A stretch of DNA of 64,000 nucleotides from an uncultured Bacteroidales bacterium. Lineage in GTDB: Bacteria; Bacteroidota; Bacteroidia; Bacteroidales; Muribaculaceae. Shown one piece after another: positions 1 to 64,000 of this stretch. The position numbers and the translations under genes were made by a program. The notes beneath the pieces were generated by a model, which worked only from the letters and a program-made list of their open reading frames with translations, was not told where the DNA came from and ran no database searches. Location: assembly GCA_947573135.1 (NCBI GenBank), contig CANPDU010000008.1, positions 1-64,000 of the forward strand, in the 5' to 3' direction. Each line of letters opens with the position of its first letter. The stretch's first letter is position 1.

Positions 1-52
1 CTCGCAGCACTCGCACCTGAAACGAGCGCGTCTACCATTCCGCCACCTGGGC
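1..52 (-). tRNA. tRNA-Leu (CAG anticodon), truncated by the window edge
   Basis: Reverse complement GCCCAGGTGGCGGAATGGTAGACGCGCTCGTTTCAGGTGCGAGTGCTGCGAG matches the 5' half of a bacterial tRNA-Leu (D-arm GGCGGAAT..GGTAGACGC, anticodon loop TTCAGGT). Confidence 0.85.
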
Positions 53-174
53 ATCAATTTTTATTTGCGATGCAAAGATAACGTTTTTTTATGAATTTGG
101 CCATACATTTGCCCGTTTTTTCTTATTTTTGTGCAAATTTATGTATCACTCATTTTAATATAAGCAGCTGAAAC

Positions 175-630
175 ATGTCAATTCTTATTGAAAACAAGCC
201 GGTTGGTCTCTGCAGCGACCACGCCGGATATGAATTGAAATCATTTATCGAAGGCTATCTCGAAGCCAACGGCATTATATTTACCGATTTCGGAACGTAC
301 AGCGAAGAGAGCTGTGACTATCCTGATTATGCACACCCCTGCGCCCTCGCCGTCGAGCGCGGCGAGGTATATCCGGCAATTGCCATCTGTGGAACAGGCA
401 ACGGCATCGCTATGACGCTCAACAAGCATCAGGGCATCAGAGCAGCACTATGCTGGGACGTCGAACTTGCCCGTCTTGCCCGCGCCCACAACGATGCCAA
501 CGTTCTCGTAATGCCTGGACGCTTCGTAGCTCCCGACCTTGCCGCACAGATTGTCGAGACATTCTTCAACACTCCCTTCGAGGGCGGACGCCATCAGCGG
601 CGCATCGATAAAATACCGGTAAAAGCGTAA
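175..630 (+). CDS. rpiB: Ribose-5-phosphate isomerase B
   Basis: SDHAGYELK...DFGT...DYPDYA...GICGTGNGIAMTLNKHQGIRAALCWD is the RpiB/LacAB signature. Confidence 0.93.
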   Translation: MSILIENKPVGLCSDHAGYELKSFIEGYLEANGIIFTDFGTYSEESCDYPDYAHPCALAVERGEVYPAIAICGTGNGIAMTLNKHQGIRAALCWDVELARLARAHNDANVLVMPGRFVAPDLAAQIVETFFNTPFEGGRHQRRIDKIPVKA

Positions 631-688
631 ACGCCCCCTGATTCAGGGCATCCTCAAAGGCTTTGATTCAAGAATTTCGCATCTTCGT

Positions 689-719
689 TTTGAATGATGC
701 CAAAAAAAACGTATCTTTG
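689..719 (+). promoter_or_regulatory. Bacteroidetes-type promoter TTTG-N19-TATCTTTG for the 774 CDS
   Basis: TTTG at 689-692 and TATCTTTG at 712-719, 19 nt spacer; matches the TTTG/TAnnTTTG consensus. Confidence 0.75.
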
Positions 720-773
720 TGCGCTTATTAAGAGCCAATCAACGAATATAAACCAAACACTTTATAACTATCA

Positions 774-2867
774 ATGGCAACCTTAGAAAAAATCAGAAGC
801 AAATCCGTGCTGCTCTTCGTGATCATCATCGTGGCTTTGCTCGCATTTATCCTTGGAGACTTCCTGACTTCAGGTCGCACTTACTTCGGCTCCGGAACAG
901 CTGTAGCTGAAGCTAAAGGCAAGAAAATTGACTTCACGCTCTATCAGCAGCAGCTCGAGCGCGCTCAGGAACAGGCTCGCAACTACAACAACGTCGACAA
1001 CGACGAACTCGCACAGAACATCATTCAGGGCCTAATCGGTCAGGAACTGCTCAAACAGGAATACGAAGACCTCGGTATCCGCATATCTGACGCTGAGATC
1101 TCTGAAGCTATGACAGGCGCAATGCCCCACCCGGCCGCACAGCAGTTCATCTATACTATCTCGCAGAACCTCGGTTTTGACCGCATTGACGGCAAAGCAG
1201 TCCTCGACGCCATCAAGAACCCCGCCAAATACAACCTCCCCGTTGAAGCTTCAAATCAGCTTAGCGCCGCTTGGGCTCAGACTGAGCAGGACGTAGAGCA
1301 GGCTATGCTTCAGCAGAAATTCTACGGTCTCGTTCAGGGTCTCTTCACTGCCAACGAACTCGACGCAAAGAGCATCTACAACGACAACGCTTCCACTCGC
1401 CACATCGCATATGCGACTAAAGGCTATAACACTCTTTCAGCCGACGATCTTAAAGTCGACGACGCCGACATCAAGGCTGCATGGGAAAAAGAAAAGAACG
1501 CTCACCGCATTGACGAGGAAACCAGAATGGTCGATTACGTTTACGTTGTCATCGAGCCGTCGTCTGAAGATCGTCTTGCCGGCCAGCAGGCCGTTGAGGA
1601 CGCTATTGTCGCTCTTAACGCCACCGAAGGTCTTGCCGCAGTCGAAAACGACAGCCGTTTTGTTGTGAACCACGAGAACCAGACCGCATCACGCATCTCT
1701 GACAAAGCGCTCCGCGAATTCATCACTGCCGCTGAAGACGGTCAGGCTCAGATTATCAATAATTCTCGCGACTCTTACAAGATCGCAAAGCGACTCTCAT
1801 CTCAGTCAGAAGTTGACTCGATCAACGTTTCCGTACTCAATCTTAGCAACGTTTCCGACGCCGACAGTATCATCGCGGCTCTCAACTCTGGAGCTAAATG
1901 GGCCGACTTCGCCGCCGGCACTGATACTCAGGGCCACGACAGCGTATGGGTTTCGCTCGTAGGCGCCAACGTTGACAACCGTCTGAAAGACGCATGGCTC
2001 GCTGCGGCTGTCGGCACTCCGACCGTCATCAGTGACACAATCCAGGGACAGCCCGTAGCTCAGATTTTCAAAGTCAACCGCCGCATCGCCCCTGTGACCG
2101 TGTTCGATTACGCAGTCATAAACTACACTGTCGATCCGTCAAACGCAACCCTCGAAAAGCTTAATACCGATCTCCGCACTTTCCTTTCTGCAAACTCTAA
2201 CGGCGAAGACTTCAGCAAAAATGCGGCAGAAGCAGGTTATTCTATACTGACTGCAAGCGTCAGCGCCTCACAACCTCATATCGCCAACATAAGCGACAGC
2301 CGTCCTGCAGTTAAATGGGTGATGAATGCCAAGAAAGGGCAGGTTTCACCGGTCATAGGCGACAACAAGCAGACCTACCTTATGGCTATGACCGTAAAAG
2401 ACATCTACAACGATTTTATCCCCTGGAACGCACCTTCACTCCGCGCAGGACTCGAACGTAAGGCAACAGCTGACAAAGCCGGCAAAAAACTCATCGCCGA
2501 CTTCGGAGGTAAGGCTTCTGATATCGCCGGCTACGCAAGCCTCTTCGGCGGTGAAGTCAGCGAAGGTGACGTGATCTTCGTTTCGCCCCGCGTAGCAACT
2601 ATCGGCATAGGTGAAAGCGAACTTCAGGGTGCTATCGCCGGCGCTCCCGAAGGTAAGGTCGTAGGACCCGTTGCAGGCAACAATTCGATTGTTGTGTTCG
2701 AAGTAAAATCAGTTTCCGACGAAAGCCGTCCGTACTCTTTCGACGAGTATGCTCAGCGCTTCAACCGCACAATGGGCATCGGCATTGTCGATCCGTTCAA
2801 GATGCTCCTTGGTGACAACGCAGTCGAAAACTACTCTCTAAACTTCATTCAGGGTATAGAAAACTAA
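774..2867 (+). CDS. PpiD/SurA-like peptidylprolyl isomerase (periplasmic folding factor, N-terminal TM anchor)
   Basis: MATLEKIRSKSVLLFVIIIVALLAFILGDF start with a SurA_N-like region typical of Bacteroidales PpiD homologues. Confidence 0.8.
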   Translation: MATLEKIRSKSVLLFVIIIVALLAFILGDFLTSGRTYFGSGTAVAEAKGKKIDFTLYQQQLERAQEQARNYNNVDNDELAQNIIQGLIGQELLKQEYEDLGIRISDAEISEAMTGAMPHPAAQQFIYTISQNLGFDRIDGKAVLDAIKNPAKYNLPVEASNQLSAAWAQTEQDVEQAMLQQKFYGLVQGLFTANELDAKSIYNDNASTRHIAYATKGYNTLSADDLKVDDADIKAAWEKEKNAHRIDEETRMVDYVYVVIEPSSEDRLAGQQAVEDAIVALNATEGLAAVENDSRFVVNHENQTASRISDKALREFITAAEDGQAQIINNSRDSYKIAKRLSSQSEVDSINVSVLNLSNVSDADSIIAALNSGAKWADFAAGTDTQGHDSVWVSLVGANVDNRLKDAWLAAAVGTPTVISDTIQGQPVAQIFKVNRRIAPVTVFDYAVINYTVDPSNATLEKLNTDLRTFLSANSNGEDFSKNAAEAGYSILTASVSASQPHIANISDSRPAVKWVMNAKKGQVSPVIGDNKQTYLMAMTVKDIYNDFIPWNAPSLRAGLERKATADKAGKKLIADFGGKASDIAGYASLFGGEVSEGDVIFVSPRVATIGIGESELQGAIAGAPEGKVVGPVAGNNSIVVFEVKSVSDESRPYSFDEYAQRFNRTMGIGIVDPFKMLLGDNAVENYSLNFIQGIEN

Positions 2868-2886
2868 TTGACCCTCTGACGACATT

Positions 2887-2926
2887 TTCGGCGCCGGAGT
2901 CAGATCCAATCTGCTCCGGCGCCGAA
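2887..2926 (+). terminator. Strong hairpin downstream of the PpiD-like gene
   Basis: TTCGGCGCCGGAG/CTCCGGCGCCGAA 13-bp perfect inverted repeat with an inner CAGAT/ATCTG; no clear U-tract. Confidence 0.65.
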
Positions 2927-2950
2927 CGGTTTAGAGCGTTTTGACTTATT

Positions 2951-3658
2951 GTGAATATGCCAAAATTATATCTTTTTCCTGTTCCGATGGGCGACACTCC
3001 GGTCGCTGATGTTCTCCCGGAGCTTAACATCAGGCTTATTTCCGGAGTCAGATACTTCGTCGTCGAAAATTTGCGGTCTGCCCGACGCTTTATGAAGGCA
3101 TGCGACAAAACAATCAACATCGACTCTCTGCATTTCACCGAACTCAACGAACACACGCCCGAAACCGACATTGCTGCGATGTTGCGTCCGATGCACGAAG
3201 GCCATGACATTGGAGTCATCAGCGAGGCCGGATGCCCGGCCGTCGCCGACCCCGGAGCCGGTCTTGTAGCCGTTGCACAGCGATACGGCTACGAAATAGT
3301 ACCTCTCGTTGGTCCGTCAAGCATAATAATGTCACTTATGGCATCCGGATTCAACGGCCAGTCATTTGCATTCTGCGGTTATCTCCCGATTGACGACAGC
3401 AAGCGCACCCCCGTTCTTAAAGAAATGGAACGTCGCATACGCCGCGAGCGTCAGACACAGATCTTTATCGAGACTCCATACCGCAACCATCGTCTGATCG
3501 AAGATCTCTGCCGGAGATTACCGTCTGATTTACTACTGTGCATAGCTTCCGACATCAGCGGTCCGCGCCAGTCGATAATAACTAAATCACTCGGCGAGTG
3601 GAAAAAGACCGAATATAATTACGATAAAATTCCCACTATATTTCTTCTCTACAGCTGA
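2951..3658 (+). CDS. SAM-dependent methyltransferase, RsmI/tetrapyrrole-methylase fold
   Basis: GVISEAGCPAVADPGAGLVAVAQ...PLVGPSSIIMSLMASGFNGQSFAFCGYLP is characteristic of RsmI-like enzymes. Confidence 0.85.
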   Translation: MNMPKLYLFPVPMGDTPVADVLPELNIRLISGVRYFVVENLRSARRFMKACDKTINIDSLHFTELNEHTPETDIAAMLRPMHEGHDIGVISEAGCPAVADPGAGLVAVAQRYGYEIVPLVGPSSIIMSLMASGFNGQSFAFCGYLPIDDSKRTPVLKEMERRIRRERQTQIFIETPYRNHRLIEDLCRRLPSDLLLCIASDISGPRQSIITKSLGEWKKTEYNYDKIPTIFLLYS

Positions 3659-3661
3659 TAT

Positions 3662-4684
3662 ATGACCGATTTCAGACGACCACGCAGATTATCCTCCGAT
3701 TTAGACGACCTCCCCGGACTGTTCGACTATGTTGACATCAGCCGCGATGACATCGCCGGAGACATCATCGTGCGAAAGACAGCTGTGACCGAACCGGCAG
3801 ATCCCGAACTTCCGGACATTCCCGAAACGCAACTCGTTCCTCGTAACGCTTTACAATTCATATCTTTCGGCAGCGGCAGCAGCGGCAACTGCGCCTTTAT
3901 CGGCACTTCAAAAGGCGGAGTACTGATCGATGCCGGCGTCGACGGCAAATACGTCACCGAACAACTCCTTCACAATGGCATCGACGCCGGAGCCGTCAGA
4001 GGAATTCTTCTGACACATGACCACAGCGACCACGTGAAATATGCCTACTCTCTCCTTCGTTATAACCGCAACATGCGGCTGTTCTGCACTCCCAAAACGC
4101 TCAACGGTCTGCTTCGCCGCCACAATATATCGCGCCGCATCAAAGACTATCACACTCCTATTTACAAAGAATTTCCCTTTGAAATCGGCGGCATGACAAT
4201 CACAGCATTCGAAGTTTCTCACGACGGTACCGACAACGTAGGCTTCGCTTTCGAAACCGGTGAGATAAAAATGGTAATCCTTACTGACTCAGGGTATATA
4301 ACCGAAAGAGCCGATTTCTATATGCATGACGCCGATGCTCTCATGATCGAAGCCAACTACGATGCCGAAATGCTAATGCACGGGCCATATCCCGAACATC
4401 TGAAAGCGCGTATCGCATCACGAAGCGGACATCTCGACAACGCCGACACTGCGGCATATCTGGCGCGGATTGTCTCGCCTAAATTGCGCAACGTTTTTCT
4501 CTGCCATCTGAGCCACGACAACAACTGTCCTGAAATAGCCCTGGCGACAGTCAGAACAGCGCTCCGGAGTGCAGGTGCAAAATTATCCGACAATCCGCTT
4601 GACGAAGGCACCAATGTCTGTGTGTTGCCTCGCTTTGCCGCATCGAGCCTTTTTATAATTTCGAAAAATCATATAACTAAATAA
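3662..4684 (+). CDS. MBL-fold metallo-hydrolase (YycJ/WalJ-like)
   Basis: SFGSGSSGNCAFIGTSKGGVLIDAG and LLTHDHSDHV metal-binding motif. Confidence 0.85.
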   Translation: MTDFRRPRRLSSDLDDLPGLFDYVDISRDDIAGDIIVRKTAVTEPADPELPDIPETQLVPRNALQFISFGSGSSGNCAFIGTSKGGVLIDAGVDGKYVTEQLLHNGIDAGAVRGILLTHDHSDHVKYAYSLLRYNRNMRLFCTPKTLNGLLRRHNISRRIKDYHTPIYKEFPFEIGGMTITAFEVSHDGTDNVGFAFETGEIKMVILTDSGYITERADFYMHDADALMIEANYDAEMLMHGPYPEHLKARIASRSGHLDNADTAAYLARIVSPKLRNVFLCHLSHDNNCPEIALATVRTALRSAGAKLSDNPLDEGTNVCVLPRFAASSLFIISKNHITK

Positions 4685-4703
4685 CCTAAACCAATAAAAC
4701 CTT

Positions 4704-5972
4704 ATGAAAATTTTCCTGTCAGCAATCGCGCTTTCAATCGCGGCATCAGTAGCTGCCTCAGCCGCTGATCTTAATTTCAAACTCGGACTCCCCTATGGCA
4801 ACTGGTGGGCAGCTCCTCAACAGCCTTGTCTCGATGTGACGGCCTACAACAACGGTTCTGCCTCGGAGACATGCGACATTACGCTAACTGTCAACACCGA
4901 TTTCGGCGACAGACTCTATCAGTTCAATCAGTCTGCTGGCATTGCAGCCGGTGACAGTTGTACGATGTCATTCACGTTCAACCTCGAGCCCGGTTTCTAC
5001 AACTGCATATTCACTGCCGACGGTAAGGTGATCGGACAACACAACATAGGCTATGAGCCCGAACGAATATATTCTCCGGCCGACTATCAGCCCGACTTCG
5101 TCGAATTCTGGCAGCGTGCACGCGCCGACCTCGACTCCGTAGCTCCCGACTTTCAGATGATACGCTTCCCCGAGCAGGACACAGAGAAAAGCAACGCCTA
5201 CAAAGTGACCATGCGTTCCGTCAAGAACGAAGCTCTGACCGCCTTCCTCATGTTGCCCAAGAAAAAAGGCAAATATCCCGCAATAATCAACTACATGGGC
5301 TATGGCAGCGGACCCGCTTTCTGGGACTTCCTTCCATCTTACGACGGTGAGTTCATCTACTTCCAGCAGAACATACGCGGTCAGGGCCTCAACAAAGAGA
5401 CCAATACCCACGGCGAATGGATGGTCGAAAACCTTGAGGATATCGAAAACTACTACTACCGCAATGCCTTCATGGATGCTGTGCGCGGTGTTGATTTCGT
5501 CTTCACTCTTCCGCAGTTCGACGGCGTCAACATCTTTGCCGAAGGCGGCAGCCAGGGTGGCGCTCTCACTCTCGCAGCCACTGCGCTCGACAAGCGCATC
5601 GTCGCTGCTGCGCCTTTCATTCCCTTCCTCAGTGACTATCCAGACTATTTTAAGCTGTCGGACTGGATCGGAGGCACATTCCGCAATGCCGCAAAAGAAA
5701 AAGGCATGACCGACGAACAACTCTTCCGCAACATGTCATACTTCGATATCAAGAATCTTGCCACTCTGATCAATGTTCCCGTCCTTATGGCAGTCGGACT
5801 TCAGGACACAACATGCCCTCCCCACACAAATTTCTCCGGCTATAACATGATTTCCTCGCCGAAACAGTTTATCATCTATCCCGACAAAGGTCACGGTGTT
5901 ACCCGCCCCGACTGGGACAACGCCCACATCAGCTTCTTCAAAAAATACATGAAGCCCGTTACAAAGAAGTAA
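4704..5972 (+). CDS. Acetylxylan esterase (AXE1-family alpha/beta hydrolase), secreted
   Basis: Signal peptide; GYGSGPAFWDF...QNIRGQG...FAEGGSQGGALTLAATALD; DKGHGV C-terminal His. Confidence 0.85.
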   Translation: MKIFLSAIALSIAASVAASAADLNFKLGLPYGNWWAAPQQPCLDVTAYNNGSASETCDITLTVNTDFGDRLYQFNQSAGIAAGDSCTMSFTFNLEPGFYNCIFTADGKVIGQHNIGYEPERIYSPADYQPDFVEFWQRARADLDSVAPDFQMIRFPEQDTEKSNAYKVTMRSVKNEALTAFLMLPKKKGKYPAIINYMGYGSGPAFWDFLPSYDGEFIYFQQNIRGQGLNKETNTHGEWMVENLEDIENYYYRNAFMDAVRGVDFVFTLPQFDGVNIFAEGGSQGGALTLAATALDKRIVAAAPFIPFLSDYPDYFKLSDWIGGTFRNAAKEKGMTDEQLFRNMSYFDIKNLATLINVPVLMAVGLQDTTCPPHTNFSGYNMISSPKQFIIYPDKGHGVTRPDWDNAHISFFKKYMKPVTKK

Positions 5973-6011
5973 CCCCTGCTCCCGCTGTACCACGGCTTCT
6001 GCCAAATAACC

Positions 6012-6052
6012 ACAAGCCGGAGACAGACTCTAAGCCTATGTCTCCGGCTTGT
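6012..6052 (+). terminator. Hairpin terminator after the esterase gene
   Basis: ACAAGCCGGAGACA / TGTCTCCGGCTTGT 14-bp perfect inverted repeat. Confidence 0.75.
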
Positions 6053-6067
6053 AAAATAAAAGAGCTC

Positions 6068-6760
6068 ATGTCCAATATTTTGTTTATCCACGGCATTTTA
6101 GGCAAACCTGATTACTTCAGGTTTCTGTACCCGTATATACCCGACGGGTATAGCTATACCGACATTCTTCTCGAAGGTCACGGCAGCGATCCGTCGGCCT
6201 TTGCCCACGCTTCAATGAAACGTTGGCGCAGACAAGTTGCCGATGCCGTCGATACTTTGCGTAAGGACGGCAGCAGCCTTGTTATCGCAGCACATTCAAT
6301 GGGAACTCTCTTTGCCATCGACAATGCGATAAAAGGTAACGCTGATGCTCTCTTTCTTCTAAATCCGCCTCTTTCGCTGAGAGTGACACGACGGTTGCTT
6401 ACGACTCCGCTAAAGATATTGAGAGGGAATATCAATGACGAATGGACATTAGCTGCAAAAGAAGCCTATAGCATTTCCGATGATCGCAACATTCTGCATT
6501 ATGCCGGATGGATTCCACGCTATATCGAATTATTCGGAGAAATACGTCGTACACGTGCGATTATCAATAAGCTCACAACTCCCACACACGTCTTTTTGTC
6601 GGCTCACGATGAAATGGTGTCGCCCGGAGCGGCCGCACTGTTTCCATGCAGTTCTGCCATTGAGACATCTATTCTCCCCGAGTCGGGTCATTACCGTTAC
6701 GCCCCGACCGACCGGGCCGCGGTCGGTCGCGATTTCTCCGAGTTCCTGTCTCGGTTATAA
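6068..6760 (+). CDS. Alpha/beta hydrolase
   Basis: ILFIHGILG and AAHSMGTLFA nucleophile elbow. The track start 6038 lies inside the upstream terminator, so the in-frame ATG at 6068 is preferred. Confidence 0.75.
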   Translation: MSNILFIHGILGKPDYFRFLYPYIPDGYSYTDILLEGHGSDPSAFAHASMKRWRRQVADAVDTLRKDGSSLVIAAHSMGTLFAIDNAIKGNADALFLLNPPLSLRVTRRLLTTPLKILRGNINDEWTLAAKEAYSISDDRNILHYAGWIPRYIELFGEIRRTRAIINKLTTPTHVFLSAHDEMVSPGAAALFPCSSAIETSILPESGHYRYAPTDRAAVGRDFSEFLSRL

Positions 6761-6840
6761 AAAAATTTGTATCGGGATGCAAGATTCCGCCATTACGCCG
6801 ATTTATATTATAGAATATCAAATCAAAAAAACTCAAAAAA

Positions 6841-7572
6841 ATGAAAAAACTGAAATTCATCATTCCCTCTCTCGTCTTTATTGCTTCGGCGACGCTATTC
6901 CAGTCATGCGAAAAAGATGACGAAAATTTTCTGCAGGTCAGCTATCCTACAGCTATCGTCACAGTATGTCCTGACGCAGCAGGCGGTTTCACAATGCAGC
7001 TCGATAACGAGACAACCCTCTACCCGTCAAATGTTAAACGATCACCCTACGGCTCGAAAGAAGTGCGTGCTCTGGTAAATTATACTGTTGATGACTCCCG
7101 TCCCGACGGAAACGGAGTCTATGTCAACTGGCTCGACAGCATCCGCACTAAGCTCCCTGTCGTCAGCATACCCGGCGACAACAGCCAGACATTCGGTAAT
7201 GATCCGCTCGAGATCATCGACGATTGGGTGACTGTCGCCGAAGACGGTTATCTGACTCTGCGTTTCCGCACACTTTGGGGTAACACTAACGTCCCTCACC
7301 ATATCAACCTTGTGACCGGCATCAATCCTGACGATCCTTTTGAATTCGAGCTCCGTCACGATGCCAAAGGCGACACCTACGGCCGTTACAGCGATGCTCT
7401 GATCGCTTTCAACCTCAACGGTCTTCCGCGCAAAGACGACAAACCCGTGAAAGTTATTCTCCACTGGAATTCATTCTCCGGTGAGAAGTCAGCCGAATTC
7501 GATCTTCAGCTCAGACCCGCAGTCAGCGAAAATTCAGTCAAAGGTCTGCAGTCAGCCGACATGATCGAATAA
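6841..7572 (+). CDS. NigD-like lipoprotein
   Basis: Lipobox ATLFQSC followed by EKDDEN; NigD-like N-terminal (YPTAIVTV...) and C-terminal regions. Confidence 0.8.
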   Translation: MKKLKFIIPSLVFIASATLFQSCEKDDENFLQVSYPTAIVTVCPDAAGGFTMQLDNETTLYPSNVKRSPYGSKEVRALVNYTVDDSRPDGNGVYVNWLDSIRTKLPVVSIPGDNSQTFGNDPLEIIDDWVTVAEDGYLTLRFRTLWGNTNVPHHINLVTGINPDDPFEFELRHDAKGDTYGRYSDALIAFNLNGLPRKDDKPVKVILHWNSFSGEKSAEFDLQLRPAVSENSVKGLQSADMIE

Positions 7573-7632
7573 CCGCCGCCTGTTCACTCTCTCCCGGCAT
7601 TAATCAGACGTGAATTATATAATATTTCAGTA

Positions 7633-8193
7633 TTGATCAACCCGGCGACCGAACTCGATCTCGTTCATCTCACCGACTCCGGCGAGCAGACGGCATTGGA
7701 GCTGATATACTCACGGTATATCGGCTACCTTACAGCCGTCTGCTCCCGCTATATAGTCGATGACGAGGATGTGAAAGACGTCCTTCAGGAGTCTTTCCTG
7801 AAAATATTCGCGTCGCTGAGCAGATTTCGTTATCGCGGAGAGGGCTCCTTAAAAGCCTGGATGACAAAAATCACTGTCAATGAGACTTTGAAATTCATCG
7901 GCCGGACGCAACGGATAGATTACACACGCATATCCGCCGAAACTGAAGAAATCAGCGACGAGGAGCCCGATGTCGGCCATATTCCGGCATCGATCATCCA
8001 TTCTTTCATACGTGAGCTTCCCGATGGTTATCGTCTGATTTTCAACCTCTATGTAATCGAAGGCAAGTCCCATAAGGAAATTGCCCGCCTTCTTGACATC
8101 AAGGAGAGCACATCTGCCTCACAACTCCACAGAGCAAAGGCGCTCCTTGCCGCAAAAATAAACAAATACCGGAACAAACTCAAATCGTTATGA
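7633..8193 (+). CDS. ECF-type RNA polymerase sigma factor
   Basis: Region 2 (DDEDVKDVLQESFLKIFASLSRFRYRGEGSLKAWMTKITVNETL) and region 4 (LPDGYRLIFNLYVIEGKSHKEIARLLDIKESTSASQLHRAKALL); apparent TTG start. Confidence 0.9.
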   Translation: MINPATELDLVHLTDSGEQTALELIYSRYIGYLTAVCSRYIVDDEDVKDVLQESFLKIFASLSRFRYRGEGSLKAWMTKITVNETLKFIGRTQRIDYTRISAETEEISDEEPDVGHIPASIIHSFIRELPDGYRLIFNLYVIEGKSHKEIARLLDIKESTSASQLHRAKALLAAKINKYRNKLKSL

Positions 8194-9416
8194 CAGACAA
8201 ATGGATTGAAGATATCAGGGAAAAAATGAGTACCTGCGAGGTCGACGAACCCGCGGGGCTCCACGATATGATATTTGCCCGGCAAGCATCGAGCACTCCC
8301 GTGCGCAGTCGTTTCCGCATAATGATTTTGTCCGGGGCTGTCGCCGCCTCTGTCATTATATTACTGTCATTGGCCTGCTTCTGGCGCATCATCGATCCCG
8401 GAGCAAACGACATTCCTGTCCTGATGGCTCAGAAAGAAATCTCGGTTAAGACAATTTCAGCCGAAGTTTCAGACCGCCCCTTGCATGTTGCTCAAGTCGA
8501 AAAGAGATTGAACTCATCTGCCCGTCCGAAGCCCGTTGCGTCGGTCGCAGCCCCTCAGCCTGAGCAGACCGACAATTCTGCTGCACACGACAATCTGTCT
8601 TCTAAGCAGCCTGAAAAAAACAGTAGCGGCACAGCCTCCTCACTCCGCAAGCAGACTCATGCAGATGAACCCGTGCAAAACGACGCGACAGATCTTATAA
8701 TCAGCCGAAAACGCAAATCAGGTCTTTCCGTCGGCGCATTCACCTCCGGTGCATTCGGATCTGCTGACCGGCAGTCTTCAGCCGTCAGCCCCTGTGCGTC
8801 AACCTACCGATGGCTTGAGTCCTCTGATTTCGGCGACGTACTGTCTCCGTTGGTCCGATCACGCGCTGCCAATGATATTGATATGCGCGAAATAGACATG
8901 CACCACAACCTCCCCCTTCGCTTCGGACTGTCAGTGCGATATGATTTCAATTCCCGTTTCGGCATCGAAAGCGGCCTTGTATATTCCAGACTAAGCTCCG
9001 ATCTGAGCGGCGGCGCTCGGCAGAATATCAAAGGTCAACAAGTACTCCACTACATGGGAGTACCGCTAAACATCAAATACCGCATCGCGTCATGGCGCTC
9101 ATTCAGTCTTTACGCATCAGCCGGAGTGATGATGGAAAAATGCGTTGACGGCTCGCTTACCAAAGAAGAACTGTCCAACACCTCGTCCGACATAAAAACT
9201 TCGTCAATCGGCATCAGCGAAGACGCCTTGCAATGGTCATCAAACATAGCGGCCGACCTACAGTTTGACATCACACGCCACATCGGCGTATATATCGAAC
9301 CCGGCATATCCTATTACTTTGACAACCGTTCCGAGGTCCGCAACATCTACAAAGACCGCCCCTTTAACTTCAACCTCAACCTCGGCCTCCGATACACCTT
9401 CGGCTCCACCCGCTGA
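8190..9416 (+). CDS. Dual membrane-spanning anti-sigma-like protein: cytoplasmic N-terminus, TM helix, disordered linker, C-terminal outer-membrane beta-barrel
   Basis: ATGA overlap with the sigma gene; MTDKWIEDIREKM... N-terminus, TM IMILSGAVAASVIILLSLACFW, Ser/Pro/Gln-rich linker, barrel from about GLSVGAFTSGAFG to FNFNLNLGLRYTFGSTR. Confidence 0.8.
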   Translation: MTDKWIEDIREKMSTCEVDEPAGLHDMIFARQASSTPVRSRFRIMILSGAVAASVIILLSLACFWRIIDPGANDIPVLMAQKEISVKTISAEVSDRPLHVAQVEKRLNSSARPKPVASVAAPQPEQTDNSAAHDNLSSKQPEKNSSGTASSLRKQTHADEPVQNDATDLIISRKRKSGLSVGAFTSGAFGSADRQSSAVSPCASTYRWLESSDFGDVLSPLVRSRAANDIDMREIDMHHNLPLRFGLSVRYDFNSRFGIESGLVYSRLSSDLSGGARQNIKGQQVLHYMGVPLNIKYRIASWRSFSLYASAGVMMEKCVDGSLTKEELSNTSSDIKTSSIGISEDALQWSSNIAADLQFDITRHIGVYIEPGISYYFDNRSEVRNIYKDRPFNFNLNLGLRYTFGSTR

Positions 9417-9430
9417 CACAAACTGGCTCC

Positions 9431-9459
9431 AATCTCATTCAGATCCTGAATATGAGATT
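9431..9459 (+). terminator. Terminator hairpin after the anti-sigma/barrel gene
   Basis: AATCTCATTCAG atc CTGAAT-AT-GAGATT stem followed by a T-rich run. Confidence 0.65.
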
Positions 9460-9472
9460 TTGTTCCTTTATT

Positions 9473-9484
9473 TGTGGTACCACA
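9473..9484. promoter_or_regulatory. 12-bp perfect palindrome TGTGGTACCACA upstream of the GNAT operon (candidate operator)
   Basis: Perfect dyad about 70 bp upstream of the 9556 CDS. Confidence 0.35.
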
Positions 9485-9555
9485 TATTCAACAGAGCCAA
9501 GCACTTGTGTATTTTGTTATAATATCGTAACTTTGTATTATAAAACAGATATGAT

Positions 9556-9741
9556 ATGGCAATGACAATCAACTCCTCACCTGTTTTAACAGGAGAATCG
9601 GCAAAAGCTTTCGTTGAGGAAGCAGAACGCAACGGCATATTGCCTACGCCTTGTCTTTCGCCTGAACGCGAAGCACAGATTGCTGAATTTTTAAAAAAAT
9701 CGCGCGAGTTCATTTTTCCGCCCAAGGATAATAAAAATTGA
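9556..9741 (+). CDS. Small antitoxin-like protein encoded directly upstream of a GNAT gene
   Basis: 61-aa MAMTINSSPVLTGESAKAFVEEAERNG... ; overlaps the next CDS; layout typical of small protein/GNAT pairs. Confidence 0.55.
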   Translation: MAMTINSSPVLTGESAKAFVEEAERNGILPTPCLSPEREAQIAEFLKKSREFIFPPKDNKN

Positions 9742-10341
9742 CCTCAAATAATTTTATTCTCGAACGCGATGCCGTGATGCGACCTTATACTGCAGATGTC
9801 GCATCTTATTGTGTGCCATTTTCATGCGATGACAACGATCTTGATGAGTTCTTTTCAAAAGATGCTTTTCTATATGAAACTGAATTACTTGGAAAGACTT
9901 ATGCCTGGATTAACACTGCCGATCTCGAAAATTTTAGGATTGGTTACTTTGGCAAATGACAGCGTCAAAGCGCAGTTCATTGCTAATTCTGCTCGCAACC
10001 GCTTACAACGGAGCATTACAAATGAAAAACGCGGAATAAATTACCCGGCTGTACTTATCGGACGTTTAGGCGTTTCTTCCGAATATAGAGGCAGAGGTCT
10101 TAATATTGGGAGCCAGATCCTCGATTTTATCAAAGGTTGGTTCCGATCTTCCGACAATAAAACAGGATGTCGTTTTATTGTCGTTGATGCTTATAATCAC
10201 GAAAAGGCTCTGCATTTCTATGAGAAAAACGGGTTCAAACCACTTTATAAAACCGAACAAGAGGAACGTTCTTTTCTGGGATTAAAACCGGAAGATCCTT
10301 TGGAAACGCGTTTTATGTTCTTCGACTTAAAACGCGAATAG
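9738..10341 (+). pseudogene. GNAT-family N-acetyltransferase (toxin-like), reading frame disrupted near 9940-9960
   Basis: N-terminal part in ORF 9738-9959 (CDDNDLDEFFSKDAFLYETELLGKTYAWI...RIGYF), remainder in ORF 9796-10341 (TLANDSVKAQFI...YPAVLIGRLGVSSEYRGRG...DAYNHEKALHFYEKNGF). Confidence 0.75.
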
Positions 10342-10344
10342 CTT

Positions 10345-11328
10345 ATGCGAAGTTTGTTGTATATAATTGTTCTGTTTACTATTACAGCTTGCAGCTATTC
10401 GGGTGTCCGGCCATCGGTACTTGACGAAGCCCAGGATCTGATGCAGAGAGATCCGTTGGTTGCTATGTCAAAACTCAACAATATTGACATTTCAGAGTTT
10501 CAGGATTCTGCGACTATGGCCCGATGGGCGCTCTTATACAGCGAGGCACTGGCTGTCAACAAACTTTCAGCGCCGACCGACACGATTATAAACATAGCCA
10601 TAGATTATTACGGACATCACAATCTCACCAACGAGTTTGATAAGGCATCTCGCCTGAAAACGCAACTTCTTTCTTCAGATAAAGCTGATGCTCTTGCTAC
10701 GGCCCTATATCTTCAGAAAGAAAAGGAATTTTTCCTGTACAAAGAGCGAGCTAAACGAGAATTGTTTATGTCAGTAGGCCTAACGCTGTTACTTATTGCA
10801 GTCGGGGTTATAGTATGGATGCGCCAACGGATGAAACTGCAGGCTGCAAAAAACGATATACTGATGACTGAAGCATCAAGTCTTAAGTGTCAGATAGATG
10901 CGAGCCGCAGCGACATCAGTCGAATGGAGATAAAGCTGCACGGTCTGCTTGAAAACCGATTTTCACTTATCAATACCCTTTGTCAGACATACTATGAATC
11001 GCAGGGAACAAAGACAGAGCGAAAAGCAATTATCGATAAAGTAAAAAGTGAGATTGAATCGGTACGCACAGACTCTTTCCCGGAAATGGAGCAAGCGGTC
11101 AACGATTGCCTCGATAACATTCTTGTCAAAATCAAAGACAGTGTCCCCGATATCAAACCCGAGGATTATATGCTTTTGGTATTTCTTGCAAGCGGTCTTT
11201 CGACTCGGTCTATATGTCTGCTTCTCGACGAATCTGTCGATGTAGTCTATAAACGTAAATCGAGGCTCAAATCAAGGCTCAAAGAATCAGTCGGGACGAT
11301 AAATCCCGACATCATGGCTATTTTCTGA
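10345..11328 (+). CDS. Lipoprotein-like TPR/TM/C-terminal HTH regulator (Bacteroidetes type)
   Basis: Lipobox LFTITAC; helical periplasmic region; TM LFMSVGLTLLLIAVGVIVW; coiled coil; LuxR-like C-terminus EDYMLLVFLASGLSTRSICLLLDESVDVVYKRKSRLKSRLK. Confidence 0.7.
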   Translation: MRSLLYIIVLFTITACSYSGVRPSVLDEAQDLMQRDPLVAMSKLNNIDISEFQDSATMARWALLYSEALAVNKLSAPTDTIINIAIDYYGHHNLTNEFDKASRLKTQLLSSDKADALATALYLQKEKEFFLYKERAKRELFMSVGLTLLLIAVGVIVWMRQRMKLQAAKNDILMTEASSLKCQIDASRSDISRMEIKLHGLLENRFSLINTLCQTYYESQGTKTERKAIIDKVKSEIESVRTDSFPEMEQAVNDCLDNILVKIKDSVPDIKPEDYMLLVFLASGLSTRSICLLLDESVDVVYKRKSRLKSRLKESVGTINPDIMAIF

Positions 11329-11419
11329 CATGTTTTTAATACTGTCAGACTTTTTCAGAACAGCTCCATATATAATTTTGATTAACAGCGTCTTATAAAT
11401 CAAGATGTCAGACTTTCTT

Positions 11420-11452
11420 TTTGGTGGTTCATAGTATTCGTGAGTAATTTTG
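11420..11452 (+). promoter_or_regulatory. Promoter TTTG-N21-TAATTTTG for the barrel gene at 11472
   Basis: TTTG 11420-11423, TAATTTTG 11445-11452. Confidence 0.65.
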
Positions 11453-11471
11453 CTGCAAAAATTTTACTCAT

Positions 11472-13553
11472 ATGAATGCAAAATTACTCTCAGCTATTCT
11501 GACCACACTCCTTATCATCGAAGGTGTTTTCGCACAAAACAGTGAAGCTACTGACAGCCTCACTCGCGAGCTGCAGGAACTTGTCATCACTGCCAAACAG
11601 CCGGCAACAAAATTGGTCGGCACTACCCTCGTATCTACTGTCGTCGGTACAAATCTTGCCGGCCTCGGTACTGCTCTCGATGTTCTTGCTCAGTTACCGA
11701 TGTTAAAGGTTGAGGATAACGCCGTCAATGTCATAGGTAAGAACAATATCGAAATCTATATCGACGGGCGCCCCATGCGCGACGAACAGGAACTACAGCA
11801 GCTGCTTTCCTCCAATATCAGGAAAGTCGAATTGCTCATGGCTCCGGGAGCTGCTTATGCAAGCACAACTGGAGCGGTACTTAAAATCACAACACGCCGG
11901 AATTTCGTAAAGGGACTTTCGTTCACTGATCGATTCCAACTTCAACGGCGCCGCAAATGGTCGGTTTTGGATTATCTCACCCTAAGCTATCGAGCAGGTA
12001 ACTGGGAGTTCTTTGCCAACGGTACGATAAATCACAATAACTCATTAGCAAAGGGATTAACTACCAATACACTTGTTTACGAAGGGAAAGAAACGGTAGT
12101 AGGGAGTAGCCAAAATAATACATATCCTACGACAACAGGCGTTGTCAAGGCAGGATTCAACTATGCCAATGGCCCACAATCGTTTGGAGCATACTACCGT
12201 TACAATCCTGAACACGGTGATTTCAAAAACACAGGTAGCGAATGGCTTAACTACAATCCGGCAATCAGCAGTAATATAGACAAACATACAAGAGCACACA
12301 GCCACCTCGCTTCTCTCTACTATGAAAACACTTTTGCTGAAAAATTTCTTCTTCACTTTGATGGCGATTTTCGTCGGTCAAATGAAAGCAATACTGTAGC
12401 AACTACTTATCCTTCTTCGTCTTTTCCTGCCGTAAACTCGACTGATGAACGGACATCAACCCTTTGGGCGGGAAAATTGTATCTGAATTTTTCTCTTTGG
12501 AATGGTGATTTTACAGTGGGGACTCAGGATAGCTATACGCATACTTCTCTTGATTACCGTATGCTTAATATCTCAGTCAGCGAGTATATTCCGTCTTCCA
12601 TGACTGATGCACGGCAGACCTCAGCAGCATTGTTCGCTTCATGGTCACGTATATTCGGCAAGTTCTCCCTTTTGGCAGGGGCAAGATATGAATATGTCGA
12701 TTATGACTTCAAGGTTGACGGCAAACGCTATGAAGAAGTAAGCCGCCGCGACTATCTGTTAACGCCTGACGTATCGGTTGGTTACTCTTTTAACGAAGAA
12801 TCGCAGATAAGCCTCAGTTATAAAATGGCGACGGTCAAGCCTCCATATTCACAACTCACCGGTTCACTGAATTATGTTGGCTTGCACCAAATCGAAGGAG
12901 GCAATCCGGCATTGCATGACGAGCGAATGCACGACATTCAACTTTTCGGCATTTGGAAAGGCTTCATGCTCCAAGCTGATTACACCCGCACACTTGACAC
13001 CTATGCTTACGTTAAACAACTATATCCCGCCGACAACCTCCAGCTAATCATGCACCCGGTCAATATTGACGTTTCGGCGCTGAGTCTTTATCTTGTATGG
13101 AGTAAGCCTGTGCGCCGATGGACTCCGAATATTACTGCCGGTATGTACAGACAGTGGCTACAGCTTGATGATCACAGCTACGACAAACCGATATTCTCTT
13201 ACTATTTCGACAACACTTTCTCCTTTCCACACGGGTGGACGATTACAGCCAATATAAACGGCAGCTCGCAGGGTGATATGCATACCAACCGTTTTGGCGC
13301 TTCTTGGTTTACAATGGATGCGTCGGCAGGCAAGACATTTCTAAACAAATCGCTCACCGTCAAACTGGCTGCAACCGACATATTCAATACGGCAAACAAC
13401 GACTGGACTATGAATACATACGGCGTTTTTGTTGACAAACGCCAGAGCTATGACCGACGAGGTGTCTCCCTGAATATCATTTACAACTTTCAGCCTCGCA
13501 AAAGCAAATATAAAGGCTCATCAGCCGCAGAAGATGAGCTGAAGCGACTTTAA
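11472..13553 (+). CDS. TonB-dependent receptor-like outer membrane beta-barrel protein
   Basis: Signal peptide, plug-like region (LDVLAQLPMLKVEDNAVNVIGKNNIEIYIDGRPM...VELLMAPGAAYASTTGAVLKITTRR) and a long barrel. Confidence 0.8.
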   Translation: MNAKLLSAILTTLLIIEGVFAQNSEATDSLTRELQELVITAKQPATKLVGTTLVSTVVGTNLAGLGTALDVLAQLPMLKVEDNAVNVIGKNNIEIYIDGRPMRDEQELQQLLSSNIRKVELLMAPGAAYASTTGAVLKITTRRNFVKGLSFTDRFQLQRRRKWSVLDYLTLSYRAGNWEFFANGTINHNNSLAKGLTTNTLVYEGKETVVGSSQNNTYPTTTGVVKAGFNYANGPQSFGAYYRYNPEHGDFKNTGSEWLNYNPAISSNIDKHTRAHSHLASLYYENTFAEKFLLHFDGDFRRSNESNTVATTYPSSSFPAVNSTDERTSTLWAGKLYLNFSLWNGDFTVGTQDSYTHTSLDYRMLNISVSEYIPSSMTDARQTSAALFASWSRIFGKFSLLAGARYEYVDYDFKVDGKRYEEVSRRDYLLTPDVSVGYSFNEESQISLSYKMATVKPPYSQLTGSLNYVGLHQIEGGNPALHDERMHDIQLFGIWKGFMLQADYTRTLDTYAYVKQLYPADNLQLIMHPVNIDVSALSLYLVWSKPVRRWTPNITAGMYRQWLQLDDHSYDKPIFSYYFDNTFSFPHGWTITANINGSSQGDMHTNRFGASWFTMDASAGKTFLNKSLTVKLAATDIFNTANNDWTMNTYGVFVDKRQSYDRRGVSLNIIYNFQPRKSKYKGSSAAEDELKRL

Positions 13554-13563
13554 CTCATCGCCG

Positions 13564-14292
13564 TTAACGCATATGGGTGACGCCGATGGAGAGGATGTTG
13601 AGGCGTGACGGGGTCGAGGACGTAGCAATGGCGTTTATGCAGTCGAGGACGGTTGAGCCGGTGGTTATGACGTCGTCTACTATCGCGACCGACAAGCCGT
13701 CGAGTTCTTCAGGATGTCTGATGCCGAAACTGCCGCGCACATTGTCATAGCGCTCATAGCCGCTGCGACGTGTCTGCGTGTGGTGAGAGCGCAAAGCCGT
13801 AAGATTGTCTCCGACCTCGCAACCAAGAGCCTCGGCAAGACCTCGCGCCACTTCGAGGCTCTGATTATAGCCTCGTTTCAGCAGCTTGTCACGGTGAAGA
13901 GGAACCGGGAGCAGCACATCAAATCTGTCACTGAGTCCGTCAGCGGCAAGTTCGGCGCCATACAGGCGTCCGAGCTGACAAGCTGTGGCCGGACGGTCGT
14001 TATACTTAGCCTCGTGGATCAGATGCGCATAGAGGCTGTCGCTGTAATAATAAAACCAGCCCGCAGCGATATCAATTTCATGTTCACCTCCTATACGCTG
14101 ATGCAGAGTGTTAAACCCGACATTATGCAGATAAGTACGCGGCAGCTCGGCCATGCATCCGATACACAGCAGTTTCTCGCCGGTCACAAGCGTTCGGCCG
14201 CACACACGGCACGTGCGTGGAAAGACCGTGTCGAGCGCCGACGCGCCCATCAGACGAATTGCTCTGATGTATTTAGACATCGCGGAAGTCAT
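13564..14292 (-). CDS. comF: ComF family protein (phosphoribosyltransferase-like)
   Basis: CRVCGRTL...CIGCMAELPRT zinc finger; VPLHRDKLLKRGYNQS; VAIVDDVITTGSTV PRPP motif. Confidence 0.9.
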   Translation of the reverse strand: MTSAMSKYIRAIRLMGASALDTVFPRTCRVCGRTLVTGEKLLCIGCMAELPRTYLHNVGFNTLHQRIGGEHEIDIAAGWFYYYSDSLYAHLIHEAKYNDRPATACQLGRLYGAELAADGLSDRFDVLLPVPLHRDKLLKRGYNQSLEVARGLAEALGCEVGDNLTALRSHHTQTRRSGYERYDNVRGSFGIRHPEELDGLSVAIVDDVITTGSTVLDCINAIATSSTPSRLNILSIGVTHMR

Positions 14293-14306
14293 GGCTTCGA
14301 TCTATA

Positions 14307-14338
14307 TTTGCAAGGTAGACTAATTATTCCTATCTTTG
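14307..14338 (+). promoter_or_regulatory. Promoter TTTG-N20-TATCTTTG
   Basis: TTTG 14307-14310, TATCTTTG 14331-14338, only 5 nt before the ATG at 14344. Confidence 0.7.
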
Positions 14339-14343
14339 GGCAT

Positions 14344-14844
14344 ATGCTTGCCTTATCAATAATTCTAAGCGTGTTTCAGACGCCTGAGTTCTATGTCATC
14401 GTCAGCGTGATCGCTGCGGCGGTGGTCGCTCTTGTCTCTCTGCCTGAAAGGAAGGGCGAAGTCAAGTTGCATCTTCTTGCCGGCGAACTGGAAGCGTCGG
14501 AGTCCGGTTATGAAAATCAGGGAGCCGGACACGGATCAATAACCTTTGACGTTCACGCCGGAAACATAGTCACCCTGAGACGTGAAGGGCTCGTCGGGAT
14601 CAGCATGAGCGGCGCCGTATCGCTTGCCGTAAGAGTGTCCGGATTTGACATCGTCATCGAGGATCGCGTCACTCCCGGTGACCTGTCACCGCTCGGCATG
14701 GCCGCTGCGGCAGTCTTCACTCTCGACTTCCTCGCTCCCGAATGGTATCACATCCGCTACGAAAGCGAACAGTTCAGCGAACATGCGGCGCTGACACTTC
14801 ACGTCAGGGAAGGCATCAGAATGGAGAAAAAACTTATCCATTGA
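14344..14844 (+). CDS. Hypothetical protein with an N-terminal TM helix
   Basis: In-frame ATG at 14344 just after the promoter. The upstream part of ORF 13714-14844 is antisense to comF and is not considered coding. Confidence 0.6.
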   Translation: MLALSIILSVFQTPEFYVIVSVIAAAVVALVSLPERKGEVKLHLLAGELEASESGYENQGAGHGSITFDVHAGNIVTLRREGLVGISMSGAVSLAVRVSGFDIVIEDRVTPGDLSPLGMAAAAVFTLDFLAPEWYHIRYESEQFSEHAALTLHVREGIRMEKKLIH

Positions 14845-16201
14845 CACCAAACAGCTGAAGGAACCATGTCGAAATGCCGACGTAGATGATCAGACCTAAA
14901 AGGTCGTTGGAAATCTGAATGAACGGACCTGTTGCAAGAGCCGGGTTTATCTTCATTTTTTCAAGAGTCAGCGGCACGATAGTGCCGAGCAGAGATGCAA
15001 ACATTACCACGATAAACAGCGACACCGCAACAGAAAGCGTCACGGCCAGATCTGACGGATAGACAATTATGTTGTAGACAAGTATAACGCCTGAAATTAT
15101 TGTGGCATTGAGCAGACCGATCAGCACCTCCTTGCCCAGCTGCTTGGAGAACTCCTTGACGTCGAGAGAGCCGTTTGCGAGGCCCTGAACGACGATAGCC
15201 GAAGCCTGCACGCCGACATTTCCGCCCGTACCGCCGATGATAGGAATAAACAGCGCCAGAGCCGTGACAGCCTGCAGCTGAGCTTCGAAGCCTGTGAGGA
15301 TCAGCGAAGCGAGAATGCCCGACACAATGCCGATGAGCAGCCAGGGGATACGTGCTTTGGTCTGAGCAAGAATGGAGTCGTCGGCATCGACGTCAGACGA
15401 GATACCTGAAGCCAGCTGATAGTCGCGCTCGCTTGACTCACGCACACGGTCCATCACGTCATCGACCGTGATCTGGCCGAGAAGACGGCCTATGGAGTCA
15501 ACGACAGGCATCGCCACAAGGTCATACTTCTCAAAATCGAGAGCCACGTCGTCGATCGGCGTATCAGCTTTGACACTGACCGGATCAATCTCCATGACAT
15601 GCTTGATCTTTGACACCGACGGATGCGAGATCATCTTTTTCAACGGGAATATGCCACGGAGCTTATAATCGTTGTCAACTACGTAGATATAATATATCTC
15701 GTCGACTTCCTCGGCCTGCATTCTCATTTCCTTGATACACTCGGGCATCGACCAGTTTTCATTGACGACTATCATCTCAGTGCCCATCAGACCGCCGGCA
15801 GTGTCTTCGTCGTATTTCAGAAGGTCGATGATATCACCGGCCTGCTCGACATCATCTATATGCGAGAGGATCTCCTCGCGCTCGTCGACATCAAGCTGCT
15901 GGATAAGGTCGACGGCGTCGTCAGTATCGAGGTGGTCGATCTGCTTGGCGATCTCCTCGGCCGGCATATCGGAAATAAGTTTCAGACGGTCGTCCTCATC
16001 AAGCTCCATGAGCACATCGGCAGCCGTGTCGTCATCAAGCAGACGATAGAGATACTCCGCTTCGTCAAGCTCAAGATTCTGATAAAGCTCGGCAATGTCG
16101 GCCGGGTGGAGATCTTCGAGCTCTTTGATAGCCTGCTCCTTGTCGTCGGAATGAATTATCTGACGAATATGCTCGAGGTATTCGGGAGTGTATTCCTTCA
16201 T
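14834..16201 (-). CDS. mgtE: Magnesium transporter MgtE
   Basis: MgtE_N repeats (LHPADIAELYQNLELDEAEYLYRLL...), CBS domains, C-terminal TM domain (GGTGGNVGVQASAIVVQGLA). Confidence 0.93.
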   Translation of the reverse strand: MKEYTPEYLEHIRQIIHSDDKEQAIKELEDLHPADIAELYQNLELDEAEYLYRLLDDDTAADVLMELDEDDRLKLISDMPAEEIAKQIDHLDTDDAVDLIQQLDVDEREEILSHIDDVEQAGDIIDLLKYDEDTAGGLMGTEMIVVNENWSMPECIKEMRMQAEEVDEIYYIYVVDNDYKLRGIFPLKKMISHPSVSKIKHVMEIDPVSVKADTPIDDVALDFEKYDLVAMPVVDSIGRLLGQITVDDVMDRVRESSERDYQLASGISSDVDADDSILAQTKARIPWLLIGIVSGILASLILTGFEAQLQAVTALALFIPIIGGTGGNVGVQASAIVVQGLANGSLDVKEFSKQLGKEVLIGLLNATIISGVILVYNIIVYPSDLAVTLSVAVSLFIVVMFASLLGTIVPLTLEKMKINPALATGPFIQISNDLLGLIIYVGISTWFLQLFGVNG

Positions 16202-16205
16202 TGAC

Positions 16206-17012
16206 TTAATTGTTGTTAGCGGCCGACATGCGCGCCGATGAAACGATATTGGTAAGATCTATAAACTCCGCTACACTCAGCTGCTCCGGACGCATTGCAA
16301 AAAGAGGACTGTCAGCGACCTGTGCACCGGGAGGGAGAAGACTCTTAACAGAATTGCGTATTGTCTTGCGCCGCTGACCGAAAGTCGTCTTCACGACCGT
16401 GCGGAAGAGCGCCTCGTCGCATCCGAGATCTGTGACGCTGTTTCGGCGCATAATGATCACTCCCGATTTGACTTTGGGCGGCGGATTGAACACATGCTCA
16501 CTGACCGTGAACAGATAATCTATGTCATACCACGCCTGAAGCAGCACACTAAGGATGCCACGGGTCTTTGTGCCGGGCCCGGCAGCGATTCGTTCGGCTA
16601 CTTCGCGCTGCAGCATCCCGGAGCAACAAGGTATCATATCCTTATAGTCAAGGACATGAAAGAAAATCTGCGATGAAATATTATAAGGATAGTTGCCTAT
16701 CACACAGAATTTCCGGCCGGGAAATATCGCAGCGAGATCAAGCCGGAGAAAATCGCCCTCAATAATGCGTGAGCCGTCGCCAAGCTCAGGGAAATTGGTT
16801 TTCAGGTAATCGACGCTCTCACGGTCGATCTCAACGACCGTGACATCATGACCGGCTTCAAGCAGCGGCCGTGTCAGCACACCCATGCCCGGGCCTACCT
16901 CGAGAACGGGCAGGCCTTTATAGTCATCAAGCGTGGCTGCGATACGCGCCGCCACTGACAAATCGGTCAGAAAATGCTGACCGAGAGCTTTTTTGGGTTT
17001 TACCTGCGGCAT
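16206..17012 (-). CDS. rsmA: 16S rRNA (adenine1518/1519-N6) dimethyltransferase
   Basis: KKALGQHFLTD, VLEVGPGMGVLTRPLL, VIGNYPYNISSQIFF. Confidence 0.95.
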   Translation of the reverse strand: MPQVKPKKALGQHFLTDLSVAARIAATLDDYKGLPVLEVGPGMGVLTRPLLEAGHDVTVVEIDRESVDYLKTNFPELGDGSRIIEGDFLRLDLAAIFPGRKFCVIGNYPYNISSQIFFHVLDYKDMIPCCSGMLQREVAERIAAGPGTKTRGILSVLLQAWYDIDYLFTVSEHVFNPPPKVKSGVIIMRRNSVTDLGCDEALFRTVVKTTFGQRRKTIRNSVKSLLPPGAQVADSPLFAMRPEQLSVAEFIDLTNIVSSARMSAANNN

Positions 17013-17028
17013 CTGACATTATTTTCCA

Positions 17029-17060
17029 CAAAAGTACAGTATTTTTGCCAATAGAACAAA
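17029..17060 (-). promoter_or_regulatory. rsmA promoter TTTG-N20-TACTTTTG (minus strand)
   Basis: Plus-strand CAAAAGTA 17029-17036 and CAAA 17057-17060, 20 nt spacer. Confidence 0.6.
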
Positions 17061-17097
17061 AAAATCGGGGTGCATCCATTTTCAGGAGACGCCCCGA
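17058..17097 (-). terminator. Rho-independent terminator of the 17130 gene
   Basis: Minus-strand TCGGGGCGTCTCC...GGATGCACCCCGA stem followed by TTTTTTT. Confidence 0.8.
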
Positions 17098-17129
17098 CTT
17101 ATAGTTTCAGTCCAAATATAGCCGAACTA

Positions 17130-18599
17130 TCAATATTTGATGAATGACTTGATGTAGTTTTTCTGTTCGGGAGTCATCGGGACATTGCCTTTAACGGCAT
17201 GGCTACGTACTTTGGCTGCTGAAGCAGGAGTCTGAAATGTGATGCCGAGTTCAAACGATGCGGTGTTGTCTTTCCAGATCGGCAGCAGATCAGTGATATG
17301 GTCAACCTGAACCATCGCGGGAAGGAATATGCTGAGCATCGGATTTTCAACTGCCATTTCTGTGATAAGTTTCTCGATCACGGGACCGCCGACAGAAAGT
17401 ACGAGGGGCATGAAGTCTTCGACCATTTCCTTATCAACATAGAGCTGGAAGTATTCGCCTTCGTATCTGTATTTCAAGGGCACTCCTGTCACAAACCAGC
17501 TGAGCACCTTGCGCACGAGTGCGGGACTTACGGCGCTCAGATCGATATCCATGTCTTCGGGAAGAAGAGCGCTCAGAGAAGAGATCGTCGACTGCAGCTC
17601 TTCGTCGGTCATGGTGCTGAGACTGCCGATAACCTCAAGCACCTGAGCGGCTGTTTCGGCATTGCCACCGTCTTTGACAGCCTGACTGACAATGGCATTG
17701 ATATTGGGGAGAATATAAACATACTCTTTGTCAGCATACCAGTTGACAAGGTTGGCCGGAGATTTGATCCATTCACGCTGATAGGGATTGACAGCACCGC
17801 CAAAGAATTTCGACATCAGCCATGACTGGATATTCTCGGCATCGGCGGGAAGAGGATTACCTGAATAGTCTGTCGGGATAATTGTATTGTAATAGTCGGC
17901 CGAAAGAGCTCCGTCGGCAATGAAATCAACTTTATTGAGGAATTCGGAGATTACCTGAGAGCCGAGCATCTTGACAGCAGAGCCGACATAGAGCTTGTTG
18001 TCAGCGTCGGGCGAGCCGATCACACCTCCGTCTTCCTTATTGCCGCAGGCAGCAGAGTCCTTGACAACCCACTCGAGAAAAACAGGTGTAAAATCGCTTA
18101 AACTGCTGTTTTCGCCATAGATAGTAGTCGAGAGCGCATACACGCCTGTCTTGACATCACCGCGACCATATTCAGTCAGCGATGTGGTCATATCAGCGGA
18201 AACTGTCGAGCCGTCACCGGCAATCACACCCGAAACGGTAAAATGGAACACGCCCGGTTCGCCGGCGAAAGCGCGTGCGGCGACTGTCGGTTTCGGCAGT
18301 TCGGCAGAGCCGGTATATTTGAAGTTTTCACCGGTATATTCCATATCGACAGGAACCACCAGTGTGGGATAACCGTTGACAATATTCTCAATCTTGATAT
18401 TGGCCTTGGTATCGCTCAGGGCCTCAACCGTAAGAGTTCCGCCATTGACAGTCTCGCCGTTGATTTCAACAGTGAGTTTGTCACCTGCGACAGGTTCGCT
18501 CTTGATGTTTTCAAATGGAGCCGGATCATTATCCGAGCAGCCGGTCAGGAAACCTGCGCCTGCCATGAGTACTCCGAGTGCAAATGATAGTTTTTTCAT
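17130..18599 (-). CDS. DUF4925-like secreted lipoprotein
   Basis: Lipobox AGAGFLTGC-SDND; DKLTVEINGETVNGGTLTVEALSDTKANIKIENIVNGYPTLVVPVDM repeat-like N-terminal region. Confidence 0.55.
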   Translation of the reverse strand: MKKLSFALGVLMAGAGFLTGCSDNDPAPFENIKSEPVAGDKLTVEINGETVNGGTLTVEALSDTKANIKIENIVNGYPTLVVPVDMEYTGENFKYTGSAELPKPTVAARAFAGEPGVFHFTVSGVIAGDGSTVSADMTTSLTEYGRGDVKTGVYALSTTIYGENSSLSDFTPVFLEWVVKDSAACGNKEDGGVIGSPDADNKLYVGSAVKMLGSQVISEFLNKVDFIADGALSADYYNTIIPTDYSGNPLPADAENIQSWLMSKFFGGAVNPYQREWIKSPANLVNWYADKEYVYILPNINAIVSQAVKDGGNAETAAQVLEVIGSLSTMTDEELQSTISSLSALLPEDMDIDLSAVSPALVRKVLSWFVTGVPLKYRYEGEYFQLYVDKEMVEDFMPLVLSVGGPVIEKLITEMAVENPMLSIFLPAMVQVDHITDLLPIWKDNTASFELGITFQTPASAAKVRSHAVKGNVPMTPEQKNYIKSFIKY

Positions 18600-18619
18600 T
18601 AGGATGAGTTTTTGGTTTG

Positions 18620-19399
18620 TCAGAATGCGTACCCGAATCCGAAATTAACATAGACCGGATACATATTGAAAGTAATTGTATTAAAATCGCTCTTAAAAAT
18701 ATTATTCAGTCCCCATGACAAATCGCCATAGACAATCAGATGCTTGAACGCCTTCCAGTCGACACCGGCCTGGATGCCGGTCTGGAATGTGGCCAAATCT
18801 TCCGAGAAATCATACGAGGCCTGGCTGTCGCCTTCGAACACAACCTTATTGCCGGTCGGATTATTTTCACGAAGATATCCGTCAAAGACGTGTCCGGAGA
18901 AATCTTTACCTGTCACAAAAGAAACATACGGTCCTAAACGCAATGCGACGCGGTGTGATACATTAAGAGCAGCCATAACGGGAATTGTCACCATTGTTTC
19001 CCTGAATTTTGTCTTTACGTGGCCTGTCCAATTGCCTTTTAGACGTTCGCCGCCGTCGCCGATGATCTCCATGCCGTAGTTCTTAACCCTTGCACGTGTT
19101 TCCATCGCTTTTGATTCGAGTTTCAGTCCGACAATTAAGCCCCATTTTTTATCCGCTCCGAACCATTTCTTCACATTTCCGCTTATCGAAAGGTTAATCG
19201 AAGGATTGAAACCTTCGATCTCGCGAATCTCGACAGGCAGAGGGATCGGTGTTGCACCGCCAATGCTCAATCCGGCGCGGACGTCGTATTCTAGTCCCAT
19301 CAGACTTGATTTAACGATACCGGGGGTATTGTCTTTCTGCGCCGACACGTTAAAAGCAAGCAAAACAGCGGCAATAAGGAAACATAACATTCTGTTCAT
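18620..19399 (-). CDS. PorT-like outer membrane beta-barrel protein
   Basis: Signal peptide; GLEYDVRAGLSIGG start; alternating beta-strand pattern; C-terminal YPVYVNFGFGYAF. Confidence 0.7.
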   Translation of the reverse strand: MNRMLCFLIAAVLLAFNVSAQKDNTPGIVKSSLMGLEYDVRAGLSIGGATPIPLPVEIREIEGFNPSINLSISGNVKKWFGADKKWGLIVGLKLESKAMETRARVKNYGMEIIGDGGERLKGNWTGHVKTKFRETMVTIPVMAALNVSHRVALRLGPYVSFVTGKDFSGHVFDGYLRENNPTGNKVVFEGDSQASYDFSEDLATFQTGIQAGVDWKAFKHLIVYGDLSWGLNNIFKSDFNTITFNMYPVYVNFGFGYAF

Positions 19400-19417
19400 A
19401 GTCTCAAAATGTTTTTT

Positions 19418-20563
19418 TTAGTCTTCGTCTTCTTTGAACTCAATCACAAGTTCATCAACCATCAGGACACTTCCAGGAGCGCCCTCAAACTGCGCTCCGT
19501 CTGCGCTCGAAGCACAGACAATAGCAAGATTGTAATTACCATTGGCAAGTTTTACAGGATCAACGGTCTTGCCCGGGCGGAAAACGAACGGGATATCAAA
19601 TTCTTTCCATCGGTCAGTAGAACGAGTGTCCGTGACTTCGGCCGTGGCAAGTATGTAAGGATTGTTGATATCAAGTGTATTGTTCCCGTCAAGGGTCGGT
19701 TTTTCAGGCGTTGACTCGTAGAAAACTGCATACAGAGCAAATTCGTCAATGCGGCCATTTACGGGAGACAATTTGTCGGGAGCGTTTTTATCAAGCTTAT
19801 AAAACACGTCTCCGGCCTTATATCTGAAATAACCGCGGAAACTTGTGGGCACATGGTCAAAGGGAACTCCGAAACGAGTAGCGCTCAACGGATCCATCAG
19901 CGCGTTCAAAGTCACAAACTGACCGAGGAAAAGGTTTCCGGCAGCGAGAGGTTTATTGAGTCTTTCGGCAAGCGAGCCTGTGCGCATAGTTTCAAGACGC
20001 GCACAACTGCCGATGTATCCGTCGGGATCCTGACGCGTCGGAAAGTCGGTGTACTGAGATCCGGCTCCAGTCAAAGAATATCCGGCATTGGCTGTAGCCC
20101 AGTCAAAAAGGGGATTTCCGTTGTCATCAAGTTCATAAAATACGTGGTATTTGCCGTCGGAGCTCAGCCTGACATGCTCCAGACCGGCTTTAAGGGTGCT
20201 GAGCGCAGAAGTGGTGGCTTCCACACGATAAGTCTTTTTCCAGACGCCGTCCTGAGATGTCACGGTATAATACTGGGGAGAGGTGAAGTCAAGATGTGTA
20301 CCGCTCTGAGGATCGATTGTCGCACCGGGTGTAAGAGTAAATTCCGGAGCCAGTGATGTGAGATCAGTTCCCTTGCGGAGCATCAGTATAATACGGTCGT
20401 TCTCAATCACCGGCTGTCGGTTAAGTATCGTCTGATCAAGCATACAACCGATTATATCAGCTTCAGCATTGGGAGCTTCATCACGGATACATGCAGTTGC
20501 AAATAATTCAGTCAGTAGAATTGCAACAATAACTTTGCATAGTCGCACTATAATTCTTACCAT
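19418..20563 (-). CDS. PCMD-like (putative carbohydrate metabolism domain) lipoprotein
   Basis: Lipobox LFATAC; GSCARLETMRTGSLAERLNKPLAAGNLFLGQF...RFGVPFDHVPTSFRGYFRYKAGDVFY resembles the PCMD domain. Confidence 0.65.
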   Translation of the reverse strand: MVRIIVRLCKVIVAILLTELFATACIRDEAPNAEADIIGCMLDQTILNRQPVIENDRIILMLRKGTDLTSLAPEFTLTPGATIDPQSGTHLDFTSPQYYTVTSQDGVWKKTYRVEATTSALSTLKAGLEHVRLSSDGKYHVFYELDDNGNPLFDWATANAGYSLTGAGSQYTDFPTRQDPDGYIGSCARLETMRTGSLAERLNKPLAAGNLFLGQFVTLNALMDPLSATRFGVPFDHVPTSFRGYFRYKAGDVFYKLDKNAPDKLSPVNGRIDEFALYAVFYESTPEKPTLDGNNTLDINNPYILATAEVTDTRSTDRWKEFDIPFVFRPGKTVDPVKLANGNYNLAIVCASSADGAQFEGAPGSVLMVDELVIEFKEDED

Positions 20564-20698
20564 TTGTACAGCAGCATAAGGATTATTGATTAACTTTTAT
20601 GGTGCAAAGATAGTTATATTTCCGCAAACATAACACTTTTATGTCGTTTTGATTACAGCGGAAGTGCAATTAAGCGTAAGAACGAGTTCATAGAATCA

Positions 20699-20734
20699 AC
20701 AAACGCCGTACCTGTTGAAAGGTATGGCGTTTGT
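20699..20734 (-). terminator. Hairpin at the end of the ribosomal superoperon (downstream of rplQ)
   Basis: ACAAACGCCGTACCT gttgaa AGGTATGGCGTTTGT, 15-bp stem with one G-U wobble. Confidence 0.65.
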
Positions 20735-20761
20735 CGAATATATGAGATTTGTTTCCGATTA

Positions 20762-21250
20762 TTACTCAGCAGCGGGTGTTTCGGCCGGAGTTTCAGCTGC
20801 GGGTGCTGCTTCTGCGACAGGAGCAGCTGCTTTTTTACGAGAGCGGCGTGTTGTCTTGGTCTTAGCCTCTTTTTTGTCCTTGAGCATATTTTCGTTATAG
20901 TCGACAAGCTCAATGAAGCAAGTTTTGGCGTTGTCACCGAGACGGTTTCCTGTTTTGAGGATACGGGTGTAGCCTCCGGGGCGGTCAGCGATCTTCTCAG
21001 CGATCTCACCAAAGAGGACTTTGACTGCTTCTTTGTTCTGAAGATAGCTGAAAACAAGGCGACGGTTTGACATGTTGTCGTTCTTAGCGCGGTTGATTAA
21101 TGGCTCGGCGTAGACACGGAGCGCTTTAGCCTTTGCAAGCGTCGTGTTGATGCGCTTGTGAAGGATAAGCGATATTGTCATGTTAGCGAGCAACGCATCG
21201 CGATGTGCTTTGGTGCGGCTAAGGTGGTTGAAATTTTTATTGTGTCTCAT
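20762..21250 (-). CDS. rplQ: 50S ribosomal protein L17
   Basis: [24 protein letters not shown]; Ala/Pro/Glu-rich C-terminal tail. Confidence 0.97.
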
Positions 21251-21256
21251 CGTTTA

Positions 21257-22249
21257 TCAGTCTTTATCTAATTTATACTTTGAAATATCCATGCCGAATG
21301 ACAGGTTGAGGCTGGTAAGGAGTTCTTCAAGTTCGGTGAGCGATTTTTTACCGAAATTGCGGAACTTGAGCAGGTCGGTCTTGTTGAAAACAACGAGCTC
21401 AGCGAGAGTCTCTACCTCGGCACTCTTAAGGCAGTTGAGGGCACGAACAGAAAGGTTCATGTCAACCAGTTTAGACTTGAGAAGCTGGCGCATCTTGAGC
21501 ACTTCTTCGTCAAACTCTTCGTTGGAGTCAACCTCAGTTGTCTCGAGAGTGATCTTTTCGTCAGAGAAAACCATGAAGTGGTAGATAAGAATTTTGGCAG
21601 CCTCTTTAAGCGCGTCCTTGGGCAGAATTGTGCCGTTGGTCGTGATTTCGAGAATCAGTTTGTCGTAGTCAGTTTTCTGATCGACGCGGAAGTTTTCGAC
21701 AGCAAATTTGACATTGACAATCGGAGTGTAGATAGAGTCGATTGCGATCACATCAACTTCGTCGTTGGGGTTCTGATTTTCTTCGGCAGGCACCCAGCTT
21801 CGGCCTTTGTTGATGGTCAAAACAATAGTAAAACTTGCGCCCGGATCCAAATGACAGATGACAAGTTCGGGATTCATAACCTCGAAGCCACTGAGAGCCT
21901 TGCCAATGTCACCGGCCGTAAACTCCTGAGTACCTGACACGGTTATGGTCGTTTTTTCGAAGTCTGTATCCTCAACGATCTGTTTGAGATTTACCTGTTT
22001 TAGATTAAGGATAATGCCGCTGACATCTTCCTTAACACCGGGTATAGTGTCAAATTCGTGTTTAACGCCGTCAATCTTGATAGATGAAATCGCATATCCC
22101 TCAAGAGAGTTGAGGAGCACACGACGGAGAGCGTTTCCTACGGTTGCACCATAGCCGGGTTCCAAAGGCTTCAACTCAAATTTGCCGTAGAAGTTGTCGG
22201 CTTCCAACATGAGGACCTTGTCAGGTTTTTGGAATGCTATAATAGCCAT
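21257..22249 (-). CDS. rpoA: DNA-directed RNA polymerase subunit alpha
   Basis: [39 protein letters not shown]-terminal alpha-CTD. Confidence 0.97.
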
Positions 22250-22272
22250 GGATCTGATTGTTTTATAAGTTA

Positions 22273-22878
22273 TTACTTAGAGTACAACTCGACGATGAGC
22301 TGCTCTTTGATGTTCTCGGGGATATCTTCACGGGCGGGAACGTGGAGAAGTTTACCAGCCTTCAGAGATTCGTCCCATTCGATCCAGGGGTATTTGCTGT
22401 GGTTGAAACCAGCGAGCGCATCAGCAATAACTTCGAGAGATTTAGATTTTTCACGCACGCCGACAACGTCGCCGGGCTTAACCTGATAAGACGCGATATT
22501 GACAACATCACCGTTAACGGTAATGTGGCGGTGGAGAACCAGCTGGCGCGCAGCAGCTCGGGTGGGAGCGATGCCGAGACGGAATACTACATTGTCGAGA
22601 CGCGATTCGAGAAGCTGGAGAAGGATCTCACCGGTGATACCTTTGAGGCTCGAAGCTTTTTCGAAAAGGTTGCGGAACTGACGTTCGAGCACTCCGTAAG
22701 TGTATTTAGCTTTTTGTTTTTCGCGGAGCTGAACGCCATATTCAGAAGTCTTGCGACGGCGGTTTGCGCCATGCTGCCCGGGGGGGAAGTTACGGCGCTG
22801 GAGCACTTTGTCAGCACCGAAAATTGGTTCGCCGAATTTGCGTGCGATTTTGGTCTTAGGACCTGTGTATCTTGCCAT
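22273..22878 (-). CDS. rpsD: 30S ribosomal protein S4
   Basis: [22 protein letters not shown]4 RNA-binding domain. Confidence 0.97.
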
Positions 22879-22948
22879 TTTAGTTTAAATCAGTTAGTTA
22901 ATGAGACATTTCGATCTGACGTCAATCAAGGCCTTTTAGTGCAGCCGC

Positions 22949-23011
22949 GACCATAGAGAGGTGATAAAAATTATGGTCTATTCACGTTTGACCTTTGCGT
23001 CGTGCGGTCAA
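22949..23011 (-). promoter_or_regulatory. Structured rpsK-rpsD spacer (candidate S4 autoregulatory leader)
   Basis: GACCATA...TATGGTC 7-bp stem (22949-22978) and TTGACC...GGTCAA 6-bp stem (22988-23011) in a ~200-nt spacer. Confidence 0.4.
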
Positions 23012-23080
23012 GCCGCCTGAAAGTCCCGGGAAATTGGAGATAAAATATTACTAAAAGTCGAAAGCAGAGTTGACTGATAA

Positions 23081-23470
23081 TTAAACTCTTCTTCTCTTAG
23101 GCGGACGGCAACCGTTATGCGGAAGCGGAGTAACGTCGATAATCTCGACTACTTCGATGCCTGCGCCGTGTATAGTTCGGATAGCAGATTCGCGACCGTT
23201 ACCGGGACCTTTGACATAAGCTTTGACTTTGCGGAGACCGAGATCGAACGCGACTTTAGCGCAATCCTGAGCTGCCATCTGAGCAGCGTAGGGGGTATTC
23301 TTCTTTGAACCGCGGAAGCCCATTTTACCGGCAGAGGACCAGGAGATTACCTGACCTTCGCTGTTGGCTAAGCACACGATAATGTTGTTGAAAGATGAGT
23401 GAACGTGAAGTTGACCTTCAGCAGTAACTTTGACGTTTCTCTTCTTTGCTGCGACTGTCTTTTTTGCCAT
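23081..23470 (-). CDS. rpsK: 30S ribosomal protein S11
   Basis: [45 protein letters not shown]. Confidence 0.97.
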
Positions 23471-23479
23471 AATTCAATA

Positions 23480-23860
23480 TTATTTAGTAGCTTTCTTCTT
23501 GTTAGCAACGGTTTTCTTGCGTCCCTTACGGGTACGAGCATTATTCTTTGTCGACTGACCGCGTACGGGAAGTCCGTTACGGTGACGGATGCCGCGATAG
23601 CAACCGATGTCCATCAGACGTTTGATATTGAGCTGGATTTCGCTGCGGAGATCACCTTCGACCTTATAGTCGCTGCCGATGACTTCGCGCACTTTCGCAG
23701 CCTGCTCGTCGGTCCAGTCTTTGACTTTGATATTGACGTCAACACCAGCCTTCTCAAGAATAGATTTGGCTGCGCTGCGACCGATGCCGAAGATATAAGT
23801 CAAGGCGATTTCACCTCTTTTGTTTTGGGGGAGGTCAACTCCCACGATTCTTACTGCCAT
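23480..23860 (-). CDS. rpsM: 30S ribosomal protein S13
   Basis: [49 protein letters not shown]. Confidence 0.97.
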
Positions 23861-23897
23861 AAATTACGTATTATTTTTTCTGCAAAAATAATAAAAA

Positions 23898-24014
23898 TTA
23901 TCCTTGACGTTGTTTGTACTTAGGGTTTTTCTTGTTAATCACGTAGAGACGTCCCTTACGACGGACAATCTTGCTGTCGGGGGTGCGTTTTTTGATTGAA
24001 GCTCTGACTTTCAT
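23898..24014 (-). CDS. rpmJ: 50S ribosomal protein L36 (missing from the ORF track)
   Basis: Manual translation [38 protein letters not shown]. Confidence 0.95.
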
Positions 24015-24040
24015 ATCTTTTAGTAGTTTTGATTTTAAGA

Positions 24041-24259
24041 TTATTTGTAACGGAATGCAATCCGGCCTTTTGAAAGATCGTAGGGCGACATTTCGACACG
24101 CACCTTATCGCCGGGCAGGATTTTAATATAGTGCATACGCATCTTGCCGGAGATATGGGCTGTGATTTCGTGGCCGTTTTCAAGTTCAACACGGAACATT
24201 GCGTTGGACAGTGCTTCGACGATAGTTCCGTCTTGTTCGATTGCTGCTTGTTTTGCCAT
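24041..24259 (-). CDS. infA: Translation initiation factor IF-1
   Basis: [67 protein letters not shown]. Confidence 0.97.
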
Positions 24260-24268
24260 ATTATCGGG

Positions 24269-25051
24269 TTAAATAAATCTATCTGTTAATACTTCCTGGA
24301 TATAGTCGAATGTTGTCATGATCTCGACATGGTCACCGATCACTGCGAGTGTGTGCTCGTAATGAGCCGAAGGCCGGCGGTCTTTTGTGCGACATGTCCA
24401 GCCGTCGCGCTCAATCACGATGTTGCGGCTGCCCATATTGATCATCGGTTCGATGCAGATACACATACCGTTACGTATCACAGGACCTATACCGCGCCGC
24501 CCGTAGTTGGGCACTTCGGGAGATTCGTGCATGCTGCGTCCGATACCATGGCCGCACATTTCGCGAACGACAGAGTAACCGCGGTGTTCACAATATGTCT
24601 GGATGGCATTTGCAATATCACCTATACGGTGACCGGGGCGGCAAGCCTCGATGCCGACGTAGAGTGACTCTTTAGTGGTCTTGCATAGCTGCAGGACCTT
24701 CGGATCGACTTCTCCTACGGGAAAAGTGTAGCAAGAATCGCCCATAAAGCCATCTTTTTCAACGACGGTATCAATTCCTATAATATCGCCTTCGCGAAGA
24801 GCATAGTTGGAAGGGAAACCATGTACGACGGTCTCATTGACTTCGATACACAGAGTGCCCGGAAAACCTTCATATCCGAGACAGGCAGGCCGACCGCCAT
24901 TGTCGCGAATAAATTCGCGGGCAATGGAGTCGAGCTTTAGTGTCGTTACGCCGGGAGCAATCCATCGCGCTACCTCGCCGAGAGTTCGGCTGACGAGCGT
25001 AGTCGCCTCGCGCATAATTTCGATTTCTTCCGGAGTCTTCAGATAGATCAT
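24269..25051 (-). CDS. map: Type I methionyl aminopeptidase
   Basis: IYLKTPEEIEIMREA; VVHGFPS; GHGIGRSMHESPEVPNYG. Confidence 0.96.
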   Translation of the reverse strand: MIYLKTPEEIEIMREATTLVSRTLGEVARWIAPGVTTLKLDSIAREFIRDNGGRPACLGYEGFPGTLCIEVNETVVHGFPSNYALREGDIIGIDTVVEKDGFMGDSCYTFPVGEVDPKVLQLCKTTKESLYVGIEACRPGHRIGDIANAIQTYCEHRGYSVVREMCGHGIGRSMHESPEVPNYGRRGIGPVIRNGMCICIEPMINMGSRNIVIERDGWTCRTKDRRPSAHYEHTLAVIGDHVEIMTTFDYIQEVLTDRFI

Positions 25052-25081
25052 TATATTTGACTTAATAATGTAGCGTTACGG

Positions 25082-26431
25082 TTAATATGCCTGACCTGTC
25101 GTACGGCCTTTGATTTTGCCGTCTTTCATGAGGCCGTCATAATGGTGCATCATCAGATGTGACTCTACCTGCTGGAGAGTGTCGAGGACGACACCGACCA
25201 TGATCAGGAGCGATGTTCCGCCGAAGAACTGAGCGAAGTTCTGGCTGATGCCGAAGAAACGGGCAAAAGCGGGAAGTATCGCCACAATACCAAGGAAGAG
25301 TGATCCGGGGAGAGTGATGCGTGACATGATGGCATCAAGATATTCGGCTGTTTTCTTGCCGGGTTTTACGCCGGGGATGAAGCCGTTGTTGCGTTTGAGG
25401 TTCTCGGCCATATCGGTGGGACGCACTGTGATGGCTGTGTAGAAGTAGGTGAACGCAACGATCAGAATGAAGAATACAATATTATACCAGATGCTGTTGA
25501 TGTCGGTAAAGGCCTGGAGAAAGCCAGTCTCGCCGCCACGGAAACCAGCAAGTGTCATGGGGATGAACATGATGGCCTGAGCGAAGATGATAGGCATTAC
25601 GCCGGCAGCATTTACCTTGAGGGGGATGTATTGCCGTGCGCCTCCGTACTGACGGTTGCCGACGATACGTTTGGCATACTGCACGGGAACTTTGCGTGTT
25701 CCCTGTACGAGCAGAACAGCACCGACTGTAACAGCGAAAAGGAGAATGATCTCGACGATGAACATTACGAGACCGCCCTGGCTTCCCGTTGTTCCGGGCA
25801 GACGGCTTGTAAATTCATAGAAGAGGGCTCCCGGGAGACGCGCGATTATACCTACAAGGATAATGAACGAAATACCATTGCCGATGCCACGGTCAGTGAT
25901 GCGTTCGCCAAGCCACATGATGAACATAGAGCCGGCAGCAAGGATGACTGTGAGGTAAACGTAAGTCCATAGTCCTAATGACATAACGTGGGCATTAGCA
26001 GCGCCGTTGACCTGAAGCTGAAGGTTGGCGAGATAAGCCGGAGCCTGAAGGATAAGAATCAGGACAGTCAGATAACGGGTGTACTGGTTGAGTTTCTGAC
26101 GTCCGCTTTCTCCTTCGCGTTGCATTTTTTGGAATGACGGCAGGATCATGCCGCAAAGCTGCACCACAATTGACGCGGTGATGTAGGGCATGATACCCAG
26201 AGCGAATATAGATGCCTGGGAGAATGCGCCGCCGGAGAACATATCGAGGAGCTGCATCAGACCGCTCTTGTTTGTGAAGTTTGCAAGTGCGTCGATGTCA
26301 GAAGGAGAGATTCCGGGAAGCACGACGTAACACCCAAGTCGGTATACGAGTACCAACAAGAGTGTCACGAGGATGCGTTTGCGGAGCTCTTCGATCGTCC
26401 AGATATTCTTAAAAGTTTGAACGAGACCCAT
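25082..26431 (-). CDS. secY: Protein translocase subunit SecY
   Basis: Multi-TM protein; FALGIMPYITASIVVQLC; GIGNGISFIILVGI. Confidence 0.97.
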   Translation of the reverse strand: MGLVQTFKNIWTIEELRKRILVTLLLVLVYRLGCYVVLPGISPSDIDALANFTNKSGLMQLLDMFSGGAFSQASIFALGIMPYITASIVVQLCGMILPSFQKMQREGESGRQKLNQYTRYLTVLILILQAPAYLANLQLQVNGAANAHVMSLGLWTYVYLTVILAAGSMFIMWLGERITDRGIGNGISFIILVGIIARLPGALFYEFTSRLPGTTGSQGGLVMFIVEIILLFAVTVGAVLLVQGTRKVPVQYAKRIVGNRQYGGARQYIPLKVNAAGVMPIIFAQAIMFIPMTLAGFRGGETGFLQAFTDINSIWYNIVFFILIVAFTYFYTAITVRPTDMAENLKRNNGFIPGVKPGKKTAEYLDAIMSRITLPGSLFLGIVAILPAFARFFGISQNFAQFFGGTSLLIMVGVVLDTLQQVESHLMMHHYDGLMKDGKIKGRTTGQAY

Positions 26432-26436
26432 TATAA

Positions 26437-26883
26437 TCAGATTTTATTGATTGAGCCGCCTGCGGCTTCGATAGCTGCCTGAGCCGCAGCAGAGAATGCA
26501 TTGGCTTCGACTGTGAGAGCTCGTTTCACCGAACCGTTGGCGAGGATCTTGACGAGCTGGTTGCGGTTGATGTAGCCGGCAGCGCGGAGCTCTTCGAGTC
26601 CGACTTTCTGAAGGTTTTTAGCTTCAGCAAGTGCGTCGATAAGGTCGAGATTGATCGCTTTGTATTCGACACGGTTGATATTTTTGAAGCCGAATTTAGG
26701 AAGACGGCGCTGGAGTGGCATCTGACCGCCTTCGAAACCGATCTTGCGTGAGTAACCGGAGCGTGATTTCGCACCTTTGTGACCGCGGGTCGATGTACCA
26801 CCTTTGCCGGAACCGGGTCCGCGGCCGATGCGAGTGCTGCGTTTAACGGAACCTACGGCAGGCTGTAAATTACTTAAGTCCAT
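26437..26883 (-). CDS. rplO: 50S ribosomal protein L15
   Basis: RIGRGPGSGKGGTSTRGHKGAKSRSG. Confidence 0.97.
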   Translation of the reverse strand: MDLSNLQPAVGSVKRSTRIGRGPGSGKGGTSTRGHKGAKSRSGYSRKIGFEGGQMPLQRRLPKFGFKNINRVEYKAINLDLIDALAEAKNLQKVGLEELRAAGYINRNQLVKILANGSVKRALTVEANAFSAAAQAAIEAAGGSINKI

Positions 26884-26898
26884 AGTAGTTGTGAGATA

Positions 26899-27078
26899 TT
26901 AAGCGTTGGTCACTTGAACCAAATGACGAACTTTGTTAACCATTCCGATCACAGAGGGGGTGTCTTCTTTCACCACCGAGTGATTCATTTTCTTAAGGCC
27001 GAGTGCGTCGAGAGTGCGTTTCTGCACAGCGGGACAGTTGATGCGGCTTTTTATCTGAGTGATTTTAATCTTAGCCAT
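26899..27078 (-). CDS. rpmD: 50S ribosomal protein L30 (missing from the ORF track)
   Basis: Manual translation MAKIKITQIKSRINCPAVQKRTLDALGLKKMNHSVVKEDTPSVIGMVNKVRHLVQVTNA*. Confidence 0.95.
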   Translation of the reverse strand: MAKIKITQIKSRINCPAVQKRTLDALGLKKMNHSVVKEDTPSVIGMVNKVRHLVQVTNA

Positions 27079-27098
27079 TTTGAAATAGTCGTTAAGGG

Positions 27099-27617
27099 TT
27101 AGCCTTTGAATACTTGTTCGACAGATATGCCACGGTTCTGTGCGACGGTAGCGGGAGAACGCATTTCGTCGAGAGCGGCGATAGTTGCCTTAACAAGGTT
27201 GTGGGGGTTAGACGATCCCTTTGATTTGGCGAGGACGTCGGTAATGCCGACGCTTTCAAGAACGGCACGCATAGCGCCACCGGCCTTCACGCCTGTACCG
27301 TGAGAGGCGGGTTTCAGTATGATACGTGAGCCACCGAACTTGGCAACCTGCTCGTGGGGGATTGTACCTTTGTTGACGGGCACTTTGATGAGGTTTTTCT
27401 TGGCAGCCTCAACGCCTTTGGCGATAGCGGCCTGCACTTCGTTTGCTTTACCGAGGCCCCAACCGACGATGCCGTTTTCGTTGCCTACGACAACAATTGC
27501 GGCGAATGTGAATGTACGGCCACCTTTGGTCACTTTGGTCACACGGTTGATTGCAACGAGACGATCTTTGAGTTCGAGATCGTTTGTGGTCTTAACTCTG
27601 TTGTTTCTTTTTGCCAT
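27099..27617 (-). CDS. rpsE: 30S ribosomal protein S5
   Basis: [26 protein letters not shown]...[15 protein letters not shown]. Start set at the second Met of the track ORF (MAKRNN). Confidence 0.97.
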
Positions 27618-27623
27618 GATCAA

Positions 27624-27965
27624 TTAGAATTTAAGTCCGCCGTTGCGTGCAGCATCAGCCAACGATTTAACACGACCGTGGAAGAGATATCCGTTGCGGT
27701 CAAAAACGACTTCAGTGATTCCGGCTTCGAGAGCTTTCTTAGCGATTGCTTCTCCAACCTTAGCAGCGATTTCAGATTTTGTGCCTTCGGCGATGCCTTT
27801 AGATGATGTAGCCACGAGAGTCACACCGGCGAGATCGTCGATAAGCTGAACGTAGATCTGCTTGTTGCTGCGGAAGACAGTCATGCGCGGACGGGCTGCG
27901 GTACCGGAGATTTTGCCGCGAATGCGAGTCTTGATTTTGTTTCTTCTTTGTATCTTAGATATCAT
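27624..27965 (-). CDS. rplR: 50S ribosomal protein L18
   Basis: [32 protein letters not shown]. Confidence 0.97.
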
Positions 27966-27978
27966 GATTGGATCTTAT

Positions 27979-28539
27979 TTATTTGGCACCAGCCGATTTA
28001 CCAGATTTACGACGAATAATTTCGCCAACAAACTTGATACCTTTGCCCTTGTAAGGCTCGGGTTTGCGGAGTGAGCGTATTTTAGCGCACACCTGACCGA
28101 GGAGCTGCTTGTCATCGCTCTCGAGTATGATGAGCGGGTTTTTGTTACGCTCGGTCTTAGCTTCGACCTTTACTTCGGGCGGGAGTTTGATATATATTGC
28201 GTGAGAGAATCCGAGCGAGAGTTCGAGCACCTGTCCGGTAGCTGCCGCACGGTAACCTACGCCAACTAATTCCATTTCTTTGCGATAGCCTTCCGACACA
28301 CCGACAACCATGTTGTGGATAAGTGCGCGATAAAGACCGTGCTGAGCGCGGTGTTCGCGGTCGTCAGAGGGACGTGTCACAACAACGTGGCCGTCTTCTA
28401 CAGCGACATGGATATCGGGATTTACGGTCTGCTGAAGCGTGCCTTTGGGACCTTTAACTGTTACGGTGTTGGTTTTATCATCAACCTTAACTTCAACTCC
28501 TTTGGGGAGCGCGATGGGGGCTTTACCTATTCTTGACAT
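27979..28539 (-). CDS. rplF: 50S ribosomal protein L6
   Basis: MSRIGKAPIALPKGVEV...EPYKGKGIKFVGEIIRRKSGKS. Confidence 0.97.
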   Translation of the reverse strand: MSRIGKAPIALPKGVEVKVDDKTNTVTVKGPKGTLQQTVNPDIHVAVEDGHVVVTRPSDDREHRAQHGLYRALIHNMVVGVSEGYRKEMELVGVGYRAAATGQVLELSLGFSHAIYIKLPPEVKVEAKTERNKNPLIILESDDKQLLGQVCAKIRSLRKPEPYKGKGIKFVGEIIRRKSGKSAGAK

Positions 28540-28561
28540 ATCTTATTTCCTCCTTGGTTGA

Positions 28562-28960
28562 TTAGTAAACATAACAGAGCACTTCGCCGCCAATCTTGAG
28601 GTCGGCAGCCTTTTTGTTTGTCATCACGCCTTTTGATGTTGAAAGGATCGCGATGCCAAGACCGTTGAGAACTCGGGGCATATCTTTGTAGCCAGTGTAC
28701 TGGCGCAGACCGGGACGCGAAACGCGCTTGAGGTCTTTGATAGCGTTGACACGATCAACGGGATCGTATTTTAGAGCGATCTTGATAGTGCCTGCGGGGG
28801 TTTCACCCTCTATAAACTTATAGTTAAGAATATAGCCTTGTTCAAAAAGAATCTTAGTGATTTCTTTTTTCAAGTTTGAGGCCGGCACCTCTACCACACG
28901 GTGGTTGGCTTTGATTGCATTCCTCAATCTTGTGAGATAATCTGCTATTGGATCAGTCAT
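28562..28960 (-). CDS. rpsH: 30S ribosomal protein S8
   Basis: MTDPIADYLTRLRNA...GIAILSTSKGVMTNKKA...GEVLCYVY. Confidence 0.97.
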   Translation of the reverse strand: MTDPIADYLTRLRNAIKANHRVVEVPASNLKKEITKILFEQGYILNYKFIEGETPAGTIKIALKYDPVDRVNAIKDLKRVSRPGLRQYTGYKDMPRVLNGLGIAILSTSKGVMTNKKAADLKIGGEVLCYVY

Positions 28961-29066
28961 TTTGATTTTTGTTTAAATTGATTGGGCATTCCCAACAATA
29001 TTTAATACTCTCTGAGTTGATGTTTGATGATCATCGATCAATAAGAAAGCAAACGGGGAGAGGTAT

Positions 29067-29345
29067 TTACCAGCTTGCTTTCTTTACGCCGGGGATAAGG
29101 CCGGCAGAAGCCATCTCGCGGAACTGTATACGCGAAAGACCGAACTGACGCATGTAGCCTTTTGGACGACCGGTGATCGAGCAACGGTTGTGGAGGCGTA
29201 TGTAGGATGCGTTTTTCGGAATGCGCTGGAGAGCCTGGTATGCCTCGTAGTCGCCGGCAGCCTTGAGAGCGGCTTTCTTTTCGGCGTATTTGGCAACGAG
29301 CTTGGCTCTTTTGACCTCGCGGGCTTTCATTGATTCTTTTGCCAT
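29067..29345 (-). CDS. rpsN: 30S ribosomal protein S14 (long, C-minus form)
   Basis: [43 protein letters not shown]. Confidence 0.97.
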
Positions 29346-29366
29346 ATCGAAAAATGTATCGTTAAA

Positions 29367-29912
29367 TTAATTTTTAGCGTTTTTGAACGGTAGACCGAAA
29401 TGCTTTAGGAGCGCGTAACCTTCTTCGTCGGTGTTGGCAGAAGTCACGAAAGTGATGTTCATACCGAGAATTTTGTTGATAGCGTCGATATTGATTTCGG
29501 GGAAGATAATCTGTTCGGTGATGCCGAGAGTGTAGTTGCCTCGTCCGTCAAGCTTGCCTTCGATGCCTTTAAAGTCGCGGATACGTGGAAGGGCGACACG
29601 GATAAGGCGCTCGAGAAACTCGTACATGCGGTCGCGGCGGAGAGTGACCATAACGCCGACGGGCATTTTTTTACGGAGCTTGAAGTTAGAGATATCTTTC
29701 TTCGAAAGTGTCGCAACAGCTTTTTGGCCTGTAATGGCGGTGAGCTCGGTTATTGCGGTCTCGATGATCTTCTTGTCCTGAGTAGCAGCGCCGAGTCCCT
29801 GATTGATGACAATCTTCTTGAGGCGTGGCACCTGCATCACTGTCGTGTAGTTGAATTCCTTTTCCAGAGCGGGGACAATGCGCTCTTTGTATTCTTTCTG
29901 CAGTGTAGTCAT
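29367..29912 (-). CDS. rplE: 50S ribosomal protein L5
   Basis: [15 protein letters not shown]...[29 protein letters not shown]. Confidence 0.97.
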
Positions 29913-30229
29913 TATTTGATCTCCTCTCCTGATTTTTTAGCGTAACGGACTTTCTTGCCATCTTCGATGCGGTGTCCTACGCGGGTAGGTTTACCGGTTT
30001 TGGGATCGATAAGGGCAAGGTTCGAAATATGGATGGGAGCTTCCATCTTGATCAGACCGCCCTGAGGGTGCTTTGCACTGGGTTTGGCAGCCTTGGTGAC
30101 GATGTTTACTCCTTCGACAATGGCTCTGAATTTTTCTCTGTCGACAGAGAGCACACGGCCTTGTTTTCCGCGGTCATCGCCTGAAAGGACATAGACGTTG
30201 TCGCCCTTTTTGATGTTTGTCTTTATCAT
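29912..30229 (-). CDS. rplX: 50S ribosomal protein L24
   Basis: [39 protein letters not shown]. Confidence 0.97.
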
Positions 30230-30256
30230 TGCTGTGTTGATTGCTATAATTGAAGA

Positions 30257-30622
30257 TTAAAGTACTTCGGGAGCGAGCGAAACGATCTTCATGTTAGTGG
30301 CGCGGAGTTCGCGGGCAACAGGACCGAAGATACGAGTTCCGCGGAGCTCGCCTGCGTTGTTGAGAAGGACGCACGCGTTGTCGTCGAAACGGATGTATGA
30401 TCCATCGGGACGACGGATTTCTTTCTTGGTGCGAACGACCACGGCTTTAGATACAGTACCTTTTTTGACGTCGGAGCTGGGGATTACGCTTTTGACCGAA
30501 ACGACGATTATATCGCCGACAGATGCGTAACGACGTCCTGTACCACCTAACACGTGGATGCAAAGGGCTTCTTTTGCCCCGCTGTTATCAGCTACGGTTA
30601 AACGAGATTCAGTCTGTATCAT
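30257..30622 (-). CDS. rplN: 50S ribosomal protein L14
   Basis: [27 protein letters not shown]...[18 protein letters not shown]. Confidence 0.97.
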
Positions 30623-30624
30623 GA

Positions 30625-30882
30625 TTACTTAACTTTTTCGATTATTTCTACTAATCTCCATCTCTTGGTTTTGCTCAGTGGGCGGGTCTCCATGAGCTTT
30701 ACGGTATCGCCAACGCTGCACTCATTTTTTTCGTCATGAGCGTGGTATTTCTTTGTCTTATTGACAAATTTACCATAGATGGGGTGCTTTTCTTTCCACT
30801 TCACAGTGACAGTGATGGTCTTGTCACCCTTGTTGCTCGATACAACCCCAATACGTTCTTTTCTTAAGTTTCTTGTTTCCAT
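30625..30882 (-). CDS. rpsQ: 30S ribosomal protein S17
   Basis: [31 protein letters not shown]...[21 protein letters not shown]. Confidence 0.97.
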
Positions 30883-30891
30883 TTCTTGGGA

Positions 30892-31089
30892 TTATTTATT
30901 ATTAAGTTCGCGCTGACGCAACTCAGTTTTGACGCGTGCGATCATTCTACGGTCAGCAGTAATCTTTGCGGGATTATCAAGAGGCGACACCGAGTGGTTG
31001 ACCTTCAGCTGGAGATAATCTTTCTCCATCTGGTCGAGACGCTCTTTGAGATCGGCTGTGCTGAGTTCTTTGATTTCTTCTTTTTTCAT
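30892..31089 (-). CDS. rpmC: 50S ribosomal protein L29
   Basis: MKKEEIKELSTADLKERLDQMEKDYLQLKVNHSVSPLDNPAKITADRRMIARVKTELRQRE. Confidence 0.96.
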   Translation of the reverse strand: MKKEEIKELSTADLKERLDQMEKDYLQLKVNHSVSPLDNPAKITADRRMIARVKTELRQRELNNK

Positions 31090-31096
31090 AACTTAC

Positions 31097-31528
31097 TTAC
31101 ACGTTTTGAGTGGGGTCGTAGTCACGTCTTACGACAAACTTAGTGATAACTGGAAGTTTCTGGGCGGCGAGACGAAGTGCTTCCTTGGCAATATCGTAGC
31201 TCACGCCTTCGACTTCGATGATCATGCGACCGGGTGTCACAGGCGCTACGAAACCTTCGGGGTTACCTTTACCTTTACCCATACGGACTTCGGCAGGTTT
31301 CTTTGTGATTGGTTTGTCCGGGAAAATGCGGATCCAAATCTGACCCTGACGCTGCATATAACGAGTCACCGCGATACGTGCGGCTTCGATCTGGCGACCT
31401 GTAATCCACTTAGATTCGAGAGTCTTGATGCCGAACGAGCCGAAAGCCAGCTGATTGCCGCGCTGGGCTTCGCCCTTCATACGGCCTTTCTGCTGACGGC
31501 GGAATTTGGTTTTCTTCGGTTGTAACAT
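31097..31528 (-). CDS. rplP: 50S ribosomal protein L16
   Basis: [19 protein letters not shown]...[32 protein letters not shown]. Confidence 0.97.
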
Positions 31529-31551
31529 TGTTGATAGTCTTGTCTTGAGGT

Positions 31552-32286
31552 TTAACGATTGTTTTTAGCACGACGGAAGCCACCACGGCGTGGAGCGTTA
31601 CCGCCGACTGCGGGACGACCTTCTTTCTGATTGGATGTGAACGAAGGAGCGAGATCGCGCTTTCCGTAGACTTCGCCGCGGCAGATCCATACTTTCACAC
31701 CGATCACACCGACTTTAGTGTGAGCCTCGACGAGAGCGTAGTCGATGTCGGCGCGGAGAGTGTGGAGGGGAGTACGACCTTCCTTGAACATTTCAGAACG
31801 TGCCATTTCAGCGCCGTTGAGACGGCCTGAGACCTGAACTTTGATGCCTTCGGCTCCGGCGCGCATTGTGGCAGCAACAGCCATCTTTACAGCACGGCGG
31901 TATGCCACTTTGCCTTCGATCTGACGGGCGATTGTCGCTGCGACAATCGCAGCGTCGAGTTCAGGTCTTTTAACCTCGAAGATATTGATTTGAACGTCTT
32001 TGTCAGTGATTGTCTTGAGCTCTTCCTTGAGTTTCTCGACGTCTTTGCCTCCGCGTCCTATGATAATGCCGGGACGAGAGGTGCAGACAGTGATGGTGAC
32101 GAGCTTGAGCGTACGTTCGATGACAATGCGCGAAACGCTGCAAGTAGCCAGACGAACATTGAGATACTTGCGGAGTTTGTAATCCTCGAGGATTATATCA
32201 CTTTGATTTTTGCTGTCAGCCCAGTTGGAGTCCCAACCGCGGATGATGCCTAAGCGATTACTGATTGGATTTACTTTCTGTCCCAT
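31552..32286 (-). CDS. rpsC: 30S ribosomal protein S3
   Basis: [40 protein letters not shown] domain. Confidence 0.97.
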
Positions 32287-32291
32287 TTGTA

Positions 32292-32708
32292 TTAATCCTC
32301 GTGGTTTTTAGCGTTGTTGTCAATAGTGTCTACAATCACGGTCACGTGGTTAGCGCGTTTGCGGATACGGTAGCCACGACCTTGGGGAGCTGTGCGGAGA
32401 CGTTTGAGCATAGGCGCGCAATTGACAAAAATTGTGCTTACATACAGTTCGCCGCTTTCAGCTTTCTTTTCATTTTTTTGCTCCCAGTTTGCGACAGCCG
32501 AGCGGAGAAGTTTCTCGAGAGCTGCGGCAGCTTCTTTGTTAGAGAACTTGAGGATGCCGAGTGCGCGGAACACTTCTTTGCCGCGTATCATGTCGGCCAC
32601 CAGTCTCATTTTACGGGGAGATGAAGGTATGTTGGTAAGTTTTGCAAAAGCAACGTGCTTACGGGCTTCCTTCATTTTATCGGCGGATAATCTTTTTCTT
32701 ACACCCAT
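32292..32708 (-). CDS. rplV: 50S ribosomal protein L22
   Basis: [44 protein letters not shown]. Confidence 0.97.
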
Positions 32709-32756
32709 TTTATTTAATTCTTTTTTTTATCAAAATTATTTTACCTGGGCCCTTGA

Positions 32757-33026
32757 TTATTTTTTCTTATTGCCGCCGTGACCGCGGAAGGTACGAGTTG
32801 GGGCGAATTCGCCGAGCTTGTGACCTACCATGTTTTCGGTAACGTAAACGGGAATAAATTTGTTGCCGTTATGGACAGCGAAAGTATGTCCAACGAATTC
32901 GGGAGCTATCATAGAGGCACGGCTCCAAGTCTTGATGACGTTTTTCTTGCCGGTTGCCTCCATGTCAGCGACCTTCTTTTCGAGTTTAACGCTGATAAAG
33001 GGTCCTTTTTTTAATGAACGACTCAT
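32757..33026 (-). CDS. rpsS: 30S ribosomal protein S19
   Basis: [19 protein letters not shown]...[21 protein letters not shown]. Confidence 0.97.
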
Positions 33027-33045
33027 AATTACTCAATTAATCAGA

Positions 33046-33873
33046 TTACTTTTTCCTTCTTTCAATGATGTACTTCGAAGAGTGCTTCTTGGGCGCACGA
33101 GTCTTGAGACCCTTAGCGTAAAGACCCTTGCGAGAGCGCGGATGACCACCAGAAGCACGACCTTCGCCGCCACCCATCGGGTGATCGACAGGGTTCATGA
33201 CAACGCCACGGTTGCGGGGACGGCGTCCGAGCCAGCGTGAACGGCCGGCTTTGCCTGAGCGCTCAAGTGAATGCTCGCTGTTGCCGACAACACCGATAGT
33301 GGCTTTGCAGGCGGAAAGCACTTTGCGAGTTTCGCCTGAGGGTAATTTGATAATCGCGTAATCGCCTTCGCGCGAAACGAGCTGGGCGAATGTTCCGGCA
33401 GAACGTGCCATAAAGGCTCCCTGACCGGGACGCAGCTCGATAGCGTGGATAACAGTACCGACGGGGATTTTGCTCAGGGGAAGAGCATTTCCGACTTCGG
33501 GAGCGGCATCAGGGCCGCTGATTACTGTCGCGCCGACTTCCAAGCCGTTGGGTGCGATAATGTAAGTTTTAGCTCCGTCGACGTAGTAAAGGAGCGCGAT
33601 ACGAGCCGAACGGTTAGGATCGTATTCGATCGATTTTACTACTGCGGGAACTCCGTCTTTGTTTCTCTTAAAGTCAATGATACGGTATTTACGTTTGTGG
33701 CCACCACCAAGGTAACGTGTGGTTAAGTGGCCTTCGGAGTTACGACCTCCGGTTGATTTTTTACCGACTGTAAGAGTTTTTTCCGGTGTAGTAGCAGTGA
33801 TCGTACCTTTAAATACACCGATAACTTTGTGTCTTTGCCCCGGAGTTGTGGGCTTGAATTTTCTTACTGCCAT
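33046..33873 (-). CDS. rplB: 50S ribosomal protein L2
   Basis: [51 protein letters not shown]. Confidence 0.97.
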
Positions 33874-33879
33874 TTTTTA

Positions 33880-34170
33880 TTATATATTGCTGAAAAAGTC
33901 GATTGTTTGACCTTCGCCGACAGTAATGAACGCTTTCTTCCATGCGGCTGTTTTACCGCGAAGAAGACCGCTCTTTGTCCAGCGAGATTTGTTTTTTCCG
34001 CGCACTACTGCGGTGTTAACTTTAACGACCTTAACCCCGTAAAGCTGTTCAACCAAACCTTTGATCTGGTATTTGTTAGCTTCGAGAGAAACACGGAAAG
34101 TATAGCAATTAAGCTTTTCAGAAAGCTTGGTTGCCTTTTCAGTAACGATTGGTTTGATCATTATGTCCAT
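33880..34170 (-). CDS. rplW: 50S ribosomal protein L23
   Basis: MIKPIVTEKATKLSEKLNCYTFRVSLEANKYQIKGLVEQLYGVKVVKVNT. Confidence 0.96.
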   Translation of the reverse strand: MDIMIKPIVTEKATKLSEKLNCYTFRVSLEANKYQIKGLVEQLYGVKVVKVNTAVVRGKNKSRWTKSGLLRGKTAAWKKAFITVGEGQTIDFFSNI

Positions 34171-34191
34171 TATTCGTTTCCTCCTTTGGGA

Positions 34192-34824
34192 TTAAAGATT
34201 ATTAATCACAGCAAGGCTACTCTCCGTAAGGATAATAGCGTTGTTGTTAAGCAGTGCGTATGTATTAACGTCCTTAGCATTCATCAGACGAGTGTCAGGG
34301 ACATTACGAGCAGACAAAAATACGTTTTTATTTTGTTCTGCTAAAACGAGAAGAAGCTTTTGGCCTTCAACTTTAAGATTTTTAGTAAATTTTACAAAAT
34401 CTTTAGTTTTGGGAGCTTCAAAAGTGAAGTCTTCTACAATAGTGATCTGATTTTCGTTTGCTTTTGCAGAAAGGACTGACTTGCGGGCAAGCTCTTTTAC
34501 TTTCTGGTTGATCTTGAAACGATAGTCACGGGGACGGGGACCGAACACACGGCCACCACCAACGAGTACAGGCGAGTTGATGTCGCCGATACGGCTGCCG
34601 CCGCCACCTTTCTGTTTGTGGAGCTTGCGGGTCGAACCGGAAACTTCGCTACGTTCTTTTGACTTGTGAGTACCCTGACGCTGGTTGGCGAGATACTGTT
34701 TAACATCGAGATAAACTGCATGTTCGTTGGGCTCGATGGCGAACACTGCATCGTTGAGATAAGCCTTACGACCTGTGTCCTGACCTTCTATGTTGTATAT
34801 TGCGAGTTCCATATTACTTTTCAA
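34192..34824 (-). CDS. rplD: 50S ribosomal protein L4
   Basis: [58 protein letters not shown]. Confidence 0.97.
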
Positions 34825-35431
34825 TTAATACGATTGAACCTTTACTTCCGGGGATAGAACCCTTAATCATCAACAGGTTGTGGTCAGCGATTACTTTCAG
34901 CACCTGAAGGTTCTGAACAGTGACGCGTTTGTTACCTGTCTGGCCGGCCATACGCATGCCTTTGAACACCTTTGCGGGGTATGAGCAGGCACCGATAGAA
35001 CCGGGAGCACGGAGGCGGTTGTGCTGGCCGTGTGTCGACTGACCTACACCACCGAAACCGTGGCGTTTAACGACACCCTGGAAACCTTTGCCTTTCGACA
35101 CACCGATGATGTCGACAAAGTCGTTGTCTTCAAAAAGGTCAACTGCGATTGTGTCGCCGAGCTTATACTCGCCGTCAAATCCTTTGAACTCGGCCAAGTG
35201 TCTCTTGGGGCTTACTCCGGCTTTTTTGAAATGACCCGATTCGGGTTTTGTAAGATGTTTTTCTTTTTCATCTTCAAAACCGAGCTGAAGAGCGCTGTAG
35301 CCGTCAACTTCGGGAGTTTTTACCTGAGTAACCACACAAGGACCTACTTCGATAACAGTGCACGGAATGTTTTTCCCGTCGGCACTGAAAACGGATGTCA
35401 TTCCGATTTTCTTTCCAATTAATCCTGGCAT
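34814..35431 (-). CDS. rplC: 50S ribosomal protein L3
   Basis: [54 protein letters not shown]. Confidence 0.97.
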
Positions 35432-35485
35432 TTCTCTGTAAATTAAAAAATATTTTAAATAATGGTTTGGTTTACATTGTGGTTA

Positions 35486-35521
35486 GGCCGATGGCGTCGG
35501 GAATATCCAACGCCACCGGCC
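35486..35521 (-). promoter_or_regulatory. 12-bp hairpin in the rpsJ-rplC spacer (candidate regulatory structure)
   Basis: Minus-strand GGCCGGTGGCGT-tggatattcccg-ACGCCATCGGCC; one G-U wobble; no downstream U-tract. Confidence 0.5.
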
Positions 35522-35533
35522 GGAATGATTCTA

Positions 35534-35839
35534 TCAGACTTTGATCTGCACTTCAACACCACTGGGAAGTTCGAGCTTCATGAGGGCGTCGACTGTCTTT
35601 GCTGTCGAATTGTAGATATCGATAAGACGCTTGAACGATGAAAGCTGGAACTGTTCGCGCGATTTCTTATTGACGAAAGTCGAGCGGTTGACAGTAAAGA
35701 TACGCTTGTGGGTCGGCAGGGGAATTGGACCGCTGACAACCGCGCCTGTAGCTTTCACAGTCTTTACGATCTTCTCAGCCGATTTGTCGACGAGGTTGTG
35801 ATCGTAAGATTTCAGTTTGATTCTGATTTTCTGGCTCAT
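35534..35839 (-). CDS. rpsJ: 30S ribosomal protein S10
   Basis: [43 protein letters not shown]. Confidence 0.97.
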
Positions 35840-35863
35840 TGTTTATGCTGAATTTTTTTGATT

Positions 35864-37990
35864 TTACTTTAAGAGATCAACTCGGCCCTGGCATTCTGTA
35901 AGAACGTTCTTGGCAATCGACGACGACACTTCACTGTAGTGTGAGAAAGTCATTGTCGAGGTAGCACGACCGCTGGTGATTGTACGGAGAGCGGTTACAT
36001 AGCCGAACATTTCGGCGAGCGGAGCCTGAGCTTTCACGACACGTGCGCCCGAACGGCTTGTTTCCATACCCTCTACCTGACCGCGGCGTTTGTTAAGGTC
36101 GGAGATAACGTCACCCATCGATTCTTCGGGAGTAACGACCTCGATCTTCATGATAGGCTCGAGAAGCACAGGACCTGCCTTTTCAGAAGCCTTCTTGAAT
36201 GCCTGAATTGCGCAGAGTTCGAACGAGAGCTGATCAGAGTCAACCGGGTGGAACGATCCGTCGATCACAGTCACTTTAAGATGTTCAACCGGGAAGCCGG
36301 CAAGAACGCCGTTCTTCATAGCTGTAGTGAAACCTTTCTGGATCGAAGGAATGAATTCCTTAGGAATGTTGCCGCCTTTGACTTCGTCGACAAACTGGAG
36401 ACTGCCTTCAAAGCCTTCGTCAACCGGTTCGACACGTACGATAATATCGGCGAACTTACCACGACCACCGGTCTGCTTCTTGAATACTTCGCGAAGTTCG
36501 ACAGGTTTGGTAATAGCTTCCTTATATGTAACCTGAGGACGGCCCTGGTTGCACTCTACCTTAAATTCACGACGCAGACGGTCTATGATGATATCAAGGT
36601 GAAGCTCACCCATACCTGAGATAACAGTCTGACCGGTCTCTTCATTGGTTTCGACGCGGAATGTCGGATCTTCTTCAGCAAGTTTCTGCAGACCTACACC
36701 AAGTTTGTCGAGGTCTTTCTGAGTTTTGGGCTCAACTGCGATACCGATAACGGGATCGGGGAATTCCATTGCTTCGAGTACGATAGGAGCCTCTTCAGCG
36801 CAGAGAGTATCACCGGTGCGGATATCCTTGAAGCCTACGCCTGCGCCGATATCGCCGCAACCGATCTTCTCCATGGGGTTCTGCTTGTTGGAGTGCATCT
36901 GGAACAAACGAGACACGCGTTCCTTTTTGCCTGAACGTGCATTGAGGATATAAGATCCGGCAACGACATCACCCGAATAAACACGGAAAAATGTCAGACG
37001 GCCTACATAGGGGTCGGTAGCGATCTTGAATGCAAGCGCACACATCGGGTCTTCAGCTGACGGATGACGGGTTTCAACCTTGTCGGGATCATCTACAGAA
37101 TGACCTTCGATGGCACCCGCATCGCTTGGGCTGGGCAGATATGCGCAGACTGCGTCAAGCAGGCACTGGACGCCTTTATTTTTGAACGAAGATCCGCAGA
37201 TCATCGGCACGACATTCATTGAAAGTGTCGCAGCGCGAAGAGCCTTCTTGATCTCTTCTTCAGTGATGGTCGAAGGATCATCGAAATATTTAGCCATCAG
37301 ATCGTCGTCATATTCAGCGATCTTTTCAAGCATTTTGTCACGCCATTCCTCAGCCTCTGCCTGGAGATTTGCAGGCACATCCTCTACACTGTAGTCAGCG
37401 CCCATGCTCTCGTCATGCCAGAAGATAGCCTTCATGCGGATAAGGTCAACGACGCCCTTGAATGTCTCTTCAGCTCCGATAGGAATCTGAATGGGGCATG
37501 GATTTGCGCCAAGCACCTCTTTGAGCTGACGCACAACTTCAAAGAAGTTTGCGCCCGAACGGTCCATCTTGTTGACATAACCGATACGGGGCACATTATA
37601 TTTATCAGCCTGACGCCACACAGTCTCAGACTGAGGCTCTACACCGCCGACAGCGCAGAACGTAGCGACAGCGCCGTCGAGCACACGGAGCGAGCGTTCA
37701 ACCTCAACTGTGAAGTCGACGTGTCCCGGAGTGTCAATAAGGTTGATTTTATATTTTTCGTCATTATATTTCCAGAAAGTCGTCGTTGCGGCCGAAGTGA
37801 TTGTGATACCACGCTCCTGTTCCTGTTCCATCCAGTCCATGGTTGCTGCACCATCGTGAACCTCTCCGATCTTGTGTGTAAGACCGGTGTAGAAAAGGAT
37901 ACGCTCGGACGTAGTGGTCTTACCGGCATCGATGTGAGCCATAATGCCGATATTTCTGGTATATTTAAGTAATTCGTCTGATTTAGCCAT
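35864..37990 (-). CDS. fusA: Elongation factor G
   Basis: [37 protein letters not shown]. Confidence 0.97.
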
Positions 37991-38032
37991 TTTGAGTATT
38001 CCGATAGAAATTTATATTCAATGACATTAATA

Positions 38033-38509
38033 TTAGAAGCGGAAGTGAGCGAATGCGCGGTTAGCTTCAGCCATTTTGTGCATATCCTCTTTGCGTTTGA
38101 ATGCGCCGCCCTGATCGTTGAATGCGTCAACGATTTCTGCGGCAAGCTTATCGGCCATAGTTTTGCCGCCACGCTTGCGGGCATAAAGGATAAGATTTTT
38201 CATTGAAATAGATTCCTTGCGGTCCGGACGGATTTCAGTCGGAACCTGAAAAGTAGCGCCGCCCACACGACGAGATTTCACCTCTACCTGAGGCGTAACA
38301 TTTTCGAGAGCTTTCTTCCAGATCTCAAGGGCGGTCATTTCTTCATTAGGCAGCTTAGACTTCACAGTCTCGAGCGCGTCATAAAAGATTGTGAAAGCGG
38401 TGTTTTTTTTGCCGTCATACATCAGATGATTGACAAACTTTGTAACTCTCACATCATTAAAAACGGGATCGGGCAAAATGATCCGTTTCTTAGGTTTAGC
38501 CTTTCTCAT
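38033..38509 (-). CDS. rpsG: 30S ribosomal protein S7
   Basis: [35 protein letters not shown]. Confidence 0.97.
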
Positions 38510-38714
38510 TTTAAATAATACGTTGTGTTTTTGATTGCTTGGTTGCTTTCTTCTTTCAATCTTCAGCCGGTCCTCCGACCGCGCTTACTCAACCTGTTTT
38601 AAGGCAGCTTTACAAGAAATTCAAAAACGAGTTAATTTGATAAATTAAAAAATTTACTCGCGGTGCGTTTAGTAAACTTCACCTGCAACAATTCCTGACT
38701 GGAACAGTTACAGA

Positions 38715-39104
38715 TTACTTCTTGGCTGCACCTGCCTTAGGACGCTTGGCTCCGTATTTCGAGCGACGCTGCGTGCGGTCTTTCACTCCGCTGGTATCGA
38801 GTGTGCCACGAACGATATGGTAACGAACACCAGGAAGGTCTTTCACACGACCGCCACGGACAAGCACGATTGAGTGCTCCTGAAGGTTGTGACCTTCGCC
38901 GGGGATGTATGAGTTGACTTCTTTACCGTTAGTGAGGCGCACACGTGCGACCTTACGCATTGCCGAGTTAGGCTTTTTGGGAGTGGTAGTGTACACACGC
39001 ACGCACACACCGCGACGCTGCGGACATGAATCAAGTGCGGGAGACTTACTCTTGTCCTCAAGAGCCACACGTCCTTTTCTTACTAATTGCTGAATGGTAG
39101 GCAT
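38715..39104 (-). CDS. rpsL: 30S ribosomal protein S12
   Basis: [65 protein letters not shown]. Confidence 0.97.
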
Positions 39105-39247
39105 CTTAGTTTTTTTAGTTCTTAAAATGTTTTCTTATCTCTTTTCTTTACTTTTAACTCTATTTATCAGACGCCGCAAACCCACCTATCGCTCTATCAT
39201 TCAAAAACTTAGCGACAGAAGGGCACACAAAGCCTTTTAAATCGCTG

Positions 39248-39279
39248 CAAAATTAGCACTTTTTTTTCTGATATCCAAA
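39248..39279 (-). promoter_or_regulatory. Promoter TTTG-N20-TAATTTTG for the rpsL superoperon
   Basis: Plus-strand CAAAATTA 39248-39255 and CAAA 39276-39279. Confidence 0.7.
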
Positions 39280-39311
39280 TATTTTTCCATTGAATATCAA
39301 TTTTTTATCTT

Positions 39312-41522
39312 CTACCCTATTTTTTCGATCAACAGTGTGACGCCATGCCACGATGATACAGCATCGAGCAGCTCGACCATATCCGGCCAGACATCTGCCG
39401 ACAGAAAACGACGGCCGAAACGTCTGAGAAGCTCAATGGTGAGTTTACCGTCGGCGAATTTAGATGTTATCACGAATTCTCCGGCATCATTGCGGACAAA
39501 ACGTCCGAGTTTCTCAAGCGAACTTTCCGAAACAGTATAATTTTCAGGGACAGTAATGGCAATTCGGGTTATATACTCTTTTGCCGCATCAGTGACAATC
39601 GCATCTACTCTCTCGCGATCATTTTTCAGAAGCTCCGACTGCGTTTCCATAAGTTTGCCTACCGACAGAAGCACATTTTTGCCGGCACGCTTTACAAGAT
39701 CATGCATATTATAATCGACTTCATAAACCAACTTGGATGCTTTAGGATCTATACCCGCAGCCAAAATCGAACCCTTGACCGAATCAATGTGTACGTCACG
39801 ATGAAATTTTTTGACTTCAGACTCAAAGTCATCGACCTGATCAATACGGGCATCTGCATAACGTGCGAGGCGGTCTGTAGCCTTTTTCCCATTTTCTTTG
39901 ATAGCGACATCAAGTCCGAAACCATTAAAATAATCCAGATAAGCATTTGTGACATCTTCATCACTAAGCAGCGACAAGTGGGGAAGCTTGGTTACTCCGG
40001 AGCATGAAGTCTTACGGTTTACCGACAAGGTCGTCCCGTCAATCTCAACATTTATTTCGCTGTACTTTCGGTTTCGCATAGCCCGTCCATCAGGAAGAGC
40101 GACAAAGTTGGTATCAGTGCCAGGATACTCACCTTTCAACTGTTTTTTGTTGAGCACGTGGGCTATACGGCCCGAATAACAAGGATGTAGCTCCGAAGGA
40201 GCCAAAATCGATTGTGGCGGCAGATAATAACGCTTCCCGCCGGGCAAAGCACTCCCTGTGATAAGACTGAACACTGACGCTGCAACGTCTATTGGCTCAT
40301 TGTAATTGGGCGTAGTCATGACCGAAAGTAAAGAATCTCCGACAAAAACGTTGAGCATACTGCTCAATTGAATATCAAAAACCAACGGAGACAACCCTTG
40401 ATCAGAAACATAATAAGCAAAGGTCAGCAGATTATAGGCACAGTCCGATACTTCTTCAAGCGTCTTCTCTCCGGATTTAAGCGCCTGAGAAAGCTGTCGC
40501 AGTGCATTTGCACCATTTTTCAGCGACGACTTCAGCATATCCTTTCCCGCTTCGGGATAAAAAAACTTCTCTCGCATAGCCCACCATTCATTTTTAATAA
40601 ATGAGGGAGAGGGATTTGGAACGACACCTATCATCGACGAACTTTTAGGAGTAAAGCCGTCAGCCTCGCGGTTATAGACATACAGCTTGACTGCAGGAGA
40701 CTGTAACATGTCGCTGTAAAACAGACGCGGCCTGGCCGGAATGTCAGACAACTTCATGTCAAGATGAAAGTTACCCATGCCGTCACGATAACCGACAAAA
40801 TCAGGCGCGCCGTTAAGGAGGCGGTAGGTCGACGACAATTTGCCGTCAAGCAACAGACTGACAGTATAATCCATCACAGGATAATCCTCGCGGAGAATAA
40901 ACATCATCGGATCAAGATGCGCATTGTGAATGTCGTGACTTACATATATATAGTAATCAATTATATCGCCGACTTCGAGGCCGGGCACGGCAAGCTTGCG
41001 ACGACTCTCCTTATTTTTCTTTCCTTCTCTGACTTCTATATATTCGTCAGTGTCAATTTCTATTTCCCGTCCGTCAGGTTTAATCACCTTTACTCCCATG
41101 GCTGTGCGATGTTTCCGTCGCGAAACGCCATATTTTCTGGTAACATTAGTTGCAAAATCAAATTCAGAAAACTCTTCAAGAGCTGCTTTATCATTGATGT
41201 ACACAAGCATACGTTGAAGATCGCCACCTTCTATATGTTTGTCGCGCGAAAATCGAATAGTGCCGGGCATACGTCCCGGTTCGGTGTTGCGCAACACAGT
41301 CAGTCCGTTATAGACAGCCAGATAAACAGCGGATTCGTTTTTATATTTATCAGGGATCTCCCTGACATCAAATGCAGGCAAATCCAATGAATAGACCCAC
41401 GCCTTGGTTTCATCAGCAAAGCGCCGGTAGTCTGAGGCATCATCAGCCGAGACATTTGTCACTGCGATTATTGACAGCAATGATACAGACAGGATTCGTC
41501 TGAAATTGACTTTAGCATTCAT
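39312..41522 (-). CDS. DUF3857-type exported protein with a degenerate transglutaminase-like core
   Basis: Signal peptide; DUF3857-like N-terminal half; position equivalent to YGDCKG appears as GDSLLS. Confidence 0.65.
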   Translation of the reverse strand: MNAKVNFRRILSVSLLSIIAVTNVSADDASDYRRFADETKAWVYSLDLPAFDVREIPDKYKNESAVYLAVYNGLTVLRNTEPGRMPGTIRFSRDKHIEGGDLQRMLVYINDKAALEEFSEFDFATNVTRKYGVSRRKHRTAMGVKVIKPDGREIEIDTDEYIEVREGKKNKESRRKLAVPGLEVGDIIDYYIYVSHDIHNAHLDPMMFILREDYPVMDYTVSLLLDGKLSSTYRLLNGAPDFVGYRDGMGNFHLDMKLSDIPARPRLFYSDMLQSPAVKLYVYNREADGFTPKSSSMIGVVPNPSPSFIKNEWWAMREKFFYPEAGKDMLKSSLKNGANALRQLSQALKSGEKTLEEVSDCAYNLLTFAYYVSDQGLSPLVFDIQLSSMLNVFVGDSLLSVMTTPNYNEPIDVAASVFSLITGSALPGGKRYYLPPQSILAPSELHPCYSGRIAHVLNKKQLKGEYPGTDTNFVALPDGRAMRNRKYSEINVEIDGTTLSVNRKTSCSGVTKLPHLSLLSDEDVTNAYLDYFNGFGLDVAIKENGKKATDRLARYADARIDQVDDFESEVKKFHRDVHIDSVKGSILAAGIDPKASKLVYEVDYNMHDLVKRAGKNVLLSVGKLMETQSELLKNDRERVDAIVTDAAKEYITRIAITVPENYTVSESSLEKLGRFVRNDAGEFVITSKFADGKLTIELLRRFGRRFLSADVWPDMVELLDAVSSWHGVTLLIEKIG

Positions 41523-41546
41523 GAGAATTAAGATTATCAGGTGATT

Positions 41547-43349
41547 TTATTTATTCTTTATAAGCTCTATCTGACTGCTACAGACCTCGTTCCATTCGGC
41601 GACCATATTATTCCAGTCTGCAAGTTGCGCCAAAGGCATGCGTGTATTGTTGACTGTCACCGTCTTTACAACTGCCACCTTCTGCACCTCGGATACGAAT
41701 TCACAGACAAGTTCCACGTTGCCGTTTTCGGCATGAAAGACTTCCGGAAGTTCTCCTATACTGTAGCCGTCAGGAATATTAAGAACCGACTTGCAGATTA
41801 TCTTTACCGGAAACATAAATTCGTAGTCACTGCGGCGGTCAACCGGATCTATACGCCTGACAAACATATCATCATTCGTATTTAGATCTACATACATCCT
41901 GTCACCTGCATCGACTACAGCATTATCGTCGGTAAGAGAAGCTGTCAGCTCATAGACACCATCGTCTACATATTTGCCTTCTATACTTCCCTGAATCACC
42001 TCTACTTTTGGCCTTGGCCTGATTTCCAGTTCAAGCACATCTTCCTTATATGTCCTGTTAAGGCCGTAGACCGATGAAAGAAATGCTTCGAGCATGTCAC
42101 CCGTATAACGTTTTCGTCCATGCCCGGTCAGACACCCCTCGGAAATATCATATTCATACAGCCCGTCGCACACAACATTATCAGGGGACCGGCGGGGTAT
42201 TCTGATCAATTTATATCCGCCGGCTGTAAACATAATCGCATCTTTGCCCTGAATACTGAAAGGTATATCACAGGAGGAGATATATTCATATGTGGCATCA
42301 AGATAAAGTGTGTCATTCTCAGCCGGGGCAATACAAATCATATGATCGGTTGCGGCAAGTGACGGATAATCGGCAATGTCAAACGGTATATGCTTCGTTC
42401 CGATACACGCTACTGACGCATCAACTCCGGCACGGTTAAGCAATGTCGCCAGCAGTAAAGCCATTCCTTTACAGTCACCGTATTGCTTTCTGATCACTTC
42501 AGCCGGAACATCGGGACGATAGCCCGCCTCTCCTTCTTCATTAGCGACATACCTGATCTTGCTTTGCACATATTTATATAAACCGGCTATTATCGCCCGG
42601 CGGTCTTTCGCATCACCGGCCGCTTCAGCCAATATACGCGAGACATCAGGGATCACAGTATCGACATCAAGCATCTTACGATGGAAGTCATAAAGGTCTT
42701 CGACTCCGGAGAAATAGCCCTTTATCAGTATAAATGGCTCTGTAACCATAGCCGGAGGAGACGATTTGTCATCCGCTATACCCGGAAGATCTGTTATCGC
42801 AAATGTTACGACACGCGATCCATCAAGATTAGTGATATCATTGCGAATTATATTCTCCTTGGGGAAATTCAATTCAGCAAGTTCAATGCCGGAACACGAG
42901 GCCGGAAACTCAAACTTCACAAGTTTACTCCGTGTCGGATATATATCCGACAGTCCGATCTTCGCAAAGTGGGCGAAATTTTTGAATGTTCGTTTGAATT
43001 CTGCTTTGGCTTTTGCTCCTTTTGCCTTCAGATCAAGCTCGAAAAAACATATATAGCTGTCGTTATGAAAGACGCCCGAAGAATTAATATTTTTATATTG
43101 CGGTTTACCGCCCGAAGCTTTATCGAGGCTTATATCATTACTGTAGAAACAATGAGGGACGACAGTTGCAGAGTGACGGGTGGCTTCATACTCTGTTCGT
43201 TCTTCGGCCTTCACTATATAGCCTGACGGAGTTTCGACGACACGATAGCTCTCGTATGCGTCAGCTATCACGACATTGTCCGGCGTCGCGGCTAAAACCG
43301 ACGGCGACATTGCAAGCAAGAATACCGATAGGGCAATGACGGCTTTCAT
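41547..43349 (-). CDS. DUF3857/transglutaminase-like exported protein
   Basis: Signal peptide; KQYGDCKGMALLLATLLNRAGVDA, TDHMICIA, LYLDATYEY give a Cys-His-Asp core. Confidence 0.8.
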   Translation of the reverse strand: MKAVIALSVFLLAMSPSVLAATPDNVVIADAYESYRVVETPSGYIVKAEERTEYEATRHSATVVPHCFYSNDISLDKASGGKPQYKNINSSGVFHNDSYICFFELDLKAKGAKAKAEFKRTFKNFAHFAKIGLSDIYPTRSKLVKFEFPASCSGIELAELNFPKENIIRNDITNLDGSRVVTFAITDLPGIADDKSSPPAMVTEPFILIKGYFSGVEDLYDFHRKMLDVDTVIPDVSRILAEAAGDAKDRRAIIAGLYKYVQSKIRYVANEEGEAGYRPDVPAEVIRKQYGDCKGMALLLATLLNRAGVDASVACIGTKHIPFDIADYPSLAATDHMICIAPAENDTLYLDATYEYISSCDIPFSIQGKDAIMFTAGGYKLIRIPRRSPDNVVCDGLYEYDISEGCLTGHGRKRYTGDMLEAFLSSVYGLNRTYKEDVLELEIRPRPKVEVIQGSIEGKYVDDGVYELTASLTDDNAVVDAGDRMYVDLNTNDDMFVRRIDPVDRRSDYEFMFPVKIICKSVLNIPDGYSIGELPEVFHAENGNVELVCEFVSEVQKVAVVKTVTVNNTRMPLAQLADWNNMVAEWNEVCSSQIELIKNK

Positions 43350-43379
43350 GACAAAAAGATTTTAAAGTTTATGATTTCG

Positions 43380-43413
43380 CAAAGATATCAATTATTTTGT
43401 CATTTCACACAAA
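43380..43413 (-). promoter_or_regulatory. Promoter TTTG-N22-TATCTTTG for the DUF3857 pair
   Basis: Plus-strand CAAAGATA 43380-43387 and CAAA 43410-43413. Confidence 0.65.
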
Positions 43414-43544
43414 GTTGCCACTTTTTTTAGCGTCAATCTGATTTTTTTGTCATTTATGGCATCTCTATGGCTATACGCGCACACAAATGACAGGATAACC
43501 ATTCAAAAGTCTTCCATCAAAGCGCCATCAGACTCAGAATATAA

Positions 43545-44096
43545 TTACAGGCTGAATTTTTCAGCATCCGCAAAACAAACGCCCTTCAGATCTTTTTCCG
43601 AAAACAACAATTCTCCTACCGGCAACGGAAATTCTATTGCGATATCGGCATCTTTGAAACTTATGCAGCGTTCTGCACGAGGACAATATACGTTGTCGAC
43701 CTTATACTGAAAAATCGCTGTTTCACTTACGACTACAAAACCGTGGGCATAACCGCGCGGCACGAAAAGCTGGCAGCCGTTGTCAGCCGACAGTTCAAAA
43801 GATTGCCAACGCCCGAATGTCGGTGAATAAGTACGAAGATCTAAAGCATAGTCAATGACTTTACCCTCTGAAACTCTCACAAGCTTGGCCTGAGCAGCAT
43901 CTCCGGCCTGATAATGAAGACCGCGGGCCACTCCACGATGAGATTTTGATTCATTATCCTGAAGAAAATCTACCTTGCCGATATGCGCTTCAAATTCGTC
44001 ACGCCGGTATGTCTCGCAGAAATAACCGCGGGAATCTCCATGTCGCACCGGGGTAATCATCCATACCCCGTCAAGCTCGGTTTTCGTGAAAGTCAT
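43545..44096 (-). CDS. rfbC: dTDP-4-dehydrorhamnose 3,5-epimerase
   Basis: DSRGYFCETYRRDEFEAHIG...FLQDNESKSHRGVARGLHYQ...FVPRGYAHGFVV. Confidence 0.95.
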   Translation of the reverse strand: MTFTKTELDGVWMITPVRHGDSRGYFCETYRRDEFEAHIGKVDFLQDNESKSHRGVARGLHYQAGDAAQAKLVRVSEGKVIDYALDLRTYSPTFGRWQSFELSADNGCQLFVPRGYAHGFVVVSETAIFQYKVDNVYCPRAERCISFKDADIAIEFPLPVGELLFSEKDLKGVCFADAEKFSL

Positions 44097-44168
44097 ATTG
44101 CTTTTAACTTCTTATTTTCACGCAAAATTACGATATTTTATGTAGTTTTGCGAATAAATTCATCAAAA

Positions 44169-45329
44169 ATGGACTACTTACTCATAGACGACGAAAACCG
44201 AAGAGCGAACCTTCTTCCGATGACATACACACGCCCCGTTTCTGAGCTGCGCATCGGAGCGCTCACATTGCGCGAAAAATGGCTCCGCATGTTGCCGGGC
44301 GAATACAGTTATGAGACTGCCGATTATCTCACTGAAATATTTCCGGCCAAATGCGACCCGGCTGCCGCATCGACAATCAGCATAAATTCCGACATCATCC
44401 CCTCGCGTGCGCTTGCCGACATTGTCGCCGGACTTCAGCCGGGACAGGCAATCTACGACGCCGACGGCGTTCTGATTGCAGTACGTGGAACCGAGAAATC
44501 ACATACAACTGTTGATTTCGATATACGCCGCGTCAGGAATCTTACCGATATATTCACTTTAAACGGAGCCGAGATCGAAGCCGACTTCACTCTTCTGACC
44601 GCCGGTCGCGAGAGCGCGCCGGTCAGCCCGACAGTCACAATCGTCGGCGACCGTTCACGCTTATTCATCGAACCCGGCGCCACGGTCGAATGCTGCGCCA
44701 TCAACGTGACACACGGCCCGGTTTATATCGGAGCCGATGCTGAAGTAATGGAGTGTTCGGCGGTGCGTGGACCTGTGGCTATCTGCGAGCATTCATTTGT
44801 CAATATGGGCGCGAAAATATATGGTGAAACTACTATAGGACCTTGGTCAAAGGTCGGCGGAGAACTTAATAATGTCGTCATCCACAGCTATTCGAATAAA
44901 GCGCACGACGGCTTCCTCGGAAACGCCGTGATCGGTTCATGGTGCAACCTCGGCGCTGGTTGTGTGTCCTCAAATCTGAAAAACGACTATACAGAGATCA
45001 AATTGTGGAACTATCCTTCACACCGTTTCATGCGCACCGGACTTCAGTTCTGCGGGCTTATAATGGGCGACCACTCTAAAGCCGGCATCAACACTATGTT
45101 CAACACCGCTACCGTAGTCGGGGTCGGCGTCAATATCCACGGCACCGGTTTCCCGCGTAATTTCGTCGCATCGTTCAGCGAGGGAGGCACAGCCGGTTTC
45201 AGCGATGTCTCGATGACAAAATTTTTCGATGTCGCCTCAAGAGTCATGGCGCGACGGGGCATCAAACTCACCGATGCCAACCGACGCATGTTCTACGCTA
45301 TCCGCGATGCCGCCGAAAACTATAAATAG
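44169..45329 (+). CDS. Alternative Bacteroidetes GlmU-family sugar-nucleotidyltransferase/acetyltransferase
   Basis: MDYLLIDDENRRANLLPMTYTRPVSELRIGALTLREKW; left-handed beta-helix hexapeptide C-terminal half. In-frame ATG at 44169 preferred to 43983. Confidence 0.75.
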   Translation: MDYLLIDDENRRANLLPMTYTRPVSELRIGALTLREKWLRMLPGEYSYETADYLTEIFPAKCDPAAASTISINSDIIPSRALADIVAGLQPGQAIYDADGVLIAVRGTEKSHTTVDFDIRRVRNLTDIFTLNGAEIEADFTLLTAGRESAPVSPTVTIVGDRSRLFIEPGATVECCAINVTHGPVYIGADAEVMECSAVRGPVAICEHSFVNMGAKIYGETTIGPWSKVGGELNNVVIHSYSNKAHDGFLGNAVIGSWCNLGAGCVSSNLKNDYTEIKLWNYPSHRFMRTGLQFCGLIMGDHSKAGINTMFNTATVVGVGVNIHGTGFPRNFVASFSEGGTAGFSDVSMTKFFDVASRVMARRGIKLTDANRRMFYAIRDAAENYK

Positions 45330-45339
45330 AGCATAAAAA

Positions 45340-45377
45340 TTGTCGGCAACCTCAATGTTAACATCGGTTGCCGACAA
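45340..45377 (+). terminator. Hairpin terminator after the GlmU-like gene
   Basis: TTGTCGGCAACC / GGTTGCCGACAA 12-bp perfect arms with ATGTTAACAT inside the loop. Confidence 0.7.
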
Positions 45378-45456
45378 AGAATTGTGCGTGATTTCATACT
45401 ATTTGTAATGTCTCTTTTTGCCTTGTGTCTGTTTGTGATGCTAAATTAGAATTCTA

Positions 45457-45474
45457 TGTCCATTACAATGGACA
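45457..45474. repeat. 18-bp perfect dyad TGTCCATTACAATGGACA
   Basis: 8-bp arms separated by AC, in a convergent intergenic region. Confidence 0.6.
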
Positions 45475-45570
45475 CATATCATATATTTACATGTCACAAA
45501 ACGTAAAAAAGCAACGAGAAACGGTCTCAAATAGTACAATATTTCGCAATATGCCGTAAAACGCCTTTAT

Positions 45571-46608
45571 TTACAACCGATTGTTCCCTACTCTGAACTT
45601 CTCGGGCGTACATCCGGCCATTTTGCTGAATATACGGTGAAAAGACTGCCGCGAATTGAAGCCCGACTGTTCGGCGATTATCTCGATGCGCTCCGATGTG
45701 GTTTCCAAAAGTTTCATCGCATGCCTTACACGGTACTCATTAACAAATTCAAAGAAAGTCTTTCCTCGGCTGTTGTTAAAAAAACGGCTCACATAGGTGC
45801 GGTTAGAGTTGGTCATGTTTGCGACATCTGAAAGTTTCAGATGTGAGTTAAGAAAGATTTTGTCTTCTTCAAACAAGTGCTGTATCCTGACAAACAACTC
45901 GTCGGCATTTTTCTCATCATATGATTTCCGATCCTGATCCGAGGGCATTTCCGACAACTCGTCGATTACGGACTCATGCTTGTAGATAAAGAAACATATA
46001 AACATCCATATCGTCAGCGAGCCGAGCAGATATACAGCTTCTATGTCGAGATCCGCGACCAGACAATCCAGGATCCAGAGTGAGAGTATTGCAAATAAGG
46101 AAATCAATATCGTTCTCAGCCAATTGAGATTTATGTTTTCCTCATAAGAAAAACGCTGTTTGAGCATACTGTGATACTTCGGAATTGCGATTACGGTCCA
46201 GACCGCGTATCCCAGACCATAGACGGCAGCCCATATCACATCGGCATAATAAAACAATTCGTTATGCGTAATAAGATACAGAACAGGAAAAAGCACAAAC
46301 GGCACTTCATGCATGACCATCGTTTTTACACGCAGTGTGCCGGGGCGACACAATTCAATCAGAATAAACGCATACAGCGGTACGGTCACCATGTCGGTAG
46401 ATGTCATTACCATCCACTGATAATCGGTTTCCTGCTGTCCGGGGTGCATGAAAAAAAGATCTTTCAGGCACTGTATGCCGACAACAATCATCAGTGCGGC
46501 AACAAGTCTTGACAGCAGCGCACTGTTTTTACGCAAAAAGAACCATGCCATCATGAAGTAGAACATGACGCACAATCCATAGACAAAATAAATGCCGGGA
46601 AGAGTCAT
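45571..46608 (-). CDS. AraC-family regulator with a multi-TM N-terminal sensor
   Basis: About six to seven hydrophobic helices, then AraC HTH (LKLSDVANMTNSNRTYVSRFFNNSRGKTFFEFVNEYRVRHAMKLL...GFNSRQSFHRIFSKMAGCTPEKFR). Confidence 0.85.
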   Translation of the reverse strand: MTLPGIYFVYGLCVMFYFMMAWFFLRKNSALLSRLVAALMIVVGIQCLKDLFFMHPGQQETDYQWMVMTSTDMVTVPLYAFILIELCRPGTLRVKTMVMHEVPFVLFPVLYLITHNELFYYADVIWAAVYGLGYAVWTVIAIPKYHSMLKQRFSYEENINLNWLRTILISLFAILSLWILDCLVADLDIEAVYLLGSLTIWMFICFFIYKHESVIDELSEMPSDQDRKSYDEKNADELFVRIQHLFEEDKIFLNSHLKLSDVANMTNSNRTYVSRFFNNSRGKTFFEFVNEYRVRHAMKLLETTSERIEIIAEQSGFNSRQSFHRIFSKMAGCTPEKFRVGNNRL

Positions 46609-46635
46609 ATCGTAATCGCTCGTGAAAATATCATA

Positions 46636-46690
46636 GCTGTGCCGTCATCAGGATAAGTATAATCATACAATTCCTGCCTAACGGCACAGC
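46636..46690 (-). terminator. Terminator-like hairpin after the GH20 gene
   Basis: GCTGTGCCGT / ACGGCACAGC 10-bp outer stem with inner CAGGA/TCCTG. Confidence 0.65.
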
Positions 46691-46712
46691 CTGTATTTAT
46701 TGTCAGTTAAAA

Positions 46713-48947
46713 TTACAGTCTGACGATTGTAGTCACCGAGCGTTTGCCGTTGAGATAATATGCCGCGCGGATCTGCTTGACGTCGCCGGGAAGCTCTACG
46801 GCATCTGTGTAAACCGCTGATTTTTCAGTCGGCTCGGAACCGTCGAGCGTATAGCGGATCTCGCCTTTGCCGGCATACGGAGCATTCATCAATGCTTTGC
46901 CGTCAGCTATTTTTATACCGGGCTGACGCATATGATAATTATAGCCGGCATTCTCCCAGACATGGATCTCACGTTCGGCGATAACGGCATTGAAGTCCGC
47001 ATTTGTATAAGTGGGCGTACTGTTCCAGGCGCGTTCTGCCAGACCGAGCATCTTAGGCAGCAGACGCATTTCCATGTCGGCAGCGCTGCGCACAGTCTCC
47101 GAGAACAACTGGCCTGAAAGTCCGAAGATCTTCTCGCGGTCGCCGGGCTGCAGAACGATAAGCTCTTCAGGATAGCCGCCGAGGCTGACAAATTCGTCGA
47201 CCGGAGTGCTCCAGGTAAGACCGCGTTCGTCAGGATGATAGCTTGCATTCATGTCGAGATAGAAACGGTTGACATTGCTGAGGATCAGCGGATAGCCGCC
47301 GTCAAGAGCCTGACGCGAAGGAGCATCCGGCGTGGTGAGTGACTGTGTCCAGCTATTGACTGAGTAAGCATTGCCGGCGACAGCCTTATTATAGTCATCA
47401 GTGCGTCCGCAGACAACTTCCTGCCAGCCGGAAACCTTGACGCCTTTTGATGCAAGATAGTCAGACACTCTGCGATTGAACACTGCATGCATATCGTGGT
47501 CGCTGGCCACGCCGTGCTCTTCCTTATACTTTATAACCGACGGAGTGCCGCTCCACGATCCGTGGGGAACTTCATCGCCGCCTATGTGTATCGCGGGAAG
47601 CTCAACGCCGGCACGGGCATACATATCGATAATTCCGTCATAGACCTTTTCGAGGAAAGCATAAGTCGACTCCAAAGCCGGGTTCATCACATTGTCATGG
47701 AACGACTGAGCCGACGTGTAAACTGACGAATCCCCGTCTTCGATCAGACGATATGATGCATCACCTGTCGTACGATAGCGTTTTTCCATCGCTTTGATAG
47801 CCGCACGTGCATGACCGGGAGATTCGACTTCCGGAAGGACCTTAATACCGAGACTGTCGGCATAACGGAGCATACCTATAAAATCATCTTGAGTGAAATA
47901 TCCGTTGGCGGTTCCCGCCTTAGAATCAGGGTTGCCGTCGCCGGCATGAATCTGGGCGATGAATTCTGCGTCGTCAAAAGTGTAGCCGCGGCGAGCACCG
48001 ACCTCTACGAGTTCGGGAAGACCGGGGATGTCAAGACGCCATGCGTCGTCATCACTGAAGTGAAAGTGCAGATGATTGAAACCGTAACGGGCCAGCATAT
48101 CAAGCACGCGGCGCATTTCAGCCGGAGTCTGATAGTTACGTGAGATGTCGATCATCACCGCACGATAGCGGAAATCTGGTTCATCCTCAACAATCGCGTT
48201 AGCGACAGTCGGTCCTGCAAAGCCTGCCACGAGGTCAGCCGCACGGCGGTGAGCGATGCTCATAAATTCAGGCGCGGCCTCGACTGTGGCCACATTATCG
48301 GCTATTGTTATGGTATATTTTTCACCCTGTGCGCTGTCTGTCGGTTTGTCGACAATCTTAATGTCGGCGACTGTCGACTCTCCGTCAGTCAATGTAACTT
48401 TCTTGAATGACGGTATCACCTCATAGTCACCGGCCTTGTCGGCGGCAAGGGACTCATTGAACGCAAAAATATCCTCAGCCTTGGGCATACGGTCGAGCGC
48501 AGCAGTCGAATACTGCTCCGGGAAGGCGGTCATAGACGCAAATGTAAGTTCTACGGGCGACGTAGTTCCGTCTGTATTGGCGGTATGGACTCCGTCGGGA
48601 GCATAACAGATCGACCGGAGTTCGTCTTTGACCCGGATATCGACAACGATTGTATCACCTTCCGCACCGCGGAAACGGGGGGATGCGACACAATAGTATC
48701 CCGGCATAATCTCGATAAGGGTATCGGCGGGATTGAGCGTCGACATCGGTCGGGCGAACTGATTGAAGGCTAATCGGTCGAAATCAAGATCGCCGCTGAC
48801 TGTGAAGCGCTGCACATAGTAACTGCCCGCTTCGTCCGAGCTGTTGCCGAGTGTTTCCCACTGCACCTGGGTCGTTTTAGGCGCCGACCCGCATGATGAC
48901 ATCGCGAAAACCACGGCAAAAGCCGGTAATGCACTTGTAAATTTCAT
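46713..48947 (-). CDS. Beta-N-acetylhexosaminidase (GH20), lipoprotein
   Basis: Lipobox AMSSC; YGFNHLHFHFSDDDAWRLDI; HIGGDEVPHGSW catalytic D-E pair. Confidence 0.92.
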   Translation of the reverse strand: MKFTSALPAFAVVFAMSSCGSAPKTTQVQWETLGNSSDEAGSYYVQRFTVSGDLDFDRLAFNQFARPMSTLNPADTLIEIMPGYYCVASPRFRGAEGDTIVVDIRVKDELRSICYAPDGVHTANTDGTTSPVELTFASMTAFPEQYSTAALDRMPKAEDIFAFNESLAADKAGDYEVIPSFKKVTLTDGESTVADIKIVDKPTDSAQGEKYTITIADNVATVEAAPEFMSIAHRRAADLVAGFAGPTVANAIVEDEPDFRYRAVMIDISRNYQTPAEMRRVLDMLARYGFNHLHFHFSDDDAWRLDIPGLPELVEVGARRGYTFDDAEFIAQIHAGDGNPDSKAGTANGYFTQDDFIGMLRYADSLGIKVLPEVESPGHARAAIKAMEKRYRTTGDASYRLIEDGDSSVYTSAQSFHDNVMNPALESTYAFLEKVYDGIIDMYARAGVELPAIHIGGDEVPHGSWSGTPSVIKYKEEHGVASDHDMHAVFNRRVSDYLASKGVKVSGWQEVVCGRTDDYNKAVAGNAYSVNSWTQSLTTPDAPSRQALDGGYPLILSNVNRFYLDMNASYHPDERGLTWSTPVDEFVSLGGYPEELIVLQPGDREKIFGLSGQLFSETVRSAADMEMRLLPKMLGLAERAWNSTPTYTNADFNAVIAEREIHVWENAGYNYHMRQPGIKIADGKALMNAPYAGKGEIRYTLDGSEPTEKSAVYTDAVELPGDVKQIRAAYYLNGKRSVTTIVRL

Positions 48948-49036
48948 TTAATGATGGTTTTATGGTTGTGTTGGAATATTCTAAATGCAAAGTTAGCATA
49001 AAAAATCTCTTCCGAAACCGATCACACCATAAAATA

Positions 49037-51757
49037 TCAGTGTTTTAGCTTTCTGATCAGACCATACGCCGTCGGAATAAGCATTACAGGCGATGTAAAC
49101 ACTATTATCAGCGCCAAATCGCTGGGAGCGATCGCGCAGACATTGAACATGGCGCCTCCCACATAGACAATTGCTATCTGACCGACAAAGATCACAGCAA
49201 GCGTAGAGAAAAAGACCAGACTGTGACGTGCGTCATGGAAGGCTGTATGACCGCTCTCGAAAGCCCGAGCATTGAAAAGATTCCAGAACTGCAGGAACAC
49301 AAACAGCGTGAAGAACATCGTCAGATCGTAGGCAGTCAGACTTTCACCTCCGGGCGTCACAGTGTAACAGCGCAGGAATTCCATGAAATCAAAGTTCGAA
49401 AGACTGTCTATAGGACTGACGCGGAAATATTGCAGCACACCATAAAGCAATGCCGTAAAAATAAAGCCTGTAACAATAATAGCCGCATACATTCTGCGTG
49501 TAATGATAAAATCGCGCTGACGGCGCGGTTTATGTTTCATCACTTCCGTGCTCGGCGGCAACGAAGCGAGCGCCAAAGCCGCGAATGTATCCATGATAAG
49601 ATTTACCCAGAGCATCTGTGTGACTGTCAGCGGGGATTCGGTTCCGGTAAACGCTCCGATCACCACTATAATACAGGCTACAAGATTGACCGTAAGCTGA
49701 AAGAGAATAAACCGCTGGATATTCTGATAGAGCGAACGTCCCCACATCACAGCCTTGCTTATAGATGCGAATGAATTGTCCATGATGGTAATGTCAGACG
49801 CCTCTTTGGCAACAGCCGTTCCGTCGCCCATCGAGAGGCCGACCTGTGCGGCGTTAAGCGCGGGCGCGTCATTGGTTCCGTCGCCGGTCACGGCCACCAC
49901 CTCGCCGTTACGCTGCAGCATATTGACCAGCCTCGACTTGTCGGTCGGTCTTGCACGTGACATGATTTTAATCTTTCGCGAGCGGGCCAGTGCTTCATCG
50001 TCTGACAATGCAGCCCATTCGGGGCCGGAAATATGCGCGGAATCATCGTCGCGGTCAGTCCAGAGTCCGATTTGCCGTCCGATTTCTTTGGCAGTACCGG
50101 GTGTGTCACCGGTGACTATTTTGACAGATATTCCCGAATTCAGAGTCTGACTGATCGCATCAGGCACTTCCTTGCGTATAGGATCGGAAATCGCACATAT
50201 TCCGATAAAATTGAGTCTGATTTTAGGATTGACCGCACCGTCGACGATTGCATCATCAATATCGTCAGGCACAAATCCATAGGCAAATCCGAGCGTACGC
50301 ATTGCCCGCGACTGATAATCGGCGAGCGTCCGCTCCACATTGCTTTTTGATAACGGTTCGGCAACATCACTGCATGCTGCGAGCACAATTTCAGGTGCTC
50401 CCTTGACATATAGCACTTTACGTCCCAAAGACGGAGAGTCTGCGACAGTAGCCATATATTTTCGTTGCGTCGAGAAAGGCAACTGATCGACAATTGCGAC
50501 TGTTTCTCTTATTTTCAGATAATCACGCCCGTTGTCATAGAGCCAAAGCAACAGCGCGCCTTCTGTAGGATTTCCGACAGGCGAGGGTTTTCCGTCATTG
50601 TCATATTCAAGAAATGCTGTCGAATTCACTGCGATTCCTTCGGCAATCAGATCTGACTGCCGGTCGTCAGCAAGACGGCCGTCATGTCCTATTCCTGAGA
50701 AATCAGTGTCGGCGACACGCATTCTGTTCATGGTAAGCGTACCGGTCTTGTCTGTACAGATAACCGTCGTCGCACCCATCGTTTCACATGCATGAAGCTT
50801 TCTGACAAGATTGTTAGATGCAAGCATTCGCCTCATGCTCAGAGCGAGGCTCAGAGTCACACTCATCGGCAGACCTTCGGGAACCGACACCACAATCAGC
50901 GTTATTGCAAGCATGACAGTTGTAAGCAGGTAATCGATCGTACCGAGTGTATCGGCTCCGGCCCAGTCAAAAATTGCACAACGTCCTACTACGATCAGAC
51001 CTCCGACAATATAACTCATTGTCGAAATCAGACGTCCGAGTCGTTCGAACTGAAGAGTCAGCGGAGTCTTGATGCCGGTATCGATCTGCGCGGCCTCATA
51101 AACTTTACCATATTCAGTCGCATCACCGACAGCCGTCACCTCCATTACGCCACGGCCCTCTACAACCGTCGTGCCTTTAAGCACCATATCGCTCGCATAT
51201 GTAGCGTCACTGTCCCTTTCCGAAGCAAGATGCGACTTGCTGACCTGAGGTTCGCCTGTAAGCGTACTTTCGTTGATACGGAGTCCGAGAGAATCTATCA
51301 GACGGCCGTCAGCCACTACCTCGTCGCCTGTCTCGATAATGATTATATCTCCGACTACAATTTCTCGACGCGGTACCTGTGTGATACCGCCGTTGCGGAT
51401 AACTTTAACAAGTAGATCATCATTGACCTTGTTGAGGACATCAAACTTTCGGTCAGCGCTGACTTCAAGCCAGAAACCGATCATGGTAGCAAGTATGATG
51501 GCAAAGAATATGCCGACAGGCTCAAAAAACACAGACGCGCCTTTGACACCGCTGACATATTCATAGACTGATATGCCTATCGACAACAATAATGCGACAA
51601 GAAGAATTCTTATCAACGGGTCGGCAAAATAGCCTATGAATTTACGCCACAACGACGGGCGCGGAGGAGGTGTAAGAAGATTTTCGCCATGAAGGCGGCG
51701 TGATTCTTTTACCTGATCATCTGTCAGGCCGGTAGGGTGTACTTTCTCTTCTGTCAT
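49037..51757 (-). CDS. Calcium-translocating P-type ATPase (PMCA-type)
   Basis: VICTDKTGTLTMNRM; VAVTGDGTNDAPALNAAQVGLSMGDGTAVAKEASDI; PEGLPMSVTLSLALSMRRM. Confidence 0.92.
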   Translation of the reverse strand: MTEEKVHPTGLTDDQVKESRRLHGENLLTPPPRPSLWRKFIGYFADPLIRILLVALLLSIGISVYEYVSGVKGASVFFEPVGIFFAIILATMIGFWLEVSADRKFDVLNKVNDDLLVKVIRNGGITQVPRREIVVGDIIIIETGDEVVADGRLIDSLGLRINESTLTGEPQVSKSHLASERDSDATYASDMVLKGTTVVEGRGVMEVTAVGDATEYGKVYEAAQIDTGIKTPLTLQFERLGRLISTMSYIVGGLIVVGRCAIFDWAGADTLGTIDYLLTTVMLAITLIVVSVPEGLPMSVTLSLALSMRRMLASNNLVRKLHACETMGATTVICTDKTGTLTMNRMRVADTDFSGIGHDGRLADDRQSDLIAEGIAVNSTAFLEYDNDGKPSPVGNPTEGALLLWLYDNGRDYLKIRETVAIVDQLPFSTQRKYMATVADSPSLGRKVLYVKGAPEIVLAACSDVAEPLSKSNVERTLADYQSRAMRTLGFAYGFVPDDIDDAIVDGAVNPKIRLNFIGICAISDPIRKEVPDAISQTLNSGISVKIVTGDTPGTAKEIGRQIGLWTDRDDDSAHISGPEWAALSDDEALARSRKIKIMSRARPTDKSRLVNMLQRNGEVVAVTGDGTNDAPALNAAQVGLSMGDGTAVAKEASDITIMDNSFASISKAVMWGRSLYQNIQRFILFQLTVNLVACIIVVIGAFTGTESPLTVTQMLWVNLIMDTFAALALASLPPSTEVMKHKPRRQRDFIITRRMYAAIIVTGFIFTALLYGVLQYFRVSPIDSLSNFDFMEFLRCYTVTPGGESLTAYDLTMFFTLFVFLQFWNLFNARAFESGHTAFHDARHSLVFFSTLAVIFVGQIAIVYVGGAMFNVCAIAPSDLALIIVFTSPVMLIPTAYGLIRKLKH

Positions 51758-51759
51758 AT

Positions 51760-53100
51760 TTATTTTCTGAATCTGAGTTGTCGGCCTCTGTAATTCTCAT
51801 TTATAACACCGTCGGCATACACAAGGTTGCCATTGACCCATGTCTTAACAGGACGCGCATAAAACCGGCATCCCGCAGCAGGTGTCCAGCCGCACAGACT
51901 GATCACATCATCATCAGTGACTGTATATCCTTCTGGACACCGCTCTACCATGCATAGATCGGCGAAATAGCCCGGCTCAATGCGGCCGCGGCCTTCTACC
52001 CCGAACAGTCGGGCAGGATTATCAGCCATGACTCGCGCTACGACCTCCGGTTTAAACATACTGAGCATGGCAGCCACTGAAAACTGAACCATAGGCGCAC
52101 CGCTGACAGCCTTAAAAAGGCCTCCGTTCTTTTCGGCCAGTAAGTGAGGCGCGTGATCCGTAGCGACGATATCGATAAGGCCGTCCTCGACAGCTTTCCT
52201 CAGTGCGTCACGGTCTGCCGGCGTCTTTACCGAAGGATTCATCTTTATCCTTGCGCCTTTTTCACCATAGTCGTCGATAGTCCAGAGCAGATGATGCGGT
52301 GATACTTCAGCTGTTATCTGTTTCCTTGTCACATCATCACCTCTTTCGAGTAACGACAGTTCGGCGGCTGTCGTGATATGTGCTATGTGAAGATGCGTGC
52401 CGTAACGGTGCGCGAGTCTGACTGCCTCAGAGGAAGCCTTCATACATGCTTCAGCCGGACGGAGTCTCGTGTGCAACCACACGGGAGCATCTTCTCCGTA
52501 TTCGTCAATTATTTCTGCCTTGGCGGCCTTGATCGTGGCTTCATCCTCAGCGTGAACAGATATAATGGCTCGAGCTTCATTGAACAACCGGCACAAAGTA
52601 TCGTACGAGTCAACAAGCATATTGCCGGTCGACGAACCCATAAAAAGCTTTATGCCCGGGATACGCGTATAATCTGCTTTATTAATTTCGTCAAGATTAT
52701 TATTGGTAGCTCCGATAAAAAAAGCGTAATTGGCCACTGAATCTTTCGCCGCTATAGCTGCCTTACCATCGACAGCCTCACAACTGACAGTCTGAGGCAC
52801 AGTATTGGGCATGTCGAAAAACGACGTCACCCCCCCGGCGACAGCAGCCCTGCTTTCAGACGCTATTGTCGCTTTGTGAGTCAGACCGGGTTCACGGAAA
52901 TGCACATGGCAGTCAATCGCTCCGGGCATAAGCAACGCGCCGTTGCCATCTACAATGTTGACGGCCGCCGTGAAAAGATCATCTGACGGCTCTCCGTTGC
53001 CGACTCCTGATATACGGCCGTCGTTGCCGATTGTAACAAAACCGTGTGACACCCTTTCGGGTGTCACAACGTCTACATTATATATAAGAGTTTCAACCAT
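51760..53100 (-). CDS. pyrC: Dihydroorotase
   Basis: AIDCHVHFREPGLTHKATIASESRAAVAGGVTSFFDMPNTVPQT; IATDHAPHL. Confidence 0.9.
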   Translation of the reverse strand: MVETLIYNVDVVTPERVSHGFVTIGNDGRISGVGNGEPSDDLFTAAVNIVDGNGALLMPGAIDCHVHFREPGLTHKATIASESRAAVAGGVTSFFDMPNTVPQTVSCEAVDGKAAIAAKDSVANYAFFIGATNNNLDEINKADYTRIPGIKLFMGSSTGNMLVDSYDTLCRLFNEARAIISVHAEDEATIKAAKAEIIDEYGEDAPVWLHTRLRPAEACMKASSEAVRLAHRYGTHLHIAHITTAAELSLLERGDDVTRKQITAEVSPHHLLWTIDDYGEKGARIKMNPSVKTPADRDALRKAVEDGLIDIVATDHAPHLLAEKNGGLFKAVSGAPMVQFSVAAMLSMFKPEVVARVMADNPARLFGVEGRGRIEPGYFADLCMVERCPEGYTVTDDDVISLCGWTPAAGCRFYARPVKTWVNGNLVYADGVINENYRGRQLRFRK

Positions 53101-53851
53101 TCTTGCCGAGCTTATAGTCTTTAAACAAGCTGTTCCACTTCAGCCTTATAACACCCAGCACGGCTTCTCCGAAAATATCTCCGTTCATTTTACTTACGCC
53201 TAATACACGGTTGACAAAGATAATAGGCACTTCTACAATGCGGAAGCCGAATTTATAGGCAGTGAACTTCATCTCGATCTGGAAAGCATAGCCCTTGAAC
53301 TTGATCGCATCAAGATCCATCGCCTCAAGCACCCTGCGTCGGTAGCAGACAAATCCGGCAGTAGTGTCATGAATATTCATGCCGGTGACAATCCTGACGT
53401 ACTTCGAGGCGAAATATGACATCAGCACTCGTCCGATCGGCCAGTTGACAACGTTTACGCCCGAAACATAGCGCGATCCTATCGCAACATCCGCGCCATT
53501 GATCGCCGTTGCTTCATAAAGCTTCATCAGATCATTCGGATTATGCGAAAAATCGGCATCCATCTCGCAGATATAGTCATAACCACGTTCGAGCGCCCAC
53601 TTGAAGCCGGCGATATAAGCCGTCCCGAGTCCGAGCTTACCCTTTCGTTCTATTAAATGCACCCTGCCGGGGTGCTCAAGCATTTTGGCCTTGACTATGG
53701 CCGCAGTACCGTCGGGCGAATTATCGTCGATTACGAGAATATCGAACGAGCGCGGCAGATCGAGCACCGCGTCGATTATGGCCGAAGCGTTCTCACGCTC
53801 GTTATACATCGGAATGATTACGAGCGTATCGCTATGGATTGTCGATGACAT
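53093..53851 (-). CDS. Polyprenol monophosphomannose synthase-like GT2 glycosyltransferase
   Basis: VIIPMYNERENA; VIDDNSPDGT; GLGTAYIAGFKWALERGYDYICEMDADFSHNP. Confidence 0.9.
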   Translation of the reverse strand: MSSTIHSDTLVIIPMYNERENASAIIDAVLDLPRSFDILVIDDNSPDGTAAIVKAKMLEHPGRVHLIERKGKLGLGTAYIAGFKWALERGYDYICEMDADFSHNPNDLMKLYEATAINGADVAIGSRYVSGVNVVNWPIGRVLMSYFASKYVRIVTGMNIHDTTAGFVCYRRRVLEAMDLDAIKFKGYAFQIEMKFTAYKFGFRIVEVPIIFVNRVLGVSKMNGDIFGEAVLGVIRLKWNSLFKDYKLGKNG

Positions 53852-53866
53852 TGGCAGTAATTATAT

Positions 53867-55597
53867 TTAGATTACGTCGTCCTCTACTGTTTCGAGATCG
53901 TCCTCAACCGGAGCGGCTTCTTCAGTATCGCTTGTAGCAGCCTCGAGTTTCTTCATGATAGAGAAGATAAATGCTGCCGACAGCAGACAGAGTCCGATAA
54001 GTATTGTCCAAAGCAGAGCCACATCGATCTTGTCCCAGAGCATGGCAGGAATGGCGGTCAGGAAGTTACCGATAGCGGTAGCCCCGAACCAGCAGCCCAT
54101 CATCGCGCCCTTATACTTGGGAGGAGCGACTTTCGACACGAATGAGATGCCCATCGGCGAAAGCAGAAGCTCGGCAAATGTCAGCACCAGATATGTTCCC
54201 ATAAGCCAGTTAGGGCTGACGAGGGTCGATGCCTGACCTTCAGCGGGAGCTATGCCGAGACCGATCGATCCTATGGCCATCACTCCGAAGCCAAGACCGG
54301 CCACAAGCATACCGTAACCGATTTTACGCGGAGCCGAAGGATCCTTCTGTTTCTTGGCGAGCCATGAGAACAGAGCGACCGAGAACGGCGTAAGAGCTAC
54401 GACATAGAACGGATTGAACTGCTGGAAAATCTGAGGCTGAAGACCGGTTACGGGATCTTCGGTCGAAGTGTAGAAGAAATAGAGTCCGGTCAGAGCCGCC
54501 AAAAGAACAATCGCCGAAATAATGCGCGATGTGCGGCCTTTGCTCTGTATAAGGTTAAATGTAGCATAGACGCCGACTACGATCGTCGCAAGCGCCCAGA
54601 CGTTGAATGCTATTCGCGTCCAGCCGTAGCATTCCGAAGTGGTGAAAGCTTCGGCGAATTTAGTCAGCGTAAGACCGTTCTGGTGGAACACCATCCAGAA
54701 GAAGATCACGACGGTGAACACAAGCAAAAGAGCCGTGATGCGGCTTTTTGTCTGCTCTTTAGTGAGTTCTTTCACAGGAGCCCCGTTAGATGAAGCGGCT
54801 GCAGTCTTATTGTCAGACACCGATGCATATGTCCGGCGGCCGGCTTTATAGATGATAAACGACAGCACCATCGAACCGCAGGCCACTGCAAACGCATAGC
54901 TGTAGCCCGTCGATATCGTGGCCATATATGTTTTGCACCATGCCATGAGATCGGCGGGCGACTTGGCAAATTCAGTCAGAAGCAGAAGTTTGTCAGGATC
55001 GATCTCGTCGCCTGCGATAAACTTGTTGCAGAGGCCCGGTATAGCAGGATTGTAGACAAGATCCTGAGCGGCGAGAGCAACTTTGCAGAGCGCTTCGGTC
55101 ACCGACGGAGCAAACATCGCGCCGATATTGATCGCCATATAGAACAATGAGAAGGCAACATCGCGCTTGCTGCTGTAACGCGGATCATTGTAAAGATCGC
55201 CTACCATTACCTGAAGATTGCCCTTGAAAAGGCCGGTACCGCAGGATATAAGCAGCAGCGCGAGCAGCATGATATAGAATGCCGGCGAAGCGAAGGCCGA
55301 ACCTTCGGGCATCGAGGTCGGTATGGCCATCACAAGATAGCCCAGGAACATCACGATTATACCTAAGGTAACAGTCTTCTGGAAATTCCATTTATCGGCG
55401 ATCGCACCGCCGACCATCGGCATAAAATAGACAAGAGCGAGGAATGTCGAGTAGATCAGACCTGCGGTTGCCGTCGGCAGAGCAAATTTCGCCTGAAGAA
55501 ACAGCAGAAGGATCGCAAGCATGGTGTAGTAGCCAAAACGTTCGCCCGTATTGGCAAGCGCCAGGACGTACAATCCTTTGGGTTGATTTTTGAACAT
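53867..55597 (-). CDS. Peptide MFS transporter (POT/PTR family)
   Basis: LANTGERFGYYTMLAILLLFLQAKF; GGAIADKWNFQKTV; FSLFYMAINIGAMFAP. Confidence 0.92.
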   Translation of the reverse strand: MFKNQPKGLYVLALANTGERFGYYTMLAILLLFLQAKFALPTATAGLIYSTFLALVYFMPMVGGAIADKWNFQKTVTLGIIVMFLGYLVMAIPTSMPEGSAFASPAFYIMLLALLLISCGTGLFKGNLQVMVGDLYNDPRYSSKRDVAFSLFYMAINIGAMFAPSVTEALCKVALAAQDLVYNPAIPGLCNKFIAGDEIDPDKLLLLTEFAKSPADLMAWCKTYMATISTGYSYAFAVACGSMVLSFIIYKAGRRTYASVSDNKTAAASSNGAPVKELTKEQTKSRITALLLVFTVVIFFWMVFHQNGLTLTKFAEAFTTSECYGWTRIAFNVWALATIVVGVYATFNLIQSKGRTSRIISAIVLLAALTGLYFFYTSTEDPVTGLQPQIFQQFNPFYVVALTPFSVALFSWLAKKQKDPSAPRKIGYGMLVAGLGFGVMAIGSIGLGIAPAEGQASTLVSPNWLMGTYLVLTFAELLLSPMGISFVSKVAPPKYKGAMMGCWFGATAIGNFLTAIPAMLWDKIDVALLWTILIGLCLLSAAFIFSIMKKLEAATSDTEEAAPVEDDLETVEDDVI

Positions 55598-55736
55598 AAT
55601 GTTGGAGTTATTTTAGTTTTGATATTTCCTTTGCGGTTTTTAACGCGCTAAGATACTAAAATAAATCGTAACTCGCAAAAGCATACCGCCCCGCGGCTCA
55701 CGAGAGAACATTATTTAATAAAAACGATACATTTTT

Positions 55737-57053
55737 TCAGCGCAGACCGGCTTTCAGGAAGTCGTAAAGCTCGGGATTATGAAAACGCGGAACGCCGTCG
55801 GCTGTTATTTCGCCCTTCCTGTCCATAAAGTAACATGTCGGAAAACCCTGCAGATTAAAGGCAGCCATTAGCGCGTCTGACATTTCATCGTTCTCCACAA
55901 ATATATGCACGGCATTATTGACTGTCGGGACAAACTGCGCCCAGCTGTCGCGGTCTGATTTCAGCCAGAGTACGGCAAAGACCATATCCGTATCCTTGAA
56001 CTTCTGCCTTATATCCTCGCTCTCGCTCAATGAAGCACGGCATGGTCCGCACCATGTCGCACTGATGTCCAGATAGACCGGACGGCCGCCATACTCCGAC
56101 CGCAGCCAGTCCAGCGGCTTCGCGCCGTCAAATGATTCGGTTTTTCCGGAGCGATATACAATTATACTGCCCCGCCCGACTTTTGTCAGATCTATTTCCG
56201 CCCTGGTCTTTCCGTAAATACGGTCATAATAAGCCGTATCGGCAAAATCAGATCTGAGCGGAACCGTATCTTCAGAAATCGCCGCATACATCAGATCACG
56301 GATCAGACCTTTAGGTGTGCGTCCTATTATATCCGGAGACCTGCGGCACAAGGCCGACAAGTGGTATGGAAAAATCATTACACGTGCATTGTCCTCATTG
56401 TAGATATCAAAAATAGAATCTGTAAATAATGTCCGTGCATCAGTGTCTTCCTCTCCGATGTAATCAATAGCCTGATTGGCGATCGAAAAAACATTCATCA
56501 TCCTGAGCATCTCGGCAGCCTCGGCAGAGACGTCGTTATCGGCCACATAGCTGTCGATAATCGCCTGTTTGGCGGCAACTTCGTTTTTAAATGCCTGAAG
56601 ATATCCGCTCACCGGTGTTTTCGGGTTCGGCAGACTGACATCAAAATAGATCTTGTTCAGATTTTGCGCCGCGTGTGAAAATTCTTCGTTCAGCCCGGCA
56701 TGATCACCGCTTACATGAAAACCGACAGGCGTTACGGATGCATCAGCCTCAATATGCACAGAATCTCCCGGCTCCGCATAGCATTCTATGAAATTTCTGC
56801 CATATGCTATGGTAAACGTATGTCCGTAAGATAATGGAATTTTCTCGCTGAAACATCCCGATGAATCGAGCTCGACAAAACGCCTGACTGACTTTTCACA
56901 GATATCGCATTCGTTGATTATGAGTGACCGGCGTCCGTCGTCTGCGATTCCTGAAAAGCGTCCTGTCACGGTTATCGAATCTGTCATTGAAACCGCGCCT
57001 GCGTTCAGTGATATTACAGCCGACAACAACAGTAGATTTCGTAATATGCTCAT
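55737..57053 (-). CDS. TlpA-like thioredoxin-fold protein, exported
   Basis: Signal peptide; C-terminal YLDISATWCGPCRASLSE redox motif. Confidence 0.85.
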   Translation of the reverse strand: MSILRNLLLLSAVISLNAGAVSMTDSITVTGRFSGIADDGRRSLIINECDICEKSVRRFVELDSSGCFSEKIPLSYGHTFTIAYGRNFIECYAEPGDSVHIEADASVTPVGFHVSGDHAGLNEEFSHAAQNLNKIYFDVSLPNPKTPVSGYLQAFKNEVAAKQAIIDSYVADNDVSAEAAEMLRMMNVFSIANQAIDYIGEEDTDARTLFTDSIFDIYNEDNARVMIFPYHLSALCRRSPDIIGRTPKGLIRDLMYAAISEDTVPLRSDFADTAYYDRIYGKTRAEIDLTKVGRGSIIVYRSGKTESFDGAKPLDWLRSEYGGRPVYLDISATWCGPCRASLSESEDIRQKFKDTDMVFAVLWLKSDRDSWAQFVPTVNNAVHIFVENDEMSDALMAAFNLQGFPTCYFMDRKGEITADGVPRFHNPELYDFLKAGLR

Positions 57054-57061
57054 GACTGTTA

Positions 57062-58666
57062 TTATTTATTCAGTTTGATTTCTACGATTTGGGCAAGATC
57101 TTCTGCAGTCGGATTTACCATAATCACAGTTCCGTCACCATCGACAAGAAACGTTCCGCCGCCGGCATTGCCCAGACCGTTAAGACGCCATATCTGATTT
57201 TCATCATTAAGTTCAAGATAATTGGGCCACGGATAGCCGTCCTGATCTATCGCCGCCTGCATGTTTTCGGCTTGCGTCTCACGGGCGATGCCTATAACCT
57301 TAAATCCCCTGTCCTTATATTTTTCGTAGATAGGGATAACCGATTTCGAGTTTACACGGCACGGTCCGCACCATGAAGCCCACAGATCGATCAGAGTCAG
57401 ATGGCCGCCCATCAGGTCCGATATCTTTACCTTGCCGCCTTTACCGTCAGACAGCTCATAGTCAATGTATTTCTTGCCCGGCTTCAGCCTGTATGCGGCA
57501 ACGGCCATGCTGACCTTGTCATGATATGGATGCTCAGGACGATAGTTTTTAAAATTCTTTTCATAAAAATCAATAACGCCCTGCATCGCGTCTTCGTCTC
57601 TGGAATACTGCAGTTCGTCCAGCACAAATTTCAGGCCTGTGAGTGAAGGATGCTGAGCAAGATAAGCCACGCGCTCCGTGCGGAAAGCCGACATCAGACT
57701 GTCGCCCGCGGCTTTCATAGCCTTACCTTTCTCCGTGAGATAATCTGCAGGGTTGAAATTGCGCTGAAGAGCGATGCGCTCTTCTCCATCTGCGTTTCTG
57801 ATTTTCTCAATCATGATGTCGAAGTCGGGCGTATACATTTCTTCTTTGGTCATATTCCTGCGCTTCTCATTATAGTCACGCAAATGCTCATCCTGCCACT
57901 GCTTCAGAAATTTCTCAAATCCATCGGCTTTTTTCTGCTCTTCTGTTTCACCTGTCACAATTCGCTCATCATCCTGAATATCAAACCTCACTGTTCCGTC
58001 ACACGTAAAAAAGTGACAGGGCCTCCATGCGCCGCCCATATATTCATTCCACGGCACGAGCGAATAGATCCTGTCGGGCTCACAATGGAAATCGTAAGCA
58101 AACCGGCCGCTGTCGACCGGAATGCTGTAAGTCTGTCCGGTGCGGAAATCAACATCAAACTCTGACAGAATAAGACGAGTGTACGCCGGATTGCTGACCG
58201 TTCCCTCAAGCCGGCATGTCACGCTGCCCGAAGTCAGAGCATCTTCAAGGCTCACGCCCGTGATTTTAAATGCTCCGGGAGCGTCTTCCTCAATATAGTC
58301 AAACCCGGTATCACCGTCTTCAAGAGCCTCAAACTTCATTACAAACGGGATGTGCCAGTCCTCACTCGGATAAACCTCCTTGTCGGGCTCTATGCCCTCG
58401 ATGCCTATAAGCCGGCAGATCTTTCCGCTATTATTGCCCTTTATATACGATTTGCTGCTTACTCTCACCCACGAATCAGGTCTTGAATAAAGATCGGCGG
58501 ACACATAAGTCGTATCCGCACCCGACTCGACCCGACGTATTTCCAGCGCTCCGGTATTATTTGTTTCAAAATAGGGGAAGTCAATAGATTTTGTTTCAGC
58601 ATTTGACACGTGAGATGTTCCCAACGCAACTGCCGCAAAAAGCATATAGTTAAACCATGTCCTCAT
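57062..58666 (-). CDS. TlpA-like thioredoxin-fold protein, exported
   Basis: Signal peptide; LIDLWASWCGPCRVNSKSVIPIYEKYKDRGFKVIGIA. Confidence 0.87.
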   Translation of the reverse strand: MRTWFNYMLFAAVALGTSHVSNAETKSIDFPYFETNNTGALEIRRVESGADTTYVSADLYSRPDSWVRVSSKSYIKGNNSGKICRLIGIEGIEPDKEVYPSEDWHIPFVMKFEALEDGDTGFDYIEEDAPGAFKITGVSLEDALTSGSVTCRLEGTVSNPAYTRLILSEFDVDFRTGQTYSIPVDSGRFAYDFHCEPDRIYSLVPWNEYMGGAWRPCHFFTCDGTVRFDIQDDERIVTGETEEQKKADGFEKFLKQWQDEHLRDYNEKRRNMTKEEMYTPDFDIMIEKIRNADGEERIALQRNFNPADYLTEKGKAMKAAGDSLMSAFRTERVAYLAQHPSLTGLKFVLDELQYSRDEDAMQGVIDFYEKNFKNYRPEHPYHDKVSMAVAAYRLKPGKKYIDYELSDGKGGKVKISDLMGGHLTLIDLWASWCGPCRVNSKSVIPIYEKYKDRGFKVIGIARETQAENMQAAIDQDGYPWPNYLELNDENQIWRLNGLGNAGGGTFLVDGDGTVIMVNPTAEDLAQIVEIKLNK

Positions 58667-58802
58667 GACTGTAGATGAATTTATAAGATATATAATTAGT
58701 TTCGCGGCGCTAAGTTACTGTTTTTTTTTATTTTACGACAAAAACAGCTCGCAAAAAATGCAAGCCGCCTGTGATTTAATGTATATAAGATCTGTTTCGG
58801 AG

Positions 58803-59231
58803 TCAAGCCTGCGAACGGGCTTTGAACGCCATAGCATACATTTTCATCTGTTTCACCATGGCTACAAGGCCGTTGCTTCTGGTCGGCGAAAGATGCTCGC
58901 CCAAGCCTATATCATTTATAAAATGGAGATCTGCGTTGATGATCTCGTCGGGTGTATGGCCGTTAAGGACACTGATGAGCAAGGATATTATTCCTTTCAC
59001 GATTATCGCGTCGCTGTCGGCAGTATAATGGATCCGGCCCTCGTCATCGGTTTCTGCGTCGAGCCACACCCGGCTCTGACAGCCTTCGATAAGATTTTGC
59101 GGTGTCTTTTTGCTCTCGTCGATTTCAGGCAGCGCATTGCCGAGATCTATGATATATCCGTAGCGGTCCATCCAGTCGTCGATGTCGCCGAATTCCGCTA
59201 TTAGTTCCTGCTGTCGTTCTTCTATACTCAT
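58803..59231 (-). CDS. sufE: SufE family cysteine desulfuration protein
   Basis: WMDRYGYIIDLGNALPEI...LIEGCQSRVWLDAE...ADSDAIIVKGIISLLI. Confidence 0.92.
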   Translation of the reverse strand: MSIEERQQELIAEFGDIDDWMDRYGYIIDLGNALPEIDESKKTPQNLIEGCQSRVWLDAETDDEGRIHYTADSDAIIVKGIISLLISVLNGHTPDEIINADLHFINDIGLGEHLSPTRSNGLVAMVKQMKMYAMAFKARSQA

Positions 59232-60235
59232 TATAATGATTTCTCCTTATAAATGACATTAAGCACCGTTTTGCCTACCGCATCGAGAGTCTCACGGCTT
59301 ATATGCTGCATGTCATCATCAAGCGTGTGCCATGTAGCGGGAAAACTGCCTGTCACATCGCTCATATTCTCTATTATATCCGTCGTAGGTATTCCCGCAT
59401 CAATCAAAAACATATGATCGTCTACAACTGCCCCGCCGACCTCATTTACAAAGACATCTTTATAACCGAGTGAATTAGCTTCGCCCCATATTTTAACTGT
59501 TGCGCTTCTGGCTCGGTCATGGGATAATTGTTCACGATGGAAACGTGCCCCTATGCCTCCGACCATATCAAGCAGAATGCCATACGACGGCCTGTTGACT
59601 GAATTGTAAGGCATATGATTTATCCAGTATTGAGTGCCGAGACACCATGATTCGTCATTACTGATAAAACCGTTGCTGTTACCGTAATCCTCAGCATCGG
59701 TAAACAGAATATCTACACCGCAATCCGGAGCCTTCAGGCCGAGATTTCGTGCTATCTCAAGGATAACGCCCACTCCGCTGCCCCCGTCATTAGCTCCGGG
59801 CACCGGCTTTTCACGCTGTTCATCCGATGATTCCATATTTGCCCACGGACGGGTGTCCCAGTGCGCAACTAGAAGCACGCGATTGACTGCAGCGCTGTTA
59901 TATCTGGCAAAAATGTTTTTTATTGGAAGTTTATCTCCGTTAAACGCTTCTACGGTCGCATCCTGTTCTATGACAGTATCAGCGCCGAACTGACGCAAAC
60001 GATCGACAAGATAGCGGCCGCATGCCTGATGAGCCGCAGTTCCGGGCACTCGCGGGCCGAAAGCAACCTGATCGGCTATATACCGATATGCGCTGTCTCT
60101 GTCAAAACACCCCAAGAGTGCTGACGCAACGAGAGAGTCTCTCTGCGTCTCGGTTTTCCGGGCTGAACTTCCGCAAGAGCATATTATAGGCAGAAACAAT
60201 AAAGCAGAAGATAATAGGATTGGCAATCTATACAT
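59231..60235 (-). CDS. M28-family peptidase/glutaminyl-cyclase-like lipoprotein
   Basis: MYRLPILLSSALLFLPIICSC lipobox; LLVAHWDTRPW; GANDGGSGVGVILEIAR; LFTDAEDYG. Start moved from 60337 to 60235 because the promoter lies upstream of that Met. Confidence 0.87.
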   Translation of the reverse strand: MYRLPILLSSALLFLPIICSCGSSARKTETQRDSLVASALLGCFDRDSAYRYIADQVAFGPRVPGTAAHQACGRYLVDRLRQFGADTVIEQDATVEAFNGDKLPIKNIFARYNSAAVNRVLLVAHWDTRPWANMESSDEQREKPVPGANDGGSGVGVILEIARNLGLKAPDCGVDILFTDAEDYGNSNGFISNDESWCLGTQYWINHMPYNSVNRPSYGILLDMVGGIGARFHREQLSHDRARSATVKIWGEANSLGYKDVFVNEVGGAVVDDHMFLIDAGIPTTDIIENMSDVTGSFPATWHTLDDDMQHISRETLDAVGKTVLNVIYKEKSL

Positions 60236-60259
60236 ATTCTTATTTACTGCAAGACGATG

Positions 60260-60293
60260 CAAAGTTACGAAAAAGTTACAAGCTAACAACAAA
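60260..60293 (-). promoter_or_regulatory. Promoter TTTG-N22-TAACTTTG for the M28 gene
   Basis: Plus-strand CAAAGTTA 60260-60267 and CAAA 60290-60293. Confidence 0.6.
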
Positions 60294-60329
60294 AACGACA
60301 CACATATGCCATATTTAAACAAATTTAAC

Positions 60330-61121
60330 TTAATCACAACTCCGTTTAACGATTTCCTCTATGACCAGACCGGATAGCGTAAGACCGAAGATTGCCGTTA
60401 TGTGCATAAGCGACCCGTTTATTCTCGCCTTAACTGATGCTGTAAGGCCGGAGGGATCGGCCGAACCTATCTCGCATGACTCATCGCTTTCTCCGAGATT
60501 CTCCAGCAATTCATCACTGTAGACACATTGAAATTTACGCCGTGGCCAACGCTGCGTTTTTTTGAACCTCTGGCGCAACGCTCTGGCAAGCGGACAACCT
60601 TCGACTTTACTGAATTCGGCAACCTTGATGCGTGTCGGATCGAGTTTTAGCGCAGCTCCCATTGACGAATAAAATTTTGCCCTCGAACGCGTTGCGTTCT
60701 CAATAAGAAGCATCTTGTCTTTTAATGAGTCGATCGCGTCTATGACATAATCATAGCTGTCAAGATCAAATTTTTCGGCTGTCTCGGCTGTATAGACCGC
60801 ACATCTCGCGTCAATGTCAAGTTGCGGATTGATTGTCAGGAGATGCGATTTCATTGCGTCTACCTTGATAAGGCCGACGGTTTCGTTGGTCGCCATCAGC
60901 TGACGGTTGATGTTACTGACACTCACACGGTCACAATCTACAATCGTTATATGGCCTATCCCGCTGCGCACAAGGCTTTCGACGCACCAAGATCCGACGC
61001 CGCCTATGCCGAAAACAATTACTCTTGCATCCGCCATGTGTGCCATCGCCTTATCGCCCAACAGCCTGCGCGATCTGCTGAATATTTCGTCTCCGTTTAC
61101 CACCACAGATGCCTGTCGCAC
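60330..61121 (-). CDS. tcdA: tRNA threonylcarbamoyladenosine dehydratase
   Basis: RVIVFGIGGVGSWCVESLVRSGIGHITIVDCDRVSVSNINRQLMA ThiF/E1-like fold. Confidence 0.92.
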   Translation of the reverse strand: MRQASVVVNGDEIFSRSRRLLGDKAMAHMADARVIVFGIGGVGSWCVESLVRSGIGHITIVDCDRVSVSNINRQLMATNETVGLIKVDAMKSHLLTINPQLDIDARCAVYTAETAEKFDLDSYDYVIDAIDSLKDKMLLIENATRSRAKFYSSMGAALKLDPTRIKVAEFSKVEGCPLARALRQRFKKTQRWPRRKFQCVYSDELLENLGESDESCEIGSADPSGLTASVKARINGSLMHITAIFGLTLSGLVIEEIVKRSCD

Positions 61122-61125
61122 ATTA

Positions 61126-62526
61126 TTAATACGCGTTACGCTCGCCCTGGAAAACGTTTAAAACCGTGCGCACTATTATCTTGAGATCAAGCAAAAAAGT
61201 CCAGTTCTCAATATACCATACATCGTATTCGACACGCCGTTCCATTTTCCACAACTTATCGGTAACACCTCTGTAACCGTTGACCTGTGCCCAACCGGTG
61301 ATACCGGGCTTGACTATATGACGGACCATGTAATGATCGATAAGCTTCGAATAATCCTCTGTATGTTTCAGCATATGAGGCCGCGGACCGACTACAGACA
61401 TATCGCCTTTCCATACATTTATAAACTGTGGCAGTTCATCGATACTCGAACGCCGCAGAAAATCACCGAGTTTTGTCTTACGTTTGTCGTCTTTGGTTGC
61501 CTGACAGGTATCCGCATCTTTATTAACACGCATTGTACGGAATTTCAGACAATTGAACGAGCGTCCCTCATAGCCAGTCCTCTTCTGTCGGAAATACACC
61601 GGACCCGGCGACGACAATTTTATCGCGATTGCGACGGGAATATAGACAAGCGGGTAGACAGTCACAAGAAACAGCGACGAAGCGACCACGTCAAACAGAC
61701 GCTTGCTTGCCGCGTTAAACGGATTTTTTAGCGGATTACGCCTTCCGGCCAACACTGTTACAGAGCCGATATTGTGTAGTTCAAAACCGCGTCCCAGAGA
61801 TGGATCGGCGCTTGGCACCAGAAAAAATTCGGCATGATTTTCATCGGCAATCCTGATAACATCTTGCATCGTTCCGCTTTGATCCTCAGGATTGGTATAA
61901 TATATCTGATCGATATGATTGTCCGTCACGAATTTTTTGAGAGCTTCGGTATCGCCGACAAACTCATTCTTACGTTTGAATTCCTCACGGCACTCGGTAT
62001 CAAAGAAGCCTAACATCCTGTACCCGTATCCGGGATCGGAGTTCAGTTCTTCGCACAGTCGCTCGGCAGTCCGGTTGGTGCCTACAATGACGGTCCGCGT
62101 AAAATTATATCCCCGCCGTCTGAAATACTTGACCAGACGCCGAGACAAAAGATTCCACACCGGCAGAGCGAACACCATCATGCCATAATAGATCAGGTAT
62201 AACGACAGCGGTATCGGTTCTTTGCTCAGAATTTCGCTCAGCGAGAGGAAAAACAGCGCATGAAGTCCGACATTTATCAGGCTTTCGGCTACGACCCGAT
62301 CAAGCAATATCGTGCGGTCCCTATGTCTGAACCCTCGGTTTTTGACAATAACTGCCATATAGCTGATATTGATCAGAACCCACAAGAGTTTGTGTTCATA
62401 TGCCCCGATCGGTTTCGAAAGCCATAGAGTGAAAGCGAATACGACATTAAACAACACAAGATCGCTCAGACTGTAGCACAGTCTGAGATACTGACCCCAG
62501 CCGGATTGTCGCTTTCCTGCCGACAT
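61126..62526 (-). CDS. Undecaprenyl-phosphate glucose phosphotransferase (WcaJ-like)
   Basis: [65 protein letters not shown]. Confidence 0.92.
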
Positions 62527-62558
62527 AAGTTCTTGCTATTACGATGTCGCTCCGGGTT

Positions 62559-64000
62559 CTACAGTTTGCCGTCAATAAGTTTGACTTTCTGATCGATCAT
62601 CTCAAGATCTGCCTTGATGCGTTCGATCTTACGCTGGAATTCACGCAACATCGAGTCGCCCGTTTTGCTTTTAGACGACAGGAACCCCATATTGTTCTCG
62701 TATGTCCGCAATTCGTTGCGCTTAGCGTCGGCAGCACGCAGCAGTTTCTCTCGCTCACGGTAGAGCTTGTTGGCGTCACCCTCGATTTCTGCGACCGAAG
62801 TCTCAAAACGATTCATTCGGGCACGGCTTTCCCGCACATTGAGAGCGTCACGCAGATGATTGACTTTCTCCCTGTACTCTTCATACACTTTATCTTTCTC
62901 GCGGAAAGGCACATGACCTATCTGCTGCCACTCGTCCTGAAGAGCATGCAATGCAGCAAGCGCCTCTTCCCGCGGTTGCTGGAGATCGATTTCCCCCAGA
63001 CGGACGATCACGTCGCGTTTGGCTTTGAGATTGGCGTTCTCTGTCTGACGCACACCTGAAGTCGCTTTCTTCTTTTGCTCAAAGAAATGGTCACACGCCG
63101 AGAGGAAACGCTGCCAAACGGCGTCGCTGTTTTTCTTACCTACGGTGCCGATAGCTTTCCACTCTTTCTGCATCGCGACAAACTCTTCTGTTGCCTTGCG
63201 CCAGTCGGTGCTGTCCTTAAGAGCCTCGGCTCGCTCGGCAAGTGCTGTTTTTGCTGCAAAATTCTTGGCATGCTCGTCACGCGTGTTTGCAAAGAATTCG
63301 GCTTTGGCGGCAAAGAACTTGTCACATACCTCACGGAAACGCGCAAAAAGCTGATTGTTCATCTTGCGCGACGCAAAACCGAGTTTTTTCCAGTCAGCCT
63401 GTGCCTCGATTATTGTCTTGGTCATTGCATCCCACGCACTGAACGATTTGAGTGCCGAATAATCCAACGCTTCAACACGCTCGCATATTGCGACTTTGCC
63501 GGCTTCGTTTTCAGCCTCACGGGCTTTCCGCGCCTCAAAAAACGCCTGATAGCGTTTGTTTATTTCTGCCGATGCCGACTTGAACTTGTCCCAGATCTCT
63601 TCTCTTATTTCCTTTGCCACAGGGCCGATCTGACGCCATTTGTTATGCAACTCCTGCAGGCGGCGGTATGCAGTGATCACATCTTCCTCCGATGCGAGAG
63701 CTTCAGCTTCGTTGAGCAATAGCTGCTTGCTGTCAAGATTTTTCTTAAAATCATAATCTCGCAGTTCTTTATTGATCTTCAGATTGTCGGAATAACGCTC
63801 GCGGGCATCCTGAAAGCGCTTCCACACATTCGTTTCTTCCGTCGCCGCTACTTCTCCGATCGAATTGAACTCATCCTGAAGTTCTCTGTAACGTGAAAAA
63901 GTACGGTTAACATTGTCTGTATCCTCGGCAAGAGCTATGATACTTTCGATTATTTCATTCTTTCTTCTGAGATTCTCGGCTTTCACAGCTTCCTGTTCGG
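62559..64000 (-). CDS. DUF349 domain-containing protein, 5' part beyond the window
   Basis: Repeated WKxIGxV / LQDEWQQIGHV helical modules; reading frame open to the window edge. Confidence 0.85.
   Translation of the reverse strand, partial: EQEAVKAENLRRKNEIIESIIALAEDTDNVNRTFSRYRELQDEFNSIGEVAATEETNVWKRFQDARERYSDNLKINKELRDYDFKKNLDSKQLLLNEAEALASEEDVITAYRRLQELHNKWRQIGPVAKEIREEIWDKFKSASAEINKRYQAFFEARKAREAENEAGKVAICERVEALDYSALKSFSAWDAMTKTIIEAQADWKKLGFASRKMNNQLFARFREVCDKFFAAKAEFFANTRDEHAKNFAAKTALAERAEALKDSTDWRKATEEFVAMQKEWKAIGTVGKKNSDAVWQRFLSACDHFFEQKKKATSGVRQTENANLKAKRDVIVRLGEIDLQQPREEALAALHALQDEWQQIGHVPFREKDKVYEEYREKVNHLRDALNVRESRARMNRFETSVAEIEGDANKLYREREKLLRAADAKRNELRTYENNMGFLSSKSKTGDSMLREFQRKIERIKADLEMIDQKVKLIDGKL

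Follow-up and report, generated by a model that had tools for sequence, protein, structure and literature searches.

The closest described relatives of the locus analysed here are Dma1 and Dma2 of Bacteroides thetaiotaomicron (PMC13088901) and the EcfO–Reo systems of B. fragilis and Phocaeicola vulgatus, which have an outer-membrane barrel (PMC9308784, PMC13114119). In these systems, loss of the barrel-bearing anti-sigma protein frees the sigma factor in B. thetaiotaomicron and P. vulgatus, and nigD genes are induced, with vesicles as the output in one species and a longer O-antigen and protection from a toxin in another (PMC13088901, PMC9308784, PMC13114119). Reo/EcfO has been described there as induced by the toxin BcpT, with mutants having a longer O-antigen (PMC9308784), and ecfO–reo and three nigD genes as high in the mouse gut, NigD being dependent on EcfO (PMC13114119).

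The window, a 64,000-nucleotide stretch of DNA from an uncultured Muribaculaceae bacterium, was found to contain a three-gene locus that is very probably a sigma/anti-sigma module of the Dma/Reo type, autoregulated and spanning the envelope. An earlier note, made from the sequence alone, had matched the locus to the Dma family as a member from a new lineage rather than a new class. This is supported by the features that can be assessed from sequence and models: a conserved short N-terminus, a transmembrane (TM) helix, a disordered tether, an eight-stranded barrel and adjacent ECF sigma and NigD1/NigD2 genes. The assignment of the locus as a Muribaculaceae member of the published Dma (Das1/Dma1)/EcfO–Reo module is supported; the note had mentioned neither the EcfO–Reo name for this type nor the fused form described below.

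Gene organisation and the barrel protein

The earlier note had read the locus as three consecutive genes for a NigD-like lipoprotein, an ECF sigma factor and a barrel protein, the last two joined by a 4-bp ATGA overlap. The ORFs agreed with this reading in both coordinates and strand, and the overlap was located at 8190–8193, where the barrel ORF begins inside the sigma stop. The features are as follows.

6841–7572, + strand: nigD, NigD1/NigD2-family lipoprotein of 243 aa (Pfam and NCBIfam profiles)
6907–6909, + strand: predicted lipidated Cys23 of the nigD product (lipobox in sequence)
7633–8193, + strand: ECF sigma factor of 186 aa with a TTG start (Pfam Sigma70_r2, Sigma70_r4_2; TIGR02937)
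approximately 7705–7914 and 7993–8148, + strand: sigma regions 2 and 4, respectively
8190–9416, + strand: dma, 408 aa, with an ATGA overlap with the sigma gene (Pfam, AlphaFold2, Foldseek, synteny)
8190–8309, + strand: N-terminal putative sigma-binding domain, aa 1–40, two short helices (AlphaFold2, conservation)
8310–8390, + strand: inner-membrane TM helix, aa 41–67 (AlphaFold2 helix; sequence)
8403–8723, + strand: disordered periplasmic tether, aa 72–178, about 107 aa (pLDDT, low conservation)
8724–9401, + strand: eight-stranded OmpA-like outer-membrane beta-barrel, aa 179–404 (Pfam, AlphaFold2, Foldseek)

The nigD product matched both NigD_N and NigD_C in Pfam and scored 208 bits over profile positions 1–211 of NCBIfam NF051862 'NigD1/NigD2 family lipoprotein', a subfamily built on B. 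thetaiotaomicron BT4005 and BT4719 with a curated cut-off of 60 bits. Its sequence has a lipobox, LFQSC, followed by EKDDE. The sigma product matched Sigma70_r2, Sigma70_r4_2 and TIGR02937 (sigma70-ECF), all above cut-off. Its TTG start is kept at the same position in the close homologues L065, L066 and L072, and perhaps keeps sigma expression low.

Some further genes were observed in the window and its genome. The sole other NigD relative found in the genome (C19:32944-33570, = L002) scored 45 bits, below the NF051862 cut-off, and sits downstream of an ABC-transporter ATPase gene; in L216 and L221, too, the nigD relatives follow an ATPase-like neighbour of this sort. Downstream of dma, a 61-aa ORF (9556–9741) precedes a GNAT acetyltransferase gene (9738–10341) that is apparently frameshifted, being two overlapping ORFs in different frames. 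The two are possibly a decayed toxin–antitoxin-like pair.

Relatives of the Dma protein were found in 127 of the 297 same-family genomes searched; since the other 170 gave no match, the module is not universal in the sampled genomes of the family. The gene order nigD–sigma–dma on one strand was observed in all of the 20 best full-context family homologues. The sigma gene adjoined the barrel, or was fused to it, in 60/60 family loci examined, which were picked by score or frame length rather than at random (20 best, 20 from the low-scoring tail and 20 with long frames). In the low-scoring tail it was directly upstream of the barrel or fused in 20/20. The linkage to ECF sigma genes that the earlier note had proposed looking for in homologues was present in all 60 loci. 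In other families of the order nigD still adjoins sigma/dma, often divergently, as in Bacteroides-type loci. In Bacteroides faecis MAJ27 the divergent NigD neighbour of the pair likewise belongs to NF051862. In the samples searched, the module was confined to the Bacteroidota. In a combined sigma and barrel tree the window locus grouped with other nigD-linked loci, close to the Bacteroides nigD-linked clade, the joint node having moderate support (SH-aLRT 80).

For the third protein, the earlier note had described a short N-terminus, one TM helix, a long disordered linker and a C-terminal barrel, and the AlphaFold2 model has this architecture, with the barrel also recognised by Pfam and Foldseek. 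Pfam OMP_b-brl was matched at aa 244–399. The AlphaFold2 model (15-row alignment, mean pLDDT 64, pTM 0.51, with most barrel blocks at pLDDT 75–96) has N-terminal helices at 4–13 and 24–34, the TM helix at 41–67, disorder at 72–175 (pLDDT <50) and, as the note had expected, a barrel of eight main strands between 179 and 404. Among PDB entries, Foldseek ranked the transmembrane domains of OmpA first, with E 1.3e-7 and a TM-score, normalised to the target length, of 0.65. The helix is flanked as RSRFR-TM-WRIIDP, with arginines preceding it on the predicted cytoplasmic side. Mean pairwise column identity among 20 family proteins was 0.43 for the N-terminal 40 aa, 0.48 for the barrel and 0.10 for the tether, and W5 and P21 were invariant among 15 sequences. 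No Pfam anti-sigma family was matched by the N-terminal domain, and a FecR domain was absent in the Pfam search. The conservation profile fits two functional ends on a spacer and not a signal peptide followed by an outer-membrane protein.

One alternative is that the third gene encodes a standard OmpA-like protein of the outer membrane, equipped with a long signal peptide and merely sharing a transcript with the sigma factor that controls it. Such a protein would share the barrel and tether, which alone would appear identical, and its N-terminal hydrophobic helix could be a cleaved signal. The 40 residues before the helix are nevertheless conserved in a way that a signal peptide is not, and in the fused paralogues described below the same helix follows the sigma domain, where cleavage would cut the sigma factor off. 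A plain OmpA-like protein is therefore very improbable and was rejected on its conserved N-terminus and the complete sigma linkage in the 60 family loci. Cell-surface signalling of the FecR/TonB-receptor type, as in polysaccharide and iron uptake loci, would be in keeping with the many ECF/FecR pairs used by Bacteroidota and with an outer-membrane receptor gene downstream (11472–13553; OMP_b-brl_3, TonB-dependent receptor barrel). That gene, however, lies more than 2 kb away behind two unrelated genes, and the lack of a FecR domain in the Dma protein and the OmpA-like, eight-stranded form of its barrel led us to reject this reading as extremely improbable.

A putative promoter motif upstream of nigD

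A putative promoter was identified ahead of the operon, with the motif TGCAAGATT-N-CGATTTATA upstream of nigD.

6778–6807, + strand: putative operon promoter, -35-like TGCAAGATT at 6778–6786 and -10-like CGATTTATA at 6799–6807

Ahead of nigD, the window and related loci share the consensus TGCAAG[A/G][A/T]TT followed, at fixed spacing, by [C/G]GATTTA. This motif was present in 14 of 32 nigD upstream regions (the window and 13 further loci), all of which fell among the 23 loci where nigD has the orientation of the operon. None of 1243 control upstream regions had it; as the motif was counted in the set in which it was found and the controls came from the same loci, this enrichment is descriptive. 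A strict pattern, TGCAAGRNTN{13,17}GATTTA, had one match in the 2.85 Mb genome, at 6778–6805 in the operon promoter itself.

Independent checks came from Bacteroides. Bacteroides-type divergent loci carry TGCAGTATTT and [G/C]ATTTA in both directions with the same architecture and spacing, and the distal nigD of B. faecis (L218) is preceded by TGCAGTAAATGCCCGGCTTTTTTATTTATA. The distance from the T of TGCA to ATTTATA was 23 bases in the window, the B. faecis sigma gene and the B. faecis distal nigD. The motif before this distal gene fits the published induction of distal nigD (nigD1, bt_4005) by the Dma1 branch (PMC13088901). Because related motifs with equal spacing precede homologous genes and the distal B. 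faecis nigD, the sigma factor of the window probably drives its own operon from the 6778–6807 motif; we infer that it recognises TGCAAG..GATTTA.

A looser pattern gave three further matches in the window's genome, all without the remainder of the motif. Another loose pattern gave nine matches against one for the reversed control, of which three were inside long ORFs and one other lay 25 bp before a 491-aa ORF; these matches are too weak to claim a wider regulon. The operon motif was absent upstream of the second NigD-like gene of the genome.

Fused sigma–barrel paralogues

One other clear barrel relative was found in the window's genome (G000), a single ORF joining sigma, TM, tether and barrel, with two copies of a promoter-like motif.

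contig C1:5844-7424 (= L241:5844-7424), - strand: fused sigma–TM–tether–barrel ORF (Pfam, AlphaFold2)
C1:7406-7433 and C1:5795-5822, - strand: TGCAGTCTTT promoter-like motif copies (pattern search)

Sigma70_r2, Sigma70_r4_2 and OMP_b-brl_2 were matched by Pfam in one chain. In the AlphaFold2 model the last sigma helix continues into the membrane helix (167–212), which indicates that the fused protein, as modelled, is without a separate anti-sigma domain. When 85,462 genomes were scanned with an alignment of 11 rows, 80 loci were recovered, of which 79 were fused and came from Muribaculaceae, Prevotellaceae and Bacteroidaceae. Overall, about 100 fused loci were found in Bacteroidales, encoding proteins of approximately 500–650 aa (L085-L107, L125-L204) and often alongside a split Dma pair. 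Isolates with the fused form include B. faecis MAJ27 (two copies), Xylanibacter muris and Prevotella sp. 885. Among 148 Bacteroidota genomes sampled from the whole phylum, there was no full-length match beyond the window's own genome.

Assembly error was rejected as a source of the fused frames, given about 100 independent loci that include the RefSeq isolates of these three species. The split and fused forms separate almost cleanly in both barrel and sigma trees, with two label changes, and recent repeated fusion was rejected on these grounds. One of the label changes is due to L111 (G354:C13), in which sigma and TM form a 228-aa ORF overlapped by 4 bp by a second ORF encoding the barrel; the barrel tree puts it within the fused forms, and this intermediate would be a fission or a frameshift. 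A broken fused gene was also observed in Bacteroides muris (L152:5025-5501), with a sigma part 74% identical to the copy in the window's genome, then a stop and unrelated sequence; its upstream TGCAGTCTTTT motif is retained.

The split-type operon motif was essentially absent upstream of fused genes (1/100). Of 101 fused loci, 86 had TGCAGTC in the 300 bp preceding the sigma domain; it almost always took the form TGCAGTCTTT at 40–75 bp with a -10-like element after it, compared with 118 of 1231 control regions containing this 7-mer. A second copy, TGCAGTC[T/A]TT, lay downstream of the fused-gene stop in 79/100 loci, mostly by 3–30 bp and facing the next gene. Its -10 region matched that of its own locus at 7.7 of 14 positions and those of other loci at 5.5 of 14 (62 pairs), a difference that is partly due to relatedness among the loci. 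The TGCAGTCTTT pattern had, in the genome of the window, exactly two matches in 2.85 Mb, one before the fused gene and one before the next gene, and a reversed-control pattern had none. The first of these runs across the TTG at which the fused gene is called to begin, so translation probably starts instead at the ATG of codon 14. That the TGCAGTC copies are a flanking repeat or a transposon is less likely, since additional genes also have copies in front of them and the -10 portion is retained.

Products of the genes downstream of fused loci include radical SAM/SPASM proteins, small lipoproteins, methyltransferases and, as in the window's genome, CotH-kinase lipoproteins. The CotH-kinase lipoprotein gene of the window's genome is at L241:4336-5823 (-). 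Recurrent neighbours elsewhere (for example in L202, L126, L170 and L156) are a radical SAM/SPASM protein with STTxCQSRCKHC and a SAM methyltransferase; an approximately 185-aa lipoprotein, for which no family was matched, also recurs. These neighbours are possibly a modification system under outer-membrane control. On balance we favour, with some reserve, a superfamily that takes in the window's module and also dual-membrane sigma factors without a separate anti-sigma protein, autoregulated through TGCAGTCTTT and with a small adjacent regulon of radical SAM/SPASM, small lipoprotein and CotH-kinase genes.

The fused genes are probably the most novel observation of the analysis, and they matter more than the window locus. 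The Dma/Reo kind of module is already known; for the fused form, with sigma factor and outer-membrane barrel in one chain, no description was found in the literature searched, of which coverage was incomplete. If correct, a sigma factor chained to the outer membrane would be the most direct link from outer membrane to transcription known to us, and the fused form would allow the barrel-to-sigma release mechanism of Dma signalling to be tested in one protein.

Proposed mechanism and comparison with described systems

In the proposed mechanism the Dma protein would be anchored twice, the barrel sitting in the outer membrane and a single helix in the inner one, with the disordered tether between, and its cytoplasmic N-terminus would hold the ECF sigma factor. 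A change in the state of the outer membrane may be the trigger: displacement or misassembly of the barrel, a pull on it, or a cut in the tether. The freed sigma factor would then act at the TGCAAG..GATTTA promoter, so that the levels of NigD, sigma factor and anti-sigma protein rise jointly. The main output would be NigD, a probable surface lipoprotein with a possible role in vesicle release or in protecting the surface. For this species, then, we infer sigma binding, signal direction, trigger, promoter recognition, output and vesicle control. The presence of sigma, TM, tether and barrel in a single polypeptide in the fused paralogues is indirect, Rosetta-stone evidence for functional pairing of the sigma factor and the Dma protein.

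The same paralogues are also compatible with a membrane protein that acts as a positive partner of the sigma factor, in activity or delivery, and not as an inhibitor, as in them sigma and membrane part are covalently linked with no inhibitory domain of their own between, and tethering need not equal simple sequestration. However, in B. thetaiotaomicron and P. vulgatus the sigma factor becomes active when the membrane protein is lost (PMC13088901, PMC9308784, PMC13114119), and a positive partner is therefore very improbable. The window locus extends the Dma/Reo kind to the Muribaculaceae, a dominant mouse-gut family, with the nigD output inside the operon, and the conserved promoter motif makes sigma-controlled genes searchable in many genomes.

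Das1/Dma1, Dma2 and Dma3 of B. thetaiotaomicron resemble the window protein in having an N-terminal sigma-binding region (putative here), a TM helix, a tether and a barrel. They further share an ECF sigma gene directly upstream, and the output of the Dma1 branch is NigD-like proteins, where the window has nigD in the operon; these systems come from a different family. Membership of the Dma family also implies a cognate sigma factor of group ECF21. In the window nigD heads a same-strand operon, but the B. faecis locus has it in divergent orientation, and the -35 element is TGCAAG in the window but TGCAGTATTT in Bacteroides-type loci. The EcfO–Reo systems of B. fragilis and P. vulgatus likewise pair a sigma factor with an anti-sigma protein bearing an outer-membrane barrel. 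The P. vulgatus locus numbers (03760 reo, 03761 ecfO, 03762 nigD) imply a three-gene adjacency like that of the window, although several nigD genes are in the P. vulgatus regulon and the window's genome has a single strict promoter match. As the outputs reported for P. vulgatus are NigD lipoproteins and a longer O-antigen, the vesicle phenotype of Dma1 need not transfer by analogy to the window species.

For the fused paralogues, precedent is provided by IutY (ECF243) and by ECF48/52/53, in which sigma factors are fused to TM regions; in IutY the sigma factor is joined to an inner-membrane segment and freed by proteolysis (PMC8999054). The fused form may either transcribe while tethered or be released by proteolysis as in IutY (PMC8999054). 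IutY and ECF48/52/53 as described have no outer-membrane barrel, whereas the fused paralogues found here are predicted to span both membranes.
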